From positions 4,958,501 through 5,022,500 of the forward strand of contig NZ_CP014263.1 in assembly GCF_001988955.1 (NCBI RefSeq): 64,000 nt of DNA, in the 5' to 3' direction. The stretch comes from Spirosoma montaniterrae (GTDB taxonomy: Bacteria; Bacteroidota; Bacteroidia; Cytophagales; Spirosomataceae). Under the pieces are notes generated by a model. The model did no database searches and had not been told where the DNA came from. It saw nothing but the letters and a program-made list of their open reading frames with translations. The position numbers and the translations under genes were made by a program. Positions 1 to 64,000 of this stretch are shown here, one piece after another (position 1 is the stretch's first letter; each line of letters opens with the position of its first letter).

Positions 1-2502
1 ACGGGCCAGTTCACGGTCGATAGTGGCTCCGGCGGCACAGAAGTGTGGATAAACCGTACTGCCGAGTGCCATCACCGAAAAGTCGAATCCACGAAGCGAA
101 TTTGTTGGTATATGCCGCACCTGATCAACAAACGCCATCGCATTACCGGGCGGTTCGCCGTTGCCGAACGTAGACACCACCACCAGTACCGTCGACTCTT
201 CGCCTAAACTCGCCGGGCTGTAGTCGTCTAAGGCCATCACGCGGGGGCGGTGGCGGTTTAACCGGCGGGCTGCCTGCCGGGCGTAACTCTCGGCAGTACC
301 TGTTTCTGAACCGTACAAAATCAAAACGCGTTTTGGGCGTGCCCGGCTCACGGTGGTTGGCGTATGGCCGTTGGGCTGCGGTATGGCACCGGCCCAGGTT
401 TCGGGGCACGTGTCTTCTCCGGCTACGGTCAGTTCATTGTCAATAACGGCCCAGCGGTCGGCAGCATAATGAAAATTAGGACTTAAATAGAAGTCGCGCA
501 TTTCGTGGTGCCAGACCGACGTTGAACTTCCGCCTGCTGCGGGTGTTACCCATGACCATTGCGCCGGACATTCCCGCCCGGCCCGTTTTTCGCGCTGATC
601 GTGCGCTATGAACTGCCGGGAAGCCGTCTGATGATCGACCAGCGTAACTTTAGCTTTAGAGAACGAGTGCAAAACAGCAACGTTCAACTCCAGAAAGGCC
701 CGGTCGCGCCATAGCGTTTGCTCGGTTGAGGTATCGAGACCCATTGTGCGGGCAATAAATTCGGCTTTATTATATCGCCCCTCTTCCCACAAATTGCGGG
801 CAATTTCGGTTTCCATAAACCACCCGTTGAATGGTACACAACCGTAGCTGATACCGCCAATCTCCATCCGAAAATTAGTGATAGCCGGTATGGCGCACCA
901 CTGCAACTTCAGTGCGTCGAATTCGGGGTAAAATGGATGCTCGATAGGCACCATCAGCACGTCGTCTGGCTCGAATTCGTACATCCGGGGCAGATGACCG
1001 GGCACGTCGATGACCAAGGGCAGGTAATCGAAGGCCGTTTTTTGCGCTGGTGGCACCCAGCCCTGCCGAATAAGAGCTTTGGTTAAGGCCAGATTTGCCT
1101 GGTCGCCCAGTACAGAACCGTCTTCCAGTTCATAAGCGGCAAACCGAACATACTGACTATTCCAGATGCGCGGACCCCAGTGTTCCTGCGGCTGTTTTGG
1201 CCGAAACACATTCATGACAATCTGCATATTGCCGCCGTTAGTGGCAAGACGCATGTGTTCGGCACATTCCCGAAATATCTCGTCGGGGTCGGTAACGTGG
1301 CGCAGGTCGCGCACAATCAGATTCCGCCAGGCAATTCGGCCAATGCATTTCGAGGAGTTGCGCCAGGCGAGTTGTGCGCCATACGATAGCTCGTCGAAGG
1401 TGTGCGTATAGGTGCCTGTGGCATGAATTTCGCGTTCGATTTCGGCCAGCCGCCGTTCAGTTTTTGCAGCCTCCCAGTCTAACTCGGCAGCTATCTGACC
1501 GATAAACTCGCGTGCCTGCCGGATTGTCCGCTGCTGATTGACGATTGGCTGCTGCAATACGTGACTGACGCGGGTTAGCAGACGTTGCCAGGCTTGTTCG
1601 CGCTGGAGCGAGAAATTGGGAATATGCTGCTTCATAACCCGCAGCATTGGCTCAATCAATTTACCGTAGGCATCGGGCGGTACGCGGTGGTTGGTATGAA
1701 CGCGGGCCAGTTCGCGCAACTCGGCCATGACATCATGACCCGTTTCAAGTGACTGAACCAGAAACGCAATGCTTTGCATTAAATGCTGCGCCAGCGTGTC
1801 GATATCGGTTCGCACAAAGTAGGGTAGAATGTCGGGGTGCGTTTCAAACAAAGCCCGGTAAAAATCGACGCCAATGGCAAGCGGTTTGGCAGCCAGCCGG
1901 TCGCCGTCGTGCCGCATGGCCCGTATCATGGCCGGGGTCAGGGCCTTGTCATAATCGTCAATTGCCTGTAGTGCGAGAGGTAAAATGTGTTGTGAGAAAA
2001 AACGATAGGGGGCCGACAGCGTGCCCAATGCCAGATTCTCGCGATCATATTCTTCGAGGTGTGGCACCTGGAGCAGCGTCCAGGTCCAGACACGCCGGGC
2101 CGTCAGCCAATGGCTGGGCCTCATACCCAGATCGGCCAGCAGTGTAACAGACGCTTCAATTGTTCGTTTTTGGGTCGACTGTTCGGGGTAAATGCCTCGG
2201 TAGCTTTCGCGTAGTATCCGCTCAGTATGCGGCATCAACTGCCGAACACCGGCGTCGAAGAGTTCGGCAAAGTAGCCTGGCATTTCATCGATAGCATCGC
2301 CGAAGCGTTCACGCAAACCGGGTTCTTCGTGCAGCAATCGCTCAAAAAACAACTCGATGAGCATGTCCTGAAAGGCCAGAAATTTATTCCATATATCCTT
2401 AACGAGTACCTGCTCCGGTGCCGTCAAGAGCTTATTGGCAGCCGGCTCATCGGTCGAGACAGGTAGCTCATCTCTCTCTTCATTCGTTGAAAATATAATC
2501 AC
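1..2502 (-). CDS. nos: Multidomain nitric oxide synthase (pseudoglobin-globin-NOS oxygenase-diflavin reductase), 3' part outside window
   Basis: Makes NO and citrulline from L-arginine with NADPH and O2 (family knowledge). The reading frame is open from the GTG at 2502 to the window edge (834 codons). Residues about 35-180 are globin-like, but the F-helix region (LADLGMRPSHW) has Leu where the proximal His should be, so it is a pseudoglobin. Residues about 190-310 resemble flavohemoglobin globin: Tyr215 at B10 (DFYRALF) and proximal His269 (LARVH). The NOS oxygenase follows: heme Cys386 in NSSKCIGRIAWRN, substrate Glu566 in NGWFMETEI, and a Trp-rich pterin region ending SVWHHEM. A Pro-rich linker without a basic amphipathic (calmodulin-type) helix leads to flavodoxin: GSETGTAES at 731-739, STFGNGEPPG, then the NOS-reductase-like YPHFCA. 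Ferredoxin-reductase domains should lie beyond base 1. The start is inferred: no in-frame ATG precedes residue 46, and a stop lies at about 2541. It lies 28 nt after the regulator gene, as last visible gene of the NO operon. Confidence 0.93.
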   Translation of the reverse strand, partial: MIIFSTNEERDELPVSTDEPAANKLLTAPEQVLVKDIWNKFLAFQDMLIELFFERLLHEEPGLRERFGDAIDEMPGYFAELFDAGVRQLMPHTERILRESYRGIYPEQSTQKRTIEASVTLLADLGMRPSHWLTARRVWTWTLLQVPHLEEYDRENLALGTLSAPYRFFSQHILPLALQAIDDYDKALTPAMIRAMRHDGDRLAAKPLAIGVDFYRALFETHPDILPYFVRTDIDTLAQHLMQSIAFLVQSLETGHDVMAELRELARVHTNHRVPPDAYGKLIEPMLRVMKQHIPNFSLQREQAWQRLLTRVSHVLQQPIVNQQRTIRQAREFIGQIAAELDWEAAKTERRLAEIEREIHATGTYTHTFDELSYGAQLAWRNSSKCIGRIAWRNLIVRDLRHVTDPDEIFRECAEHMRLATNGGNMQIVMNVFRPKQPQEHWGPRIWNSQYVRFAAYELEDGSVLGDQANLALTKALIRQGWVPPAQKTAFDYLPLVIDVPGHLPRMYEFEPDDVLMVPIEHPFYPEFDALKLQWCAIPAITNFRMEIGGISYGCVPFNGWFMETEIARNLWEEGRYNKAEFIARTMGLDTSTEQTLWRDRAFLELNVAVLHSFSKAKVTLVDHQTASRQFIAHDQREKRAGRECPAQWSWVTPAAGGSSTSVWHHEMRDFYLSPNFHYAADRWAVIDNELTVAGEDTCPETWAGAIPQPNGHTPTTVSRARPKRVLILYGSETGTAESYARQAARRLNRHRPRVMALDDYSPASLGEESTVLVVVSTFGNGEPPGNAMAFVDQVRHIPTNSLRGFDFSVMALGSTVYPHFCAAGATIDRELAR

Positions 2503-2530
2503 AGTAGTAGTTTTGGTTGCCTGATGAGGG

Positions 2531-3223
2531 TCAGAGCAAATTCAGGCGACTCATAAGTTCTGACTTGTTGGCCCGGCTAATAGGAATCACCTTGTTACTG
2601 ATAACCAAGGTGTTCTCTTCGATGTCAACAATTTTTCCGAGGTGCACGATGAACGAGCGATGTACGCGCAAAAATTGCGTACCTAACTTTTCTTCAAGCG
2701 ACTTCATTGTGGTATACACCACGTGCGTCTGACTACTGGTGAATATTTTGACATAATCACCCGTGTTTTCTACATACGAAATGGCATCGAACGGCAGGCG
2801 AATATAGCGGCCATCGGTTTTGATGTAAATTTCGGTACGACCGTCGGCCACTTCGGGCCGGTTTCGTGCGCTGAGTTCCAGCACCTTTTCGACCGCCACC
2901 TTAAACCGGGGCAGCGTGATGGGCTTTTTTAAGTAATCAGTTACCTGATACTGAAAGGCATCGAACGCATACTCGGTCTTGCTCGTAGTCAGCACCACAT
3001 ACGGAATGGCAGGTAGCTGCTCAAGCAAATCAAACCCCGACAGGCCGGGCATCTCAACGTCGAGCCAGATCAGGTCAACGCTTTGCTCGGTCAGAAAATC
3101 AAGTGCAGCCGTTGCATTATCAAATACCGACAATACATCCAGCGACTCCTGTTGTTCGCACAGCCGTTGCAACGACTTACGCGCCATCAATTCGTCTTCA
3201 ACGATAATACAGGTCAAACTCAT
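2531..3223 (-). CDS. LytTR-family response regulator
   Basis: A 230-residue DNA-binding response regulator. Residues 1-120 form a receiver domain with acidic residues near VEDE (8-11) and phosphoacceptor Asp55 in LIWLDVEMPG; the conserved Lys is in YLKKPI. Residues about 128-230 form a LytTR DNA-binding domain (YIRLPFDAISYVENTGDYVKI region, then FLRVHRSFIVHL), which binds DNA through beta-strands rather than a helix-turn-helix. It starts 4 nt after the hybrid kinase gene and ends 28 nt before the NO synthase gene, so it is very probably the output of the H-NOX/kinase relay. LytTR regulators usually pair with LytS-type kinases; here the upstream kinase is a HisKA hybrid with an HPt domain that could pass phosphate to Asp55. 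Target promoters are unknown, and I see no clear LytTR direct repeats before the operon. Confidence 0.93.
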   Translation of the reverse strand: MSLTCIIVEDELMARKSLQRLCEQQESLDVLSVFDNATAALDFLTEQSVDLIWLDVEMPGLSGFDLLEQLPAIPYVVLTTSKTEYAFDAFQYQVTDYLKKPITLPRFKVAVEKVLELSARNRPEVADGRTEIYIKTDGRYIRLPFDAISYVENTGDYVKIFTSSQTHVVYTTMKSLEEKLGTQFLRVHRSFIVHLGKIVDIEENTLVISNKVIPISRANKSELMSRLNLL

Positions 3224-3227
3224 TCGA

Positions 3228-6104
3228 TTAGGCTTGACTTAGCTTTTGTAGTTCTTTTTTCAATACTGGCAATTTTTCGTCAATATTTCTAATGATAGTA
3301 GAACAATAATGTTCTAAATCATCTGTTTCAACACCTTCCGATGCTTTTTTTTCTATCTGCCGCATGGCGTCTTCCAGCGTCGTTAGTCCTACCATGCCAA
3401 GTGTAGGTTTGAGCCGATGCGCCAAACGAGCCACAGCGGGCCAGCTTTTGGCCCGGCAAAGTTCTGGTAACTCGTTGAATTCTGGAAGTACATCGGTCAG
3501 GAAAGACTGAAACATATCGGCAGCATAGGCGGCATCGCTGCCATATAATTCTTCCAGCCGTTCCCGGTCAAGGCCGTTGTCAGACGCGTACTCGTCCTTC
3601 GATACGAGCGGTTCGGTAGGGGCGTATCGTTGTAGAATAGCCAGCAATTGGCCCGGCTCGAACGGTTTGGTCAGAAAGTCAGTCATACCTACCTCCATAG
3701 CCGAACTTTTATGATCGAGCATAGCCGAAGCTGTCAGGGCCACAATAGGTACATGCTGATTTGGATTGTGCGTACTCCGAATGGCGACGGTGGCCTCGTA
3801 GCCGTCCATGATCGGCATCTGAATATCCATCAGAATCAAATCGAAAGGTTGCGTTTTAGCCACTTCAACAGCCTTCTTTCCATCTAAGGCTAATGTGTAC
3901 GGAATTTTCCACTTGGTTAGCAAACTACCTATGTACTTTTGGTTCATAAGGTTGTCTTCTACCACCAGTACCCGGCAAACGGGCAGCGCATCGGCTACCT
4001 GCGCCAGTTTGTATTCGGGGCTGTTTTTGGGGTCGGGCAGCGTGTTGGCACGAGCGTAGGGTAAGGTAAACGTAAACGTGCTTCCCTGCCCAGACCGGCT
4101 TTTAACCGAAATTGTACCTCCCTGAAGCTCAACTAATTCTTTGGTGATTGCCAGCCCTAAGCCAGTGCCTTTGTGTTTGTGTCCCTGCGGGTTCACCTGC
4201 TTGAATTTCTGGAATACCAATCCCAGCTTCTCTGCCGGTATGCCAATACCGGTGTCGGCCACGGCAAACTCGATCCAGCACGTGTTTTCTTCTTCTTTGC
4301 GAACACGGGCCGTAATCTCGATGCTGCCTTCTTCGGTAAACTTTTCGGCATTGCCCACCAGATTGAGCAGAATCTGGTTCAACATCACATCGTCGCCTAC
4401 GAAGTCGCCCGTTACGCGGGCGTCGAGCATCACGTCGATGGTAATTGGTCGTTGTTCAAGTTTCATCTCGAACACCTTCTGAGTGGCCCGCAGGAGGCCG
4501 CTCAAGTCGAAAACGCGGGGGTGAACTTCCACCCGGCCCGCTTCTATCTTAGTCATATCCAACAGGTCAGAAATCAGGCTATGCAAAAAATCGGCTGACG
4601 TTTTAAGAATGTCGATATACTCACGCTGTTGCCGCGATGGCTGCGTATCGAACAACAAATGCGACATACCAATGATGGCATTCAGGGGCGTTCGTATTTC
4701 GTGGCTCATGTTTGCCAGAAATTGTTTTTCGGCCTGACGGGCTTCTTCGGCAATGTGTTTGGCCGTTGCCAACTCTTCTTCGAGCTGTTTTCGTTCGGTC
4801 AGGTCGTAATGAATACCCATTGAGCCAACCTGTACGCCGGTTTCGTCGCTGATGGGTACGCCACTGATGAGCACCCAGATACGCTCGCCATTCTTGCGAA
4901 TCAATTGTAGTTCATACGAACTGGCAATACCCAGCATCCGCTGCTGCTGCTGCCGTTCGAGCACGTCGGCAAACTCGTTGGGAATCAGCAGTTCAGCAGC
5001 ATTTTTACCAATCAGTTCGTCTTCCGTGTAGCCCATCATACGGCAGAACCGTTCGTAGGCCCGCACCACTTTCTGCTCATTATCGACTTCAAGCAGGCCG
5101 AGTTCCATGTTATTCATGATACCCCGGTACTTCTCTTCACTCCGCCGAATTTGCTCGCGTGCGCGGTATTTTTCGGTAACGTCGGTATATCGCCACAGAT
5201 GCCCTCTGTATTTCGCGTCTAAGAAAATGGGAATGTAGTCTAACTCGTAAATTTGCCCGTTACTCATGCTGATTTCCTCACCCACGCTGGTCTGACGCTC
5301 ACGCAGCAGTTGGTCCATCCGGGCAACGAAAGCGTCAGGATGCACAAATAGGTGCTTGACTTCCTGGCGGGCCTGACCACAATCGTAACCCACTAATTCG
5401 GCAGGGCTGAGGGGAATCTGGAAGATGTCGCAGAATAGCTGATTTGCCAGCGTTACTTTACCATGTTCATCTTCTACCAAAACCCCCGACTGTAGATTGG
5501 TTATTAACGTTGCCAGCCGGATTTGAGTAGTCTGAAGAGCGATTTGGGCCTGTTTGCGGTCCGACACGTCGCGGGCAACGGCCACCATTTCGGCCACCTC
5601 ATCGCCCGATTCGATTAGCCGAACTGTTTGCCCGATCCAGACCGAACGCCCGTTTTTAGCGATTACCGGAAACTCATGGTATGTGCTGTCGTGGCGGTTC
5701 TCCAGCATACCCTGGTAAAAATCGGCTAAGGGTTGCCGGTGTTCGGGAGTAACAAAATCAGTAAAGTGCTGCCCAATAATTTCGGATTCCGTATAACCCA
5801 ATAATTTTTCAACCACCGGGCTAACAAAGGTGAAATACCCGGTTGGCGAAATTTTATAAATAATGTCCTGTACCGATTCAATGAGTTGCCGGTAGCGTTG
5901 ATCACTTTCACGAAGTTCAGCTAACTTAGCCCGAATTTGTTGCTCCAGGTTTTCATTCAGGTGCAGAAGTTGCTCGTTGGCACTATGCAGTTGTTCGTTG
6001 GCATAGTACAGTTCGAGTGCTTTCGCTTCCAGAATAGCTTCGGCCTGCTGACGAGCCTGCCGCTCGCGGGCAAGCCTTCGTTTCAGTAAGTCAATGTTTT
6101 CCAT
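3228..6104 (-). CDS. Hybrid sensor histidine kinase with three PAS domains, REC and HPt
   Basis: A 958-residue soluble hybrid kinase; no membrane segment is visible. Domains in order: coiled coil (1-70), PAS1 (71-190), PAS2 (195-315), PAS3 (322-442), HisKA with the H-box MSHEIRTPLNAI and phosphoacceptor His468, HATPase (about 570-685; N box NLVGNAEKFT, G1 ADTGIGIP, G2 GTGLGLAI), receiver (710-828) with Asp760 in LILMDIQMP, and HPt (about 850-945) with His896 in LAHRLKPTLGMVG. The layout supports a full phosphorelay His468-Asp760-His896 and then the LytTR regulator, whose gene starts 4 nt downstream. The gene begins 6 nt after the H-NOX gene. Stand-alone H-NOX proteins of other bacteria act by binding and inhibiting a partner hybrid kinase, so NO control of this kinase is the natural inference. 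With no transmembrane or periplasmic region, its input is cytosolic. Confidence 0.94.
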   Translation of the reverse strand: MENIDLLKRRLARERQARQQAEAILEAKALELYYANEQLHSANEQLLHLNENLEQQIRAKLAELRESDQRYRQLIESVQDIIYKISPTGYFTFVSPVVEKLLGYTESEIIGQHFTDFVTPEHRQPLADFYQGMLENRHDSTYHEFPVIAKNGRSVWIGQTVRLIESGDEVAEMVAVARDVSDRKQAQIALQTTQIRLATLITNLQSGVLVEDEHGKVTLANQLFCDIFQIPLSPAELVGYDCGQARQEVKHLFVHPDAFVARMDQLLRERQTSVGEEISMSNGQIYELDYIPIFLDAKYRGHLWRYTDVTEKYRAREQIRRSEEKYRGIMNNMELGLLEVDNEQKVVRAYERFCRMMGYTEDELIGKNAAELLIPNEFADVLERQQQQRMLGIASSYELQLIRKNGERIWVLISGVPISDETGVQVGSMGIHYDLTERKQLEEELATAKHIAEEARQAEKQFLANMSHEIRTPLNAIIGMSHLLFDTQPSRQQREYIDILKTSADFLHSLISDLLDMTKIEAGRVEVHPRVFDLSGLLRATQKVFEMKLEQRPITIDVMLDARVTGDFVGDDVMLNQILLNLVGNAEKFTEEGSIEITARVRKEEENTCWIEFAVADTGIGIPAEKLGLVFQKFKQVNPQGHKHKGTGLGLAITKELVELQGGTISVKSRSGQGSTFTFTLPYARANTLPDPKNSPEYKLAQVADALPVCRVLVVEDNLMNQKYIGSLLTKWKIPYTLALDGKKAVEVAKTQPFDLILMDIQMPIMDGYEATVAIRSTHNPNQHVPIVALTASAMLDHKSSAMEVGMTDFLTKPFEPGQLLAILQRYAPTEPLVSKDEYASDNGLDRERLEELYGSDAAYAADMFQSFLTDVLPEFNELPELCRAKSWPAVARLAHRLKPTLGMVGLTTLEDAMRQIEKKASEGVETDDLEHYCSTIIRNIDEKLPVLKKELQKLSQA

Positions 6105-6110
6105 ACTGGC

Positions 6111-6650
6111 TCAGTCTTTCACAATATCGAACAGAACCACAGTGCCGTCGCTGGTCAGTTTTTTCTGAACCACAGTCGCCTTTTCGTTAAAATGGGTCAA
6201 ACAGCCTTCAATCAGGCCATGCGCAAAGTCAGATAGTCGTCGTTCCGATTCGTATCGCATGGTAAGGTGGTTGGCGGCAGGCTGCTCAACAGTAAAATGA
6301 GGTAACTCAGCGTCAGGATATAGTTTTCTGACCTCAACGTGAATGTAATGATGCACCGAACTCAATAGTTCAAAGGCAGATGTTGCCCGCTCAACAAATG
6401 GGCGGTAACTGCGTGTAAAAGAAGCAAACATATATCGTCCGTACGTCCGAAGCAACTCTGGTACGGGTAGTCCTGTTTGTTGACTGAGATTGGTGACCAA
6501 TGTTACCATCTCTCCGTGATCGTAAGTGCCTACGGCTGTATAAACGCCACCAGAAGCTAAAGATTCCTCACAAAGAAGAAGATCGACCAGCTCGTAACCA
6601 AACTTTTCTTCGACCATCTCCAGAAATTCAGTAAACACAATACCTTTCAT
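6111..6650 (-). CDS. H-NOX heme nitric-oxide sensor (HNOB domain)
   Basis: A 179-residue stand-alone H-NOX domain of typical length that begins MKGIVF, like many family members. The heme ligand is His104 in the motif YIHVEVRKLYP, and the propionate-binding YxSxR motif is Tyr133-Glu-Ser135-Glu-Arg137. Counting five residues past Arg137, as for Tyr140 of the O2-binding Thermoanaerobacter protein, gives Phe142: the distal Tyr is absent, as expected for a sensor that selects NO over O2. It is the first gene of the NO operon, 6 nt before the hybrid kinase, with the NO synthase as last visible gene. The family role is to bind NO through heme Fe(II) and change partner kinase activity. The identification rests on motifs and overall likeness to known H-NOX proteins. 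Confidence 0.95.
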   Translation of the reverse strand: MKGIVFTEFLEMVEEKFGYELVDLLLCEESLASGGVYTAVGTYDHGEMVTLVTNLSQQTGLPVPELLRTYGRYMFASFTRSYRPFVERATSAFELLSSVHHYIHVEVRKLYPDAELPHFTVEQPAANHLTMRYESERRLSDFAHGLIEGCLTHFNEKATVVQKKLTSDGTVVLFDIVKD

Positions 6651-6895
6651 GAAAAACCATTGGATTAAAATCGCACTAATTTATAAAAAAGCGGTAACAT
6701 AATAGATTAGACAACAGATGAAAGTATATTTATCTATTGCGAATTCTGGCGAGTTTCACCAAAAAACGTGCAAAACATACGGTTCATCGAAATCTCAGGA
6801 CCCTTTAGACGGAATTGATGCAGATTTGTATCATCAAAACGCACAGAAACAACAACGAATCTTAACCTCCTGCCCATACAACACAAATACAAGTC
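6651..6895. other. Divergent spacer between the NO operon and an ECF sigma gene
   Basis: This AT-rich spacer of 245 bases must hold the promoters of both the H-NOX operon (minus) and the sigma factor gene (plus). I find no TTG/TAnnTTTG promoter of the Bacteroidota housekeeping type on either strand, so both units may use another sigma factor or an activator. A 78-codon plus frame (6718-6954) has no recognisable features, overlaps the sigma start and is not called. Confidence 0.4.
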
Positions 6896-7450
6896 ATGAA
6901 ACTTACCCTAAACGACGAAGAAGTCATCCGGCAGTACTTGACCACCCGCCCTAACGACTGTTTTGAAACGCTTTACAACCGCTATGTGCAGAAGGTGTAC
7001 AAACGGTGCTATTCCATCACAAAGGACTCGGAAAAGGCGCAGGATTTTACGCACGACATTTTTATTCGGATGTTCTCGCGGCTCGACCGCTTTCAGGAGC
7101 GTTCAACTTTTTCGACCTGGTTGTACTCAATTTCGTATAACTATTGCATGGATCAGCTTAAACTGACCAAGCGAAACCCCACCGTAACACTTGAAGAAGA
7201 ATTAGACCATGAACCTTCTACGGCTTCCGACGAATCGGAAACGATGGAATATGGCCTTCAGCAACTGGCGCGGGCTATGAATGCGCTGGCTCCGCAGGAA
7301 GCGATGATTTTACGCCTGAAATATGAAGAAGGGCTTGACGTTCAGCAAATTGCTGCCAAACTCAACCTAAAAGACAGTGCCGTGAAAATGCGACTCAAAC
7401 GCTCGCGTGACAAAGTGCGTCAGCTATGCGGCCCGTCGCTTTGGGGATAG
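6896..7450 (+). CDS. ECF-type RNA polymerase sigma factor (sigma-70 family)
   Basis: A 184-residue two-domain sigma factor. Region 2 (about residues 22-90) contains the FTHDIFIRMF segment and the FSTWLYSISYNYCMDQL segment typical of -10 recognition. Region 4 (about 118-175) carries a helix-turn-helix (LAPQEAMILRLKYEEGLDVQQIAAKL, then KDSAVKMRLKRSRDKVR). No anti-sigma gene follows, as the next gene is convergent. The gene is divergent from the H-NOX/NOS operon and shares its upstream spacer, so a regulatory link is possible but unproven. A hairpin with a T-run at 7583-7627 could end its transcript. The start ATG at 6896 gives a normal N-terminus (MKLTLNDEEVI). Confidence 0.9.
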   Translation: MKLTLNDEEVIRQYLTTRPNDCFETLYNRYVQKVYKRCYSITKDSEKAQDFTHDIFIRMFSRLDRFQERSTFSTWLYSISYNYCMDQLKLTKRNPTVTLEEELDHEPSTASDESETMEYGLQQLARAMNALAPQEAMILRLKYEEGLDVQQIAAKLNLKDSAVKMRLKRSRDKVRQLCGPSLWG

Positions 7451-7582
7451 GGAACCAATACGTCAAGCTACTTGTATATACATCTGTAAGCCATTTGCCG
7501 GGTTTACTCCTCAATCAATATTTGGCTTCATCAGCCCGCTGTTTTTTTCTGAATTTTCCTGCCACCCGGCAAATACAGCCCA

Positions 7583-7627
7583 TTAGCGACTCACCGCCGA
7601 CCCGGCAGGTTGAGTCGCTGATTTTTT
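7583..7627 (+). terminator. Rho-independent terminator of the sigma gene, inside the 3' end of the convergent gene
   Basis: The arms agcgactca (7585-7593) and tgagtcgct (7611-7619) form a 9-bp stem followed by gattttttt on the plus strand. The hairpin overlaps the last codons of the convergent glycosyltransferase gene, so those bases serve both as coding sequence and as terminator. Confidence 0.65.
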
Positions 7628-8362
7628 TCTGAAATCGCCCCGAGAAAAGTATTTTTCAATCAGGCAGTACATCAGAATAAAAAAGTAACGGCTCCCCATC
7701 TCCTTGATTTTCAGTTTCGATTCGCCATACTTCCGGTTGGTCCAGCTATTCGGCACTACAGCGTAACTATAGCCCCGTACAATGGCCTTCAAAGGCAACT
7801 CAACCGTTAGATTAAAGTGTGGTGATAAAAAAGGCTTCACGCCTTCGATGGTTTCGCGCTTGTATAACTTGAAAGCGTTGGTGGTATCGTTGTAACTAAT
7901 GCCCATTACAAGCCGCACAATGGCGTTGGCAATGCGGTTGATGAATTTCTTCAGGGGCGGGTAATCAATCACTTTCCCGTCGCGGCCCCACCGCGACCCA
8001 AATACGGCATCGACGTCGGTTTCGCGCATTTTGTTATAAAACCTCACCAAATCTTCGGGGTCGTCCGATAAATCGGCCATGAACACGGCCACACAATCGC
8101 CCGTGAAGCGTTCCAGCCCGTAGCGCACGGCATAGCCGAAACCGTTGGGGCCAGGGTTGGTGAAATAGGTCAGCGTTGGAATTTCGGTAGCTGCCAGTTC
8201 CTGCAGCACGCGCAGGGTGCCATCTTTGGAATTATCGTTGGTTACGCAGATTTCATGCTGAATCCCATGCTTCGCCAGCGTTTGGTATAACGCCCGCAAG
8301 GTAGGTGGCAGCGACTCTTCTTCGTTATATGCCGGAATAACAACGCTTAGTTTCATACGCAA
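7583..8362 (-). CDS. GT2 glycosyltransferase, dolichyl-phosphate mannosyltransferase-like
   Basis: A 259-residue GT-A fold enzyme of glycosyltransferase family 2. The nucleotide-sugar site is near the N-terminus (VVIPAYNEEESLPPT), with VTNDNSKDGT as first aspartate region, FMADLSDDPED as the DxD-like metal site, and a conserved FGSRWGRDG loop. Compared with DPM1/polyprenyl-phosphate glycosyltransferases it lacks the C-terminal membrane anchor, though a hydrophobic patch (YFFILMYCLIEKYF) lies near the end. It probably moves a sugar from a nucleotide donor to a lipid carrier; donor and acceptor cannot be told. It is the last gene of the glycan cluster read leftward, 63 nt after the next GT2 gene. 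Met3 could equally be the start. Confidence 0.85.
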   Translation of the reverse strand: MRMKLSVVIPAYNEEESLPPTLRALYQTLAKHGIQHEICVTNDNSKDGTLRVLQELAATEIPTLTYFTNPGPNGFGYAVRYGLERFTGDCVAVFMADLSDDPEDLVRFYNKMRETDVDAVFGSRWGRDGKVIDYPPLKKFINRIANAIVRLVMGISYNDTTNAFKLYKRETIEGVKPFLSPHFNLTVELPLKAIVRGYSYAVVPNSWTNRKYGESKLKIKEMGSRYFFILMYCLIEKYFSRGDFRKKSATQPAGSAVSR

Positions 8363-8425
8363 TGCGGGTGGAAACCCGCTTTTGACTCTAATTGTAAAAG
8401 AAAGATAGCAGTTTTTGATTTACAT

Positions 8426-9382
8426 TCACTGCCGGTGTGGCATCAGCCGAATCGAACTATATAGTTTTCGCATTGGCTCCGGCAGCAAATAAGTCCAGAC
8501 AACGTCTTTGGCTTTATCCCAGTCGGGTTGGGCCATATACAGATATTTGAGCGCAAGGCCAGCTCGCCGAAAGTAGCTTTGCTTATACTGTCGGGCATCG
8601 AGCATCATTCGGTAATACCGGGCAATGTTTCGGCGTAGCACACGGTCGTACTTATAATCGAGTTCGCGGTTGATGTCGGTATACATCTGGATGCGGTTCC
8701 GCAGAAAAGTCTCGTCGAAGTAATTGTCAGCGTAACTGGCCCCGCCCCGGTTTTTCCGATACACCGACATCACGTCGGGAATATAGCCAATCTTACCCAG
8801 TTTTGCTTTCAGAATCAGGCGCGGAATATCACCACTCGACGATTCGCGGAACCAGGTTGGATACTCGCTGATGTTGTTGCGGTACATGGTGCTCGACGTT
8901 GCCATGAACCAGATTTCATCTTCGCCGATCAGGTCATCGACCGTATAATACGGCTTCATGTCCGGCCCATTGAGCAGGTGCGAAGGCGTACCGTCTTCAT
9001 AGGTAATAACGGCATTATGAAAAACCGTTGAGTAATCCGGGTGAGCATCTAACAGGTCGGCCTGTTTCTGGAGCTTAAGCGAGTCGGTCCAGTAGTCATC
9101 GCCGTCCATCAGGGCGTAGTACTCGCCTTTGGCGCGTTTAAGCGTTTCGAGGAAGTTGATACCGCCGTTTTTGCCCATATTGTGCGGGTGCAGAACGCCA
9201 ATTACCAAACCGGGATGCGCCCGCTCATACTCCTGAATGATTTCACGCGTACCATCCGACGAAAAATCATCACCCACCAAAATCTCTATCGGGAACGTCG
9301 TTTGCTGCGCAAGGGCACTATCAATCGCTTTGCGAATAAACTTAGCCTGATTGTAGGTAATGATTAAAACGCTTACTTTCAT
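8426..9382 (-). CDS. GT2 family glycosyltransferase
   Basis: A 318-residue family 2 glycosyltransferase. The N-terminus (MKVSVLIITYNQAKFIRKAI) is the typical nucleotide-binding start; GDDFSSDGT and the metal-binding ALMDGDDYW follow at about residues 42 and 92. The C-terminal third is basic, Tyr-rich and helical, which suggests peripheral membrane contact. I start it at Met 9382: an ATG ten codons upstream lies in the intergenic repeat and adds no family-like sequence. It probably adds a sugar to a surface glycan. The hairpin repeat 9384-9463 separates it from the upstream oxygenase-like gene. Substrates are not deducible. Confidence 0.88.
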   Translation of the reverse strand: MKVSVLIITYNQAKFIRKAIDSALAQQTTFPIEILVGDDFSSDGTREIIQEYERAHPGLVIGVLHPHNMGKNGGINFLETLKRAKGEYYALMDGDDYWTDSLKLQKQADLLDAHPDYSTVFHNAVITYEDGTPSHLLNGPDMKPYYTVDDLIGEDEIWFMATSSTMYRNNISEYPTWFRESSSGDIPRLILKAKLGKIGYIPDVMSVYRKNRGGASYADNYFDETFLRNRIQMYTDINRELDYKYDRVLRRNIARYYRMMLDARQYKQSYFRRAGLALKYLYMAQPDWDKAKDVVWTYLLPEPMRKLYSSIRLMPHRQ

Positions 9383-9383
9383 T

Positions 9384-9463
9384 GTAAGAGGTTGTAAGTT
9401 GTAAGGTTGCAAGGTGTAAGGTTATGGCGGTACACCCTACCCCTTACAACCCTACAACTTATT
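9384..9463. repeat. Intergenic imperfect inverted repeat of reiterated words
   Basis: The left arm (9384-9424) repeats the word ttgtaag/gtaaggt; the right arm (about 9431-9462) holds the complement cttacaaccctacaactt. Together they can fold into a long imperfect hairpin between two minus-strand genes. It belongs to the class of word-repeat palindromes seen at ten or so spacers here. Confidence 0.7.
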
Positions 9464-10290
9464 TATGCGGTTACTTCTTTCGCCTGCACAATCTGCTCTT
9501 TCCAGCCCTGCGGCTCTTTATAGTCGGCGGGCGTTCCCCAGGGGTTATAAAACGGCAAAATTGCCACCCACCGACCGGCGGGGTCGTCCCAGCTAAAACG
9601 GTCGGCAAAGCTTGACGGGCTAACCCAGTGGGGCAGATCGTACCGGAACAGAATCATGTCGCCCATGTCCTGATAACCTTCTGTTTCAACGATATGGTCA
9701 TTAATGACATAGCCCGTGCCGCCCGAATGGTAGTCCTGACCATATTGATTGAGAGCCAGAATCGTGCCTACTTTCTGCGGGTTCAGCGGGTGCCAGTGCC
9801 GTCCGAAGAAGCTGCCACCCAGCGGGTAATGCGTTACCTGCGGATGAAAATAGGGTTCACCCTTCCGAACGCCGTATGGCTCATTATTGCCCGTCAGTGA
9901 ATTCCAGAATCGGCGCATAGGGTCGAAAACCTGGAGCAGGTTTTGTTGGGCTGGCTGTTCGAGGTCCAGAATGGCATCGAACGTATGGTCATGAAACAAC
10001 TGCGGAGCCTGCTGAATTTTAGCAATGTGCAGTCGTTGTTTATGCTGGTTATTGTCGAACGTATCAGGCCCTTCGGCTAAGGGCGTTTTGGCGGCCCAGG
10101 CGCGGGTCGTCTCAATTACGTTGCGAAGTACGGCTTCGGGAATGCCGGTTTTGATAATCACGATGTTTGGCTCATTGACCAAACGCATCACCTCTTCGGG
10201 CGAAATTTCAGGAACGATCTGTCCGTCTTTAAATTCGGCGTTAACCTTGATGAGATACTTGGCTACTTCCTGCATACGATTATGTGGCAA
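9463..10290 (-). CDS. Possible Fe(II)/2-oxoglutarate-type oxygenase
   Basis: A 275-residue soluble protein that I assign only tentatively. The centre reads GGSFFGRHWHPLNPQK, then a beta-rich stretch with SGGTGYVI, GDMILFRYDLPHWV and finally DPAGRWVAILPFYNPWG. His-rich first strand, distal His and late Arg resemble the double-stranded beta-helix of 2OG oxygenases and phytanoyl-CoA hydroxylase relatives, but a clean HxD is not seen, so metal binding is unproven. It sits in the glycan cluster between a GT2 gene and a beta-propeller gene, where such enzymes can modify sugars or small metabolites. Met6 (10275) is an alternative start. Another cupin-like role is possible. Confidence 0.6.
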   Translation of the reverse strand: MPHNRMQEVAKYLIKVNAEFKDGQIVPEISPEEVMRLVNEPNIVIIKTGIPEAVLRNVIETTRAWAAKTPLAEGPDTFDNNQHKQRLHIAKIQQAPQLFHDHTFDAILDLEQPAQQNLLQVFDPMRRFWNSLTGNNEPYGVRKGEPYFHPQVTHYPLGGSFFGRHWHPLNPQKVGTILALNQYGQDYHSGGTGYVINDHIVETEGYQDMGDMILFRYDLPHWVSPSSFADRFSWDDPAGRWVAILPFYNPWGTPADYKEPQGWKEQIVQAKEVTA

Positions 10291-10402
10291 TTTGTGGCAA
10301 GTTAGACTCCTGTCCGGGCGAAAGCCACGTTGCGAGGGCTTTCTTACTGAGCGGAAACGTACAAAATTAAGGCATCTGCCCCAGTTAACACGCTGATCTT
10401 AC

Positions 10403-11350
10403 TCAGGGTTTCATCTGATTTGTGGCATAGCCGAAGCCCGACGCCCCGAACCCGTTGCCATTATACAGCATTACCCACTGATTGCGGTGCGGGAAAATGT
10501 GACAATAATCCATCATGAGCGAGTCCCAGCCGTCTGCCGAGCGTTCGATGCCCGCCCGGTCGTCGTGGCGTTCCCAGTTGATGCCGTCTTTCGATTCGGC
10601 ATAACCAATCCGGTAGCTGCGCTGCACGTCGGTGCGGTAATTGATGGCGTTCCGATACGAGAAGTACATTTTGTACAGCTCCCCGTCTTTATACACCGTT
10701 GGCCGGCCAATGGCGTCTGTAAATTCGTCATAACCCACACAAACGTGGCCCGTGCGTTCCCAGCGGATACCGTCCTGCGATTCAGCGTATTTTACGTCGT
10801 AAAATGGTTCGGGATGACCGTTGATGACCTCTATTTTTGTACACGACAAGTACCACATTCGCCACGAGTTACCCTCACGTATCACGCATGGTTGCGCTAC
10901 CCACACCTGATCGTAGATCGAGCGGTCGAGCAGGGGGCCGGTGAACTTGCGCTCGAAGGTTAACCCACCGTCGCGGCTGATAGCCAGGCCAATGCCAAGC
11001 CGATAGCTGGCGGTTTCGCTTTTATTCCAGCCTGTGTAGTACAGCCAGATTTCATCGTCCGAATCGTCGGACTGAACCGGCAAAAACCACGAAGGCATAG
11101 CTCCGGTTTCATCGAACATACCCACGGCTCCTTTCGTCAGGCAGGGTTTATCGTGAACATACAGCACCTTACTAAGATCGTCGGGGTCAAGTTCAACGAA
11201 AGAGGTTGCCGAGGAACTGTTTTCGTCGCGGGTGGCAAAATAGACCCGGAGTTTGTCGTCGAGCGGATACCCAAATGGCACCTGCGCGTGGGTGCGGCTG
11301 AACGCCTGCGAGCCATCGGGTTTATAGATCAGTCCTTGTTTTGTCCACAT
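10403..11350 (-). CDS. Glycosidase-like beta-propeller protein (GH43/GH32/GH130-type fold)
   Basis: A 315-residue protein without signal peptide. It shows repeated blades of the five-bladed propeller type: several copies of the pattern W-x-x-x-G-h-x-Y/A-x-S-x-D-G-I/L-x-W/F-E/R (for example ESQDGIRWERTG, ESKDGINWERHD, SRDGGLTFERKF), alternating with MWYLSCTK, MYFSYR and WLYYTGW strands. Such propellers are common in GH43/GH130-like proteins encoded in surface-polysaccharide loci, where they may trim or phosphorolyse glycosides. Catalytic acids cannot be assigned safely. It lies 6 nt after the GT-C transferase gene and is presumably co-transcribed. Cytosolic location fits intracellular sugar handling. 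Confidence 0.7.
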   Translation of the reverse strand: MWTKQGLIYKPDGSQAFSRTHAQVPFGYPLDDKLRVYFATRDENSSSATSFVELDPDDLSKVLYVHDKPCLTKGAVGMFDETGAMPSWFLPVQSDDSDDEIWLYYTGWNKSETASYRLGIGLAISRDGGLTFERKFTGPLLDRSIYDQVWVAQPCVIREGNSWRMWYLSCTKIEVINGHPEPFYDVKYAESQDGIRWERTGHVCVGYDEFTDAIGRPTVYKDGELYKMYFSYRNAINYRTDVQRSYRIGYAESKDGINWERHDDRAGIERSADGWDSLMMDYCHIFPHRNQWVMLYNGNGFGASGFGYATNQMKP

Positions 11351-11356
11351 AGGATG

Positions 11357-13039
11357 TTATAGCTGGTTGCGGTCTTGAGATAATGGTGATTTTGCCCGGT
11401 CGTTCCGCACAAAAATGCGTGTGTCGTGCACCATGCCAACGTATTGATACTGAGACTTTATAAGCTCCTGAAGTGGTTTTACCAGTTCATGTCCCTGCGT
11501 AGCGCGGTCGGTCATCCAGAGGTTGTTTTTTCCTACGGCGTCGACAAAGACGGCTGGTTTTGAGCGCATCATATTGCGAACGTAGCGTTGCTGGTAGGTT
11601 GCCTGTAACGGATGCGCAAACGCGCTGCGAATGGTATGATTTTCGGCTACGCCCTGCGGCATTTGGGTTTGCACGTAATAGTCGCATCGCCAACCCCAAA
11701 CGGCCAGTTTTTCGCCAGGTCTGGCATATTTTGCAATCTCTTTCGACACCGGCGACTGCTGAATGGCCCAACCACCCTGCCATTCGCTGACGTAGGTATT
11801 CATCGGCTGTTTCTGAGCAATGCGCAGGCCCATCTGCACACCAAACACGAGCAGAAAAATTGCCAGCAAACCCAGCGGCCACCAGTGCCGCCGATTTTGT
11901 GGAGTACTTTGCAGCAACACGTCCCATGCCCGTGCCAGCAGCAGCAGCAGTGGCCCTATCAGAAAAAACAGGTAATGCACATACTCCGAACCTGTGCGCG
12001 TAATCGAGAAAATCGTTGCAAGTACGAGCAACACAACAAACCCTATTTTCTGCCAGCCTGGGCTAACTACCCGCACCGCCCGACGCCGGGCCATCACAAC
12101 CGCCACCATAACCACAGCCAGTACCAACGTCACAAACCAGCCGAATGCTTCGCCTTTCTGAAAAAAAGCAGGCAAACGCAGCAGGCTAAGCAATTGATTG
12201 GAATCGCTGGCATACTGGAAGTTACCAATGATGTAGAACGTTACAAAATCGTCGTACATGCCATTGAGCCACATAAAGCCAATGAAAAGTGCCGAGAAGG
12301 CAAGCCCCCCCACGGCCAGCGCAGCCAGACGAACAGTTTTTTCGATACTCGTCAGGCCCGACCCTGCCAACACAACCAATCCTGCAAATAGCCCAATCAC
12401 GGCGGCAATTGGTACGCCCTGAAGTTTACCATAAGGAATCATTCCTAACAGAAAACCAATTAGAGCCAGCCGCCAGATGGGCGGGCGCGTTTCGGTAAGC
12501 AATACCGCGTATAGCAGCGTACTCCAGCCCAACAACACAATGGCGACCAACTCGCTGTTGTAGTGGAGAAAATCGCCATTTTGCGTTAGGCCAAGCATAA
12601 ACACCAGCGGTAGCAGAGCCAACCGGGCGGGCGTTTCACCAAACCAGCGTTGCGCGGTCAGAAAAAATAGCCATAAACTGAGCGCAACTAAGGCATAGGC
12701 CGTCAGGTGGGCCGAAATAAAATCGAAGGGTAGACCAACGAACGTAGGCAGGATCAGAAAGTAGCTGTCTAAAGGCCCTCCCGTTGTGCCATCGACCGAC
12801 CGGAAATAAACGGGGTCTTGCCGCAACGTGAGAGCCTGCGCAATCATCTGACTTTCATCAGGATTGACCTCATTGTTGTAGACGATGCTGGGCAATCGGA
12901 GCAGAAACAGCAGACCAAGTGCGGCCACGGCAAATGCCGGACGGCTAAGCCGAAGCTGCACCGTTACCCACCCCAAAAGCCAGCATAAACCGTAAACAAT
13001 CAGCCAGTAAATAAACGGGTTAGAATCGAACCGGAGCAT
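11357..13039 (-). CDS. GT-C fold membrane glycosyltransferase (family 39-like)
   Basis: A 560-residue polytopic membrane protein with about eleven to twelve hydrophobic segments through residue 420, then a soluble C-terminal domain. The first external loop has NNEVNPDES with the Asp-Glu pair typical of ArnT/PMT-like enzymes that use polyprenyl-phosphate sugars at the outer face. The C-terminal domain (GEKLAVWGWRCDYYVQTQMP onward) is like the periplasmic part of other GT39 proteins. The neighbouring DPM-like GT2 could supply a lipid-linked sugar. Gaps are 6 nt to the propeller gene and 16 nt from the epimerase gene, so one transcript is likely. The sugar and acceptor are unknown. Confidence 0.82.
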   Translation of the reverse strand: MLRFDSNPFIYWLIVYGLCWLLGWVTVQLRLSRPAFAVAALGLLFLLRLPSIVYNNEVNPDESQMIAQALTLRQDPVYFRSVDGTTGGPLDSYFLILPTFVGLPFDFISAHLTAYALVALSLWLFFLTAQRWFGETPARLALLPLVFMLGLTQNGDFLHYNSELVAIVLLGWSTLLYAVLLTETRPPIWRLALIGFLLGMIPYGKLQGVPIAAVIGLFAGLVVLAGSGLTSIEKTVRLAALAVGGLAFSALFIGFMWLNGMYDDFVTFYIIGNFQYASDSNQLLSLLRLPAFFQKGEAFGWFVTLVLAVVMVAVVMARRRAVRVVSPGWQKIGFVVLLVLATIFSITRTGSEYVHYLFFLIGPLLLLLARAWDVLLQSTPQNRRHWWPLGLLAIFLLVFGVQMGLRIAQKQPMNTYVSEWQGGWAIQQSPVSKEIAKYARPGEKLAVWGWRCDYYVQTQMPQGVAENHTIRSAFAHPLQATYQQRYVRNMMRSKPAVFVDAVGKNNLWMTDRATQGHELVKPLQELIKSQYQYVGMVHDTRIFVRNDRAKSPLSQDRNQL

Positions 13040-13055
13040 AAGAATACCCGGACGC

Positions 13056-14129
13056 TTATTTAGCTACGGCCAGACGGGCTACCATGCTGTCGTGAATCTG
13101 CACCATCGTCGCCTTCAGATCATACGTCCACCACCAGCCCGGATAGTGGGCCTGGAACTTGCTCAGATCCGAGATGTACCAGATGTGATCCCCACTCCGG
13201 TTGGTCTCACTGTACTGGTAGTTCATCACGTTGCCCGAAATCTCTTCGCACAACCCGATGGCCTCCAGCATCGAGCAGTTGGCATACCGGCCACCACCCG
13301 CATTGTAGACTTCGCCCGCTCGGGGGTTCTGATAGAAATGCCAGAACATATTTACCAGGTCCCAACTGTGGATGTTGTCCCGCACCTGCTTGCCCTTGTA
13401 GCCAAAGATCGTGTATTGGGTGCCGGTGATGGCACACTTCATCAGATAACTCAGAAAGCCGTGCAACTGCGCCCCCGAATGGTTGGGGCCCGTCAGGCAG
13501 CCCCCCCGGAAAACGCCCGTCTTCATGCCAAAGTAGCGGCCATACTCCTGGACCATGATGTCGGCGGCTACTTTGCTGGCCCCGAAGATGGAGTGCTTGG
13601 TATGGTCCAGACTCATGTGTTCATCGATGCCGTGTTCAAAGTAGGCATGGGTCTGCTCGATTTCCCAGCGGGTATCGGTCTCGATGAGGGGCAGGAAGTT
13701 GGGATTGTCACCGTAGACTTTGTTGGTGGAGGTGAAGATGAAGACGGCTTCGGGGCAGTGCAGGCGGGTCATCTCCAGGAGGTTAAGCGTGCCGACGGCA
13801 TTGACGCCAAAGTCGGTGAAGGGTTCGCGGGCGGCCCAGTCGTGGGAGGGCTGGGCCGCGGTGTGGAGGATGAGCTTGATGTCGGTTCCGAACTCCTGGA
13901 AGATGGTCTGGAGCTGGGGCACCTCGCGGATGTCGGCGGTGCGGTGGTGGTAGTTGGGGAAGGCGTCGGCGAGTCGGTTTCGGTTCCAGTCGGTGGAGCC
14001 GTCGGGTCCGAAGAAGTACTGACGCATGTTGTTGTCGATGCCGACGACGAGGTCGAATTTATCGGCGAAAAAGGCGACGGCTTCACTGCCGATGAGGCCC
14101 GCCGAACCCGTAACTAATGCAATATTCAT
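13056..14129 (-). CDS. NAD-dependent epimerase/dehydratase (CDP-paratose epimerase-like, Tyr to Phe at catalytic site)
   Basis: A 357-residue extended SDR enzyme. The NAD-binding GSAGLIGSE motif is at residues 8-16, and it has Asp in VVGIDNN, the [11 protein letters not shown] strand and [11 protein letters not shown]. It most resembles CDP-tyvelose/paratose 2-epimerases and related nucleotide-sugar epimerases. In the active-site helix the codon TTC gives IFGASK where these enzymes usually have YxxxK: the catalytic Tyr seems to be Phe while the Lys is kept. Either chemistry or substrate differs, or the class uses Phe. The 5' half (about 13700-14100) is richer in G+C at third positions than its neighbours, which also creates a long meaningless plus frame. 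First gene of the glycan cluster, 138 nt after crtB. Confidence 0.83.
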
Positions 14130-14267
14130 AGTGTTTTCAGCGCGTATAGCGGCTTCGTTAACCGAAAAGTACTACTTATGAGGTTGTATTCCAGAACAAA
14201 GTAACGGAAATTTTCGCAGTTGTCGGTGCCGACAGACTACAGACCTGCGTAGTATTTTCGTAAATGG

Positions 14268-15104
14268 TTAAAGCACATTCAGCCTATACTTTAGATAGGT
14301 CTGTGCCAGCAGCGCAAATTTTTGCGGGTTTGGCACCCGGATGCGCTGGCTCTGGATAATGGAAGGCGGCAATTGTTTGATTTTATTGAAGAGCGTCTGA
14401 TAGTACGTATAAGCCAGATATACGCCCATGCGGGCACCGCGAGGCAGGTTCATGATACCGATGTACGCTTCATCGAAATCGCGTTGAATATCTTCTTCGA
14501 TACGTGTTTTGGCATCTGGGCCAAATTCAGAAAAATCGACGCCGGGGAAATAAGTGCGGCCCCGGTCTTCATAATCACTTTTAAGATCACGCAAAAAATT
14601 TACTTTCTGGAAAGCCGCGCCGAGTTTGCGGGCCGGTTCGCGCAGGTGATCGAACTGAGTGCAGTCACCTTCACAAAATACGCGCAGACACATCAGACCC
14701 ACCACTTCTGCCGAACCATAAATATATTCGTTGTAGCCATCATCACTGTATGATTGCTCATACAAATCCATCTCCATGCTATGCAGAAAAGCATCGATAA
14801 GCTCGCGCTCAATCTTGTATTCGCGTACCACCAACTGAAACGATTGTAACACCGGATTCAGGCTAATGCCTTCTTCTATAGCCTGATACGTGTCGTGGCG
14901 GAAACGGGTAAGCAGCGTTTTTTTGTCGAAGTCGTGGAAGGTGTCCACAATTTCGTCGGCATAGCGAACAAACCCATAAATGGCGTAGATGGGCAGGTGA
15001 AATTTGCGGTCGAGGGTTTTGATCCCCAACGTAAACGACGTACTGTAATGCTCCGTGATTAATTTACTGCATTCCAGTGCGGTCTTATTGAACAACGCCA
15101 TCAT
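14268..15104 (-). CDS. crtB: Phytoene synthase
   Basis: Condenses two geranylgeranyl diphosphates to phytoene, the first step of C40 carotenoid synthesis. The 278-residue protein has both Asp-rich Mg2+/diphosphate motifs of the squalene/phytoene synthase family: YADEIVD (Asp50, Asp54) and LRDLKSDYEDRG (Asp173, Asp177), with TYFP after the second. Length is normal. The second Met (MALFNK) could be the start. It lies 48 nt after crtI on the same strand; together they would make a coloured carotenoid, in line with the pigmented colonies of this bacterial group. The upstream ECF sigma gene (16836-17351) may control them. Confidence 0.95.
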   Translation of the reverse strand: MMALFNKTALECSKLITEHYSTSFTLGIKTLDRKFHLPIYAIYGFVRYADEIVDTFHDFDKKTLLTRFRHDTYQAIEEGISLNPVLQSFQLVVREYKIERELIDAFLHSMEMDLYEQSYSDDGYNEYIYGSAEVVGLMCLRVFCEGDCTQFDHLREPARKLGAAFQKVNFLRDLKSDYEDRGRTYFPGVDFSEFGPDAKTRIEEDIQRDFDEAYIGIMNLPRGARMGVYLAYTYYQTLFNKIKQLPPSIIQSQRIRVPNPQKFALLAQTYLKYRLNVL

Positions 15105-15152
15105 AGGGTTTTACGGAGAAAAGAATAGAGGAAAGTGGTAAGATGCAAAAAA

Positions 15153-16625
15153 TTAAGCAAACTCCTTCACCACTTCATCAGCCACAACCAACCCCGAAAT
15201 AAGTGACGGCGGTACACCCGGCCCCGGAACCGTGAGCTGACCCGTGTAGAACAGATTGTTCACTTTTTTGTTTTTCAGAGCCGGTTTCAGCAAAGCTGTT
15301 TGTCTAAGCGTATTTGCCAGTCCATACGCATTACCCCGAAAGGCGTTATAGTCACTCTTGAAGTCGCGGTGGGCGTAACTGCGTTTATACACTACATGGC
15401 TCCGAACGTCTTCACCCACGTAAGCTTCCAGACGCTCCATAATCATATGGTAGTACCGTTCGCGGGTAGTTTCGTCGTCGGCCAGATCGGGTGCGACGGG
15501 GATAAGCAGAAACAGGTTTTCGCAGCCATCGGGGGCTACGCTGGGATCGGTTTTCGACGGAGCCGACGCATAGAACAGCGGCTTGGTAGGCCACTGCGGG
15601 TCTTCGTAGATTTCGTGCGCGTGCTGTTTGAAATCTTCATCGAAAAACAAATTATGGTGTCGCAGCCGGGGAACGCGTTTGTTCACACCCAGATAAAACA
15701 GGAGCGATGAGGGAGCCATAACGCGCTTTTTCCAGTACGCGTCGTCATAATTACGATTTGCCGGGTCAACTAAGGCTGTTTCTACGTGATTATAATCAGC
15801 ACCGGCCACAACCACGTCGGATTCAAAAACACCTTTGTCAGTTACCACACGACGGGCAGTTCCCTCCGTAACGTCGATTTTCTGAACGGTCTGATTGAGC
15901 AGAATCTTAACGCCTTTCTCCTCCGCCAAACTTACCATGCCCTTCACAATCTGATGCATGCCGCCCATTGGATACCACGTACCCATCGCCATTTCGGCAT
16001 AGTTCATCAAACTATACATGGCAGGCGTATTTTCTGGTGTAGCACCCAGGAATAACACCGGAAACTCCACAATTTCGAGCAGACGCGGATGTGTGAAAAA
16101 TTTGCGGGCGTGGGATGCGAACGACTGAAACACGTCTAAGCGCGTGACATCGTACAACAGTTTCAGGCTCAGAAACTCCGTAACCGAACGGCTGGGCTTC
16201 CAGACGAAGTTATTCATGCCCACGTCGTATTTGTACGACGCCTGATTCAGAAAATCGCGCAGCCGTGGGCTGCTGCCGGGTTCAAACTGCTCGAAAAGTT
16301 TTTCCAGATTGCTCAGACCAGCCGGAAGGTCGACGGCCTCGCTGGGGCTGAACACAACCGAGTAGGAAGGGTCGAGCCGAACAAGATCGTAGTAATCAGC
16401 GGGTTTTTTACCGAAGCGGGCAAAGTACGACTCGAATACGTCGGGCATCCAATACCAGCTTGGCCCCATATCGAACGTGAAGCCATTCGCTTCAAACACC
16501 CGTGCCCGACCGCCGGGCATACTATTTTTCTCAAGGATGGTTACGTCGTAACCTTTGGAGGCAAGGCTGGTGGCAGCAGAAAGACCCGCAAAACCAGCCC
16601 CAATCACAAGAACGCGCTTTGGCAT
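15153..16625 (-). CDS. crtI: Phytoene desaturase
   Basis: FAD-dependent CrtI-type desaturase that introduces double bases into phytoene to give lycopene-like products. The dinucleotide-binding motif is at the N-terminus (RVLVIGAGFAGLSAA), followed by the Glu of VTILEKN and GGRA. The C-terminus has the usual FYTGQLTVPGPGVPPSLISG. I start at Met 16625 (MPKRVLV, 490 residues), because an ATG 26 codons upstream adds a stretch without family likeness in front of the beta strand. The gene is followed after 48 nt by crtB. Upstream, 16626-16835 holds a hairpin terminator of the sigma gene, so crtI probably has its own promoter in 16626-16726; none of clear TTG/TAnnTTTG type is visible. Confidence 0.95.
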   Translation of the reverse strand: MPKRVLVIGAGFAGLSAATSLASKGYDVTILEKNSMPGGRARVFEANGFTFDMGPSWYWMPDVFESYFARFGKKPADYYDLVRLDPSYSVVFSPSEAVDLPAGLSNLEKLFEQFEPGSSPRLRDFLNQASYKYDVGMNNFVWKPSRSVTEFLSLKLLYDVTRLDVFQSFASHARKFFTHPRLLEIVEFPVLFLGATPENTPAMYSLMNYAEMAMGTWYPMGGMHQIVKGMVSLAEEKGVKILLNQTVQKIDVTEGTARRVVTDKGVFESDVVVAGADYNHVETALVDPANRNYDDAYWKKRVMAPSSLLFYLGVNKRVPRLRHHNLFFDEDFKQHAHEIYEDPQWPTKPLFYASAPSKTDPSVAPDGCENLFLLIPVAPDLADDETTRERYYHMIMERLEAYVGEDVRSHVVYKRSYAHRDFKSDYNAFRGNAYGLANTLRQTALLKPALKNKKVNNLFYTGQLTVPGPGVPPSLISGLVVADEVVKEFA

Positions 16626-16726
16626 CGGTGGTTTTTGAAATAGGTGACGATCAAAGCTTAGAGCGGTTGTAAACAGCCAATGGCTATGAATTTTAATCGT
16701 CAAACTACTTTTTTAACCACGAAAAG

Positions 16727-16760
16727 TAAAAAAAGTTGGACGGAATCCATCCAACTTTTC
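16727..16760 (-). terminator. Rho-independent terminator after the ECF sigma gene
   Basis: The arms aaaagttgga (16731-16740) and tccaactttt (16750-16759) form a perfect 10-bp stem with a 9-base loop. On the minus strand the stem is followed by a run of T. It ends the sigma transcript before crtI. Confidence 0.8.
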
Positions 16761-16835
16761 TGAACCTTCCTCTTTTTTAACCAAAAACTACTCAATCAAT
16801 ACACCTTAGACGGAGTGTATCGAGAAAAGTATCGC

Positions 16836-17351
16836 TTACGCATTAAAATAAGCGTAAACTTTTAGCTGGTCTTTCAATTCTTTGCGAGCTATGTGGATAC
16901 GGTTTTTGACCGTACCGATGGGAATATCCAGCTTCGCTGCGATTTCGTGGTACTTGAAGCCCCGGAAATGCATCATGAACGGGGTTCGGTATGTATCGTC
17001 CAGGCTGTTTACGGCCCGGTTAATGTCGTCTTGGGCGAACGAAGAGTACGCCAGATTTTCGGTGCTGCTTTCCGTCGAGTTAATGTAGTGTAGGTTGTCG
17101 GTTGTGTCGATGAATGTGTTTTTCCGAACCATACGCTGGTAGTTCGTGATGAAGGTGTTTTTCATGATCGTGTACAACCATGCCTTCAGGTTGGTGCCGT
17201 CGGTATATTTGTCCCGATTGGTGAAAGCTTTCAACAATGTATCCTGCAACAAATCATTAGCATCCTCTACATCTTTGGTTAACCGGAGAGCAAATGGGCG
17301 CAGTGATTTAGATACTTTGCCGATATGATTGGTGAATTCGAGCGCGGTCAT
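16836..17351 (-). CDS. ECF-type RNA polymerase sigma factor upstream of carotenoid genes
   Basis: A 171-residue sigma factor. Region 2 has TKDVEDANDLLQDTLLKAF and TNLKAWLYTIMKNTFITNYQ; region 4 has SLDDTYRTPFMMHFRGFKYHEIAAKL followed by DIPIGTVKNRIHIARKEL, a helix-turn-helix. No anti-sigma gene is adjacent. It precedes crtI and crtB on the same strand, separated by a terminator, so it may activate the crtI promoter, as light- or stress-responsive ECF factors do in other carotenoid clusters; here that is inference from position. A candidate promoter sits at 17380-17411. The downstream intrinsic terminator (16727-16760) suggests a monocistronic transcript. Confidence 0.9.
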   Translation of the reverse strand: MTALEFTNHIGKVSKSLRPFALRLTKDVEDANDLLQDTLLKAFTNRDKYTDGTNLKAWLYTIMKNTFITNYQRMVRKNTFIDTTDNLHYINSTESSTENLAYSSFAQDDINRAVNSLDDTYRTPFMMHFRGFKYHEIAAKLDIPIGTVKNRIHIARKELKDQLKVYAYFNA

Positions 17352-17379
17352 GGTTGTTTAAGAGTTTTATTTGTTGAAT

Positions 17380-17411
17380 CAAATCTACACAGCTATTAAA
17401 CAAATAAGCAA
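17380..17411 (-). promoter_or_regulatory. Candidate promoter of the ECF sigma gene
   Basis: On the minus strand a TTG (17411-17409) is followed after 21 nt by TAGATTTG (17387-17380), matching the Bacteroidota -33/-7 pattern. The rest of the 277-base divergent spacer 17352-17628 is AT-rich, with a GT-rich stretch at 17525-17575 of unknown meaning and no gene. Confidence 0.45.
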
Positions 17412-17628
17412 CCACTCTTTGCAAATTTTTTTGACCTTTCTCAAAAAACAGCCTAAACAAGTCAGAAACAGGCATTTGAAAACATTAAAATTTCAAAAAC
17501 AGAGACTATACGTTGCCCCCAAATAAGTGTGGAGTGTGGAATTTATCCCCCAATTTGTGGAATGTGGGGTGTAGAACTTGTTTAACATTCGGCTTTTTAT
17601 CTTAAACAAAGTACACCCTGTTATTCGG

Positions 17629-18597
17629 CTAAACCAAACCTTCTCGCAATAAATCGTGTAGATGAACGAAGCCTTTCACCTGTTTTTGGTCAGCTACAAC
17701 CAATTGAGAAATGTTCTTTTCCTGCATCAGCCGTAATGCCTCCACTGCATAATCGTCGGGGCTGATACAAACGGGTGTGGGCGTCATAACGTCCTGCGCA
17801 TGAAGTTCCCAGAACGCGTTGTGCTGATAAGCCATGCGCCGAATGTCGCCATCGGTAATGATGCCTGCCAGCAAGCCAGCCTGATCAACAACCGCCGTAG
17901 CTCCCAGCCGATTAGCTGAGATGGTAAAAATAACATCGCGAACCATTGCGTCGGGAGATACACAGGGGCAGGCGTTGTGCGGAAAAATATCGACTACCTT
18001 TAAGTACAACTTCTTGCCTAATGAGCCGCCAGGGTGATAACGGGCAAAATCCTGCCGGGTGAAGCCGCGTGCGTCGAGCAAACTAACAGCCAGCGCGTCG
18101 CCGAGGGCCAGAGCCACGGTAGTACTGGTTGTGGGAGCCAGATTGAGCGGGTCGGCCTCGCGTTCGGCGTGGGCCAGCAACACAAAGTCGGCATGACGGG
18201 CCAGATACGATTTGCGGTCGCTGACGAGCGCAATCAGTGGCACCTCAGCCCGTTTCAGCAGTGGCACTAATGCCTTAATTTCAGCGGTGTTGCCGCTTTT
18301 GGAGATAGCCATCACCACATCATTGTGCTGAATCATGCCGAGGTCGCCGTGAATGGCGTCGGCAGCGTGCATAAACAACGCCGGTGTACCGGTCGAATTG
18401 AGCGTGGCTACGATTTTCTGACCGATAAGTGCGCTTTTGCCAACCCCCGTCACCACCAGACGACCCGCGCAGGCCAGCAGGGTATCGACGGCATCGTCAA
18501 ATTGCTCGTCGAGTTGAGCAATGGCGTTTTGAATGGCCTCAGCTTCGGCCTGAAGTACCGAGCGGGCAATACTTTGATGATTTTTTGCTACTTTCAA
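17629..18597 (-). CDS. kdsD: Arabinose-5-phosphate isomerase, KpsF/GutQ family
   Basis: Interconverts ribulose-5-phosphate and arabinose-5-phosphate, the entry to Kdo for lipopolysaccharide (family knowledge). The 322-residue protein has a SIS sugar-isomerase domain at about 45-175 (VVTGVGKSALIGQKI, then AISKSGNTAEI and APTTSTTVALALGDALA) and two CBS domains at about 205-322. This is the full classical layout. It is divergent from recQ. A minus-strand TATCTTTG box (18662-18655) stands in the 109-base divergent spacer as candidate -7 element, without a well-placed TTG. Confidence 0.93.
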   Translation of the reverse strand: MKVAKNHQSIARSVLQAEAEAIQNAIAQLDEQFDDAVDTLLACAGRLVVTGVGKSALIGQKIVATLNSTGTPALFMHAADAIHGDLGMIQHNDVVMAISKSGNTAEIKALVPLLKRAEVPLIALVSDRKSYLARHADFVLLAHAEREADPLNLAPTTSTTVALALGDALAVSLLDARGFTRQDFARYHPGGSLGKKLYLKVVDIFPHNACPCVSPDAMVRDVIFTISANRLGATAVVDQAGLLAGIITDGDIRRMAYQHNAFWELHAQDVMTPTPVCISPDDYAVEALRLMQEKNISQLVVADQKQVKGFVHLHDLLREGLV

Positions 18598-18706
18598 GGC
18601 TTCTGTTCGCGAAGAAGAAAAAGAATGGTGTTATATTCGCTTACGTTTGTAATGCAAAGATACGGTAAGCCTGATTGTGTAAAGTAACTTTTGTACGTTT
18701 TATAGA

Positions 18707-20917
18707 ATGATGCAGGTTGATCAGACGGTCTATGAGACCCTCAAAGAACGGCTTAAAGAGATTTTTGGATTCAGTCAGTTTCGGGGTGATCAGGAGGCCA
18801 TTATTCACAGTATTCTATCGGGCCGCAACACGTTTGTGATTATGCCCACAGGTGCTGGTAAATCGCTTTGTTATCAGTTACCTGCTATTGTCAACGACGG
18901 TACGGCCATCGTGATTTCGCCCCTGATTGCGCTGATGAAAAATCAGGTAGATCAGCTCAATGCGTTTGGCATCAATGCTCAGTTTCTGAATTCAACCCTG
19001 TCTAAGACCGAAATGAATAAGGTCAAAAAAGACACGCTGAACGGTTCGCTGAAACTGCTGTATATCGCCCCCGAATCGCTGACTAAAGAAGAAAATTTAG
19101 ACTTTTTAAAGAAAGCCAATATTTCATTCGTAGCTATCGACGAAGCCCACTGTATCTCAGAATGGGGGCACGATTTCAGACCTGAGTATCGAAAAATTCG
19201 GGGTATTGTCGATAACATCGGCAACCTGCCGGTTATTGCCCTCACGGCCACAGCTACGCCCAAAGTGCAGTTGGATATTCAGAAAAACCTGCAAATGGAG
19301 GAGGCCAATCTGTACAAGACCTCGTTCAACCGCAAAAATCTGTACTACGAAATAAAGCCGAAGGTCGACGCCAAAAAGCAGTTGATCAAATACATCAAGC
19401 AGAACAAAGGCAAGTCGGGGATTGTGTATTGCCTGAGCCGCAAAACAGTCGAAGAAATTGCCGAACTGCTGCGCGTCAACGACGTTCGGGCACTGCCCTA
19501 CCATGCCGGGCTTGACCCACAAACGCGCATGGCAAATCAGGACGCTTTCCTCAATGAAGATGCCGACGTTATCTGCGCTACCATTGCGTTCGGCATGGGT
19601 ATCGACAAACCCGACGTCCGGTTCGTGATACACTACGACGCGCCCAAATCGCTCGAGGGCTACTATCAGGAAACAGGCCGCGCCGGTCGCGACGGGCTGG
19701 AGGGCAACTGCATTATGTTCTACAGTTACGACGACATTGTTAAGTTGGAGAAATTCAACAAAGACAAACCCGTAACGGAACGCGACAATGCCAGGCACCT
19801 GCTAACCGAAATGGTTTCTTACGCGAACCTCGGCACGTGTCGCCGACGGCAATTGCTGGGCTATTTCGGCGAATATTTAGATAAAGACTGCGGTTTTTGT
19901 GACAATTGCCTGAAACCGACCGAAAAAATAAAAGTACAGCAGGAGGTAGTGCTGGCACTGCGGACGGTGCTCCAAACCGATCAGCGGTTCGACGTGGCGC
20001 ACCTCGCCGATGTGTTGACGGCAACCGGCAATCAGTACGTAACGAGCTACGAACACGACCGGCTCGACGTGTATGGCAAGGGAAAAGAGTTTAACGAAGA
20101 CTGCGGCTGGTGGTGTTCGCTCATAAAACAGATCGCAATTCTCGGCTATCTTGAAAAAGACGTCGATAACTATGGCGTACTGAAGCTGACGCAGAAGGGT
20201 CTGAACTATATCGAAGACCCGTACCCTGTCACGCTCGCCAAAGACCACGACTACGATCAGCAGGTGGCCGACCAAACCACCGACGATGACAAAGATGCGT
20301 CGCCGACGTCGGGCGGAGCCGCTTACGATGAGGAGCTGCTTAGCCTGCTGAAAGCGTTGCGCAAGAAAATTGCCAAAGAAAAGAACCTGCCGCCTTACGT
20401 CATTTTCCAGGACCCATCTATGGAAGAGATGGCGACGACGTACCCCACTACGCGCGAAGAAATGGCGCAGATCAACGGGGTAGGTATGGGCAAGGTGCAG
20501 AAATTTGGTAAGCCCTTCATCGAGCTGATTGCCAAGTACGTTGAAGAAAATGAGATCGAAACCGATAAAGACGTCGTCGTTAAATCGACGGTCAACAAAT
20601 CGAAAGTTAAAATCTTCATTATTCAGCAAATCGACCGTAAAGTTGATTTAGATGAGATTGCCGAGTCGAAATCGTTATCAATGGAAGACCTGATGGAAGA
20701 AATCGAGCACATCTGCTACTCTGGTACGCGGCTAAATCTCGATTACTACATCAATCAGGTGATGGACGAAGACCGGCAGGACGAAATCTATGAATACTTC
20801 ATGCGGGCCGAAACCGACAACATTGCCGTTGCCATGCGCGAATTCGGTGGCGACGATTTCACCGAACAGGACCTGCGCCTGATGCGTATCAAATTCCTCT
20901 CGGAAGTAGCAAACTGA
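18707..20917 (+). CDS. recQ: ATP-dependent DNA helicase RecQ
   Basis: A 736-residue superfamily 2 helicase that unwinds DNA 3' to 5' in recombination and fork repair. Walker A is MPTGAGKS (46-53), the RecQ-type DEAH box is DEAHCISEWGHDFRP from residue 145, and ATATP is motif III. QETGRAGRDG is motif VI. The zinc-binding subdomain has Cys378, 395, 398 and 401. A winged-helix RQC region follows, then an HRDC domain from about residue 541 (EELLSLLKALRKKIAKEKNLP). Past the HRDC there is an extra segment of about 110 residues (INKSKVK to end) seen in longer Bacteroidota RecQ proteins. Met2 is an equally good start. It is divergent from kdsD, and a word-repeat palindrome follows the stop codon. Confidence 0.96.
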   Translation: MMQVDQTVYETLKERLKEIFGFSQFRGDQEAIIHSILSGRNTFVIMPTGAGKSLCYQLPAIVNDGTAIVISPLIALMKNQVDQLNAFGINAQFLNSTLSKTEMNKVKKDTLNGSLKLLYIAPESLTKEENLDFLKKANISFVAIDEAHCISEWGHDFRPEYRKIRGIVDNIGNLPVIALTATATPKVQLDIQKNLQMEEANLYKTSFNRKNLYYEIKPKVDAKKQLIKYIKQNKGKSGIVYCLSRKTVEEIAELLRVNDVRALPYHAGLDPQTRMANQDAFLNEDADVICATIAFGMGIDKPDVRFVIHYDAPKSLEGYYQETGRAGRDGLEGNCIMFYSYDDIVKLEKFNKDKPVTERDNARHLLTEMVSYANLGTCRRRQLLGYFGEYLDKDCGFCDNCLKPTEKIKVQQEVVLALRTVLQTDQRFDVAHLADVLTATGNQYVTSYEHDRLDVYGKGKEFNEDCGWWCSLIKQIAILGYLEKDVDNYGVLKLTQKGLNYIEDPYPVTLAKDHDYDQQVADQTTDDDKDASPTSGGAAYDEELLSLLKALRKKIAKEKNLPPYVIFQDPSMEEMATTYPTTREEMAQINGVGMGKVQKFGKPFIELIAKYVEENEIETDKDVVVKSTVNKSKVKIFIIQQIDRKVDLDEIAESKSLSMEDLMEEIEHICYSGTRLNLDYYINQVMDEDRQDEIYEYFMRAETDNIAVAMREFGGDDFTEQDLRLMRIKFLSEVAN

Positions 20918-20998
20918 GTGATGAATGATGAATGATGAGTGATGAGTGTTTTTTCAACTTGTTACTCATCGCTCATCGCTTATCACTCATCACTCAAA
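20915..20998. repeat. Intergenic imperfect inverted repeat (gatgaatgatgag words)
   Basis: The left arm starts in the recQ stop codon and repeats gatgaat/gatgagt; the right arm (about 20966-20998) carries the complement, repeating actcatc. The arms pair imperfectly over some 30 bp around a T-rich loop. It ends just before purD and may act as terminator or mRNA-stabilising hairpin. Confidence 0.75.
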
Positions 20999-21001
20999 GA
21001 A

Positions 21002-22288
21002 ATGAACATACTGATTCTTGGTTCGGGGGGGCGCGAACATGCATTTGCGTGGAAAATGGCCCAAAGCCCGCTTTGTGATACCCTTTTTGTTGCCCCCGGA
21101 AACGCCGGCACGACGCAGGTGGCTGTTAATCTGCCTATTGACTATAACGATTTCGACGGGGTAGCCGGAGCTATTCGCGCTCATGCTATCGACCTGCTGA
21201 TTGTGGGACCGGAAGAGCCACTCGTGAAAGGCATTGTCGATTATTTGCGGCAACAGCCTGATTTGGCCGACCTGCGAATTGTTGGCCCCGATGCACAGGG
21301 GGCGCAACTCGAAGGCAGCAAAGATTTTTCCAAAGCGTTTATGCACCGATACGGCATTCCAACAGCCACGTCACGCACGTTCACACCCGACACGCTCACG
21401 GAGGGATTAGCCTATCTCGAAACGCATACACTTCCCATTGTACTCAAAGCCGATGGGCTTGCGGCTGGTAAAGGCGTTGTTATTGCCGAAACGCTGACCG
21501 AAGCGCAATCTACGCTGCACGATATGCTGGCTGGCGGTAAATTTGGCGATGCGGGCCGCAAAGTGGTGATTGAGCAGTTTCTGCGCGGAATTGAGTTGTC
21601 GGTGTTTGTGCTGAGCGATGGCACGAACTACAAAATTTTGCCCGAAGCCAAAGATTATAAACGCATCGGCGAGGGCGATACCGGTCCCAACACGGGTGGT
21701 ATGGGTGCCGTTTCGCCAGTGGTGTTCGCCAATGAGTCGTTTCTGCGGAAGGTCGACGAAAAGGTGGTGAAGCCTACGTTGGCAGGTTTGCAGCAGGAAG
21801 GTATTCGCTATCAAGGTTTTATCTTTGTAGGTTTGATGAAAGTAAATGGCGAACCGTTCGTTATCGAGTATAATGCCCGCATGGGCGACCCCGAAACGGA
21901 AGTTGTTTTGCCGCGTATTCAGACTGATTTGGTCGAACTGATGGTGGCAACGGCAGATGGGGAATTAGACAAAATTACCTTGCAGATATCGGGGCAAACC
22001 GCCGTTACAACGGTGGTTGTATCGGGAGGATATCCCGATGCCTATGAGAAGGGCAAAGCTATTACAGAACTGGAGCGTCTGGACGATGTAACGGCTTTTC
22101 ATGCCGGAACGCTGGCTCAGAACGGTCATATTTTGACCAACGGGGGGCGGGTGCTGGCCCTAACGGCACAGGCTAACTCGCTCGAAAACGCCGTTCGGAA
22201 GTCGCAGGAAGCGGCCCGGATGGTGCAATTCGACGGAAAACGATACCGCAAAGACATCGGGCTTGACCTGATTCGATACGCGGATTAA
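21002..22288 (+). CDS. purD: Phosphoribosylamine-glycine ligase
   Basis: Joins phosphoribosylamine and glycine with ATP in the second step of purine synthesis. The 428-residue protein starts MNILILGSGGREHAF, the classical PurD N-terminus, and has the ATP-grasp core (VLKADGLAAGKGVV, then GPNTGGMGAVSP and VIEYNARMGDPETEVVLPR). I start at 21002: an ATG at 20939 lies in the upstream palindrome and would add 21 residues ahead of the conserved strand. Length fits the family. Word-repeat palindromes flank it on both sides, and no other purine gene is adjacent. Confidence 0.96.
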   Translation: MNILILGSGGREHAFAWKMAQSPLCDTLFVAPGNAGTTQVAVNLPIDYNDFDGVAGAIRAHAIDLLIVGPEEPLVKGIVDYLRQQPDLADLRIVGPDAQGAQLEGSKDFSKAFMHRYGIPTATSRTFTPDTLTEGLAYLETHTLPIVLKADGLAAGKGVVIAETLTEAQSTLHDMLAGGKFGDAGRKVVIEQFLRGIELSVFVLSDGTNYKILPEAKDYKRIGEGDTGPNTGGMGAVSPVVFANESFLRKVDEKVVKPTLAGLQQEGIRYQGFIFVGLMKVNGEPFVIEYNARMGDPETEVVLPRIQTDLVELMVATADGELDKITLQISGQTAVTTVVVSGGYPDAYEKGKAITELERLDDVTAFHAGTLAQNGHILTNGGRVLALTAQANSLENAVRKSQEAARMVQFDGKRYRKDIGLDLIRYAD

Positions 22289-22378
22289 CGATGAGAGATG
22301 AACGATAAGAGATGAGTAGTCGAGCCGCTCAGGTAAATGCTAAAACACTCATCGTTCATCACTTATCACTCATCACTA
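22288..22378. repeat. Intergenic imperfect inverted repeat (gatgag/ctcatc words)
   Basis: Left arm 22288-22318 repeats gatgaga/gatgaac; right arm 22346-22378 repeats the complement catc-act. It fills the spacer between purD and the PSP1 gene and closely resembles, without copying, the element after recQ. Confidence 0.75.
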
Positions 22379-22385
22379 TATAACT

Positions 22386-23585
22386 ATGTCTTGTAAATCC
22401 TGTGCAACCGGTGGGTGCGGAACCCAACGTGGCGCGTCCGATGGTCAGAAAACGGCCACTGTCGGGTGTGGCAGCGGGGGGTGTAGCACCGGGGGCTGTA
22501 ATAAACTGAATTCGTTCGACTGGCTGAGTGATATTGCCGTGCCGGGGATAAAACGATACGATGTCGTAGAGGTTAAGTTTAAAGGCGGGCGGAAAGAATA
22601 CTACCGCAACGTGCATCAGCTTGACTTAACCACGGGCGATTATGTAGTCTGCGAAATGCAGTCGGGCTATCATATTGGGGCCGTGTCGATGCAGGGCGAA
22701 TTGGTACGGTTGCAGGTGAAAAAACGGAGTGTCAAAATCAATGACGACACGAAAGTGATTCACCGCATTGCCACGCCGAAAGATATGGAACGGCACGAGC
22801 AGGCCATTCTGCGCGACCTGCCCGCGCTCTATCGTTCGCGCGAGATTGTGCGCGACCTGAAACTGAACATGAAACTCTCCGACGTTGAGTTTCAGTCGGA
22901 TAACACGAAGGCTACCTTCTACTACTCGTCGGAGGAGCGCGTCGATTTTCGCGAGCTGATCAAGATGCTGGCGAGTGAATTTAAGGCCCGCATCGAGATG
23001 CGGCAGATTAGTCTGCGGCAGGAAGCGGGGCGTCTGGGCGGCATCGGCTCCTGCGGGCGCGAACTCTGCTGCTCGACCTGGCTTACTGATTTCAAAAACA
23101 TCGCCACATCAGCGGCCCGCTATCAAAACCTGTCGCTCAACCCGGCCAAACTGTCGGGGCAGTGCGGGCGGCTGAAGTGCTGCCTGAACTACGAGTTGGA
23201 TACGTACATGGACGCCCTGCGCGACATTCCAGCCATCGACAAACCGCTCGAAACGCAGAAAGGCCGGGCATGGCTGCAAAAAACCGACATCTTTCGTAAG
23301 CTGATGTGGTTTGGCTACAATTCCGAGAGTACGTGGCACTGCCTGCCCATTCCGCGCGTGCTGGAGATTGTGGAGTTGAATAAGCGCGGTGTAATTCCCG
23401 AATCGTTCGACGTGCTGACGCCAATTGGCGAAAAGGAAGCTGTTCCGATAGCCGCACTCAACAGCGACCTGCAAAAACTTGACGCCAAGTACGCTACAAA
23501 GAGTAGCAGCAAGAAGAAAAAGAAAAAATCGAAAGGCGGAGGTGGCGGAAATGCCAAACCCGCGCCGAATGGAACAGCGACTTAA
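22386..23585 (+). CDS. PSP1 C-terminal domain protein (RicT/YaaT-like)
   Basis: A 399-residue cytosolic protein. A Cys/Gly-rich N-terminus (CKSCATGGCG, GCGSGGCSTGGC) precedes a PSP1 domain (about 60-150), then the Cys motif GGIGSCGRELCCSTWL and SGQCGRLKCCLNYE at about residues 222-275. These are the conserved features of the YaaT/RicT family, which in Bacillus acts with RicA and RicF in RNA maturation through Fe-S clusters. The tail is Lys/Ser/Gly-rich and disordered. The four conserved Cys pairs suggest Fe-S or zinc binding. What it does in this phylum is not established. A hairpin terminator (23591-23622) follows. Confidence 0.88.
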   Translation: MSCKSCATGGCGTQRGASDGQKTATVGCGSGGCSTGGCNKLNSFDWLSDIAVPGIKRYDVVEVKFKGGRKEYYRNVHQLDLTTGDYVVCEMQSGYHIGAVSMQGELVRLQVKKRSVKINDDTKVIHRIATPKDMERHEQAILRDLPALYRSREIVRDLKLNMKLSDVEFQSDNTKATFYYSSEERVDFRELIKMLASEFKARIEMRQISLRQEAGRLGGIGSCGRELCCSTWLTDFKNIATSAARYQNLSLNPAKLSGQCGRLKCCLNYELDTYMDALRDIPAIDKPLETQKGRAWLQKTDIFRKLMWFGYNSESTWHCLPIPRVLEIVELNKRGVIPESFDVLTPIGEKEAVPIAALNSDLQKLDAKYATKSSSKKKKKKSKGGGGGNAKPAPNGTAT

Positions 23586-23590
23586 AAATA

Positions 23591-23622
23591 AACAACCCCG
23601 GCTTGTGAAGGTCGGGGTTGTT
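23591..23622. terminator. Bidirectional terminator between convergent genes
   Basis: Perfect 10-bp arms aacaaccccg (23591-23600) and cggggttgtt (23613-23622). On the minus strand the stem is followed by a T-rich tract, so it serves the minus gene 23627-24604 best; it may also stop the PSP1 gene transcript. Confidence 0.85.
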
Positions 23623-23626
23623 GCGT

Positions 23627-24604
23627 CTAAAAATCACCCGTGTAAAACGGACTAAACACGTAGTAGCTGCTATCGCGTTTGGCCCGTTTCGGTGTAGTTT
23701 GAATGTATAAAATATAACGGCTTAGTCGGTTGGGGGTATTCGTAAGCCACTGCTTATAAGAACGCTCGCTTGTGTAGAGCCGGTCGACTTCCCGAATGTG
23801 AATAGTCTTGATGTCTGCCGGGGTTGCGTCGAGGCCGTTGATGTAAACGTCAATATCTTGCTGATAATCTGGTAGTAGGCTAAGATGATCGTCTTTGGTG
23901 CGTTCTACGAAAGCGCGTTTATCCTGAAAAAAGGTAGCTTCGAGCAACCGATTCATGGAAAAGGTATTGGCTTCACCAAACGGATTGTTTGTAATGGCAG
24001 ACGCCATCAGAAATTGCTTCATGTCGCGCCGGTCTGCCGTGTTGGGCAAGGGTCGATGTGTAGTGCTGATTAATATTCGATGTCGGTCAGTGTCGGGTTG
24101 GCGGGATAGACTGGCCCGTCTGCTGTACATAAAAAGTTCGGCTACTTCGTCAAATGTTAGCTGTTCTAACGCATTTATCGTGGCTTCCTTGCCGTTAATA
24201 TACACTTTCGTTTGTTCGCCGGTCGGCAGTTCGAGGGCTAACCGATTGTTGCGGATGCATAAATAATTCGGAAACGCTGTAAAATTGCCTGCTTTTACCC
24301 TACGTCCGTTCATTACTAAAGTACGCTCACGGTTTGGGAAAGCGGACACTATATACCACTCTTCATCAGCATCCAGCTCGCGAACGTGCCGGCGCGTTGC
24401 ATTGGTTGGCGCAATGGGTTCAATGCGTTTCAGACTAATTTTTTCGGCCTGTCGCTCGTGCTGACAGGCCAATAATATCAATCCGATGACGCCAAGCCAC
24501 AGCCCATATCGCCCCCACACTAAACGGTTCGATTTTGCCTGATTCAGCATCGCGATGCGTTGCTTCAGGTTGGGGCTGCTGAATCGGTTAGTGAAGGTAT
24601 ACAT
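23627..24604 (-). CDS. BlaR1-like protein lacking its peptidase domain; membrane/lipoprotein-like
   Basis: A 325-residue protein whose N-terminus (NLKQRIAMLNQAKSNR, then one hydrophobic segment ending LLACQ) matches the segment that follows the peptidase domain in the upstream M56 protein (FLKQRIVMMNRTRSKR, hydrophobic segment, IACQ). Later, YINGKEATINALEQLTFDEVAEL parallels FIDGQEVSREQLHQLDPLNVKKL of that protein, a motif that looks like the plug-type IDG repeats of TonB-linked proteins. It therefore looks like a paralog of the M56 sensor region with no M56 domain. I start at Met 24604, 4 nt after the M56 stop; a frame upstream overlaps that gene. A Cys at the end of the hydrophobic stretch could be lipidated. 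Function is unknown; a sensor or decoy partner of the M56 protein is possible. Confidence 0.75.
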   Translation of the reverse strand: MYTFTNRFSSPNLKQRIAMLNQAKSNRLVWGRYGLWLGVIGLILLACQHERQAEKISLKRIEPIAPTNATRRHVRELDADEEWYIVSAFPNRERTLVMNGRRVKAGNFTAFPNYLCIRNNRLALELPTGEQTKVYINGKEATINALEQLTFDEVAELFMYSRRASLSRQPDTDRHRILISTTHRPLPNTADRRDMKQFLMASAITNNPFGEANTFSMNRLLEATFFQDKRAFVERTKDDHLSLLPDYQQDIDVYINGLDATPADIKTIHIREVDRLYTSERSYKQWLTNTPNRLSRYILYIQTTPKRAKRDSSYYVFSPFYTGDF

Positions 24605-24608
24605 ATGC

Positions 24609-26297
24609 TTACTTTTTAGCGAACTTGTCCGGGTAAGCAATTTCGAGCATGGGTGTACCCGCATAGCGGTCGTAGACGTCACGGTTGCTGAATCTGGTAA
24701 TCAAGATAAGTCCTTGCTTTGCTCGTTCGTCACCAAATCTATAAACGGCTGCTTTTCCTTCGTATACCACCAGTTTCTTAACATTTAGCGGGTCGAGTTG
24801 GTGTAGTTGCTCCCGGCTCACTTCCTGACCGTCGATAAAAATGATGGCTTTACGGTATTCAGGATACGTGTCGAGGTGAAAATCGGGCGTTACATGAATG
24901 GCCGTTTGTCTTAAACCCATAAAGCTGCTTTCCAGAAAATCATTGCGGAAGAAAACGCGATAAACTCCTGATTGCAAGTTCATCGTAGACCTATAGTCCG
25001 ACTGCTCTGCCGCATCACTCAGAAAGAATTGAGTGTTTTCACGCTGGGCTAATAGTTGCAACGACGCCGGAAATGACTCATCAATGGGGCCAATTTGGCA
25101 CTGATTAGCGTTGCAGCGCAGACCAAACGACGGAATATTCATTCGACCACTTAAGCCGCCTACTGTGGTGCTAATCGGATGTCCGGGCTTCGGCACCTGC
25201 ATACTCAGTGCAATTCGACTAATGCGCCCATCGCTTGAGTGCATCAACGTATCAACTGTTAATGAGATGTTGTTCTCAAGAAGAACCTGCCGCAGTGTGT
25301 CAAAACTCGATTGTGTAGTGCGGGCAGTAATCAGGCCATATATAGTTCCGTTCCTGCTCTTGACGTATGTATAGTCCACTTGTTTTTGGCAGGCAATGCC
25401 AAAGCCTGAAACACACAAGCATAACGCCACATAACGAATTAATAGCCAACGCTTCGAACGTGTTCGATTCATCATGACAATACGTTGTTTCAGAAACGAT
25501 TTGCTAAATGAATTGGTTAGTCCCGGCTGATTCACCGACAGGCTCACTTTTACTAAGTTATATTGATACGCCCGCGCATCGACGCCCTCGGCCAGCACAG
25601 CGCGGTCGGCCTGAAATTCGAGCGTTTGATGCAGCAGGTGGCGGAACAAATACACCGCCGGATTGAACCAGCCGACAATGCACAATAACTCAGCAATAAC
25701 CATATCGACACTGTGCCACGCCCGAACGTGTACGCGCTCGTGCCGCAGAATCTGCTCCAGTTCGTCGGGCGTGTGCCGGTCGGGGTTGACAACTACATAC
25801 CGAAAAAACGAAAATGGCGATGCTACATTAGCATTCCGAACCAGTACGAAATCGTCGTAGGGTTCGTGTTCAGATTGTCGCAACAGTCGGCGCAGCGACC
25901 AGAGTTGACCCACAAACCGAACCATCAGACTCAGCGCAACCGCACCGTAGGCGAGCAGCACCCAGTTCGGCCACGACCAGCCGGGTTGGGGCATTGCGTT
26001 CGTGAAAGCGCGGTATGTGCGTTGATTGGGGTAAGTAATGGTCACGTCGGGCGTCGGTGGCGCGGGTGCCAGTTTGGGTAAAACTCGCTGCGCCGTTTGC
26101 TGCATCACCGCCCGCACGGGTTCGGGCCGGTAGTCGGGTAGTTGAAGTAGTGGCAACCCCACCGACGCAGTTAAGCCCAGCCACAACGCGGCCCGATTGG
26201 CGGCAAAAAACGTTTCGCGCCGAAGCAGCACGTAATAAGCCACTACCACCACCGCCAACAGCCCATTGGCAAGTAGCACATAGCGCAGCGTTTCCAT
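24609..26297 (-). CDS. M56-family membrane metallopeptidase (BlaR1/MecR1-like)
   Basis: A 562-residue membrane sensor-protease. Hydrophobic segments lie at 5-25, 37-52, 111-130 and about 284-304. The zinc site is HERVH at 186-190, with Glu227 in LEFQADR as third ligand. In the BlaR1 family the cytosolic protease cuts the BlaI repressor when the sensor domain is triggered. Here the periplasmic part (310-562) is not a penicillin-binding domain: it has a TonB-plug-like motif (FIDGQEVSREQL, later GLILITRF), as in many Bacteroidota M56 proteins. The gene begins 2 nt after the BlaI-like gene stops and is followed 4 nt on by the peptidase-less paralog. The ligand is unknown. Confidence 0.92.
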   Translation of the reverse strand: METLRYVLLANGLLAVVVVAYYVLLRRETFFAANRAALWLGLTASVGLPLLQLPDYRPEPVRAVMQQTAQRVLPKLAPAPPTPDVTITYPNQRTYRAFTNAMPQPGWSWPNWVLLAYGAVALSLMVRFVGQLWSLRRLLRQSEHEPYDDFVLVRNANVASPFSFFRYVVVNPDRHTPDELEQILRHERVHVRAWHSVDMVIAELLCIVGWFNPAVYLFRHLLHQTLEFQADRAVLAEGVDARAYQYNLVKVSLSVNQPGLTNSFSKSFLKQRIVMMNRTRSKRWLLIRYVALCLCVSGFGIACQKQVDYTYVKSRNGTIYGLITARTTQSSFDTLRQVLLENNISLTVDTLMHSSDGRISRIALSMQVPKPGHPISTTVGGLSGRMNIPSFGLRCNANQCQIGPIDESFPASLQLLAQRENTQFFLSDAAEQSDYRSTMNLQSGVYRVFFRNDFLESSFMGLRQTAIHVTPDFHLDTYPEYRKAIIFIDGQEVSREQLHQLDPLNVKKLVVYEGKAAVYRFGDERAKQGLILITRFSNRDVYDRYAGTPMLEIAYPDKFAKK

Positions 26298-26299
26298 AG

Positions 26300-26659
26300 T
26301 TACTTTTTTTCAATCATTGCCAGAATTTCGCGTAACTCATCGGCACTAATTTTCTCATTTTGAGCAAAGTAGCTTACCAGATTCTTGTACGAATTATCGA
26401 AATAATCGCCTACGACCTTCGTAATCACGAAGCGATTCTGGTACTGCTCTTTGCTGATGACCGAGTAGTATTCGTGCGTATTACCGTAAGCGCGGTGGCC
26501 GACGTAGCCTTTTTCTTCGAGGTTGCGTACAATAGTCGAAACGGTGTTGTAGTGCAGGGGCGGGTTCGTGAAATGCGGCACCATGTCTTTCACGTAACAC
26601 GGTTCCATCTTCCAGAGTACCTGCATAATCTCTTCTTCTTTGGCGGTTAGCTTTTCCAT
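26300..26659 (-). CDS. BlaI/MecI/CopY-family transcriptional repressor
   Basis: A 119-residue winged-helix repressor. The N-terminal domain (residues 1-70: LTAKEEEIMQVLWKMEPCYVKDMVPHF, then NYNTVSTIVRNLEEKGYVGHRAYGN) is the DNA-binding part; the C-terminus (NRFVITKVVGDYFDNSYKNLVSYFAQNEKIS) is the dimerisation region, where the partner M56 peptidase cuts in studied systems. It is the first gene of a three-gene operon with that peptidase. Its own promoter (26664-26693) overlaps three alternating TAGTTT/AAACTA half-sites, which points to autorepression. The start codon lies only 4 nt past the -7 box, so the mRNA is probably leaderless or nearly so. Confidence 0.94.
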   Translation of the reverse strand: MEKLTAKEEEIMQVLWKMEPCYVKDMVPHFTNPPLHYNTVSTIVRNLEEKGYVGHRAYGNTHEYYSVISKEQYQNRFVITKVVGDYFDNSYKNLVSYFAQNEKISADELREILAMIEKK

Positions 26660-26663
26660 ACGA

Positions 26664-26697
26664 CAAACGTAAAACTATTTTTGTAGTTTACAAACTA
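26664..26697 (-). promoter_or_regulatory. Promoter and candidate operator of the BlaI operon
   Basis: On the minus strand TTG (26693-26691), 19 nt and TACGTTTG (26671-26664) form a full Bacteroidota promoter. Overlapping it are three half-sites: AAACTA (26672-26677), TAGTTT (26684-26689) and AAACTA (26692-26697). The last two form a dyad with a 2-base centre over the -33 element, the first two a dyad with a 6-base centre. BlaI-type repressors bind such dyads. Confidence 0.7.
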
Positions 26698-26719
26698 TCT
26701 CCATCGTTTTTTGCGACTT

Positions 26720-26750
26720 TTGAAAAGCCCGGTCTGCGGACGTAATTTTG
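26720..26750 (+). promoter_or_regulatory. Promoter of gldH
   Basis: TTG (26720-26722), 20 nt, TAATTTTG (26743-26750). The gldH ATG at 26758 lies 8 bases past the box, implying a very short leader or none. Confidence 0.65.
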
Positions 26751-26757
26751 TTATGCT

Positions 26758-27237
26758 ATGTTAAACGCTATGAGGTTATCAGGATGTGTGTTGCTGGTGG
26801 CGTGGTTGCTTATTGGCTGCGATCCGAACACCGTATACAAAGAATACACCGACATTGAAGACGGGAAGTGGTATATCAAAAACGCGCCCTCGTTTACGTT
26901 CGAGATCAAGGACGCAACGGTGCCGTACAATATCTATTACAATCTCAGAAATAACCTGTCATACGGGTATTTTAATCTGTATCTGACCCGTTACCTGCGC
27001 GATGCGAACGGTAAAGAAATTGAGTCGCGGCTCGATGAACTGATTTTGCTGGACCCCAAAACCGGCAAACCCAACGGCGACGGTCTGGGCGATTTGTTCG
27101 ACCATAAGTTCTTGATGAAGCGCAATTACCGCTTCCCGAAGCCGGGGCAATACACCATGCAGATTCGGCAGTATATGCGGCAAGACCCGCTCCTGAATAT
27201 TCAGAGTGTAGGCATCACCGTCGAGAAGGCCAACTGA
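26758..27237 (+). CDS. gldH: Gliding motility lipoprotein GldH
   Basis: A lipoprotein of the gliding motility/type IX secretion set in Bacteroidota. The signal peptide (RLSGCVLLVAWLLIG) ends at a lipobox with Cys at the mature start (GCDPNTVYKEY). Conserved GldH features follow: DIEDGKWYI, IYYNLRNNLSYGYFNLYL, LLDPKTGKPNGDGLGD and FPKPGQYTMQIRQYMR. Two starts are possible, 26758 and 26770 (MRLSGC); the promoter box ends at 26750, so 26770 would leave a 15-base leader and 26758 almost none. Next comes a PAP2 gene, 2 nt on, suggesting an operon. Confidence 0.93.
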   Translation: MLNAMRLSGCVLLVAWLLIGCDPNTVYKEYTDIEDGKWYIKNAPSFTFEIKDATVPYNIYYNLRNNLSYGYFNLYLTRYLRDANGKEIESRLDELILLDPKTGKPNGDGLGDLFDHKFLMKRNYRFPKPGQYTMQIRQYMRQDPLLNIQSVGITVEKAN

Positions 27238-27239
27238 TT

Positions 27240-27893
27240 ATGCTCTTTCGCCAGAACCGCTTCTTCTTTTTGCCCTATGCGCTGGCTTTGGTTGTGGTGG
27301 GCATGCTGCAACTGCTCTATTCGCAAACGCAGTTGATGCAGTGGGTAAATGCCCGCAACAGCCCCGCTGCCGACGTTTTTTTTACCTACGCCACCTACCT
27401 CGGCGATGGTGTTTTTTTCGTGGCGGTCTGCCTGATTGTGCTGATTTACAGCTGGCGGGTGGGGCTGATGACGTTTGCCAGTTTCGCGCTTTCGTCGCTG
27501 GTATCGGTGTTTTTGAAAACCGTAGTATTTACCAATTCACCCCGCCCGCTGCTGTACTTTGAACATTCCATTAAGCAATACCACCTTATCGAAGGGCTTG
27601 ATATTCATAGTTATAATAGCTTCCCGTCGGGGCATACGACCTCAGCATTTGCGCTGTTTCTGATGCTGGCGTTGATCGACGACCGCAGGGCGCGGGGCTG
27701 GTTTTTCTTCCTGCTGGCCGCATTGACCGGCTACTCGCGGGTGTATTTGTTCCAGCATTTTGTCCAGGATGCTTACGTCGGGTCGCTGGTGGGTTCGGCG
27801 TCGACGCTGCTCGTCTGGTGGCTCATGCACCGGTGGGTGTACGCTACCGAATCCGGTCAGAACCGCGCACCAACTTTTCGTCGCGACGGATGA
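27240..27893 (+). CDS. PAP2-superfamily membrane phosphatase
   Basis: A 217-residue membrane protein with about five hydrophobic helices. The three-part PAP2 acid phosphatase signature is present: KTVVFTNSPRP (about residues 94-104), PSGHTTSAF (about 129-137) and SRVYLFQHFVQDAYVG (about 160-176). The family dephosphorylates lipid phosphates such as undecaprenyl diphosphate or phosphatidic acid at the membrane; the substrate here is open. It begins 2 nt after gldH and its 3' end overlaps the convergent DUF4293 gene by 50 bases. Confidence 0.9.
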   Translation: MLFRQNRFFFLPYALALVVVGMLQLLYSQTQLMQWVNARNSPAADVFFTYATYLGDGVFFVAVCLIVLIYSWRVGLMTFASFALSSLVSVFLKTVVFTNSPRPLLYFEHSIKQYHLIEGLDIHSYNSFPSGHTTSAFALFLMLALIDDRRARGWFFFLLAALTGYSRVYLFQHFVQDAYVGSLVGSASTLLVWWLMHRWVYATESGQNRAPTFRRDG

Positions 27894-28317
27894 ACCGGTT
27901 GGCAAGGGCGTTGCAGACCAAAGCCGCGATGATGGCATAGAAGCCCGGCAAGAACGTGCCCTGATCGTCGGGGTTGCCGTAGGCTTTTCCGGCATAGAGC
28001 GTTCGGTAGAGAATAATACCCATTACACCCGTCAGTAACAGCGCGTTTACGGCGCACAAAGCTGTCTGTGTCAGGCGGTTGCGATACTGTGAAATGGCGT
28101 ACAACGACGAGAGCGCGACCAATGCTACCAGCAAACCCAAATACCAGACAGATGTTACCAACGTAGTAATGCCTTGCTTTTCGCTGTATTGCAGGGCCGT
28201 AAGCTGGGCCGTTTCAGAAGCCTGTGTACCAATTTTTTCCCACAACGGCAACGACAGGGCCACGCCCATTGCCACCACAATCAGAAACAGAAATATTGTT
28301 TGAACGCGTTGAATCAT
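27844..28317 (-). CDS. DUF4293 family four-helix membrane protein
   Basis: A 157-residue protein starting MIQRVQTIFLFLIVVAM, the common N-terminus of the Bacteroidota DUF4293 family. There are four hydrophobic segments (about 7-25, 50-72, 82-102, 115-137) with charged, short loops, and a basic C-terminus. The function is unknown. I place the start at 28317, since sequence further upstream in the frame overlaps the divergent mnmD gene and is not family-like. Its last 50 bases overlap the 3' end of the convergent PAP2 gene, so the two genes share coding sequence in opposite strands. Confidence 0.85.
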   Translation of the reverse strand: MIQRVQTIFLFLIVVAMGVALSLPLWEKIGTQASETAQLTALQYSEKQGITTLVTSVWYLGLLVALVALSSLYAISQYRNRLTQTALCAVNALLLTGVMGIILYRTLYAGKAYGNPDDQGTFLPGFYAIIAALVCNALANRFIRRDEKLVRGSDRIR

Positions 28318-28345
28318 TGTTGTAACAGAAAAGAAATTTTGTCCG

Positions 28346-28377
28346 CAAAAGTAGCCTAATTCGTGACGATTATGCAA
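28346..28377 (-). promoter_or_regulatory. Candidate promoter of the DUF4293 gene
   Basis: On the minus strand TTG (28377-28375), 21 nt, TACTTTTG (28353-28346), leaving a 28-base leader. It overlaps the start of the divergent mnmD gene. Confidence 0.5.
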
Positions 28378-29049
28378 GCCGACATCCAACTCCTGCTCAC
28401 TGCCGACGGGTCGCATACGGTCCGGCACGAAACCCTCGGCGTTACGTATCATTCCATACACGGGGCCGTGCAGGAATCGCAGCGGGTGTTTATCGAGTTG
28501 GGTTTGCAGGCTGCTTTCGAGCGATTTGCCAACGTGCCGCTGCGGGTATTTGAAATGGGATTTGGCACTGGCCTGAACGCCCTGCTGACTGCCCGCGAAG
28601 CCGAACGGCACGGTCGCCCGGTGGCCTACACGGGCGTTGAAGCCTACCCGCTACCGCCTGAAGAGAGTCAGAAATTGAATTTCGATGTGGCTTTAGGCAC
28701 AACATTCCTGAATGCGCTGCACGCTTCGCCCTGGCACGAAACGGTCAATATCAGCCCATTTTTTACCCTTAACAAACAGCAAACGTCGCTGCAAAACTGG
28801 CAGACCAACGAGCGGTTTCATCTGGTCTATTACGACGCCTTTGCCCCGTCGGCTCAACCCGAACTCTGGGAGCCGGAAATTTTTCAGCGATTGGCGTGTT
28901 TCTTGCTACCGGGTGGTTTGTTGACTACCTACTGCTCAAAAAGTTACGTGCAGCGTAATTTGCGGGCGGCTGGTTTTACGGTTGAGAAACACCCCGGCCC
29001 GGCGCGTAAACGCGAGGTGCTGCGGGCTATTTCACCGCCAATTTTATGA
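28363..29049 (+). CDS. mnmD: tRNA 5-aminomethyl-2-thiouridine methyltransferase, MnmD type
   Basis: A SAM-dependent methyltransferase (228 residues) that completes mnm5s2U34 in certain tRNAs. It has the SAM motif FEMGFGTGLNAL (about residues 63-75), the TGVEAYPL strand and the active segment YYDAFAPSAQPELW, ending with the family sequence LTTYCSKSYVQRNLRAAGFTVEKHPGPARKREVLRA. In enterobacteria this domain is fused to an oxidase (MnmC); here it is alone, as in other Bacteroidota. Met4 (28372) is an alternative start. It is divergent from DUF4293 and is followed 34 nt on by a thioredoxin-like gene. Confidence 0.92.
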   Translation: MTIMQADIQLLLTADGSHTVRHETLGVTYHSIHGAVQESQRVFIELGLQAAFERFANVPLRVFEMGFGTGLNALLTAREAERHGRPVAYTGVEAYPLPPEESQKLNFDVALGTTFLNALHASPWHETVNISPFFTLNKQQTSLQNWQTNERFHLVYYDAFAPSAQPELWEPEIFQRLACFLLPGGLLTTYCSKSYVQRNLRAAGFTVEKHPGPARKREVLRAISPPIL

Positions 29050-29083
29050 CAAGCAAGACGTTATCTATAAAACTGCTGTATCC

Positions 29084-29674
29084 ATGAAACGTAGCCTGCT
29101 CTTTTTTGCCGCCTTCCTTATGCTGATCATCAGCGCGTTCCGCATGTCGCCCGCGCCGGTCAATATGCATCAAAATGCCAAAGCTGAACCAAAACGAATC
29201 AAATGGCTGACTGTTCAGGAAGCTTACGCGCTGACGCAGAAAGTGCCGAAAAAATTCGTCATCGACGTCTACACCGACTGGTGTGGCTGGTGCAAGGTCA
29301 TGGACCGCGAAACGTTCACCAAACCGGCCATTGTCGATTACGTAAACCAGAATTTTTATGCCGTAAAGCTCAACGCCGAAGCACCCGGCGACATTACGCT
29401 GGGTAAGCAAACGTTCAAATACGTGAGCAGTGGCGGTGGTCGGGGCGTTCAGGAACTGGCTGCTGCACTTATGAAAAATCAGATGAGTTATCCGACAACG
29501 GTATTTCTGGACGAGAAATTTCAACTGATTCAGCCCATTCCGGGTTATCTGGAGCCGCGCACGTTCCACCAGATTATCACCTATTTCGGCCAAAATTATC
29601 ACCAGAAAGAGCCATTCGACGAATATAAAACCGGCACCTACGCCAAAAACTTTCAGGGTTCGCTATCGAAGTAA
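29084..29674 (+). CDS. Exported thioredoxin-fold protein
   Basis: A 196-residue protein with a signal peptide (MKRSLLFFAAFLMLIISAF) and a thioredoxin domain. The redox motif is Cys67-Gly-Trp-Cys70 in YTDWCGWCKVMDRETF, the cis-Pro region is YPTTVFLD and the C-terminus is a helix and tail. The DUF255-like WCGWC with the MDRETF helix is shared with periplasmic thiol oxidoreductases. It probably reduces or isomerises disulfides in the periplasm. I start at 29084 because it gives a clean signal peptide; an upstream ATG lies inside mnmD in another frame. A large palindrome (29684-29803) follows. Confidence 0.88.
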   Translation: MKRSLLFFAAFLMLIISAFRMSPAPVNMHQNAKAEPKRIKWLTVQEAYALTQKVPKKFVIDVYTDWCGWCKVMDRETFTKPAIVDYVNQNFYAVKLNAEAPGDITLGKQTFKYVSSGGGRGVQELAAALMKNQMSYPTTVFLDEKFQLIQPIPGYLEPRTFHQIITYFGQNYHQKEPFDEYKTGTYAKNFQGSLSK

Positions 29675-29683
29675 TTCTGTTCA

Positions 29684-29803
29684 GGTAAAGGGGAACACAG
29701 ATTACACGGATTTTACGGATGAACACGGATATTTGTATAAGACAAATAAATCTGTGTCTATCCGTTAAATCCGTCCGGGCCGACGATTCGGTTCCCCTTT
29801 ACC
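29684..29803. repeat. Large imperfect inverted repeat with perfect 12-bp ends
   Basis: Outer arms ggtaaaggggaa (29684-29695) and ttcccctttacc (29792-29803) pair perfectly. Inside, words such as cacggat and acggat are repeated on the left and their complements (atccgt) on the right, pairing imperfectly. The right end overlaps the -7 box of the next gene. Confidence 0.75.
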
Positions 29804-29807
29804 TTTG
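29800..29807 (+). promoter_or_regulatory. -7 box of the M13 peptidase gene
   Basis: TACCTTTG matches TAnnTTTG, 26 bases before the ATG at 29834. No TTG is found 19-21 bases upstream, where the palindrome ends, so the promoter is only partly supported. Confidence 0.4.
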
Positions 29808-29833
29808 TGAAAATTAACCCGATACTCAATTTT

Positions 29834-31891
29834 ATGAACAAACGACTGAGCCTGCTGTCAGCGGCAGGTATTGCATTTGCATTAGTGGCCGCGACACCGC
29901 CAAAGAAACCCGCTCATCTGCCCAAAGCCAATCCGCGCAAATACATCGACCCGCAAAATATGGATACGTCGGTGAAGCCGGGCGATAATTTTTACCAATA
30001 TGCCAATGGCAATTGGTTGAAGCAGAACGCTATTCCGGCTTCGAAAACGTCGTGGGGGAGTTTCAACGAACTGCGCGAAAAAAGTCTCGATGCCATGAAA
30101 ACGCTGCTCGAAGACGCCACCAAAACCACCACGCGGGGGCGGCTCTATCAGATGGTCGGCGACTTCTATACGAGCGGCATGGACAGCCTGACCATTGAAA
30201 AGCGCGGCTTCGACCCACTCAAACCCGATCTGGCGCGGGTCGATAAAGTAAATAATAAAACCGACTTCCTAAACGAACTGGCCTACCAGCGCACGCAGGG
30301 CAATAGCATGTTGTTCGGCTTCTTCGTGGCGCAGGACCGCAAAAACGTCTCCAAATACCTCCCGCAATTCAGTCAGGGCGGCACCAGCCTGCCCGACCGC
30401 GATTATTACCTGAAAAACGACGCCCGCAGCCAGAAAATTCGGGATGCGTATCTCGATAACGTGGCAAAAATGTTTGCCCTTGTCGGCGAAGAACCTACAC
30501 GGGCCTCGCAAAATGCCGACATAATAATGCGGCTCGAAACAGCACTCGCCAAAGCGCAAATGCCCCGCGTGGAGTTGCGTGACCCATACAAAACCTACAA
30601 TAAATTGACCGTTGCTCAGTTCAGTCAGCAAACGCCGGGCGTTAACTGGGCCGACCAACTGACCAAATACGGCGTTTCGGGGCAGGACACGGTACTGGTG
30701 CAAAATCCGAAGTTTTATCAATCGCTCGACAGTCTGCTCACCGCTACGCCTGTCGAAGATTTACGGACGTACATGCGCTGGCAGTTGGTGCGTGGGGCGG
30801 CTCCTTATCTGAGCGATGCGTTTGTGAGACAAAACTTTGCCTTCTCGCGGGTGCTGACCGGGCAGAAAGAACAAACACCCCGCTGGCAGCGCGTAAGCGG
30901 TCTGATTGATGGTTCGCTCGGCGATTTGCTCGGTCAGCTTTACGTACAGAAGTATTTCAAGCCTGAAGCTAAACAACGAATGCTTACGTTGGTCGACAAC
31001 CTCGAAGCGTCGTATAAAGAACATATTCGGGGTCTCGATTGGATGAGCGAAGAAACGAAAAAGAAAGCTTTAACGAAGTTAACGGCTTTTAAACGCAAGA
31101 TTGGCTACCCCGACAAGTGGAAAAACTACGACGGCGTAACCATCACCCGCGATGATTTTTATGGCAACGTAAAGTCGGCCAGCAAGTGGTCGTACAAGTA
31201 TATGATTAACCGGCTCGGCAAACCCGTTGACCGTACCGAGTGGGGTATGACACCGCCCACCGTGAACGCCTACTACAGCCCGGTCAACAACGAAATTGCG
31301 TTTCCGGCGGCTATTCTGCAATTTCCGTTCTTCGATTTTGGAGCCGACGATGCCGTAAATTATGGTGGTATTGGTGCCGTAATCGGCCACGAGATGACGC
31401 ACGGCTTCGACGATTCGGGACGGCAATACGATGCCGACGGCACCCTGCGCGACTGGTGGACGCCCACCGATGCCCAGAATTTTAAAAAACGCGCCGATCA
31501 GGTGAAAGAGCAGTTTTTTGGTTTTAAAGTGCTCGATTCGCTCAAAGTGAACGGCCAATTGACCCTCGGCGAAAACTTAGCCGACCTCGGCGGGCTGTCG
31601 ATTGCCTACGACGCGTTCAAGAAAACGGCGCAGGGGCGGGCTAATCCGAAGAAAAGCCTGATCGACGGCTTCACGCCCGATCAACGGTTCTTTCTGTCGT
31701 GGGCACAAATCTGGCGTATCAACGTACTGCCCGAAACACAGGCCCAACTAATTCTGACCGACCCCCACGCGCCCGGCATTTACCGCTGCAACGGCCCGCT
31801 ATCGAACATCACGGCCTGGTACAATGCTTTCGACGTGAAGCCGGGCGATAAGATGTACAAAAAGCCCGAAGACCGAATTAAGGTCTGGTAA
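29834..31891 (+). CDS. M13-family zinc metallopeptidase (neprilysin/PepO-like)
   Basis: A 685-residue exported peptidase. The signal peptide is MNKRLSLLSAAGIAFALVAATPP. Zinc ligands are HEMTH (519-523) in VIGHEMTHGFDD and Glu580 in ENLADLGGL; NAYYSP and the C-terminal NGPLSNITAWYNAFDVKPGDKMY are typical of M13. It cleaves small peptides in the periplasm or at the surface (family knowledge). The start at 29834 yields a good signal peptide, and nine codons before it do not. A perfect 38-bp inverted repeat follows the stop codon. Confidence 0.95.
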   Translation: MNKRLSLLSAAGIAFALVAATPPKKPAHLPKANPRKYIDPQNMDTSVKPGDNFYQYANGNWLKQNAIPASKTSWGSFNELREKSLDAMKTLLEDATKTTTRGRLYQMVGDFYTSGMDSLTIEKRGFDPLKPDLARVDKVNNKTDFLNELAYQRTQGNSMLFGFFVAQDRKNVSKYLPQFSQGGTSLPDRDYYLKNDARSQKIRDAYLDNVAKMFALVGEEPTRASQNADIIMRLETALAKAQMPRVELRDPYKTYNKLTVAQFSQQTPGVNWADQLTKYGVSGQDTVLVQNPKFYQSLDSLLTATPVEDLRTYMRWQLVRGAAPYLSDAFVRQNFAFSRVLTGQKEQTPRWQRVSGLIDGSLGDLLGQLYVQKYFKPEAKQRMLTLVDNLEASYKEHIRGLDWMSEETKKKALTKLTAFKRKIGYPDKWKNYDGVTITRDDFYGNVKSASKWSYKYMINRLGKPVDRTEWGMTPPTVNAYYSPVNNEIAFPAAILQFPFFDFGADDAVNYGGIGAVIGHEMTHGFDDSGRQYDADGTLRDWWTPTDAQNFKKRADQVKEQFFGFKVLDSLKVNGQLTLGENLADLGGLSIAYDAFKKTAQGRANPKKSLIDGFTPDQRFFLSWAQIWRINVLPETQAQLILTDPHAPGIYRCNGPLSNITAWYNAFDVKPGDKMYKKPEDRIKVW

Positions 31892-31897
31892 TTTTTG

Positions 31898-32000
31898 GGG
31901 ACACAGCGATGCACGGAGGAGACACAGAGATACACTGAGCTATTCTTTTTGAGAAAAACTTTGTGTATCTCTGTGTCTCCTCCGTGCATCGCTGTGTCCC
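31898..32000. repeat. Perfect 38-bp inverted repeat
   Basis: Arms 31898-31935 and 31963-32000 are exact reverse complements (38 of 38) around a 27-base loop. Each arm is built of the reiterated words gacacag and atgcac/atacac. It fills the spacer between the M13 peptidase gene and the next lipoprotein gene and can form a very stable stem. Confidence 0.95.
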
Positions 32001-32018
32001 AAAGTTTCCCGAACAACT

Positions 32019-32549
32019 ATGAAAACTGCCCATTTCCTTGCTCTTGCCCTGCTGACCCTGTCGTGCCAAACAAAACCGAAGCAGGAAACCACCGACAAAC
32101 CCGCCACTGAGCAAACCGCAGCCCCCGCCGACCTGACCAAACGTCCCCCCAACGACGCGCCCCGTTCTGCTGCCGACCGGCTGGTTCGCGCCCTGTATTT
32201 TGAACACGACGCTAACGAAAACCCGTTTCTGGAAACGAAAGACCCATTGCTGGCCGAGCAGTATTTTACGAAACCACTGGCGGCTAAGTTGACCAAAAAC
32301 GCTTCGAAGGCTGCGGCTAACCGAAGGAAAATCAACCCACTTTTCAACGTACCCGATTCGGCTATCGAGAAACGCTGGGTGCTGCCAGCCGTTATAGCAG
32401 GCGAAAAAGCCGTGGTGTTCGTAACGTATCAGACCAACGGCAAGGAGCAGGAAATGCGCTGCGAAATGGAGCAGCAGGCCAATGGTCGCTGGCGTATTGC
32501 TGACATTATGTATGCCGATGGCAAACGCCTGGCCGAGTTGGTGAACTAA
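32019..32549 (+). CDS. Small lipoprotein, DUF3828-like
   Basis: A 176-residue predicted lipoprotein. The signal peptide MKTAHFLALALLTLSC ends at the lipobox Cys16. A Thr/Pro/Lys-rich linker (about 17-52) leads to a compact domain (53-176) with RALYFEHDANENPFLETKD, PLLAEQYFTKPL, then VVFVTYQTNGKEQEMRC and GRWRIADIMYADGKRL. This resembles DUF3828/NTF2-like periplasmic domains, but I am not certain. Function is unknown. It has its own terminator (32571-32605), and no promoter is obvious in the palindromic upstream spacer, so it may be read through from the peptidase gene. Confidence 0.75.
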   Translation: MKTAHFLALALLTLSCQTKPKQETTDKPATEQTAAPADLTKRPPNDAPRSAADRLVRALYFEHDANENPFLETKDPLLAEQYFTKPLAAKLTKNASKAAANRRKINPLFNVPDSAIEKRWVLPAVIAGEKAVVFVTYQTNGKEQEMRCEMEQQANGRWRIADIMYADGKRLAELVN

Positions 32550-32570
32550 GAACTATGTAGTCGATACAGT

Positions 32571-32605
32571 AAAGCCCGGTCATCTATACATGACCGGGCT
32601 TTTGG
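32571..32605 (+). terminator. Rho-independent terminator
   Basis: Arms aaagcccggtcat (32571-32583) and atgaccgggcttt (32590-32602) form a perfect 13-bp stem with a 6-base loop, followed by a T. It ends the lipoprotein gene. A second, G/C-homopolymer-rich fold (32610-32665) follows. Confidence 0.85.
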
Positions 32606-32672
32606 CTTGTCAAGGGGGAAAATACCCCAAAAAAAAGGGGGTTTTTGGGGCGAAAATACCTTGATCCCGGTA

Positions 32673-32703
32673 TTGTCGGCGCGGGGGTGCGGGCCTAGTT
32701 TTG
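32673..32703 (+). promoter_or_regulatory. Promoter of the exported-protein gene run
   Basis: TTG (32673-32675), 20 nt, TAGTTTTG (32696-32703). It stands 49 bases before the ATG at 32753 and is the only clear promoter before the eight-gene run that ends at 44803. Confidence 0.65.
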
Positions 32704-32752
32704 ACAATCTGTTTGAGCATTGCCAAACGGAGTTATCCACACCTCTTTAGTC

Positions 32753-34405
32753 ATGAACCCACTCCGCGATTCTATTAGCAAACTACTGTTTGCGGCTTAC
32801 TGCTTAATCGGCATTGTCAATGCCCCGACTCGTGCTGCCAACGTTCCGGCAGACGAAGAGGTGCTGACGGTGGGCATCAGTTCGCTGATGCATGAGGAAA
32901 CCAACGTGTCGGAGCAGTTCGCGCTTTTTCAGTTTTTTACCAGCAACCCGTTACTAATCAATGGAAAGCCAGTAGAAGTACTTCTGGCCGACCAGCCATT
33001 CTTCGCCAATTTCGCCATATCGGGTGTGGTTGGCGATAAGGGTGTTGACCTGAAAGTCTGGCAGGAAGGCAAAATTCTGAAGCGGGTCCGCACGACGTTT
33101 AAGGCCGGTAGCCGGGCCGCTTTGTTAAACACTATTTACGAGGCTGTAGCTCAGGCTATGTTTGCTGCCCTGAACGTGCCGCCCGACAAATCATTTAGCA
33201 AAGGCCGGAGTATGCGCGGGGTTTTGGTGTACCCGCCCGCTGCGGTCAACGCCGAGAGAGGCAGCGACCTCTTGCCCGGTTTCGTACCCTGTCCTGTACC
33301 CAACTCAGGCTTTCTGAACGACGCCTTCGTTTCACGCTCGACCATCAACATACAGACTCCCAAACGACTCGACGCCTTCAAAGACCCGGTCCAGATCGGG
33401 CAGTTGGGATACGCGCTCTATGACCAGCCTGACGAGTCATATTTTCTGCTACGAAACACCACCGTTCCCGACGCAATTAAAACCAACGTTCGCAAACTGG
33501 CTTTTCCGGTCTATAGCCGACCGGGCCTGCCGTTGGTTTATTTGGCCGCTGGCGAGCGTTTCGAGCAGACGCAGGACCCCGCCGGTGCAGCCAGTGCGTA
33601 TCAGGCCGCGCTAATCGCCTGCAACAACCTGCATACCAGTCCATTCGAGAAGGCTGCTATCAAACAGGCCGCTTTTGGCCGCTTAGCCGAACTGGCCCGT
33701 CAGCGCGAACAGCCACAAACGGCTACGCTCATGAAACTGGCCCGCGACCTGAATCTGGCTTATCTGAACTCTGGATTAGCCGCGCAGGAAGGCAGTCAGT
33801 ATTATTCGATTGTCAAACGGGTGGGCAGCATATGTGACCGCGTGGAAGCGCAGGCGCGACAGGTGCGGGCGCAGAAACGTAAAAACGGTTTTATGGCCTT
33901 AACCAGCCTGGCATCGGGTATTGCGGGCGTTGCCAGTGCCGACAATGCGGGCGCGTCGTCGCAGGCAATACAGTCAACTGCCGAAACTTACGGCAAGCAG
34001 GCACTCGACTACTTGGGGCAATCCGGGCAGTTGACACAGGAAGCCGAAGCCGCCATGGCCGACGTATCGTCTAATTTCGCGCTGCTGTTCGAGGACCGTA
34101 TCGAAGCCATGGCCGACGACGATGCCGAGCAGATTGTGGCCGGGCAAACCTACCTCGCCCGTGAAATCACCTACCATTTACTGCACAGCCCCCTGCCTGA
34201 AATAGAACAGTTGCTGCTCGATTTTACGGTCGATAAAGGCCGGACTGGCGCGTTGCTGATGAACTACTTCGCCACGACCACTGAGGGTCAGCGGGTGGAA
34301 CAGATTATGGCCCTGCGGAAGCAACTCAACAAAGTAGAAGCCCTCACCTATCTCTATGAGAGCCGGGGCAATAATGTACCTGCCAACCTGCGGAAAGAGT
34401 TTTAA
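32753..34405 (+). CDS. Exported protein of unknown function
   Basis: A 550-residue protein that I do not recognise. A signal peptide is likely (MNPLRDSISKLLFAAYCLIGIVNAPTRAA). The N-terminal domain (about 35-140) looks like alternating strands and helices with LINGKPVEVLLADQPFFANF. A middle part has repeated helices of TPR character (YLAAGERFEQTQDPAGAASAYQAALIACNN, residues about 265-295). A Gly/Ala-rich helix pair (FMALTSLASGIAGVASADNAGASS, about 380-405) might insert in membrane. It is first gene after the promoter at 32673-32703 and is followed by another exported-protein gene 28 nt downstream, suggesting a joint envelope role. Confidence 0.7.
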   Translation: MNPLRDSISKLLFAAYCLIGIVNAPTRAANVPADEEVLTVGISSLMHEETNVSEQFALFQFFTSNPLLINGKPVEVLLADQPFFANFAISGVVGDKGVDLKVWQEGKILKRVRTTFKAGSRAALLNTIYEAVAQAMFAALNVPPDKSFSKGRSMRGVLVYPPAAVNAERGSDLLPGFVPCPVPNSGFLNDAFVSRSTINIQTPKRLDAFKDPVQIGQLGYALYDQPDESYFLLRNTTVPDAIKTNVRKLAFPVYSRPGLPLVYLAAGERFEQTQDPAGAASAYQAALIACNNLHTSPFEKAAIKQAAFGRLAELARQREQPQTATLMKLARDLNLAYLNSGLAAQEGSQYYSIVKRVGSICDRVEAQARQVRAQKRKNGFMALTSLASGIAGVASADNAGASSQAIQSTAETYGKQALDYLGQSGQLTQEAEAAMADVSSNFALLFEDRIEAMADDDAEQIVAGQTYLAREITYHLLHSPLPEIEQLLLDFTVDKGRTGALLMNYFATTTEGQRVEQIMALRKQLNKVEALTYLYESRGNNVPANLRKEF

Positions 34406-34433
34406 ACGGTTAAACTAACTCGGGTCAACAACA

Positions 34434-35708
34434 ATGCGAACACGAATAGTTACCGGATCAATAATCTACCTTATCGCTTCATTGATAGCGAGTTCATACG
34501 CAATGGCGCAGTGTCCAGGTGCCACACCAGCCGCGTCAAACTGGTGTACGCTTCATTGCCATTGGTACGACTGTGTGCGACCCGGTGAGAAAACTCCATA
34601 TGACTGCTGCGATTGCTTGCGTATCCGTCGAATAGATGAACAGAAGCGGATACAAGAACAATATCAGGCTCGTATCCGGTATGAAAGCGAAAAACGCGAA
34701 GCGGCCCGGAAGCAGGAAGAACAGGAGCGAGTAGCTGCTGAGGAACGCCGAAAACAAGACCAATATCGGCAGGCCCAACTCAACCTTGCAGCTCAGCAGG
34801 TAGAAATTAACCGCGAAGCTGAGGCCGCCCGGCAGCGCGAAGCCGCCGAGCAGCGACGACGCGAACAGGAAGCCGAAGAACGCGAACGAAAACGTCAGGC
34901 CGAAATTCAGCGCAAACAGATGCTCGAAGCGTCGATTCAGCAGCAGCTTCAGAATGCTACGGTGGCCCATCAGCAGGTGCTAACCGTTGGCGAAGTGAAT
35001 CGGCAGCAGGTTGTAGGCGGTATTGGTGCGCTGGGGCAGCAGTTGGCCGAACAGTCGAGTCAGGAACGCGAACATCGGCAGCAGTCTGGCAGCGGCTGGC
35101 AACCTACCGATGCGCGGGTGCTGGGCAATGCGGGCTACACCGATTTGGAAGAAATGTCGGGCCGTACCGGGTCAGCCCCGCACCCTTCGGTAACCGCCCC
35201 GCCTGCCCGTGTCGGCGCGGGCGCGAACACGACCCAAACGCGTCCGTGGCCCACACCTGGCATATCAGCAACTACGCCCAAAGATGAGTTCGTAGCTACG
35301 GGGCCGGGCCGGTTTTATGTATGGGGAATATCGGGTGCGGGTTATGGCCTTTGGCTACAACAGGATGGTCGGCGAGTACTGCTCTACACCCTGACGCATC
35401 CTATTGCGGCCTTCATACCTGCGGCTGGCCAATCATTCTATCTCACCCAGGGCAACGCCGTGTATGGTGGCCGGGCTGGTCAGCCGCTTCAGGTGCTGGC
35501 TCAGGTAGCGGCTCCTATCGACGGGCTGGCCGTTGGCCCCGACGGGTCGCTGTTCATCTCGACGCCGGAGGGTGTAGTACGACAGCGAAACGGGCAGACG
35601 ATTGTACTTAGCGGCCCCGACCGTCACGGCCCGTTGCGCCTGAACAATAAACAGTTAGAGGTATTCCTATCTGCCGAAAAACGTTCGGTTTCTGTTGTCA
35701 TTCCTTAA
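34434..35708 (+). CDS. Exported protein with Cys-rich head, long Arg/Glu/Gln coiled coil and propeller-like tail
   Basis: A 424-residue protein of unknown function. After a signal peptide (to about SYAMAQ) comes a Cys/His-rich segment (CPGATPAASNWCTLHCHWYDC, later YDCCDC) with nine Cys that may bind metal or form disulfides. Residues about 65-190 form a long charged coiled coil, rich in Arg, Glu, Gln and Ala. A low-complexity linker (about 210-275) leads to a C-terminal domain with propeller-like repeats (GPGRFYVWGISGAGYGLWLQQDG, then LAVGPDGSLFISTPEGVVRQRNG). It lies in the exported-protein run, with gaps of 28 and 14 nt to its neighbours. Confidence 0.7.
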   Translation: MRTRIVTGSIIYLIASLIASSYAMAQCPGATPAASNWCTLHCHWYDCVRPGEKTPYDCCDCLRIRRIDEQKRIQEQYQARIRYESEKREAARKQEEQERVAAEERRKQDQYRQAQLNLAAQQVEINREAEAARQREAAEQRRREQEAEERERKRQAEIQRKQMLEASIQQQLQNATVAHQQVLTVGEVNRQQVVGGIGALGQQLAEQSSQEREHRQQSGSGWQPTDARVLGNAGYTDLEEMSGRTGSAPHPSVTAPPARVGAGANTTQTRPWPTPGISATTPKDEFVATGPGRFYVWGISGAGYGLWLQQDGRRVLLYTLTHPIAAFIPAAGQSFYLTQGNAVYGGRAGQPLQVLAQVAAPIDGLAVGPDGSLFISTPEGVVRQRNGQTIVLSGPDRHGPLRLNNKQLEVFLSAEKRSVSVVIP

Positions 35709-35722
35709 CTTCTATCTACATC

Positions 35723-36805
35723 ATGAAACAACTGTTTACCCTACTCCGGCCCACGCTTCTGCTGTTGCTGTACCTTCATCAAGTAGGCGCGTCGGCCCAG
35801 ACGCCCGCCCGGCGTCCTGACCAGATTGTGAAACTCGATAATTCGGTTATCGAGGTAATTATCAACGAAATTGACGAAACGGGAGTCAGCTACCGGCTTT
35901 TCGGTAATGCCAGCGGGCCGGTTAGTCGCATCAATAAAACCGACATCAGTTATATCCGCTATACCAATGGCGATGTAGAGCGATTTGCGCAAACGCCTGC
36001 TGCCACGGCTGTGGCTAAACCAGCCCAGACGCTGACTCGGCCAGCCGAGCCGGTAGCGAGTTCGGCACCAGCTACGCCTGCTCGTAAAGGTTTATCGGCA
36101 TCGCAGCCGAAACCGGCCCGTAATGTGCCCGTTGCCGAAACCAATCGCTCAACCAATCGCCCGCAGGGGTTGCGCGACGCCGATTCTGGCGGATCGGGGC
36201 GGCAGACCAGCACACGCGGGCGGGCGTCGGAGCAGGCCGTGGGCGATAATCCTAAAGCCAGCGTATTTGCCACCGTCGGTGCCGGAGCCGCGCAGTATAT
36301 GATTATTCAGAATACCGAGCGGTTTACGAGCCAGTTTGCCTTCGTGTGCCGGTTCGGGCTGGGCGTTCGGGTGCCGTTGTCCGAAAAACTGACACTCGAA
36401 CCAACGCTTGAATACGCGCAGTTAGGCGGTGTCTGGACCGAAACCGACGATCAGGGAACAACCACTACGGCCACGCTGACGCTGAATAACGCGCAGTTTA
36501 GTTTGCCGTTGGTATATACTTCGACCAACACGGGCGGGCTGCGGTTTCTGGTGGGGTGCGGGCCGTATGGCATACTGGGAACAAGCGCGGTTATAAAAGC
36601 CAATGGTGAGAAAGAGATTCTTGAATACGGCTTCGACATGCGCCGGGCACACGTTGGAGCTATTGGCTTGCTGGGCGTTCGGAAAAATAAAGTAGGAGCA
36701 TTGGCTTACGGAAGCTCCAGCCTCACAAACCTTTACGGCACAAAGTTTGGCGATACCAAAATCCGGGTACTTGCCTTTGGCCTTTCGCTTCGCTATTACT
36801 TCTGA
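35723..36805 (+). CDS. Outer-membrane beta-barrel-like protein with small N-terminal beta domain
   Basis: A 360-residue exported protein. After the signal peptide (cut near ASAQ) comes a small beta domain (about 33-90) with the pattern DQIVKLDNSVIEVII, SYRLFGNASGP, DISYIRYTNGDVERF. A Pro/Ala/Ser/Thr-rich linker of about 90 residues follows. The C-terminal 170 residues alternate hydrophobic strands and end with an aromatic residue (LSLRYYF), as an outer-membrane barrel would. The small beta domain also appears in the next gene's product, where it seems to occur twice. Gaps: 14 nt before, 22 nt after. Function is unknown. Confidence 0.75.
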   Translation: MKQLFTLLRPTLLLLLYLHQVGASAQTPARRPDQIVKLDNSVIEVIINEIDETGVSYRLFGNASGPVSRINKTDISYIRYTNGDVERFAQTPAATAVAKPAQTLTRPAEPVASSAPATPARKGLSASQPKPARNVPVAETNRSTNRPQGLRDADSGGSGRQTSTRGRASEQAVGDNPKASVFATVGAGAAQYMIIQNTERFTSQFAFVCRFGLGVRVPLSEKLTLEPTLEYAQLGGVWTETDDQGTTTTATLTLNNAQFSLPLVYTSTNTGGLRFLVGCGPYGILGTSAVIKANGEKEILEYGFDMRRAHVGAIGLLGVRKNKVGALAYGSSSLTNLYGTKFGDTKIRVLAFGLSLRYYF

Positions 36806-36827
36806 TTCACATTATTGCTATCGCACC

Positions 36828-38114
36828 ATGAAAAACGCTATACGCATCGGAACGGGTTTACTGATTCTATGCCTCACCGATACCGGATTCGCACAGAACG
36901 CCCTGTACTTCACCAATGGCAACCGCATTGCGGGTGCACAGTTGGTTGAGCTAACCGACGAAAAAATCAAGTTTGCCGTGAAGCGGGGCGAGACAATGGT
37001 TAATTACAGCTACCGGCGCGAAAACGTGCTGATGGCGTTTAACCAGGACGGACACTTTTTGGTAACGTCAGACCTGAACGCCGACCCGACACAGGCTCAG
37101 CAACAGTTTCGTAGTTTTCTGATGGCTCAGCCGCGCCCGATTCAAACCGACCTGCTGGTGAAGGCCGTGCCACTAACGGTCATTCCGGCCACAATCTCTT
37201 ATGAAAGTGACGAAGTAGTAAATTACCAGTTGCCGGGCGGAGGGGCCGGGTCGATTAGCAAAGCTGATTTGGTTGGGATTGTGTACCGCAACGGACGCCA
37301 CCAGATTCTGCGCGACCCCGGCGAAGCGGCCCCGCTGCTCGCTACGGTTCGGCAGCAGCTTGCTACCGGCACCGGTTCTGTACCTGACCCAACGCCACAA
37401 CCGGCCCCTGCACCCGCTGTTGCGCCCGTAGCTGCGGCTGTTATTGCACCTGCACCCATTGCCCCAGCCGTTACCGAATCTGCCCCCGCGCCGGTTGCGC
37501 CTGCTGCCGTTGCGCCGGTGCCGGTAACGCCCGCTCCGCAACCAATGATTGCTCAGACGAGCCTGACATCGACGCCCACAACCACACCAGCTCCTGTGGC
37601 AGTGGATAAGCCAAAACTCACCGACGAAGAATACCAGACGTATCGGACAAAGGCACTCCGAAAAGTCGATGAGTTTGCGTCGTATCTGAACGTGATTACC
37701 GATAAAAAGCTTACCGGTGACGAAAAAGACAAAGCCATTGAGCAGGCCGCTAAACTGTTTATGCCATCGGCCACAATTGAAGTTACTTCCGCCAGTCGGC
37801 CCGGTTCGCGCCGGTATCCCATCCGCGATTATTTGACCCGGCTGAAGCTGCTGCCCTACAGTTCAGCGAAAGTTGAATGGTCTGAAATACAATACATTAG
37901 AGAGTTGACACAAGCCGCCGATGGTAACTATTACGGTACCATAACGGGGCAACAGACTTTCACCGGCTACGGGCAGGGCGACAACGTGCTGTATTCCGAC
38001 GTGACCCAGAAAAATGTGCGCGTGAAACTGCAATCGTACCAAAAGCTTATCGACGGGCAGGGGCAGGTTAATTGGGAAGTGCTACTGGGCAACATCGGTG
38101 TTGCGAATAATTAA
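36828..38114 (+). CDS. Exported protein with two beta domains and Pro/Ala-rich linker
   Basis: A 428-residue protein. The signal peptide (MKNAIRIGTGLLILCLTDTGFAQ) fixes the start at 36828. Residues about 24-80 carry YFTNGNRIAGAQLVELTDEKIKF, and about 120-165 ISYESDEVVNYQLPGGGAGS followed by DLVGIVYRNGRHQIL: both resemble the N-terminal beta domain of the preceding protein. A long Pro/Ala/Val linker (about 185-265) leads to a C-terminal domain (270-428) with LFMPSATIEVTSASRPGSRRYPI, YLTRLKLLPYSSAKVEW and GQQTFTGYGQGDNVLYSD, reminiscent of NTF2-like folds. Function unknown; presumably works with its neighbours at the envelope. Confidence 0.7.
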   Translation: MKNAIRIGTGLLILCLTDTGFAQNALYFTNGNRIAGAQLVELTDEKIKFAVKRGETMVNYSYRRENVLMAFNQDGHFLVTSDLNADPTQAQQQFRSFLMAQPRPIQTDLLVKAVPLTVIPATISYESDEVVNYQLPGGGAGSISKADLVGIVYRNGRHQILRDPGEAAPLLATVRQQLATGTGSVPDPTPQPAPAPAVAPVAAAVIAPAPIAPAVTESAPAPVAPAAVAPVPVTPAPQPMIAQTSLTSTPTTTPAPVAVDKPKLTDEEYQTYRTKALRKVDEFASYLNVITDKKLTGDEKDKAIEQAAKLFMPSATIEVTSASRPGSRRYPIRDYLTRLKLLPYSSAKVEWSEIQYIRELTQAADGNYYGTITGQQTFTGYGQGDNVLYSDVTQKNVRVKLQSYQKLIDGQGQVNWEVLLGNIGVANN

Positions 38115-38127
38115 CCTCACCCGCGTT

Positions 38128-38151
38128 CCCTCCCCTGAAAGCAGGGGAGGG
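38128..38151. repeat. Dispersed-type hairpin repeat (10-bp stem)
   Basis: Arms ccctcccctg and caggggaggg flank a 4-base loop. The surrounding text (cctcaccc ... ggggtgaag) has the look of a dispersed repeat known from many Bacteroidota and cyanobacteria. A diverged partial second copy (ccctgaaagcagg) begins near 38187. Confidence 0.65.
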
Positions 38152-38241
38152 GTGAAGCTTGGAAGCTTCGCGTTTCTCATCTCTTCCCTGAAAGCAGGAG
38201 TTGGCGATCCGATGTTTCGGTGGGTTTTAGATCAGCTAATC

Positions 38242-39588
38242 ATGAACGTGGTTTTACTTTTCCTCGGATGCTGTGCTTTGCCCGGTTTGTGCATGGCCCG
38301 GCCTGCGCCCTGTCTGCGGTTGGCGGGGGTAGTGCAGGACTATGCCACGCGCCAGCCGTTGGTGGCAACCCTTTCGCTGAAAACAGCCACCGGACGCGTT
38401 AAACTCGCCAGCAGTGCCGAAGCAACAGGCTCGTTTTCCGTCGATGTCAACTGCCCGGCTACAGCCTTAGTGATTGAGCGAACGGGGTATCGAACCCAGT
38501 CGTTGCCGCTTGATGGGAATGGGTCGACTGCCGGGCCGGTATACGTGTTTATCCCGCTGGTGTCGGTCGATAAGCAGGGTAGCGACCGGGCCTATCAGCA
38601 GTCGGAGCAAACGTTTTATGAGCAAAACCAGTCGGCCACACCAAGCGGGCGACCACAACGCGGCACGTTCGTCGTCACCGACGCCCTGACCGGAACCCCA
38701 CTGCGGGCGCAGACCTGCCTGTTTTCGACCAACGCCAAAACCAAACGCTGTTTCGATGCCGACGCAGCCGGGCAGTTCCTGACGCAATTTACGCAGCAGG
38801 ACATTGTGGCAATGGAAGTGCGAATGGCTGGTTATCAGCCGTATCAGGGCAATCTGATTGTAGAAAAAGTAGACGGGCGCAGCCTGCGGCACGACATTCG
38901 GCTACTACGGCAACTGACACTGCTGGCCGTACAAACTAACATAGCCAACGCCCGCTGCGAACTCCGCACCGCCGGGGGCGCGAAAACCATCGGACTGTTG
39001 CCGGTGCCGGGTGGCGAAGGGTGGTTTTGCGCTTACGACCTGCTGCCTCAGCGATACCAGTTGCAGATTACCGACGCCAGCGGGCGCGTAGTACGGCAGG
39101 AAGCGGTGACGGTGCGGCCCGGCCTGAATCTGCATCAGTTCATGCCCGAAAAGCCACCAACCACTGCCAGGCCACTGCCGGAGCCGGTAGTGGCCGTAAC
39201 GAATCCGCCCGCACCGCCAAACGCTCCGCGCCGGAAATTGCAATTACCCGACGAACTGCCGCTCCTCTACTTCGATCAGGGCAGCTATCTGCTCGATGAC
39301 GATGATAAGGACGTTTTACGGCAAGTGGCCGATTATCTGCGAACGCATCCCGGCTACCGGGTGAAATTAGTGGGCCACACCGACCCTAAAGGCGACGAGC
39401 GGCTAAATCGCTACTTAGCCGAGTTTCGGGCGAAGGTAATCGCCAATTTTCTGCACTGGCAGGGCGTACCCGACAACCGCATGGACGTAACGGGGCAGGG
39501 GAGCCGCTACCCGGTTTCGCCCTCCGACACCGACGAAAACAAAGCCAAAAATCGGCGCGTGTTCCTCAAATTAGAAGTTGATCCATGA
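38242..39588 (+). CDS. OmpA-family protein with repeated beta-sandwich domains
   Basis: A 448-residue exported protein. The signal peptide is MNVVLLFLGCCALPGLCMA, for which I start at 38242; 38212 is an alternative. Two or three Ig/carboxypeptidase-regulatory-like domains follow (LAGVVQDYATRQPLVATLSL; FVVTDALTGTPLRAQTC; VQTNIANARCELRTAGG). The C-terminal 110 residues are an OmpA/MotB peptidoglycan-binding domain: LYFDQGSYLL, VKLVGHTDPKGDERLNRYLA and ENKAKNRRVFLKL. It would tie the gene-run's complex to peptidoglycan. Its stop overlaps the next start (ATGA, 4 nt), so the two are translationally coupled. Confidence 0.85.
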   Translation: MNVVLLFLGCCALPGLCMARPAPCLRLAGVVQDYATRQPLVATLSLKTATGRVKLASSAEATGSFSVDVNCPATALVIERTGYRTQSLPLDGNGSTAGPVYVFIPLVSVDKQGSDRAYQQSEQTFYEQNQSATPSGRPQRGTFVVTDALTGTPLRAQTCLFSTNAKTKRCFDADAAGQFLTQFTQQDIVAMEVRMAGYQPYQGNLIVEKVDGRSLRHDIRLLRQLTLLAVQTNIANARCELRTAGGAKTIGLLPVPGGEGWFCAYDLLPQRYQLQITDASGRVVRQEAVTVRPGLNLHQFMPEKPPTTARPLPEPVVAVTNPPAPPNAPRRKLQLPDELPLLYFDQGSYLLDDDDKDVLRQVADYLRTHPGYRVKLVGHTDPKGDERLNRYLAEFRAKVIANFLHWQGVPDNRMDVTGQGSRYPVSPSDTDENKAKNRRVFLKLEVDP

Positions 39589-40538
39589 GAAATAACTACA
39601 TTTTTTACCTGCTCACGGCTGTTGGGCTGGCCGCGCTGCCGGGGTGCCATCAGGAACCGGATTTACCCGCGTCGATTATTCCGGCGAGTTGTCAGCTTGG
39701 CTTGGTCGAACTTGTCGAACAAGATTATCAGGTCAGAACGAACAACCAGTATGATGCTTTTGGGCAACTAAAAAAAGTTGACTATCAGTTTGTAATGCCT
39801 TCGCTGAACTACACCGCACAGACCGTTCACACGTACTCGTCCGACCGCTACTTGACGAATTCGGTAGAAACGGTTACTTATGTAGGTCGGCAACCGCAGT
39901 CGGGCGATGTGGTTTCGACGCGAACGACGTACCAGTATGACGGCACACCCAAACAAATCAGCCGGGTCGAATACGCCTATACCACCGCTGGCGGCAGGAC
40001 GTACAGCGATACCGATGAATACCTCTATACGAATGGGCGACTAACGACCTACCAAACTAAAAACAGTGGTGGCGAAGTCATTCGCAAATACACCTTCGGA
40101 ACCGACGGAAAACTACAGGCATACAGCGACGGGTCGGTTTGGACGAACACCGTAACAAACGGTAAGATTACGAAGCGCGAAAAGCCCGGCGATGGCAGTG
40201 TAATTACCTGTGCATTCGACAGTAAAGGGCAACGGCTGCAACTGGAAGAAACCTACCCGGCCACGAAGCGACGAATCGTGACGCAATACACTTACGACGA
40301 CCGACTGAACCCCGCGCTTGCCCAGCTAAAACGGCGGGGCTTCCCCGACCTGGACCTCGGCGGCAGCACTCAGGTCAATAACCAAACGGCCATTCGCACG
40401 CAAACGTATCAAAACGACGCCCTCATCAGCGACGTAACGCAGACCATGCGCCATACCTACAACGCAGCGGGTTACTCGCTCGGCTCAGCCAGCAGCACCG
40501 GCGCCCGCATTCGCAACTATTACACCAACTGTCCCTGA
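39585..40538 (+). CDS. Lipoprotein with YD/RHS-like repeat strands, function unknown
   Basis: A 317-residue predicted lipoprotein: the signal peptide MRNNYIFYLLTAVGLAALPGC ends at lipobox Cys21. The rest is a series of beta-strands in the style of YD repeats (YDAFGQLKKVDYQF, TYQYDGTPKQISRVEYAYT, YLYTNGRLTTYQTKN, YTFGTDGKLQAYSDG, YTYDDRLNPALAQLKRRG). Such repeats are common in bacterial RHS proteins and in short Bacteroidota lipoproteins. No toxin domain follows. The start codon overlaps the OmpA-type gene stop, and the next gene starts 3 nt after the stop, so it is within one operon. Confidence 0.75.
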   Translation: MRNNYIFYLLTAVGLAALPGCHQEPDLPASIIPASCQLGLVELVEQDYQVRTNNQYDAFGQLKKVDYQFVMPSLNYTAQTVHTYSSDRYLTNSVETVTYVGRQPQSGDVVSTRTTYQYDGTPKQISRVEYAYTTAGGRTYSDTDEYLYTNGRLTTYQTKNSGGEVIRKYTFGTDGKLQAYSDGSVWTNTVTNGKITKREKPGDGSVITCAFDSKGQRLQLEETYPATKRRIVTQYTYDDRLNPALAQLKRRGFPDLDLGGSTQVNNQTAIRTQTYQNDALISDVTQTMRHTYNAAGYSLGSASSTGARIRNYYTNCP

Positions 40539-40541
40539 ACC

Positions 40542-41744
40542 ATGAACGCGAAACAGTACCTTTTCATGCTCTGGCTAATTGGCTCATGGTCAGGTGGGTG
40601 GGCGCAAACGGCCCCGGCTTCGTTGTCGGCTCTGCCCAAAAAAGAAGCGGATGAGATTCGGTTTTTAGCCAAGAAAAAAATCGAAAAAGGACTGGCTGAC
40701 CTGCTTAATACGCTTACCTTCGAGGACATTGGCGAGTTTGAACGCGACGCGCTGATTAAGAACAGCTTTCTGCCCAATGCAAATCAGGTGTTTTTCAGCG
40801 ACGAGGTGATTCTGGAAGATGACATCGAACCCGAACATAAAAATCATGAAAACGTAGTTGACGTGCCGGTTGAAAAATACCTGCGTAACGTCGATTTGTT
40901 TTACGCCAAGACCGCCGAACCGAGCATTTCGTTCGGCAATGTTGTGGTTTCGCCAGTGCAGATAGGCGATGGCTTTCCGTATGTGAAGGTATTTTTCACG
41001 TCGAATTTTAAAAGCAAACACGCCAAACTCGACCAGCCGTATCAGTCCACAAGCCGGGTGGCCGAATTGCGGGCCGAAAAAGAGAACGGCAAATGGCAGG
41101 TTTACATCATCCGGCTGGCCTTTCTTCGACCCGGCGAAGGGTTGGCTAAATTAGGCAAACCGACGGGCGTAAAAAACCGCAAAACCACCGTTGCCGACTC
41201 GGCTAAAACCGAACCGCTCAAGGCCGTCGAACCGGTGGCAATCAAAGACCCGCAACCGAAACTGCCCGATGCAGTGCCGCAACTTTCGGTGCCTGCTGCC
41301 CAGACAACCGCCATAGCTGAAACGCAAAAATCAGCAGCGAAGAAGACCCGCAAAAAAGTGGAGGATAAAGCGGTTGTGGCTCCTGACCTGCAAAAAACAC
41401 TGACAGCCGAACAGCAGCAACGCGCCCGTCGCTACCGTACACAGGGTTGGCTGTCGCTCGTGGGGGGCATAGCCGGGCTGGCCGGTAGCTATTTAACCTA
41501 CTCGAAAATTCAGGCTGATTATCAGACGTATATGTCCAAAGTCGATGCGCTCAATGCCGACTATGACGTTTGGCGCGAAGTAGCCCGGCAACCCACGGGC
41601 GGGCGCATGGCCCCGCTGCCGCTGGCCGGATACGGGAGGCCCGGCATCTACGCGGCCTACGGGGCCGGGGCTGTGGGTGTTGGGCTAACCGTCAATGGCG
41701 TACTGCGGCTGATGAAGGCGGGCCGGGTAAAGCGAGCGAAGTAA
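40542..41744 (+). CDS. Exported protein with NTF2-like region and C-terminal hydrophobic helices
   Basis: A 400-residue protein with signal peptide MNAKQYLFMLWLIGSWSGGWAQ. Residues about 40-200 contain FERDALIKNSFLPNANQVFFSDE, VEKYLRNVDLFY and GKWQVYIIRLAFLRPGEG, an alternation like that in the C-terminal domain of the protein encoded at 36828. A Lys/Ala/Pro-rich linker follows (205-290), then two hydrophobic helices at about 303-322 (WLSLVGGIAGLAGSYLTYSK) and about 365-388 (GIYAAYGAGAVGVGLTVNGVL). Function unknown. It lies 3 nt after the preceding gene, with a 29-nt gap to the T9SS cargo gene. Confidence 0.7.
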   Translation: MNAKQYLFMLWLIGSWSGGWAQTAPASLSALPKKEADEIRFLAKKKIEKGLADLLNTLTFEDIGEFERDALIKNSFLPNANQVFFSDEVILEDDIEPEHKNHENVVDVPVEKYLRNVDLFYAKTAEPSISFGNVVVSPVQIGDGFPYVKVFFTSNFKSKHAKLDQPYQSTSRVAELRAEKENGKWQVYIIRLAFLRPGEGLAKLGKPTGVKNRKTTVADSAKTEPLKAVEPVAIKDPQPKLPDAVPQLSVPAAQTTAIAETQKSAAKKTRKKVEDKAVVAPDLQKTLTAEQQQRARRYRTQGWLSLVGGIAGLAGSYLTYSKIQADYQTYMSKVDALNADYDVWREVARQPTGGRMAPLPLAGYGRPGIYAAYGAGAVGVGLTVNGVLRLMKAGRVKRAK

Positions 41745-41773
41745 ACTATCTACACCAAAAAATTATCATTGTC

Positions 41774-44700
41774 ATGAACAACAGCTACCGGCTGCTGGGC
41801 CTTCTCCTTCTCGTTACGCAAACGGGCGTGCTGGCGCAACTCGCCACCCGCCCTGCGGCAATCAGCCCCACGAATGTATGCCCTAAACAATCTATCACGC
41901 TCACGGCAGACGTAACCGACGACGGACGATTAGGGATACGTGAAAGCCCTACTGGTGGGGGTAAATATTGGGTCAGCTTTTATAATACAGCAAATCAGCT
42001 TGTACTTGATTTTCAGCCTTATAACGAAGAGTACGTCGGCACCGTTATAACTCGACCGGCTGGAACCTACACCGCTAATAACCGCATAACGGGTACTGTG
42101 CCCATTCCCGACAATCTACCACCTGGCACCTATTACTGCCGCATCTTTGCGGGTGAACAAAACGCCCGGCTAAACCCAAACAATGCCGCTAACAGCGGCA
42201 ATTTTACGCTCCGGGCCACCCCCACCATGACCATTACCGACCGCGATAATGCAGGCAACGTGTTCGATGGAAACGTGTTTACAGGCGCGTCGGCGTCTGT
42301 TCACCTGATTATTACGGGCGAGGCTCCATTTACGTTCGATTACTTCAGCAACAGCCAATGGGTTGGCAATCCGAATAAAAACGATAGTCGCCAATGGATT
42401 TACCCAATCATTACGGGCGGGCTGTTCAACCAGTTTTCGATTCGCGGCTTCCGGGATAATTATTGCAGTAGCAGTACGGTCAGCGGTGCGGTAAACGTAA
42501 CGGAAAAAGCGTTGTCGCTAACGAACCCAAGCCTGAACACAAACGGCATTTGTCCGGGCAATCCGTTGATAATCAATTATAACACCAACGGTTCAGGATC
42601 ATTTCCGAATCCGACCGATTTCAAAGTACAATTGCTAAATACGGATGGGTCCGTCCTTCGCGAACTCGCTGCCCAAAGTCGCTCAAGTGACCCGGCGGGA
42701 TATGCCGACGGCAACCCGCGCCAACTTACGGCCAGCATTCCGGGTGATTTGCCGCTGGGTGCGTACCGGGTTCGGGTGGTAGCAACGTCGTCGGCTTTTA
42801 CGGTCAACAGCCCCAACAGCGATGTGTTTACCGTTACCCGCGCCGACGCGCCCAGTGCCCGAACCGCTTACAGTGTTTGCCAGAACGGGCCGGCTCAGAC
42901 GCTGTCGGCGGAGGGGCAAAACCTGCGCTGGTATAATAATGCAGGGCAATTGCAGAATAATACACCCACGCAGGGCACCGATACGCCCGGCGTGTTCACG
43001 TACTATGTTGCGCAGGTCGTTAATGGTTGTGAGAGCGGGCGGGTTGAAATAAAAGTGACGGTCAACGGTAAATCAAGTTTACCGGGGGTAACGAACCGCG
43101 AGTTTTGCCAGAATGAGAACGCTGGTCAGTTATCGGCTTCGGGACAGAATCTAACCTGGTTCGATGGAAACGGGCAAAATCTTGGTGGCACTGCGCCAAC
43201 TATTAGCACGTCGCAGGTTGGTTCGCAAACCTTCCGGGTGTCGCAGGACAACAACGGTTGCCGCTCCGATCAGGCCACGCTGACTGTGCGGGTTAAAGCC
43301 TTGCCACTGGCTCCTGCGTTACTCAGTCAGCCAGCCGCCGTTTGCCAGTTCCTTTCATTGAGCAACTCGGTGCTGACCAATGCCGTAAGCGGCCAGAATC
43401 TGCGCTGGTACGCAGCCGAGCAGGGCGGAAACAGCAACAATGTGGCTCCAACACCAGGCACCAGCACTCCCGGCACCCAAACGTATTTCGTGAGCCAGAC
43501 CGTAGACGGTTGCGAAGGACTGCGTACCAGAATCGAACAAGTAGTTAACCCCGCTCCCGACCGACCGACCACAGCCACCAATCCGGTTCTTTACTGTGTA
43601 AACGATAGCCCGCGTGCGCTCTCCGCCGTTGGTACAGGACTGCGCTGGTATAGTCAGCCTGCGGGCGGTGCCAGTGTAAGCGAACCGCCTACGCCCGCTA
43701 CCACCCAGGCCCGAACAACGGCCTATTATGTAGCACAGACGGGGGCCAACGGCTGTGAGAGTCAGCGACTTCAAATCGACGTCACGGTGCTGACTCAGCC
43801 GAACGCGCCGGGCATTGCGGCCAGCCAGTTCGTTTGCCAGAACACGCCAGCAGTGGCATTGCGAGCCACAGGGTCGGGGCTGCTCTGGAGCGGGTCGGGC
43901 ATAACCGGCTCTTCCGAAACGGCTCCCGTGCCGCCCACCAGCACATCGGCGGCATTTGTGTATCAGGTGGTGCAGCGTGTCGGTAGCTGTACCAGCCCAC
44001 CCGCGTCGACTACGTTCACGGTGCGCCCGGCCCCGGCGGTTCCAGCGGTTGAATCGCCCCTTAAACTCTGCAGCAGCACGGCTGCCCGCGACCTGACTGC
44101 TTCGGGGCAGAACCTCCGGTGGTACACGACTCCTGACCGTACCGACCCATCGACCAGCCGCGTTACCTTCAACCCAACCTCGTCGGGCAGTTTTCGGTAT
44201 TACGTCACGCAAACCGATGGCAATGGTTGCGAAAGTCAGTCCAGCCAACTCGAAGTGCGGGTATCGGTACAGGCATCGGCCCGACTGACCGGCGATTCGA
44301 TTGTAAACTTGTATGATAGTACCGCCATCCGGATTCGTATGACTGGTGATCCACCGTTTAGCCTGACGCTCTGGAACGGCCAAACTGTAGTTACATCTGA
44401 TAACCCGTATGTGAAGTGGGAGAAACCGACCCCCACTGCTAACACGTATCAACTGCGTGGCATTGCCAACGACTGCGGAGCGGGCAACGCGGGCAACGTT
44501 TACCGAATCATTGTCTTAACGCCCTTAGCGACCGAACCCACCAGCGCACTTGTTGTGCTACGCGCGTATCCGAACCCCGCCACTGACCGAATTACGCTTG
44601 AATGGACAGCCCCCGCCCGCGAATCGGTAACGCTCGACATAGTATCAATTACCGGTCAATCGGTTTGGAAAGCTGTTCGGCGTGGTAGCGGGCAAATGCA

Positions 44701-44803
44701 GACCGAAACCATTCCAGTTGTGAATTACGCACCCGGTGGATATATGCTGCGGGCAAAACTCACGACGGGCAAGGCTGGCTGGCTACGGTTGATTAAACAG
44801 TGA
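41774..44803 (+). CDS. T9SS-secreted surface protein with repeated Ig-like domains
   Basis: A 1009-residue surface or secreted protein. The signal peptide is MNNSYRLLGLLLLVTQTGVLAQ (start 41774). Residues about 320-870 hold about seven tandem units of roughly 80 residues, each with VCQN(G/T)PA.L.A.G.NLRWY...PT...T...Y.V.Q...GCES, an Ig-like repeat usual in Bacteroidota surface proteins; paired Cys suggest disulfides. The last 80 residues (VLRAYPNPATDRITLEW to GKAGWLRLIKQ) form the type IX secretion C-terminal sorting domain. It is probably exported through the gliding-linked T9SS and attached to the surface. It closes the exported-protein run. Ligand unknown. Confidence 0.88.
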   Translation: MNNSYRLLGLLLLVTQTGVLAQLATRPAAISPTNVCPKQSITLTADVTDDGRLGIRESPTGGGKYWVSFYNTANQLVLDFQPYNEEYVGTVITRPAGTYTANNRITGTVPIPDNLPPGTYYCRIFAGEQNARLNPNNAANSGNFTLRATPTMTITDRDNAGNVFDGNVFTGASASVHLIITGEAPFTFDYFSNSQWVGNPNKNDSRQWIYPIITGGLFNQFSIRGFRDNYCSSSTVSGAVNVTEKALSLTNPSLNTNGICPGNPLIINYNTNGSGSFPNPTDFKVQLLNTDGSVLRELAAQSRSSDPAGYADGNPRQLTASIPGDLPLGAYRVRVVATSSAFTVNSPNSDVFTVTRADAPSARTAYSVCQNGPAQTLSAEGQNLRWYNNAGQLQNNTPTQGTDTPGVFTYYVAQVVNGCESGRVEIKVTVNGKSSLPGVTNREFCQNENAGQLSASGQNLTWFDGNGQNLGGTAPTISTSQVGSQTFRVSQDNNGCRSDQATLTVRVKALPLAPALLSQPAAVCQFLSLSNSVLTNAVSGQNLRWYAAEQGGNSNNVAPTPGTSTPGTQTYFVSQTVDGCEGLRTRIEQVVNPAPDRPTTATNPVLYCVNDSPRALSAVGTGLRWYSQPAGGASVSEPPTPATTQARTTAYYVAQTGANGCESQRLQIDVTVLTQPNAPGIAASQFVCQNTPAVALRATGSGLLWSGSGITGSSETAPVPPTSTSAAFVYQVVQRVGSCTSPPASTTFTVRPAPAVPAVESPLKLCSSTAARDLTASGQNLRWYTTPDRTDPSTSRVTFNPTSSGSFRYYVTQTDGNGCESQSSQLEVRVSVQASARLTGDSIVNLYDSTAIRIRMTGDPPFSLTLWNGQTVVTSDNPYVKWEKPTPTANTYQLRGIANDCGAGNAGNVYRIIVLTPLATEPTSALVVLRAYPNPATDRITLEWTAPARESVTLDIVSITGQSVWKAVRRGSGQMQTETIPVVNYAPGGYMLRAKLTTGKAGWLRLIKQ

Positions 44804-44841
44804 GTCAGTACACAGTAAGAAATTATTTTTCAACAGAGATG

Positions 44842-44871
44842 TTGACAACACGATAAAAGCGTGTAATTTTG
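44842..44871 (+). promoter_or_regulatory. Promoter of the tRNA-Tyr/Gly/Thr-tuf operon
   Basis: TTG (44842-44844), 19 nt, TAATTTTG (44864-44871): a full-consensus Bacteroidota promoter. It is 49 bases before the tRNA-Tyr 5' end, the first gene of the transcript. Confidence 0.8.
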
Positions 44872-44920
44872 CAACTCCAAACCGAAAACGGGGCGGAAAT
44901 TGTTCTTTTATAGTGTTTTT

Positions 44921-45003
44921 GGGGAGTTTCCAGAGTGGCCAAATGGATCAGACTGTAAATCTGCTGGCGTACGCCTTCGGAGGTTCGAATCCTCCACTCC
45001 CCA
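44921..45003 (+). tRNA. tRNA-Tyr (GTA)
   Basis: Acceptor arms GGGGAGT and ACTCCCC with discriminator A, a long variable arm as expected for bacterial tRNA-Tyr (class II), T-loop GGTTCGAAT, and anticodon GTA at 44955-44957. No CCA is encoded. Confidence 0.96.
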
Positions 45004-45016
45004 CAGAAAAGAGGTT

Positions 45017-45103
45017 GTGAAGTTATAGAGTCATATAGTTATAAAGTTGGCGGGCGTGTTTGCAAAACTTTACGACTATACAACCGTACAACTCTACGAC
45101 TTT
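45017..45103. repeat. Intergenic inverted repeat between tRNA-Tyr and tRNA-Gly
   Basis: Left arm (about 45017-45048) repeats agttat/agtcat; right arm (about 45063-45103) carries the complement (aactttacgactata). It is an imperfect long hairpin lying inside a tRNA transcript. Confidence 0.7.
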
Positions 45104-45109
45104 TCTCTT

Positions 45110-45185
45110 GCGGAAGTAGCTCAATTGGTAGAGCGATAGCCTTCCAAGCTATAGGTTGCGGGTTCGAGACCCGTCTTCCGCTCCA
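45110..45185 (+). tRNA. tRNA-Gly (TCC)
   Basis: Acceptor arms GCGGAAG and CTTCCGC with discriminator T, then encoded CCA (45183-45185). The anticodon loop is CTTCCAA with TCC; D-arm GCTCAATTGGTAGAGC and T-arm GGTTCGAGACCC are standard. Confidence 0.96.
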
Positions 45186-45190
45186 GGATT

Positions 45191-45285
45191 TGAGTTATAA
45201 AGTTGTAAAGTCATAGAGTTATAAAGTTACTAATGCCTGACCAGCAAAACTTTACAACTTTATAACCATACAACTTTACAACTTA
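45191..45285. repeat. Intergenic inverted repeat between tRNA-Gly and tRNA-Thr
   Basis: Left arm (about 45191-45228) reads gagttataaagttgtaaag and its reiterations; right arm (about 45248-45285) reads aactttacaactttataac. The arms pair nearly perfectly in parts. The words are close to those of the 45017-45103 and 60521-60610 elements. Confidence 0.75.
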
Positions 45286-45292
45286 CTTGTTT

Positions 45293-45364
<72 letters not shown>

Positions 45365-45497
45365 CAAGACTTCGCGGAGAGGTCTATGAGTAAAGCCGTA
45401 TCGTCATTGCGTTCTGAGCGCAGTTTCGAGCGGCTTGATTGACGTTCAGCGAGTTTATTTCAACACAAACAACAGTTCACAATAGCGTTTTAAACAC

Positions 45498-46685
45498 ATG
45501 GCAAAAGAGACTTTTGACCGCTCGAAACCGCACGTTAACATCGGTACGATTGGTCACGTTGACCACGGTAAAACGACGCTGACGGCTGCCATTACGAAAG
45601 TGCTGGCCGAAAAGGGTCTGGCCGCAATTCGGGACTTCTCCTCGATTGACAACGCCCCCGAAGAAAAAGAGCGGGGTATTACCATCAATACATCGCACGT
45701 TGAGTACGCTACGGCTGCCCGCCACTATGCGCACGTTGACTGCCCTGGTCACGCCGACTATGTGAAGAACATGGTAACGGGTGCCGCTCAAATGGACGGT
45801 GCTATCCTTGTAGTAGCTGCTACGGATGGCCCGATGCCCCAAACTCGTGAGCACATCCTGCTCGCCCGTCAGGTAGGCGTTCCTCAGCTTGTTGTCTTCA
45901 TGAACAAAGTGGACATGGTAGATGACCCTGAGTTGCTCGAACTCGTTGAGATGGAAATCCGCGAACTGTTGAGCTTCTACCAATTCGACGGTGACAACAT
46001 TCCTGTCATCCAGGGTTCGGCTTTGGGTGGCCTGAACGGCGATGCCAAATGGGTAAAAACCATCGAAGAATTGATGGACAGCGTAGATAGCTGGATTCCG
46101 CTGCCTCCGCGTCAGACGGACCTGCCGTTCCTGATGCCGGTAGAAGACGTATTCTCGATCACGGGTCGGGGTACGGTAGCAACGGGCCGTATCGAGCGCG
46201 GTGTTATCAACTCGGGTGAGCCGGTTGAAATTCTGGGCATGGGTGCCGAAAACCTGAAATCGGTTGTAACGGGCGTAGAAATGTTCCGGAAAATTCTGGA
46301 CCGTGGCGAAGCTGGTGACAACGTAGGTCTGCTGCTCCGTGGTATCGAAAAAACCGATATCCGTCGTGGTATGGTAATCTGCAAACCAGGTTCGGTGAAG
46401 CCGCACTCGAAGTTCAAAGCTGAAGTATATGTACTGTCGAAAGAAGAAGGTGGCCGTCACACGCCATTCTTCAACAAGTACCGTCCGCAGTTCTACTTCC
46501 GCACCACCGACGTAACGGGCGAGATTTCGCTGCCTGCCAACGTTGAGATGGTAATGCCGGGCGACAACATTACGATTGACGTAACCTTGATCAACAAAAT
46601 CGCTATGGAAAAAGGTCTCCGTTTCGCTATTCGCGAAGGTGGTCGTACCGTAGGTGCTGGTCAGGTAACAGAAATCGTTGAGTAA
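45498..46685 (+). CDS. tuf: Elongation factor Tu
   Basis: The GTPase that delivers aminoacyl-tRNA to the ribosome; 395 residues, full length. G1 is GHVDHGKT (about 18-25), G2 region is [16 protein letters not shown]3 is [10 protein letters not shown]4 is NKVDMVDD; domains 2 and 3 are complete to VTEIVE. It follows the three tRNA genes at 134 bases, as in many bacteria, and a 13-bp terminator stem follows it. Codon use is strongly biased, which leaves a long meaningless open frame on the other strand (45477-46460). Confidence 0.98.
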
Positions 46686-46695
46686 TAACTGACTT

Positions 46696-46735
46696 AAAAC
46701 AAGTGCATTTCATAACTGGGATGCACTTGTTTTTT
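46696..46735 (+). terminator. Rho-independent terminator of tuf
   Basis: Arms aaaacaagtgcat (46696-46708) and atgcacttgtttt (46721-46733) are perfect complements (13 bp) followed by more T. The stem overlaps the TTG of the next promoter. Confidence 0.9.
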
Positions 46736-46755
46736 GACTTTATTTCTTACCTTTG
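46727..46755 (+). promoter_or_regulatory. Promoter of the tRNA-Trp-secE-nusG-ribosomal unit
   Basis: TTG (46727-46729), 18 nt, TACCTTTG (46748-46755), 74 bases before tRNA-Trp. The -33 part lies inside the tuf terminator stem, so termination and initiation elements overlap. Confidence 0.6.
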
Positions 46756-46828
46756 CAGTCCGTTTCAGGAAAAGTTATGGTCTGGCATTAAAACTGCTGA
46801 TTGTTTACTGCTCACTGATGACTGATAT

Positions 46829-46902
46829 ACGGGTGTAGTTCAAGGGTAGAATAGCGGTCTCCAAAACCGTTGATGGGAGTTCGAATCTCTCCACCCGTGC
46901 CA
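46829..46902 (+). tRNA. tRNA-Trp (CCA)
   Basis: Acceptor arms ACGGGTG and CACCCGT, discriminator G, encoded CCA at 46900-46902. The anticodon loop CTCCAAA contains CCA. It lies 14 bases before secE, a conserved neighbourhood. Confidence 0.96.
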
Positions 46903-46916
46903 ATTCTTACTGAAAA

Positions 46917-47108
46917 ATGGACAAGTTTATCGCGTTTCTGAAAGCCTCCTGGGAGGAAGTTCAGCACAACGTAACCTGGCCTAAATTCAGCGATTTGCAA
47001 TCCAGTTCTACGTTGGTACTGGTGGCATCGCTGATTTTCGCGCTCATGGTTGGCCTGATCGATCTGGTATTTGAGAACGCGCTGAACGCCTTCTATCAGT
47101 CGTTCTGA
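46917..47108 (+). CDS. secE: Preprotein translocase subunit SecE
   Basis: A 63-residue single-span subunit of the SecYEG channel. The cytosolic amphipathic part has the SecE signature SWEEVQHNVTWPKFSDLQSS, followed by one membrane helix (TLVLVASLIFALMVGLIDLVF). The size is that of the short bacterial form. It lies between tRNA-Trp and nusG, as in most bacteria, and they are doubtless co-transcribed. Confidence 0.95.
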   Translation: MDKFIAFLKASWEEVQHNVTWPKFSDLQSSSTLVLVASLIFALMVGLIDLVFENALNAFYQSF

Positions 47109-47171
47109 TTACAGCAGGCGTAGCAGTCAACGAAGGTTCGTTGGTTCGCTGACGTCAATAATCGAGAAGTT

Positions 47172-47786
47172 ATGCCCAGCGACATCAAGAAAGCAAGCAA
47201 GTCGGCTTCCGACGAACCCAAAATACCCGTTGGTATTCACTGGTACGTAATTCGTGCCGTGTCGGGTCAGGAGAAGAAAATCAAATCGTACCTCGACAAC
47301 GAAATCATTCGCCAAAAGCTGGATGAGGTTGTGCCGCAGGTGCTGATTCCGGCAGAGAAAGTATACGAGGTGCGAAATGGCAAGAAGCGTGTTCGCGAAA
47401 AATCGTTCTTTCCGGGCTATATTCTGATTTCGGCTGATTTAGCTAATAACCGCGCCCTCGATATGATTTTGAACATGCCGGGCGTTTTGGGCTTTCTGGG
47501 TAATTCGCAGGTAGGTACGACCTCGAAAATGCCGGTGCCGCTGCGTCAGTCGGAGGTAAACCGGATTTTGGGTAAGGTCGATGAAGAAGCACAGGAGGTG
47601 GCTACCCCGACGGTAGCTTTCCACAGAGGTGAGAATGTAAAAGTAATCGATGGGCCGTTCAGCAGCTTCATCGGTTCGGTAGAAGAAGTATTCGATGACC
47701 GGAAGAAACTGAACGTCGTCGTAAAAATATTTGGCCGGAACACTCCGGTAGAACTCAGTTACGCACAAGTAGAAAAAGAGAGCTGA
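47172..47786 (+). CDS. nusG: Transcription termination/antitermination factor NusG
   Basis: A 204-residue factor that binds RNA polymerase and couples it to the ribosome or Rho. The NGN domain (about 20-130: HWYVIRAVSGQEKKIKSYL, then KSFFPGYILISAD and PGVLGFLG) is followed by a KOW domain (about 145-204: FHRGENVKVIDGPFSSFIGSVEEV). The N-terminal tail of some 18 polar residues is longer than in E. coli. Ordinary position in the secE-nusG-rplK order. Confidence 0.97.
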   Translation: MPSDIKKASKSASDEPKIPVGIHWYVIRAVSGQEKKIKSYLDNEIIRQKLDEVVPQVLIPAEKVYEVRNGKKRVREKSFFPGYILISADLANNRALDMILNMPGVLGFLGNSQVGTTSKMPVPLRQSEVNRILGKVDEEAQEVATPTVAFHRGENVKVIDGPFSSFIGSVEEVFDDRKKLNVVVKIFGRNTPVELSYAQVEKES

Positions 47787-47953
47787 GCTTCCAGGTTAGC
47801 TCTCTGCGTTTGATCGGTCTGCATCTATGCTTCCCTTTGAGAACAGCCGGTCAGGAAGTTGATGAATGAAGCCAAACAGACTATGTGACGAGTCTGCTGG
47901 TTGTCAAACATCAGAACGGGGCCGCTTCGGGCGGTCGTAAATCTTTTTTCACA

Positions 47954-48397
47954 ATGGCAAAAGAAGTAGGTGGCTACGTAAAGCTGCAAGTCAAAGGCGG
48001 GCAGGCTAACCCCTCACCTCCGATTGGTCCGGCGTTGGGTTCCAAGGGTTTAAATATCATGGAATTCTGCAAGCAGTTCAATGGCCGGACGCAGGATAAG
48101 ATGGGTATGGTGCTGCCGGTGCTGATTACGTACTACAAGGACAAGTCCTTCGATTTCGTCATCAAAACCCCGCCCGCTCCGATTCTCCTGATGGAGGCTG
48201 CGAAGCTGAAAGGCGGCTCGGCCCAACCCAACCGGAATAAGGTAGGTTCGGTGTCGTGGGACCAAATCCGCGCCATCGCCGAAACGAAAATGCCCGATCT
48301 GAATGCGTTTACGGTTGAAGCCGCCATGCGGCAGGTAGCCGGAACCGCCCGCAGCATGGGTATTACGGTGACAGGGACTGCGCCCTTCGAGAACTAA
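47954..48397 (+). CDS. rplK: 50S ribosomal protein L11
   Basis: A 147-residue L11 protein of the GTPase-associated centre. The start [18 protein letters not shown] at 47954 is the conserved N-terminus; upstream codons in the frame are not conserved. The Pro-rich [21 protein letters not shown] loop and the C-terminal rRNA-binding domain ([21 protein letters not shown] to [10 protein letters not shown]) are complete. Confidence 0.97.
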
Positions 48398-48424
48398 TCA
48401 GACTTGCCCAAGCATTAACGAGAC

Positions 48425-49123
48425 ATGGCTAAGTTAACGAAAAAACAAAAGGAAGCTCAGTCGAAGTACGATGCCGCCAAAGAATACTCGCTCCAGCAGG
48501 CAGCCGAGATTCTGAAGGAGATTTCGTACACTAAATTCGATGCTTCCGTGGATATTGACGTTCGGTTAGGCGTTGATCCGCGTAAGGCCGACCAAATGGT
48601 GCGTGGCGTTGCTACGTTGCCCCACGGTACGGGTAAAACGGTTCGCGTTCTGGTGCTTTGCACGCCGGACAAGGAGAACGAAGCGAAAGAGGCTGGTGCC
48701 GATTACGTGGGTCTGGACGAATACATTCAGAAGATCGAGCAGGGCTGGACGGACATCGACGTGATTATCACGATGCCGAACGTTATGGCTAAAGTTGGTC
48801 GTCTGGGTAAAGTACTGGGTCCACGTGGTTTGATGCCGAACCCTAAGTCGGGTACGGTGACGCCGGAGGTAGGTAAAGCTGTTCGCGAGGTGAAGGCTGG
48901 TAAAATCGACTTCAAAGTCGATAAGCAGGGTGCCATTCACACCAGCATTGGTAAAGTGTCGTTTACGCCGGAAAAGCTGGCTGAAAACGCGCAGGAGATC
49001 ATCAGCACGTTGCTGAAACTGAAGCCTTCGTCGGCTAAAGGAACTTACGTGAAAACGATCAACCTGTCGAGCACGATGAGTCCGGGAGTTACGATTGATA
49101 AAAGCACCGTTGCCGGTATTTAA
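48425..49123 (+). CDS. rplA: 50S ribosomal protein L1
   Basis: A 232-residue L1 protein, which binds 23S rRNA at the stalk and, in studied bacteria, its own mRNA as a repressor. Conserved parts: [20 protein letters not shown], then [22 protein letters not shown] and the final [15 protein letters not shown]. It begins 27 nt after rplK and ends 3 nt before rplJ. Confidence 0.97.
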
Positions 49124-49126
49124 GCC

Positions 49127-49657
49127 ATGAAACGCGAGGAAAAAGGAGCCATTATTGAGGAATTAACTGGTAAGTTCCAGACGATTCCCTTCTTCTACAT
49201 CACGGAGGCTAAAGGCATGACGGTTGCTGAAACCAACGACCTTCGCCGGATGTGTTTTGAACGGGGTATTGAGTACAAGGTGGTGAAGAATAGCTTCATC
49301 AAAAAAGCACTCGAAGCTCACGAAGCGGACTTTACGCCGTTGAACGAGACGGTGCTGCATGGTCAATCGGCGGTGATGTTTCACCCTGAAAACCAGAAAG
49401 CACCGGCGCAGCTTATCAAAGAGTTCCGTAGAACGAACGACAAGCTGCAATTGAAAGCCGCGTCGATTGACGCCAGCCTGTTTATTGGTGCCGATCAGCT
49501 CGATACGCTGATGGCCCTGAAAAACAAGCAGGAACTCATCGGCGAAATTATCGGTCTGTTGCAGTCGCCTGCTAAAAACGTTATTTCGGCGTTGCAGGGT
49601 GGCGGTAACAAACTGGCTGGCATTCTCAAAACGCTCTCGGAGCGCGAGGAGGCTTAA
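49127..49657 (+). CDS. rplJ: 50S ribosomal protein L10
   Basis: A 176-residue L10 protein that anchors the L7/L12 stalk to the ribosome. Conserved N-terminus ([17 protein letters not shown] ... [19 protein letters not shown]), then [13 protein letters not shown] and the C-terminal helix that carries L12 dimers. It begins 3 nt after rplA, so translation is probably coupled. Confidence 0.97.
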
Positions 49658-49725
49658 TTTTCTGTCAAGGGCGGGTGCCCGAGACTTTCCAAACAATTGT
49701 ATCACAATCAAATAAGAATACTAAA

Positions 49726-50112
49726 ATGGCAGATTTGAAAGCGTTCGCTGAGCAGCTTGTAAGCCTGACTGTTAAAGAAGTTAACGAACTGGCTACCATC
49801 CTGAAAGATGAGTACGGTATCGAACCGGCTGCTGCTGCTCCTGTAATGGTAGCAGGTGGTGCTGCGGGTGGTGGCGATGCTGCTCCGGCTGCTGCTGAGA
49901 AGACTTCGTTCGACGTAATCCTGAAAGCACCCGGACCTGGTAAGCTGGCCGTGGTGAAATTAGTTAAGGATTTGACAGGTCTGGGTCTGAAAGAAGCCAA
50001 AGAACTGGTTGACACCGCACCGAAGCCGGTGAAAGAAGGTGTTGCTAAAGACGAGGCTGAAGCACTGAAGAAGCAACTCGAAGAAGCTGGTGCTGAAGTA
50101 GAAGTTAAGTAA
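49726..50112 (+). CDS. rplL: 50S ribosomal protein L7/L12
   Basis: A 128-residue stalk protein that recruits elongation GTPases. The N-terminal dimer domain ([20 protein letters not shown]), an Ala/Gly-rich hinge (about residues 36-60) and the C-terminal domain ([20 protein letters not shown] ... [12 protein letters not shown]) are all present. I use the ATG at 49726; the frame extends upstream without conservation. A structured 183-base spacer leads to rpoB. Confidence 0.97.
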
Positions 50113-50295
50113 GCAACTGCCTAATCGCATATCGCTCCAAGCAGGGGAGGCCAGGTAACTTATCTGGTCTTTTCCTGTTTGGAGAATTTTTGTCTTATGC
50201 TTGCAAAAGACAAACTTATTCTTATTGCCTTACGTTGTCTATTCACGCCCCTCGGGTAGGTTGACACCTGGGGTCTGAATAGCCGCTTAATTCGG
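50113..50295 (+). promoter_or_regulatory. rplL-rpoB spacer with a hairpin, possible attenuator
   Basis: The stretch 50142-50190 can form an imperfect hairpin: caagcagggga and ggccag pair with ctggtc and tcctgtttg around taacttat. In many bacteria partial termination between rplL and rpoB sets lower polymerase expression; here that is inferred from place and fold. No TTG/TAnnTTTG promoter is clear in the rest. Confidence 0.4.
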
Positions 50296-50361
50296 GTGCC
50301 ATTGCAAATCCTCGCAATGCGCTCACAGAGAATCGGTTACGCAACTAAACGAAGCACAATC

Positions 50362-54229
<3,868 letters not shown>

Positions 54230-54231
<2 letters not shown>

Positions 54232-54300
54232 GGTATTAAGGCATAAGGTGCGCAGGTGTAAGAGTTTATTCTCAGGCACCGCTCACCTTATACCTTCTGC
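54230..54300. repeat. Imperfect inverted repeat between rpoB and rpoC
   Basis: Left part (about 54230-54259: aaggtattaaggcataaggt...) and right part (about 54276-54297: caccgctcaccttatacctt) pair imperfectly. It is a small member of the word-repeat palindromes and lies inside the rpoBC transcript. Confidence 0.55.
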
Positions 54301-54328
54301 CCTTTTTAAAACCTATAATCTCCAACCA

Positions 54329-57300
54329 ATGTCGTTCAAAAAGAACAAGAAACTCAATAGCGACTTCCAGAGCGTGACGATCAGCCTGGCGTCGCCGGAG
54401 TCTATTTTGGAGAGTTCCTACGGCGAAGTGACACAGCCGGAGACGATTAACTACCGGACTTATAAACCCGAAATGGGCGGCTTATTCTGTGAGCGCATCT
54501 TCGGGCCGGTGAAGGACTGGGAATGTCACTGCGGCAAGTATAAGCGGATTCGCTATAAAGGCATCATCTGCGACCGCTGCGGTGTTGAGGTAACGGAGAA
54601 AAAAGTGCGCCGGGAGCGTATGGGCCACATCGAACTGGTGGTGCCTGTGGCGCATATCTGGTACTTCCGTTCCCTGCCGAATAAAATCGGATACCTGCTG
54701 GGGCTATCGACCAAGAAGCTCGATCAGGTTATCTATTACGAACGGTACGTGGTTGTTCAGCCGGGTGTCAAAGCCGAAGATGGTATCAACCAGCTCGACT
54801 TCCTGACCGAAGACGAATACCTCGATATTATCGACAAACTGCCGGAAACCAACCAACGGCTCGACGACAAAGACCCGAACAAATTCATCGCCAAGATGGG
54901 GGCCGAAGCGTTGGAAATGCTGCTGTCGCGGTTGCAGTTAGACGAACTGTCGTACCAACTGCGTCATGCAGCGGCTACCGATACGTCGCAGCAACGGAAG
55001 GCCGAGGCTTTGAAGCGGCTGAAAGTGGTTGAAGCGTTCCGCGAAGCCAATGGCCGCATCGAGAACCGCCCCGAGTGGATGGTAATCAAGATGGTGCCGG
55101 TGATTCCGCCCGAACTGCGCCCGCTCGTCCCGCTGGATGGTGGCCGGTTTGCTACGTCGGATTTGAACGACTTGTACCGTCGGGTTATCATTCGGAACAA
55201 TCGTCTGAAGCGGCTTATCGAAATCAAGGCACCCGAAGTAATTCTCCGCAATGAAAAGCGGATGTTACAGGAAGCCGTCGATTCGCTCTTCGACAACTCG
55301 CGGAAAGTAAACGCCGTTCGGTCGGAAGGCAACCGTGCCCTGAAGTCGCTGTCTGACATGCTGAAAGGTAAGCAGGGCCGTTTCCGGCAAAACCTGCTCG
55401 GTAAGCGTGTCGACTACTCTGGTCGTTCGGTTATCGTGGTTGGTCCCGAACTGAAGCTGCACGAATGCGGTCTGCCAAAAGACATGGCGGCTGAGTTATT
55501 CAAGCCGTTCGTGATTCGGAAGCTCATCGAGCGGGGTATCGTGAAAACGGTGAAGTCGGCGAAGAAAATCGTTGACCGCAAAGACCCCGTAATCTGGGAC
55601 ATTCTGGAAAACGTGCTGAAAGGTCACCCGGTTCTGCTGAACCGTGCTCCAACGCTGCACCGTTTAGGTATTCAGGCATTCCAGCCGAAGCTGATCGAAG
55701 GCAAAGCCATTCAGTTGCACCCGCTCGTGTGTACGGCGTTCAACGCTGACTTCGATGGCGACCAAATGGCCGTTCACGTGCCACTGGGTCAGGAAGCCGT
55801 ATTGGAAGCGTCGTTGCTCATGCTGGCATCGCACAATATTCTGAACCCTGCCAACGGAGCACCGATCACCGTACCATCGCAAGACATGGTACTGGGTCTG
55901 TACTATGTAACGAAGGGGCGCAAAAGCATTCCTGAGTACCCAATTACGGGCGAAGGTATGATGTTCTATGGTGCCGAAGAAGTTATCATTGGCATCAACG
56001 AGGGTAAAGTTTCGAAGCACGCCAATATTAAGTGCCGGGTGAAAGTCCGGGATGAAAACGGGCAACTGGTTGAGAAAGTGATCGATACGGTAGCCGGTCG
56101 GTTGTTGTTCAATCAGGCTGTTCCTGAGGAAGTTGGCTTCATCAACGAACTGCTGACGAAAAAGAAACTGCAACAGATCATCGCCCAGATCTTCAAGATT
56201 TCGGGGGGGGCTCGCACGGCGCAGTTCCTCGATGAAATCAAAGAACTCGGCTTCCAGATGGCTTTCAAAGGCGGTCTGTCGATTGGTCTGAGCGACGTGA
56301 TGATTCCTGAAGCCAAGCAGGGTCTGGTTGAAGAAGCCAAAGCCGAAGTGCAGAGCGTTTGGGACAACTACCTGATGGGTCTGATTACCGAAAACGAACG
56401 CTACAACCAGGTTATCGACATCTGGACGCGGGTAAACTCGCGCCTGACCGAAACGCTGATGAAGCAGCTCGAAGCCGATCAGGGGGGTTTCAATTCGATC
56501 TACATGATGATGCACTCCGGTGCCCGTGGTTCGCGCGAACAGATTCGTCAGTTGGGCGGTATGCGGGGACTCATGGCGAAGCCGCAGAAAAACCTGCAAG
56601 GCTCGGTAGGCGAGATTATCGAAAACCCGATTCTGTCGAACTTCAAAGAAGGTCTCGACGTATTGGAGTACTTTATCTCGACGCACGGTGCGCGGAAAGG
56701 TCTGGCCGATACAGCTCTGAAAACTGCCGATGCCGGTTATCTGACCCGCCGTCTGCACGACGTGGCGCAGGACGTTATCATCAGTGAAGACGACTGCGGT
56801 ACGCTGCGGGGCTTACAAGTGTCGGCGTTGAAAGACAACGAAGACATCGTAGAGCCGCTGTCGGAGCGGATTCTGGGCCGGACAACGGTACACGATATTT
56901 ATGATCCGCTGCTGAAAGGCGAAGATGGTAAACCATTGCTGATTCTGGCGTCGGGTGAACTGATTACGGAAGAAGTGGCCGCTGCCATTGACGAAACGAG
57001 CATCGAAACGGTTGAAATCCGGTCGGTTCTGACCTGCGAATCGCGGCAGGGCGTATGTGCCAAGTGCTACGGTCGCAACCTGGCAACGGGCCGTATGGTC
57101 GACATCGGCGAAGCGGTAGGCGTTATTGCCTCGCAGTCGATTGGTGAGCCGGGTACGCAGCTTACCCTCCGTACATTCCACGTGGGTGGTACTGCCTCGA
57201 ACATTGCGGTCGATGCATCGATTAAAGCGAAGTTCGACGGCTTGATCGAGTTCGAGGAAATGCGGACGGTTGAGTCGGAAGACGCCGAAGGCAATCCACA

Positions 57301-58699
57301 AACGGTTGTGATGGGCCGCTCGGGCGAAGTTCGGATTGTTAATCCCGACGACCGCAACGTGGTGTTAATCAGCAACAACGTTCCATATGGCGCGTTCCTG
57401 CGGGTGAAAGACGGCGACACGGTGAAGAAAGGCGACGACATTTGCGCCTGGGACCCTTACAACGCCGTTATTCTGTCGGAACTGACCGGTACATTAACGT
57501 TCGACGCTATCGAAGATGGTGTTACCTACCGCGAAGAATTCGACGAACAGACGGGCTTCCAGGAGATGGTAATCATCGAAAGCCGCGACAAGGCGAAGAA
57601 CCCGGCCATTGTGGTTCAGGGCACAACGACGCTGTCGCTGCACCTGCCCGATACCGATGCAAATGGCCTGGTGCAGAAGAGCTACAACCTGCCGGTTGGT
57701 TCGCGCTTAGTCGTGAAAGCGGGTCAGAAAATCAAAGCGGGTCAGCCGCTGGCGAAGATTCCGCGTAACGTGGGTAAAACCCGCGACATTACCGGTGGTC
57801 TGCCGCGTGTGACCGAACTCTTTGAAGCTCGTAACCCGTCGAACCCGGCGGTCGTCTCAGAAATCGACGGAGTGGTAACGTATGGAGCCATCAAGCGTGG
57901 TAACCGCGAAATCTTCATCGAGTCGAAAGACGGCACGAAGAAGAAGTACCTCGTACCGCTGTCCAAGTTCATTCTTGTGCAGGACAACGACTTTGTTCGG
58001 GCTGGTGCTCCGCTATCAGATGGTGCCATTACGCCGAGCGATATTCTGGCGATCAAAGGCCCGACTGCCGTTCAGGAGTATTTAGTGAACGAAATTCAGG
58101 AAGTTTACCGCCTGCAAGGGGTGAAAATCAACGATAAGCACATCGAAGCCATTGTGCGGCAGATGATGCAGAAAGTGGAGATCATCGACTCGGGCGATAC
58201 CAATTTCCTCGAAGGTCAGGTAGTGGATAAGTGGGCGTTCCGTGAAGAAAACGACAAAGTTCTCGACGCGAAAGTAGTTATGGATGCTGGCGATTCGACC
58301 AACTTCAAGCCGGGTATGATTGTCACGAGCCGTCAGCTCCGCGATGAAAACTCCAGCCTGAAACGCCGTGATCAGGCCCTCGTAACCGTTCGCGACGCAA
58401 TGGCCGCCGTTTCGCAGCCGACCTTGATGGGTATTACGCAATCGTCGCTGGGTACGGATAGTTTCATCTCGGCGGCTTCATTCCAGGAAACGACGAAAGT
58501 GTTGAGCGAAGCCTCGATTCGGGGTAAGCGCGACATGCTCGAAGGGTTGAAAGAAAACGTGATCGTAGGTCACTTGATTCCAGCCGGTACAGGTATCCGT
58601 CGTTACCAGAACACGATTGTTGGCTCGAAAGAGGAGCTGGAAACCATCACCGAATCGCGCGAACAGTTCGCCCGCAGCAAGAAACGGGCAACGGTGTAG
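54329..58699 (+). CDS. rpoC: DNA-directed RNA polymerase beta' subunit
   Basis: The 1456-residue beta' subunit. The N-terminal zinc finger is [20 protein letters not shown], the catalytic Mg2+ triad is in [12 protein letters not shown], the bridge-helix region is [19 protein letters not shown], the second Cys set is [13 protein letters not shown], and the C-terminus [14 protein letters not shown] is complete. Start 54329 ([24 protein letters not shown]) is family-like; the frame goes on upstream into the palindromic spacer. A 14-bp terminator stem follows. Confidence 0.98.
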
Positions 58700-58722
58700 T
58701 ATTTATGCGTTGATATGAATAG

Positions 58723-58764
58723 AGCTGCCCCGGTCAACCACAACTGACTGGGGCGGCTTTGTTT
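58723..58764 (+). terminator. Rho-independent terminator of rpoBC
   Basis: Arms agctgccccggtca (58723-58736) and tgactggggcggctt (58745-58759) form a 14-bp stem with one mismatch, followed by tgtttt. Confidence 0.85.
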
Positions 58765-58795
58765 TATACCTGAACGTAGCTAACTTTCCAATGTC

Positions 58796-59110
58796 ATGAT
58801 TAATCCATTTCTACAATCTTATCAAAATCAGCTCGTCAGCTTGTGTCGAAGATATGCTGTAGTGCGGTTGTACGCGTTTGGCTCAGTGACAACAACTAAC
58901 TTTGATGAAGAGCTTAGTGATGTTGATTTGGTAGTAGAACTACCGGAGAGTTTGGCTCCTGAACAAAAAGGAGAGACCTATTTCAATTTGTTGTTTGATT
59001 TGGAGCGTTTGTTTAATCGAAGAGTTGATCTGCTAATGAACCCGTCTTTTCGTAATCCCTATTTTGCCCATGCCGTAGAGAAATCAAAAGAGTTAGTTTA
59101 TGCAGCGTGA
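58796..59110 (+). CDS. MNT-domain nucleotidyltransferase, antitoxin of an MNT-HEPN pair
   Basis: A 104-residue minimal nucleotidyltransferase. The active site is Gly29-Ser30 in YAFGSVTTTNFDEELSDVDLVVEL, with Asp42 and Asp44 as the DxD metal site. In studied pairs (MntA-HepT) the MNT protein disarms the HEPN toxin by AMP transfer to its Tyr. Its end overlaps the HEPN gene start by 11 bases, so the two are translationally coupled. The pair is clearly AT-richer than the rpoBC and rps genes around it, which fits horizontal transfer. Confidence 0.9.
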   Translation: MINPFLQSYQNQLVSLCRRYAVVRLYAFGSVTTTNFDEELSDVDLVVELPESLAPEQKGETYFNLLFDLERLFNRRVDLLMNPSFRNPYFAHAVEKSKELVYAA

Positions 59111-59447
59111 TATACGAAAATATCTAACCGACATAGCTATTCATATAGATTACATCGACATTTTCTTAGGTGGAAACCGTGATTTCAAAATCTACGAGAA
59201 AGATTTGGCTACTCAATACGCTGTTGAGCGAGCATTAGGTATAATTGGTGAAGCCGTTAATCAATTACGTAAGACGGATGCTACTATCAACATCAGTGGT
59301 ATGAACCATATTGTCGGTTTACGGAATATATTGATCCATGCCTACGATTCTATTAACAACGCAATTGTTTGGAGTGTAATCGTTAATCATCTGCCAGTAC
59401 TCAAAATGGAGGTGACTGCGCTATTAGAAGAATTGGAAAGCAAATAG
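59100..59447 (+). CDS. HEPN-domain ribonuclease toxin (DUF86, HepT-like)
   Basis: A 115-residue all-helical HEPN protein. The RNase motif R-x4-H-x-Y is Arg75, His80 and Tyr82 in GLRNILIHAYDSI; the Tyr is the site of modification by the partner MNT in studied systems. It overlaps the MNT gene by 11 bases. The active-site residues are all present, so the toxin looks intact. No terminator of note follows. Confidence 0.92.
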   Translation: MQRDIRKYLTDIAIHIDYIDIFLGGNRDFKIYEKDLATQYAVERALGIIGEAVNQLRKTDATINISGMNHIVGLRNILIHAYDSINNAIVWSVIVNHLPVLKMEVTALLEELESK

Positions 59448-59549
59448 CGTTGTGAGATTAATCAGGCATTTTTCTTACTGATAATCCGATAAACAGTGGG
59501 TGACTTTCTGCTGTATTTTATTCAAAATAGTATTAATTCTCTCAGCCTC

Positions 59550-59870
59550 ATGAACCCACAACAAAATCCTGACGGTTCGATTGATGTCGAACTGAGTGAC
59601 GAAATTGCCGAGGGCGTTTACGCCAATCTGGCAATGATCGCCCATTCCAACAGCGAGTTTATTCTTGACTTTATTCGTCTGATGCCCGGTGTGCCGAAAG
59701 CAAAGGTAAAAGCCCGCATCATCCTTACTCCCGAACACGCCAAACGGCTCCTTGAAGCCCTGCGCGAGAACATCAGCCGCTACGAAGAGTCTTTTGGGGG
59801 TATCAGCGAGCCGAATGATACGTTTCGCTTCCCTCCAAGCGGTTTTGGCGGACCAGTAGGGCAAGCGTAA
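59550..59870 (+). CDS. DUF3467 domain protein
   Basis: A 106-residue cytosolic protein with the DUF3467 domain (VELSDEIAEGVYANLAMIAHSNSEFILDFIRLMPG, then KVKARIILTPEHAKRLLEALRENI). The family is widespread in Bacteroidota and of unknown function. I start at 59550 (MNPQQNPDGSIDVELSDE). The C-terminal tail is Gly/Phe/Pro-rich. It has no evident operon partner; a repeat and the rpsL promoter follow. Confidence 0.85.
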   Translation: MNPQQNPDGSIDVELSDEIAEGVYANLAMIAHSNSEFILDFIRLMPGVPKAKVKARIILTPEHAKRLLEALRENISRYEESFGGISEPNDTFRFPPSGFGGPVGQA

Positions 59871-59871
59871 C

Positions 59872-60034
59872 ACAGTGAGCAGTTAACAGCGATCAGCCAA
59901 CAATTTGCGATTATACGACATTGGATTGGGGGTAGCGTCAGCCAGACGCCAATGCAACATCAAATTGGTAGTAACAGGCAAGCATTCAGCTAATTGATCA
60001 AAACTGTTCGTTGATTCCTGTTGACTGCTCACTG
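59872..60034. repeat. Distant inverted repeat in the spacer before rpsL
   Basis: Arms cagtgagcagttaacag (59874-59890) and ctgttgactgctcactg (60018-60034) pair with one mismatch across about 127 bases. A related word (tactgctcactgatgactg) occurs near 46807-46825. No gene is seen in the 226-base spacer. Confidence 0.55.
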
Positions 60035-60050
60035 TTTTTTCGTATCTTTG
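60021..60050 (+). promoter_or_regulatory. Promoter of rpsL-rpsG
   Basis: TTG (60021-60023), 19 nt, TATCTTTG (60043-60050), 46 bases before rpsL. It is the closest match in the window to the Bacteroidota consensus and it overlaps the right arm of the inverted repeat. Confidence 0.8.
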
Positions 60051-60096
60051 CACCTCAAATTTCGGGAAGACTGTTTTTTTGTAAACAAAACTAAGA

Positions 60097-60522
60097 ATGC
60101 CTACCATACAACAACTGGTGCGCAAGGGTCGTGAAAAGCTGGTCGATAAGTCAAAATCGCCTGCTTTAGATTCCTGCCCCCAACGTCGGGGTGTTTGCAC
60201 GCGTGTGTACACCACGACCCCGAAGAAGCCTAATTCGGCTCTTCGCAAAGTTGCACGTGTGCGTTTGTCGCACGGTAAAGAAGTGAACGCCTATATTCCG
60301 GGCGAAGGCCACAACCTTCAGGAGCACTCTATTGTACTGGTGCGTGGTGGTCGGGTTAAAGACTTGCCAGGTGTGCGTTACCACATTGTTCGGGGCGCGC
60401 TCGATACGGCTGGTGTAAACGGTCGTTTGCAGAGCCGCTCGAAATACGGTGCCAAACGTCCGAAACCAGGTCAGGCTCCGGCGGCTGGCAAAGGTGCTCC
60501 GGCCAAAGGAAAGAAAAAATAA
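60097..60522 (+). CDS. rpsL: 30S ribosomal protein S12
   Basis: A 141-residue S12 protein at the decoding site. It starts [14 protein letters not shown] after Met and contains [25 protein letters not shown], the segment where streptomycin-resistance changes occur; the sensitive-type Lys is present in TPKKPNS. The C-terminus is a Lys/Gly/Ala-rich tail longer than in E. coli. Followed by rpsG after a palindromic spacer. Confidence 0.97.
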
Positions 60523-60610
60523 GTTGTAGCGGTATAAAGTCATAAAGTTGTAAAGTTCGGTAAATCGGCAGCGCAACTTTATAACCTTACAACCATCCAA
60601 CTTCACAACT
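60521..60610. repeat. Inverted repeat between rpsL and rpsG
   Basis: Left arm (60521-60558) reads aagttgtagcggtataaagt and tataaagt words; right arm (60574-60610) reads aactttataaccttacaacc. The words are nearly the same as in the tRNA-Gly/tRNA-Thr spacer. Confidence 0.7.
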
Positions 60611-60673
60611 CAAAATTTTTGACTGCCCGTTGAAAGACCACGGCAGAGTAAGATTCTAACATCTGAAGAAATC

Positions 60674-61141
60674 ATGAGAAAGGCGAAACCGCCCAAGCGT
60701 TACGTACTACCCGATCCTAAGTATAAGGAGGTACTCGTAACCAAGTTTGTTAACAACCTGATGTATGAAGGCAAGAAAAGCCTGGCATACGCAATTTTCT
60801 ACGACGCCCTTGATGTGGTTGCCAAGCGCACCAATGAGAGCGGTCTTGATACGTGGAAGAAGGCATTGAACAATGTAATGCCCTCAGTTGAAGTAAAAAG
60901 CCGTCGTGTTGGTGGAGCTACCTTCCAGGTGCCGACCGAAGTACGGGCAGACCGGAAGGTCGCGGTAGGCATGAAATGGCTGATCCGGTATGCTCGTTCG
61001 CGGGGTGAAAAAACAATGGTTGACCGGCTTGCTGCTGAAATCGTTGCAGCCTCGAAAGGCGAAGGTGCAGCCGTGAAAAAGAAGGATGATACGCACCGTA
61101 TGGCAGAAGCCAACAAGGCGTTCTCGCACTTCCGGTTCTAA
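60674..61141 (+). CDS. rpsG: 30S ribosomal protein S7
   Basis: A 155-residue S7 protein that nucleates the 30S head. It starts [17 protein letters not shown] and contains [43 protein letters not shown] and the final [13 protein letters not shown], all conserved. A terminator follows, and fusA is not next to it, unlike in most str operons. Confidence 0.97.
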
Positions 61142-61169
61142 ACATTTTTTATACAAACAGTTCTTCCCG

Positions 61170-61206
61170 CACGAAAGCCCGCTAATTGGTGGGTTTTCGT
61201 GTTTTC
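61170..61206 (+). terminator. Rho-independent terminator of rpsG
   Basis: Arms cacgaaagccc (61170-61180) and gggttttcgtg (61191-61201) form an 11-bp stem with one G-T pair, followed by ttttct. Confidence 0.75.
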
Positions 61207-61222
61207 TGTACGTTTCGTTCCG

Positions 61223-61230
61223 TATTTTTG
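61223..61230 (+). promoter_or_regulatory. -7 box of the aldose epimerase gene
   Basis: TATTTTTG ends 4 bases before the ATG at 61235, implying a leaderless transcript. No TTG is found at the right distance. Confidence 0.4.
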
Positions 61231-61234
61231 AGCT

Positions 61235-62104
61235 ATGACAACGCTCAACAACAACCATCTCCGGGTTTCCATTCGCCCGCAGGGAGCCGAACTAACGTCT
61301 ATTTTTCACAAATCAAGCGGTATCGAACACCTTTGGCAGGCCGATCCGTTGGTATGGCCGTGGCATGGGCCTAATCTGTTTCCGGTGGTGGGCGGTTGCC
61401 TGAACAACCAGTTACTGATAGATGGACAAGCGTACCCAATGGAGCGACATGGTTTTACCCGACGCAGTATGTTTGAAACAACTGAATCGAGCGATACGCA
61501 CGCTGTGTTCACGCTACGCTCCAGCGATGTCACGCGGGTACACTACCCTTACGAGTTTCTATTTCAGGTTATTTACGAAATCGATGGACCTGTGCTCACG
61601 ATAACGTATCGGGTCGTGAACGAAGACGACCAAACAGTTTATTTTCAGCTTGGCGCACATCCCGCTTTCACTGTGCCGTTTCGGACCGGAGAAGCTTATG
61701 AAGATTACTTCATTGAGTTTGAGAACGAAGAGCCACTCCAGACACATCGACTTACGGCAGATGGTTATTTCTCCGGCGAAACCGAATCTGTGCCAACCAC
61801 TGGCAATCGCCTAATGCTGACGAAATCGTTGTTTGACCGCGACGCGCTTGTTCTCAAAAACATCTCGTCCCGTCGCGTGACATTGCAGAGCCAACACCAC
61901 AATCACGCACTCAGCGTTTCGTTCTCATCATTTCCTTATCTTGGTTTATGGGCCAAACCCGGTGCCAATTTTGTGTGCATCGAACCCTGGTTAGGCTGTG
62001 CCGATAGCGACGGAGAACTTGTGCCTATTGAACAAAAGGAGCTGATTCAACAGGTCGCGTCAGGCAAGGTGTTTGAAGCCACGCTGACAATTAACGTTGA
62101 ATGA
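61235..62104 (+). CDS. Aldose 1-epimerase family protein (LacX-like)
   Basis: A 289-residue galactose-mutarotase-like enzyme. It has the family's beta-sandwich features: LRVSIRPQGAELTSIFHKSSG, LFPVVGG, HGFTRRS (catalytic-type His), LGAHPAFTVPF with the second His, and KPGANFVCIEPWLG with the late Glu. It probably interconverts anomers of aldoses. No signal peptide is visible. The -7 box lies 4 bases before its ATG. Its TGA lies in the left arm of a perfect palindrome. Confidence 0.9.
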   Translation: MTTLNNNHLRVSIRPQGAELTSIFHKSSGIEHLWQADPLVWPWHGPNLFPVVGGCLNNQLLIDGQAYPMERHGFTRRSMFETTESSDTHAVFTLRSSDVTRVHYPYEFLFQVIYEIDGPVLTITYRVVNEDDQTVYFQLGAHPAFTVPFRTGEAYEDYFIEFENEEPLQTHRLTADGYFSGETESVPTTGNRLMLTKSLFDRDALVLKNISSRRVTLQSQHHNHALSVSFSSFPYLGLWAKPGANFVCIEPWLGCADSDGELVPIEQKELIQQVASGKVFEATLTINVE

Positions 62105-62166
62105 TTGAGTGGTTGAATGATTGAATGTATCCTGCTACTCCATTCAATCATTCAACCACTCAATCA
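62102..62166. repeat. Perfect 26-bp inverted repeat between convergent genes
   Basis: Arms 62102-62127 and 62141-62166 are exact reverse complements (26 of 26) around a 13-base loop. The words tgattga and gaatg are reiterated. The left arm includes the epimerase stop codon; the right arm ends 6 bases before the stop codon of the minus-strand gene. It is well placed to act as a bidirectional terminator. Confidence 0.95.
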
Positions 62167-62171
62167 TTCAA

Positions 62172-63737
62172 TTACTGCGTTTCTTCGAGTGGCTGGAAAT
62201 CTTTAAACGTGCGCTTGATTGCCTTATCGGTGGCTTCTTTTTTGCTTTGCCAGTTGGCATCTAATTCAAGCGCAACTAACCCGCTCAGGCTCATAGAATT
62301 ACGGAATTCGTCGGATTTTTTGATAAACTCGCTGCTTCGGCGGGCCGATTTCAGCGCAAACTCACGAGCGAAGACGTCGCCTTTGTTTTGAAGTTCGCTT
62401 TTTTTGCCCAGTACGTAATTGTATCGGTCAAGCAAATCCTTCATTGATTTACCGATTACTTCAGTTGCTTCGAGCGTACCCATCGTCAGCACCGCTGTGC
62501 CACCAATGGCCGAAATCAGCCGCGAATTGGGCGAATTAACGGCTGGAGCTACGCCCGTTACGGCACCTAATGATGCATTAGCCACCGAGCGATTTCGTTT
62601 GCCGCCTTTAGCCCGCTTATAATCACGCTTCAGCTCTTCTTCTTTTTCCGACAACTGCTCTACCAGCCCCCACGCCCGAACCAGCAATTGCCGGTACTGT
62701 GCATAGTAATAACGATCTTTTTCGGCTTCGTTCACTGTGTTGAAGACCGTAAATGTAACCCGACGTTCTTCACGATTCTGTGATTTATCGAGCGCGAAAA
62801 ACGTGATTTGCACGTCGAGCGAGTCGTGAGGGTCTTTAACGAAGTCGTAGCCCGGTTGCCAGATGAACTCATATTGGTTCTCTGTATTTTTCACCAACGC
62901 CGTTTTAGGAATCTGCCGATTGTCGGATACGAAATCGAATGTAGCTACGTCATCTTCGCCATTAGGGTCCGACAGGTAGAATTTGAGATTGACCGTAGCA
63001 TTTTCGCGTAGCCGATAGTGCGTATCTTTCGGAATTACCTGCACCGTAGGCGGCAAATCCATCTGTGTTACCTCTATTTTCAGGCGACCTTTGGTACGGG
63101 CTTTTGTGGGTTGATCTTCGACCCAAAATTCAATATACTGCGGGGCCTGTTTTAACTTGTTAAACTGATTGAGCGACAAAGTCCAGTTCAATTCACCCTG
63201 CGACGTTAACTTGCTGCCTTCTGGCATTTGATCGGCAATCGGAATAAAAACGATTGGGTCGCCATCGTCGTCGCGCACTACCTGCGGCTCCATCTTATAC
63301 GCGTTCTGCGTCCGGTAGCTGACATAGAACGGGCGCAACTCACCAACAACCGGCGGTCGGTTCACGTGCAACACCCGAAACTCGACCGTCTGACTGGCCG
63401 AATGCCCACGTTGGTTATACACTTCAAAAGTTACCGGGAATCGTTTATTGGTTTGAATGCGTTCAACCAGGTCGAAGGAGGGCGTCCAGCTAAAATGGCC
63501 CAGCGAATCGAGTTGCATGCCTGCCTGCTTTTCCGAACCAAATCCAAACGTAAGCGTATCGGTTGGTCCGGCTCCGGTAGCTTTTAAATCAAACCGAACA
63601 GTGCCGCCTTCGGGCACTACGTTCCAGTTGGGTTGTGTCGGTAGAATCAGTTGGAGAGATTTGGTATCCTGCGCGTAGCCGCTTATGACAGTCAATGTCA
63701 GAAACGAATAAACCAGCGTACCGAATAGGCGCGTCAT
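62172..63737 (-). CDS. Exported protein with cadherin/Ig-like domains and a helical tail
   Basis: A 521-residue protein, not recognised as a named family. The signal peptide ends near SGYAQ. Residues about 25-330 hold three Ig/cadherin-like domains with the marks LDSLGHFSWTPSFD, LTSQGELNWTLSLNQF and NTENQYEFIWQPGYDFV, each introduced by RPPVV or LPPTV. The remaining 190 residues are helical and charged (EAEKDRYYYAQYRQLL onward), with a short hydrophobic patch at about 415-440 (SRLISAIGGTAVLTMGT). It may span or line the cell surface. It is followed by a partial gene upstream on the same strand. Confidence 0.75.
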   Translation of the reverse strand: MTRLFGTLVYSFLTLTVISGYAQDTKSLQLILPTQPNWNVVPEGGTVRFDLKATGAGPTDTLTFGFGSEKQAGMQLDSLGHFSWTPSFDLVERIQTNKRFPVTFEVYNQRGHSASQTVEFRVLHVNRPPVVGELRPFYVSYRTQNAYKMEPQVVRDDDGDPIVFIPIADQMPEGSKLTSQGELNWTLSLNQFNKLKQAPQYIEFWVEDQPTKARTKGRLKIEVTQMDLPPTVQVIPKDTHYRLRENATVNLKFYLSDPNGEDDVATFDFVSDNRQIPKTALVKNTENQYEFIWQPGYDFVKDPHDSLDVQITFFALDKSQNREERRVTFTVFNTVNEAEKDRYYYAQYRQLLVRAWGLVEQLSEKEEELKRDYKRAKGGKRNRSVANASLGAVTGVAPAVNSPNSRLISAIGGTAVLTMGTLEATEVIGKSMKDLLDRYNYVLGKKSELQNKGDVFAREFALKSARRSSEFIKKSDEFRNSMSLSGLVALELDANWQSKKEATDKAIKRTFKDFQPLEETQ

Positions 63738-63885
63738 AGATGGTTAAGAATGGTATTACCTTAGAAAACGCAAAAGTAAAGCCAAGATTTTGCAGAAGGC
63801 TAATTCTGTCTACCCTTTTACACTTTTCTTAGCAAGCAGACTGTATTAACGCAAAAAAATTAAACTATTCCGGGAAATAGGCCAA

Positions 63886-63917
63886 TAAAAAAAGCCCTTC
63901 TATACAAAGAGCTTTTT
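63886..63917 (-). terminator. Rho-independent terminator of the partial gene
   Basis: Arms aaaaagccctt (63889-63899) and aagagcttttt (63907-63917) form an 11-bp stem with one G-T pair; on the minus strand it is followed by a T run, 24 bases past the stop codon at 63941. Confidence 0.7.
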
Positions 63918-63940
63918 CTATGGCAACCTGCTAAACAACC

Positions 63941-64000
63941 TTAGTTTTTCTTCGGGGCCGTTTGGGCAGGAGCTGTACTGCCACCTGCCGTAGCAGGCTT
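63941..64000 (-). CDS. C-terminal end of a gene that begins outside the window
   Basis: The last 19 codons and TAA of a minus-strand frame: a Pro/Ala/Gly/Thr-rich tail ending APKKN. The bias and the terminator just beyond it support a real gene end. Function cannot be told. Confidence 0.6.
   Translation of the reverse strand, partial: KPATAGGSTAPAQTAPKKN

Follow-up and report, generated by a model that had tools for sequence, protein, structure and literature searches.

Does a bacterium that makes nitric oxide (NO) also listen to it? One review requires of a true gasotransmitter that the cell in which it acts is also the cell that produces it, and describes the function of bacterial NO as unclear (PMC6195638). 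The question is raised here by a locus of Spirosoma montaniterrae, in which genes for an H-NOX protein, a hybrid kinase, a LytTR regulator and a nitric oxide synthase (NOS) follow one another at one end of the 64,000-nucleotide stretch of DNA analysed (the window). Our best explanation, to which we give a probability of about one half, is an NO-producing and NO-sensing unit in which self-made or external NO would act through H-NOX and a phosphorelay on LytTR.

Gene order and gene products

The features of the locus are as follows.

1..2502, minus strand: globin-NOS, 5' 834 codons of 1362, GTG start at 2502, running past the window start (Pfam, SyNOS alignment)
2531..3223, minus strand: response regulator of LytTR type, 230 aa, made up of a receiver (Asp55) and a DNA-binding domain of the LytTR family (Pfam)
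3228..6104, minus strand: hybrid kinase of soluble type, 958 aa, with PAS domains, HisKA (His468), HATPase, receiver (Asp760) and HPt (His896) (Pfam)
6111..6650, minus strand: H-NOX, predicted haem NO sensor, 179 aa (Pfam HNOB 1.1e-40, matches to H-NOX chains in the PDB, residues)
6694..6702, minus strand: GTTAC block, conserved, 44-52 nt upstream of H-NOX and possibly part of the operon's promoter (alignment of upstream regions)
6759..6791, minus strand: 33-bp candidate operator for LytTR, lying between the starts of ECF and H-NOX (from 21 aligned upstream regions)
6896..7450, plus strand: gene for an ECF sigma factor of 184 aa, oriented divergently to H-NOX (Pfam Sigma70_r2 2.4e-14)

Open reading frames and Pfam matches bear out the sequence-only reading of four minus-strand genes, H-NOX, hybrid kinase with HPt, LytTR and NOS, separated in this order by 6, 4 and 28 nt. 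The gene beyond NOS is convergent. A scan for sigma-70 promoters and terminators gave no excess of sites over shuffles, and in the upstream alignment the GTTAC block is not conserved in G037, a cassette from another genus.

The H-NOX carries the proximal His104 and Tyr133-Ser135-Arg137, the YxSxR haem motif. O2-binding H-NOX proteins carry a distal Tyr. At the O2-stabilising place, assigned by analogy with the Thermoanaerobacter H-NOX, the protein has Phe142, and Phe instead of Tyr is found in 19 of 19 readable H-NOX sequences. With the haem motif present and the distal Tyr missing, the protein is predicted to be of the NO type. H104, Y133, S135 and R137 are intact in every NOS-linked H-NOX aligned except that of G019, whose gene carries a frameshift that is either genuine or an assembly error; in G037 the haem His has shifted position.

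The His-Asp-His-Asp phosphorelay chain is complete (H468, D760, H896 and D55); its kinase residues are the same in all 20 kinases aligned, and the receiver Asp55 of LytTR is present in 20/20. The proposed tightly spaced unit of sensor, relay, regulator and NOS is supported, with all relay residues intact. H-NOX likewise adjoins the gene of a soluble (hybrid) kinase that supplies a phosphorelay in Shewanella oneidensis, Vibrio fischeri and V. harveyi (PMC8738867, PMC6769237), and in Shewanella, V. fischeri and V. harveyi NO-bound H-NOX is described as inhibiting the kinase (PMC6769237). The outputs there are c-di-GMP enzymes or LuxU/LuxO, whereas in Spirosoma LytTR is accompanied by an ECF sigma gene and the run of genes also includes NOS. 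The regulators AgrA and YpdB, with sites of two spaced repeats, resemble the Spirosoma LytTR in combining a receiver with a LytTR domain; the Spirosoma regulator, a predicted DNA-binding protein, differs in that its kinase is soluble, H-NOX-linked and provided with an HPt relay.

The complete NOS gene, read from the genome, has 1362 codons (L002, 10914-15002), with 1587 nt outside the window. Its product matches Pfam NO_synthase (1.6e-141) as well as globin, FMN, FAD and NAD domains, and consists of a pseudoglobin (about 26-200), globin (213-316), NOS oxygenase (323-684), flavodoxin (728-859), FAD domain (911-1132) and NAD domain (1165-1279); Pfam sees a single globin, and the pseudoglobin was assigned by homology to SyNOS 177-339. 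SyNOS of Synechococcus PCC 7335 (PDB 9q05, 9q15) aligns to residues 26-1343 at 51% identity and has the same order of pseudoglobin, globin, oxygenase, flavodoxin and FNR in one chain. SyNOS also has a Ca2+-responsive C2 domain, which is absent from the window's NOS and from those of G002, G007 and G010; the corresponding N-terminal extension is kept in 10 of the 14 congener NOS proteins, as judged by length for all 14 and by alignment for only a subset. The haem Cys C386, substrate Glu E566 and bacterial Ile I541 are all present. C386, E566 and W664 of the oxygenase are kept in 13 of 13 NOS aligned, and F229 (CD1) and H269 (F8) of the globin, which align with SyNOS F380 and H422 (PMC6104048), are invariant in the same number. 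Judged by its sequence, the protein is a C2-less variant of the SyNOS type; the NOS of S. linguale had already been placed in the cyanobacterial globin-NOS branch (PMC6104048).

The initial description of the enzyme as a synthase missed this architecture of a globin-NOS-reductase fusion, whose relative SyNOS is described as oxidising NO to nitrate (PMC12922734). The enzyme would make NO and probably also destroy it, and by analogy with SyNOS it may on balance release nitrate instead of free NO.

Conservation in Spirosoma and the divergent ECF sigma gene

A NOS gene was found in 14 of the 36 Spirosoma congeners searched, and all 14 have H-NOX and the cassette. The four genes thus do co-occur in neighbouring genomes, as the sequence-only reading required; NOS was never found away from the cassette in the genus, and chance adjacency is rejected on this 14/14 linkage. 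All 13 loci lying on one contig have the order H-NOX, kinase, LytTR, NOS on one strand; the parts of the fourteenth (G002) are on two contigs with the break inside the kinase gene, and the NOS of G012 is cut by a contig end. Distances between NOS proteins correlate with those of the cassette (Mantel r 0.90 for the kinase, 0.72 for LytTR and 0.57 for H-NOX, each 1 of 2001) and the sub-clades of NOS and cassette agree; G019 and G030 are exceptions, with a cassette LytTR distant from the rest and a NOS that is not.

The LytTR-NOS gap is 25-46 nt in 6 of the 14 NOS-positive congeners, among which the source genome is counted, and 154-312 nt in the other 8, which argues against a single transcript as a conserved feature. 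Six congeners and one other genus (G037) have H-NOX, kinase and LytTR without NOS. The unit model of the sequence-only reading is therefore retained for the conserved linkage of sensor, relay, regulator and NOS, and amended in that NOS is optional.

That reading had overlooked a divergent ECF sigma gene and a conserved site, both of which point to the ECF gene as the main target. The ECF gene lies beside 20 of 21 H-NOX cassettes; G035 lacks it and G025 has it in split form, while both keep the operon with NOS. The 33-bp site was matched in the window and 0 times in 100 shuffles, and occurs at no more than 3 mismatches in 19 of 20 congener H-NOX cassettes, the twentieth (G026) having a weaker one. 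Matches were found in 24 of 30 congeners with a LytTR orthologue versus 0 of 6 without, and numbered 46 versus 9 for a reversed control pattern, so some weak matches are due to chance; of the 27 sites away from H-NOX cassettes, 14 were inspected. The divergent ECF gene beside H-NOX cassettes, with the conserved site between, is new.

All seven loci that lack H-NOX or the kinase core have retained HPt and LytTR together with ECF and the site (HPt in 6/7 at a 70-bit cut and 7/7 at a looser cut), with site scores of 13.1-33.5 versus at most 7.0 in random stretches, and for this reason we regard the site as a candidate LytTR operator. In G009 it lies upstream of a kinase-LytTR pair without H-NOX. 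The site consists of two conserved blocks, one spanning positions 1-12 and the other 25-33, which are not clear repeats of each other; the 12-nt spacing is compatible with known LytTR sites, described as two 9-11 nt repeats 11-13 nt apart (PMC4847170). The site has degenerated furthest in G025, G026 and G035 (scores 35.2, 26.2 and 29.8, versus 40.5-51.9 in the other 18), and none was found in the 8 long LytTR-NOS gaps. Because the site decays where the ECF gene decays, the latter is probably its main target, rather than the H-NOX-NOS operon, whose persistence at such loci argues against that role.

A general pairing of globin-NOS with H-NOX was rejected: an H-NOX profile found the gene in the flanks of 4 of 82 NOS loci inside or outside the genus (3 Spirosoma and a Natronohydrobacter MAG), the underlying NOS scan having kept the best 80 matches. 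The SyNOS-type genes searched in other taxa have no H-NOX nearby, the Natronohydrobacter MAG excepted, whereas the Spirosoma NOS adjoins the cassette. In that MAG H-NOX and kinase are divergent from the globin-NOS, a pairing independent of Spirosoma. Among 17 non-Spirosoma globin-NOS genomes searched (L092 left out), 4 have H-NOX anywhere and one has it linked. NOS occurs in 12 of 395 Bacteroidota genomes searched, 2 of them Spirosoma, and H-NOX was found in none of the other 10; two order-mates, G083 and G098, combine a free-standing NOS oxygenase with an H-NOX that is not linked to it. In the family of Natronohydrobacter NOS was found in 2 of 295 genomes, the second (G778) having it broken in two pieces with no H-NOX near. 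A plasmid search gave only reductase-like hits among the matches listed.

Proposed mechanism and alternatives

The sequence itself shows the order of the genes and their domains, that relay and active-site residues are intact, how far the locus is conserved, and the site with its association with LytTR and ECF loci; the chemistry of the steps, feedback on NOS, the sign of the loop and co-transcription are what we infer. NOS would make NO from arginine on its own reductase and its globin could oxidise NO to nitrate, so that free NO would appear only when synthesis outruns removal; the globin may also remove NO before it signals. NO, self-made or external, would bind the H-NOX haem, and NO-bound H-NOX would modulate the hybrid kinase encoded with it, precedent pointing to inhibition. 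Phosphate would pass from His468 to Asp760, His896 and Asp55 of LytTR, which would bind the 33-bp site with ECF as main target, and probably also act on the H-NOX-NOS operon via the shared promoter region. The 28-nt gap of this genome would leave no room for a separate NOS promoter; NOS in congeners with long gaps may have its own. The loop would be negative if phosphorylated LytTR activates and NO inhibits the kinase.

A rival reading is an operon for NO removal or nitrogen salvage, in which H-NOX senses foreign NO, the relay adjusts globin-NOS with nitrate as the useful output (NO dioxygenase, or arginine to nitrate), and self-made NO is no signal. This is possible but rather unlikely. It draws on the invariant globin F229 and H269 (13/13; SyNOS F380 and H422, PMC6104048), on the SyNOS globin being described as an NO dioxygenase resembling Hmp together with its reductase (PMC12922734), on growth of E. 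coli with SyNOS on arginine as nitrogen source (PMC6104048), and on cassettes without NOS, in which the sensor is independent of it. However, C386, E566 and W664 are kept in 13/13. A pure scavenger would have no need of the oxygenase, and the cassette showed no plain flavohaemoglobin.

We consider it unlikely that the genes are co-located and separately regulated, the relay for NO or redox having an ECF output while NOS rides along under post-translational control or its own promoter. The long gaps without the site in 8 of 14 congeners, the way the site follows ECF, the loss of NOS in 6 congeners and the N-terminal extension (Ca2+-responsive C2 in SyNOS) kept in 10 of 14 would fit such an arrangement, but the short gaps in 6 of 14, this genome included, and the unbroken association of NOS with the cassette (14 of 14) speak against it. 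An H-NOX that senses O2 or redox or is degenerate, with the NOS link a relic, is very improbable: the lesions in G019 and G037 would agree with it, whereas the haem residues intact elsewhere in NOS-linked H-NOX and the Phe in 19/19 do not.

Relation to known systems and significance

The literature search found no description of a single operon with NOS and H-NOX, in line with the sequence-only reading; their presence in one bacterium has a precedent. Rao, Smith and Marletta reportedly described Silicibacter sp. TrichCH4B (2015, mBio) as having both NOS and H-NOX, as Spirosoma does, with NO acting on biofilm. Its output is reportedly a diguanylate cyclase, and the two are not known to lie in one operon there, whereas Spirosoma has LytTR/ECF and one gene run.

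The NO-producing and NO-sensing unit may, with lower probability, be extended to a self-contained NO homeostat, in which one operon would hold synthase and globin (same chain), sensor, relay and regulator and drive an ECF regulon; the branch without C2 would have moved NO control from Ca2+ to NO-dependent transcription, with Natronohydrobacter a second, independent origin. In culturable Spirosoma species, one locus joins the making, removal and sensing of NO to gene regulation, and a candidate operator and a candidate target can be named. The cluster mirrors in a bacterium the animal pairing of NOS with an H-NOX receptor, and opens to direct test the question of whether bacteria sense NO of their own making.

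The four-gene locus and its conservation in Spirosoma

The window covers bases 4958501-5022500 of a 5.8-Mb genome in one contig, and the features under study are as follows.

From 2502, running out of the window, minus strand: nitric oxide synthase (NOS)
2531-3223, minus strand: LytTR response regulator
3228-6104, minus strand: hybrid kinase
6111-6650, minus strand: H-NOX
6759-6791, minus strand: conserved 33-bp site, a candidate LytTR operator, between ECF and H-NOX
6896-7450, divergent from H-NOX: ECF sigma gene

Gene coordinates and Pfam matches confirmed the sequence-only reading of four minus-strand genes, in the order H-NOX, hybrid kinase, LytTR and NOS, with intergenic gaps of 6, 4 and 28 nt. 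Beyond the ECF gene, positions 7583-14129 hold a minus-strand run that includes glycosyl transferases and a gene resembling a sugar epimerase (Pfam on one), which showed no sign of membership in the NO operon.

H-NOX carries His104, Tyr133-x-Ser135-x-Arg137 and Phe142; Phe142 occupies the place of the Tyr of O2-binding H-NOX, which makes an NO-type sensor likely. The relay residues, His468 in the kinase, Asp760 in the receiver, His896 in the HPt domain and Asp55 in LytTR, are the same in 20/20, and by the precedent of other H-NOX/kinase systems NO would lower LytTR phosphorylation. In genome G019 (locus L057) a frameshift, real or from assembly, interrupts the H-NOX of the NOS operon, and in G037, from another genus (L078, cassette without NOS), the H-NOX haem His is displaced by one place (IHVEV to HSVEV).

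Among 36 Spirosoma members searched, NOS was found in 14 and H-NOX in 20, the latter including all 14 NOS genomes. The proposed grouping of the four genes held in the NOS genomes, with identical gene order and strand in 13/13 one-contig NOS loci; the 14th (G002) is split over two contigs. H-NOX, kinase and LytTR occur without NOS in six congeners and in G037, and in these six congeners an aldehyde dehydrogenase gene (540-aa class; Pfam on one) lies 111-199 nt after LytTR. Across the genus, the H-NOX, kinase and LytTR genes are spaced by -4 to 15 nt. The LytTR-NOS gap, measured from the farthest possible start, is 25-46 nt in 6/14 and 154-312 nt in 8/14, and because of these longer gaps strict NOS co-transcription is not a conserved feature.

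The NOS protein and its descent

The NOS, read from the genome, has 1362 codons and comprises globin, NO_synthase, flavodoxin, FAD and NAD domains (Pfam). Residues 26-1343 align with SyNOS, the globin-NOS of Synechococcus PCC 7335 (PDB 9q05, 9q15; 1514 bits, 51% identity), residues 26-200 being the counterpart of its pseudoglobin. Passages of PMC12922734 describe oxidation of NO to nitrate by the SyNOS globin and a Ca2+-responsive C2 domain at the SyNOS N-terminus. This domain is absent from the window's NOS and likewise from those of G002, G007 and G010; 10 of the 14 congener NOS have an N-terminal extension of a length fitting it. Cys386 (haem), Glu566, Ile541, and Phe229 and His269 (globin) are invariant in 13/13 aligned Spirosoma NOS.

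In PMC6104048 the NOS of S. linguale belongs to the globin-NOS branch of cyanobacteria. Thirteen Spirosoma NOS formed a single group (SH-aLRT 100). The NOS and LytTR trees share the groups G007-G010, G008-G013, G012-G011-G023, G026-G025-G035 and G019-G030; in the LytTR tree G033 joins G008-G013, and a copy from G021 joins G019-G030. The LytTR of G019 and G030 is distant from all others (branch 0.6), yet in the NOS tree these two genomes sit with the window's sequence, which speaks against simple co-descent. NOS and cassette distances correlate (Mantel), a result from which linkage cannot be told apart from shared species history; for H-NOX the correlation was lowered by the frameshifted G019 sequence.

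Flanks of the best 80 NOS loci among named genomes, and of two order-mates, were searched with an H-NOX profile, which placed H-NOX near NOS in three Spirosoma and one Natronohydrobacter MAG; the link was not found in the other globin-NOS genomes searched. In the MAG (L101 5384-12064), H-NOX (181 aa) and a 563-aa hybrid kinase are divergent from a globin-NOS. This pairing, seen on one contig of one MAG, may be independent, since the MAG's NOS stands apart on a long branch.

The ECF gene and the 33-bp site

A divergent ECF sigma gene adjoins H-NOX in 20/21 H-NOX cassettes; in G025 its coding sequence is spread across two frames, and G035 gave no ECF match even at E 10. The 33-bp site occurs once in the window (0 in 100 shuffles). 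With at most 3 mismatches, 46 matches were found in the 36 genomes versus 9 for a reversed control pattern, and 24 genomes had at least one. It is present in 19 of 20 congener H-NOX cassettes, the copy in G026 being weaker. A LytTR orthologue (at least 58% identity; next class at most 42%) was found in 30 of 36 genomes; 24 of these 30 have the site and 0/6 of those without the orthologue, counts that are not independent of kinship.

Seven congeners (G004, G014, G016, G020, G027, G032, G034; L234-L240) have ECF, a short HPt-only frame and LytTR, with neither H-NOX nor kinase core at the cassette's place; here the relay has lost both sensor and kinase core. A weight matrix built from 21 cassettes, excluding these reduced loci, recovered the site in 7/7 of them, 76-79 nt from the ECF start (scores 13.1-33.5); the best score in almost 500 random 330-nt window stretches was 7.0. 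The site therefore goes with ECF and LytTR, not with H-NOX.

Outside the H-NOX cassettes there are 27 sites, of which 14 were examined. Five adjoin ECF-like genes and six adjoin small genes at 86-143 nt (G023, G011, G026, G035, G025, G012; L221, L224-L227, L230), whose ~100-aa proteins are alike by eye, with no Pfam family match in the two tested; these small genes are possibly a LytTR regulon. Of the other three, one precedes a kinase-LytTR pair that lacks H-NOX (G009) and one is at a polysaccharide lyase gene. The third, the sole further copy in the window's genome, is at a GH10 glycosyl hydrolase gene, at its 5' end (L219, G000:C1:4681468-4681500).

Reading of the locus

The LytTR-NOS gaps yielded no 33-bp site. 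The three weakest cassette sites belong to G025, G026 and G035, the clade of ECF decay, where operons with NOS persist; ECF, rather than the NOS operon, is therefore probably the site's main target, and NOS autoregulation through it is only possible.

No paper treating Spirosoma together with H-NOX was found in open-licence PubMed Central. NOS and H-NOX have reportedly been found in one bacterium, Silicibacter TrichCH4B. That NO from the cell's own NOS would be read by its own H-NOX and passed to LytTR we put at even odds (about 0.5), held down by the ECF result and the globin.
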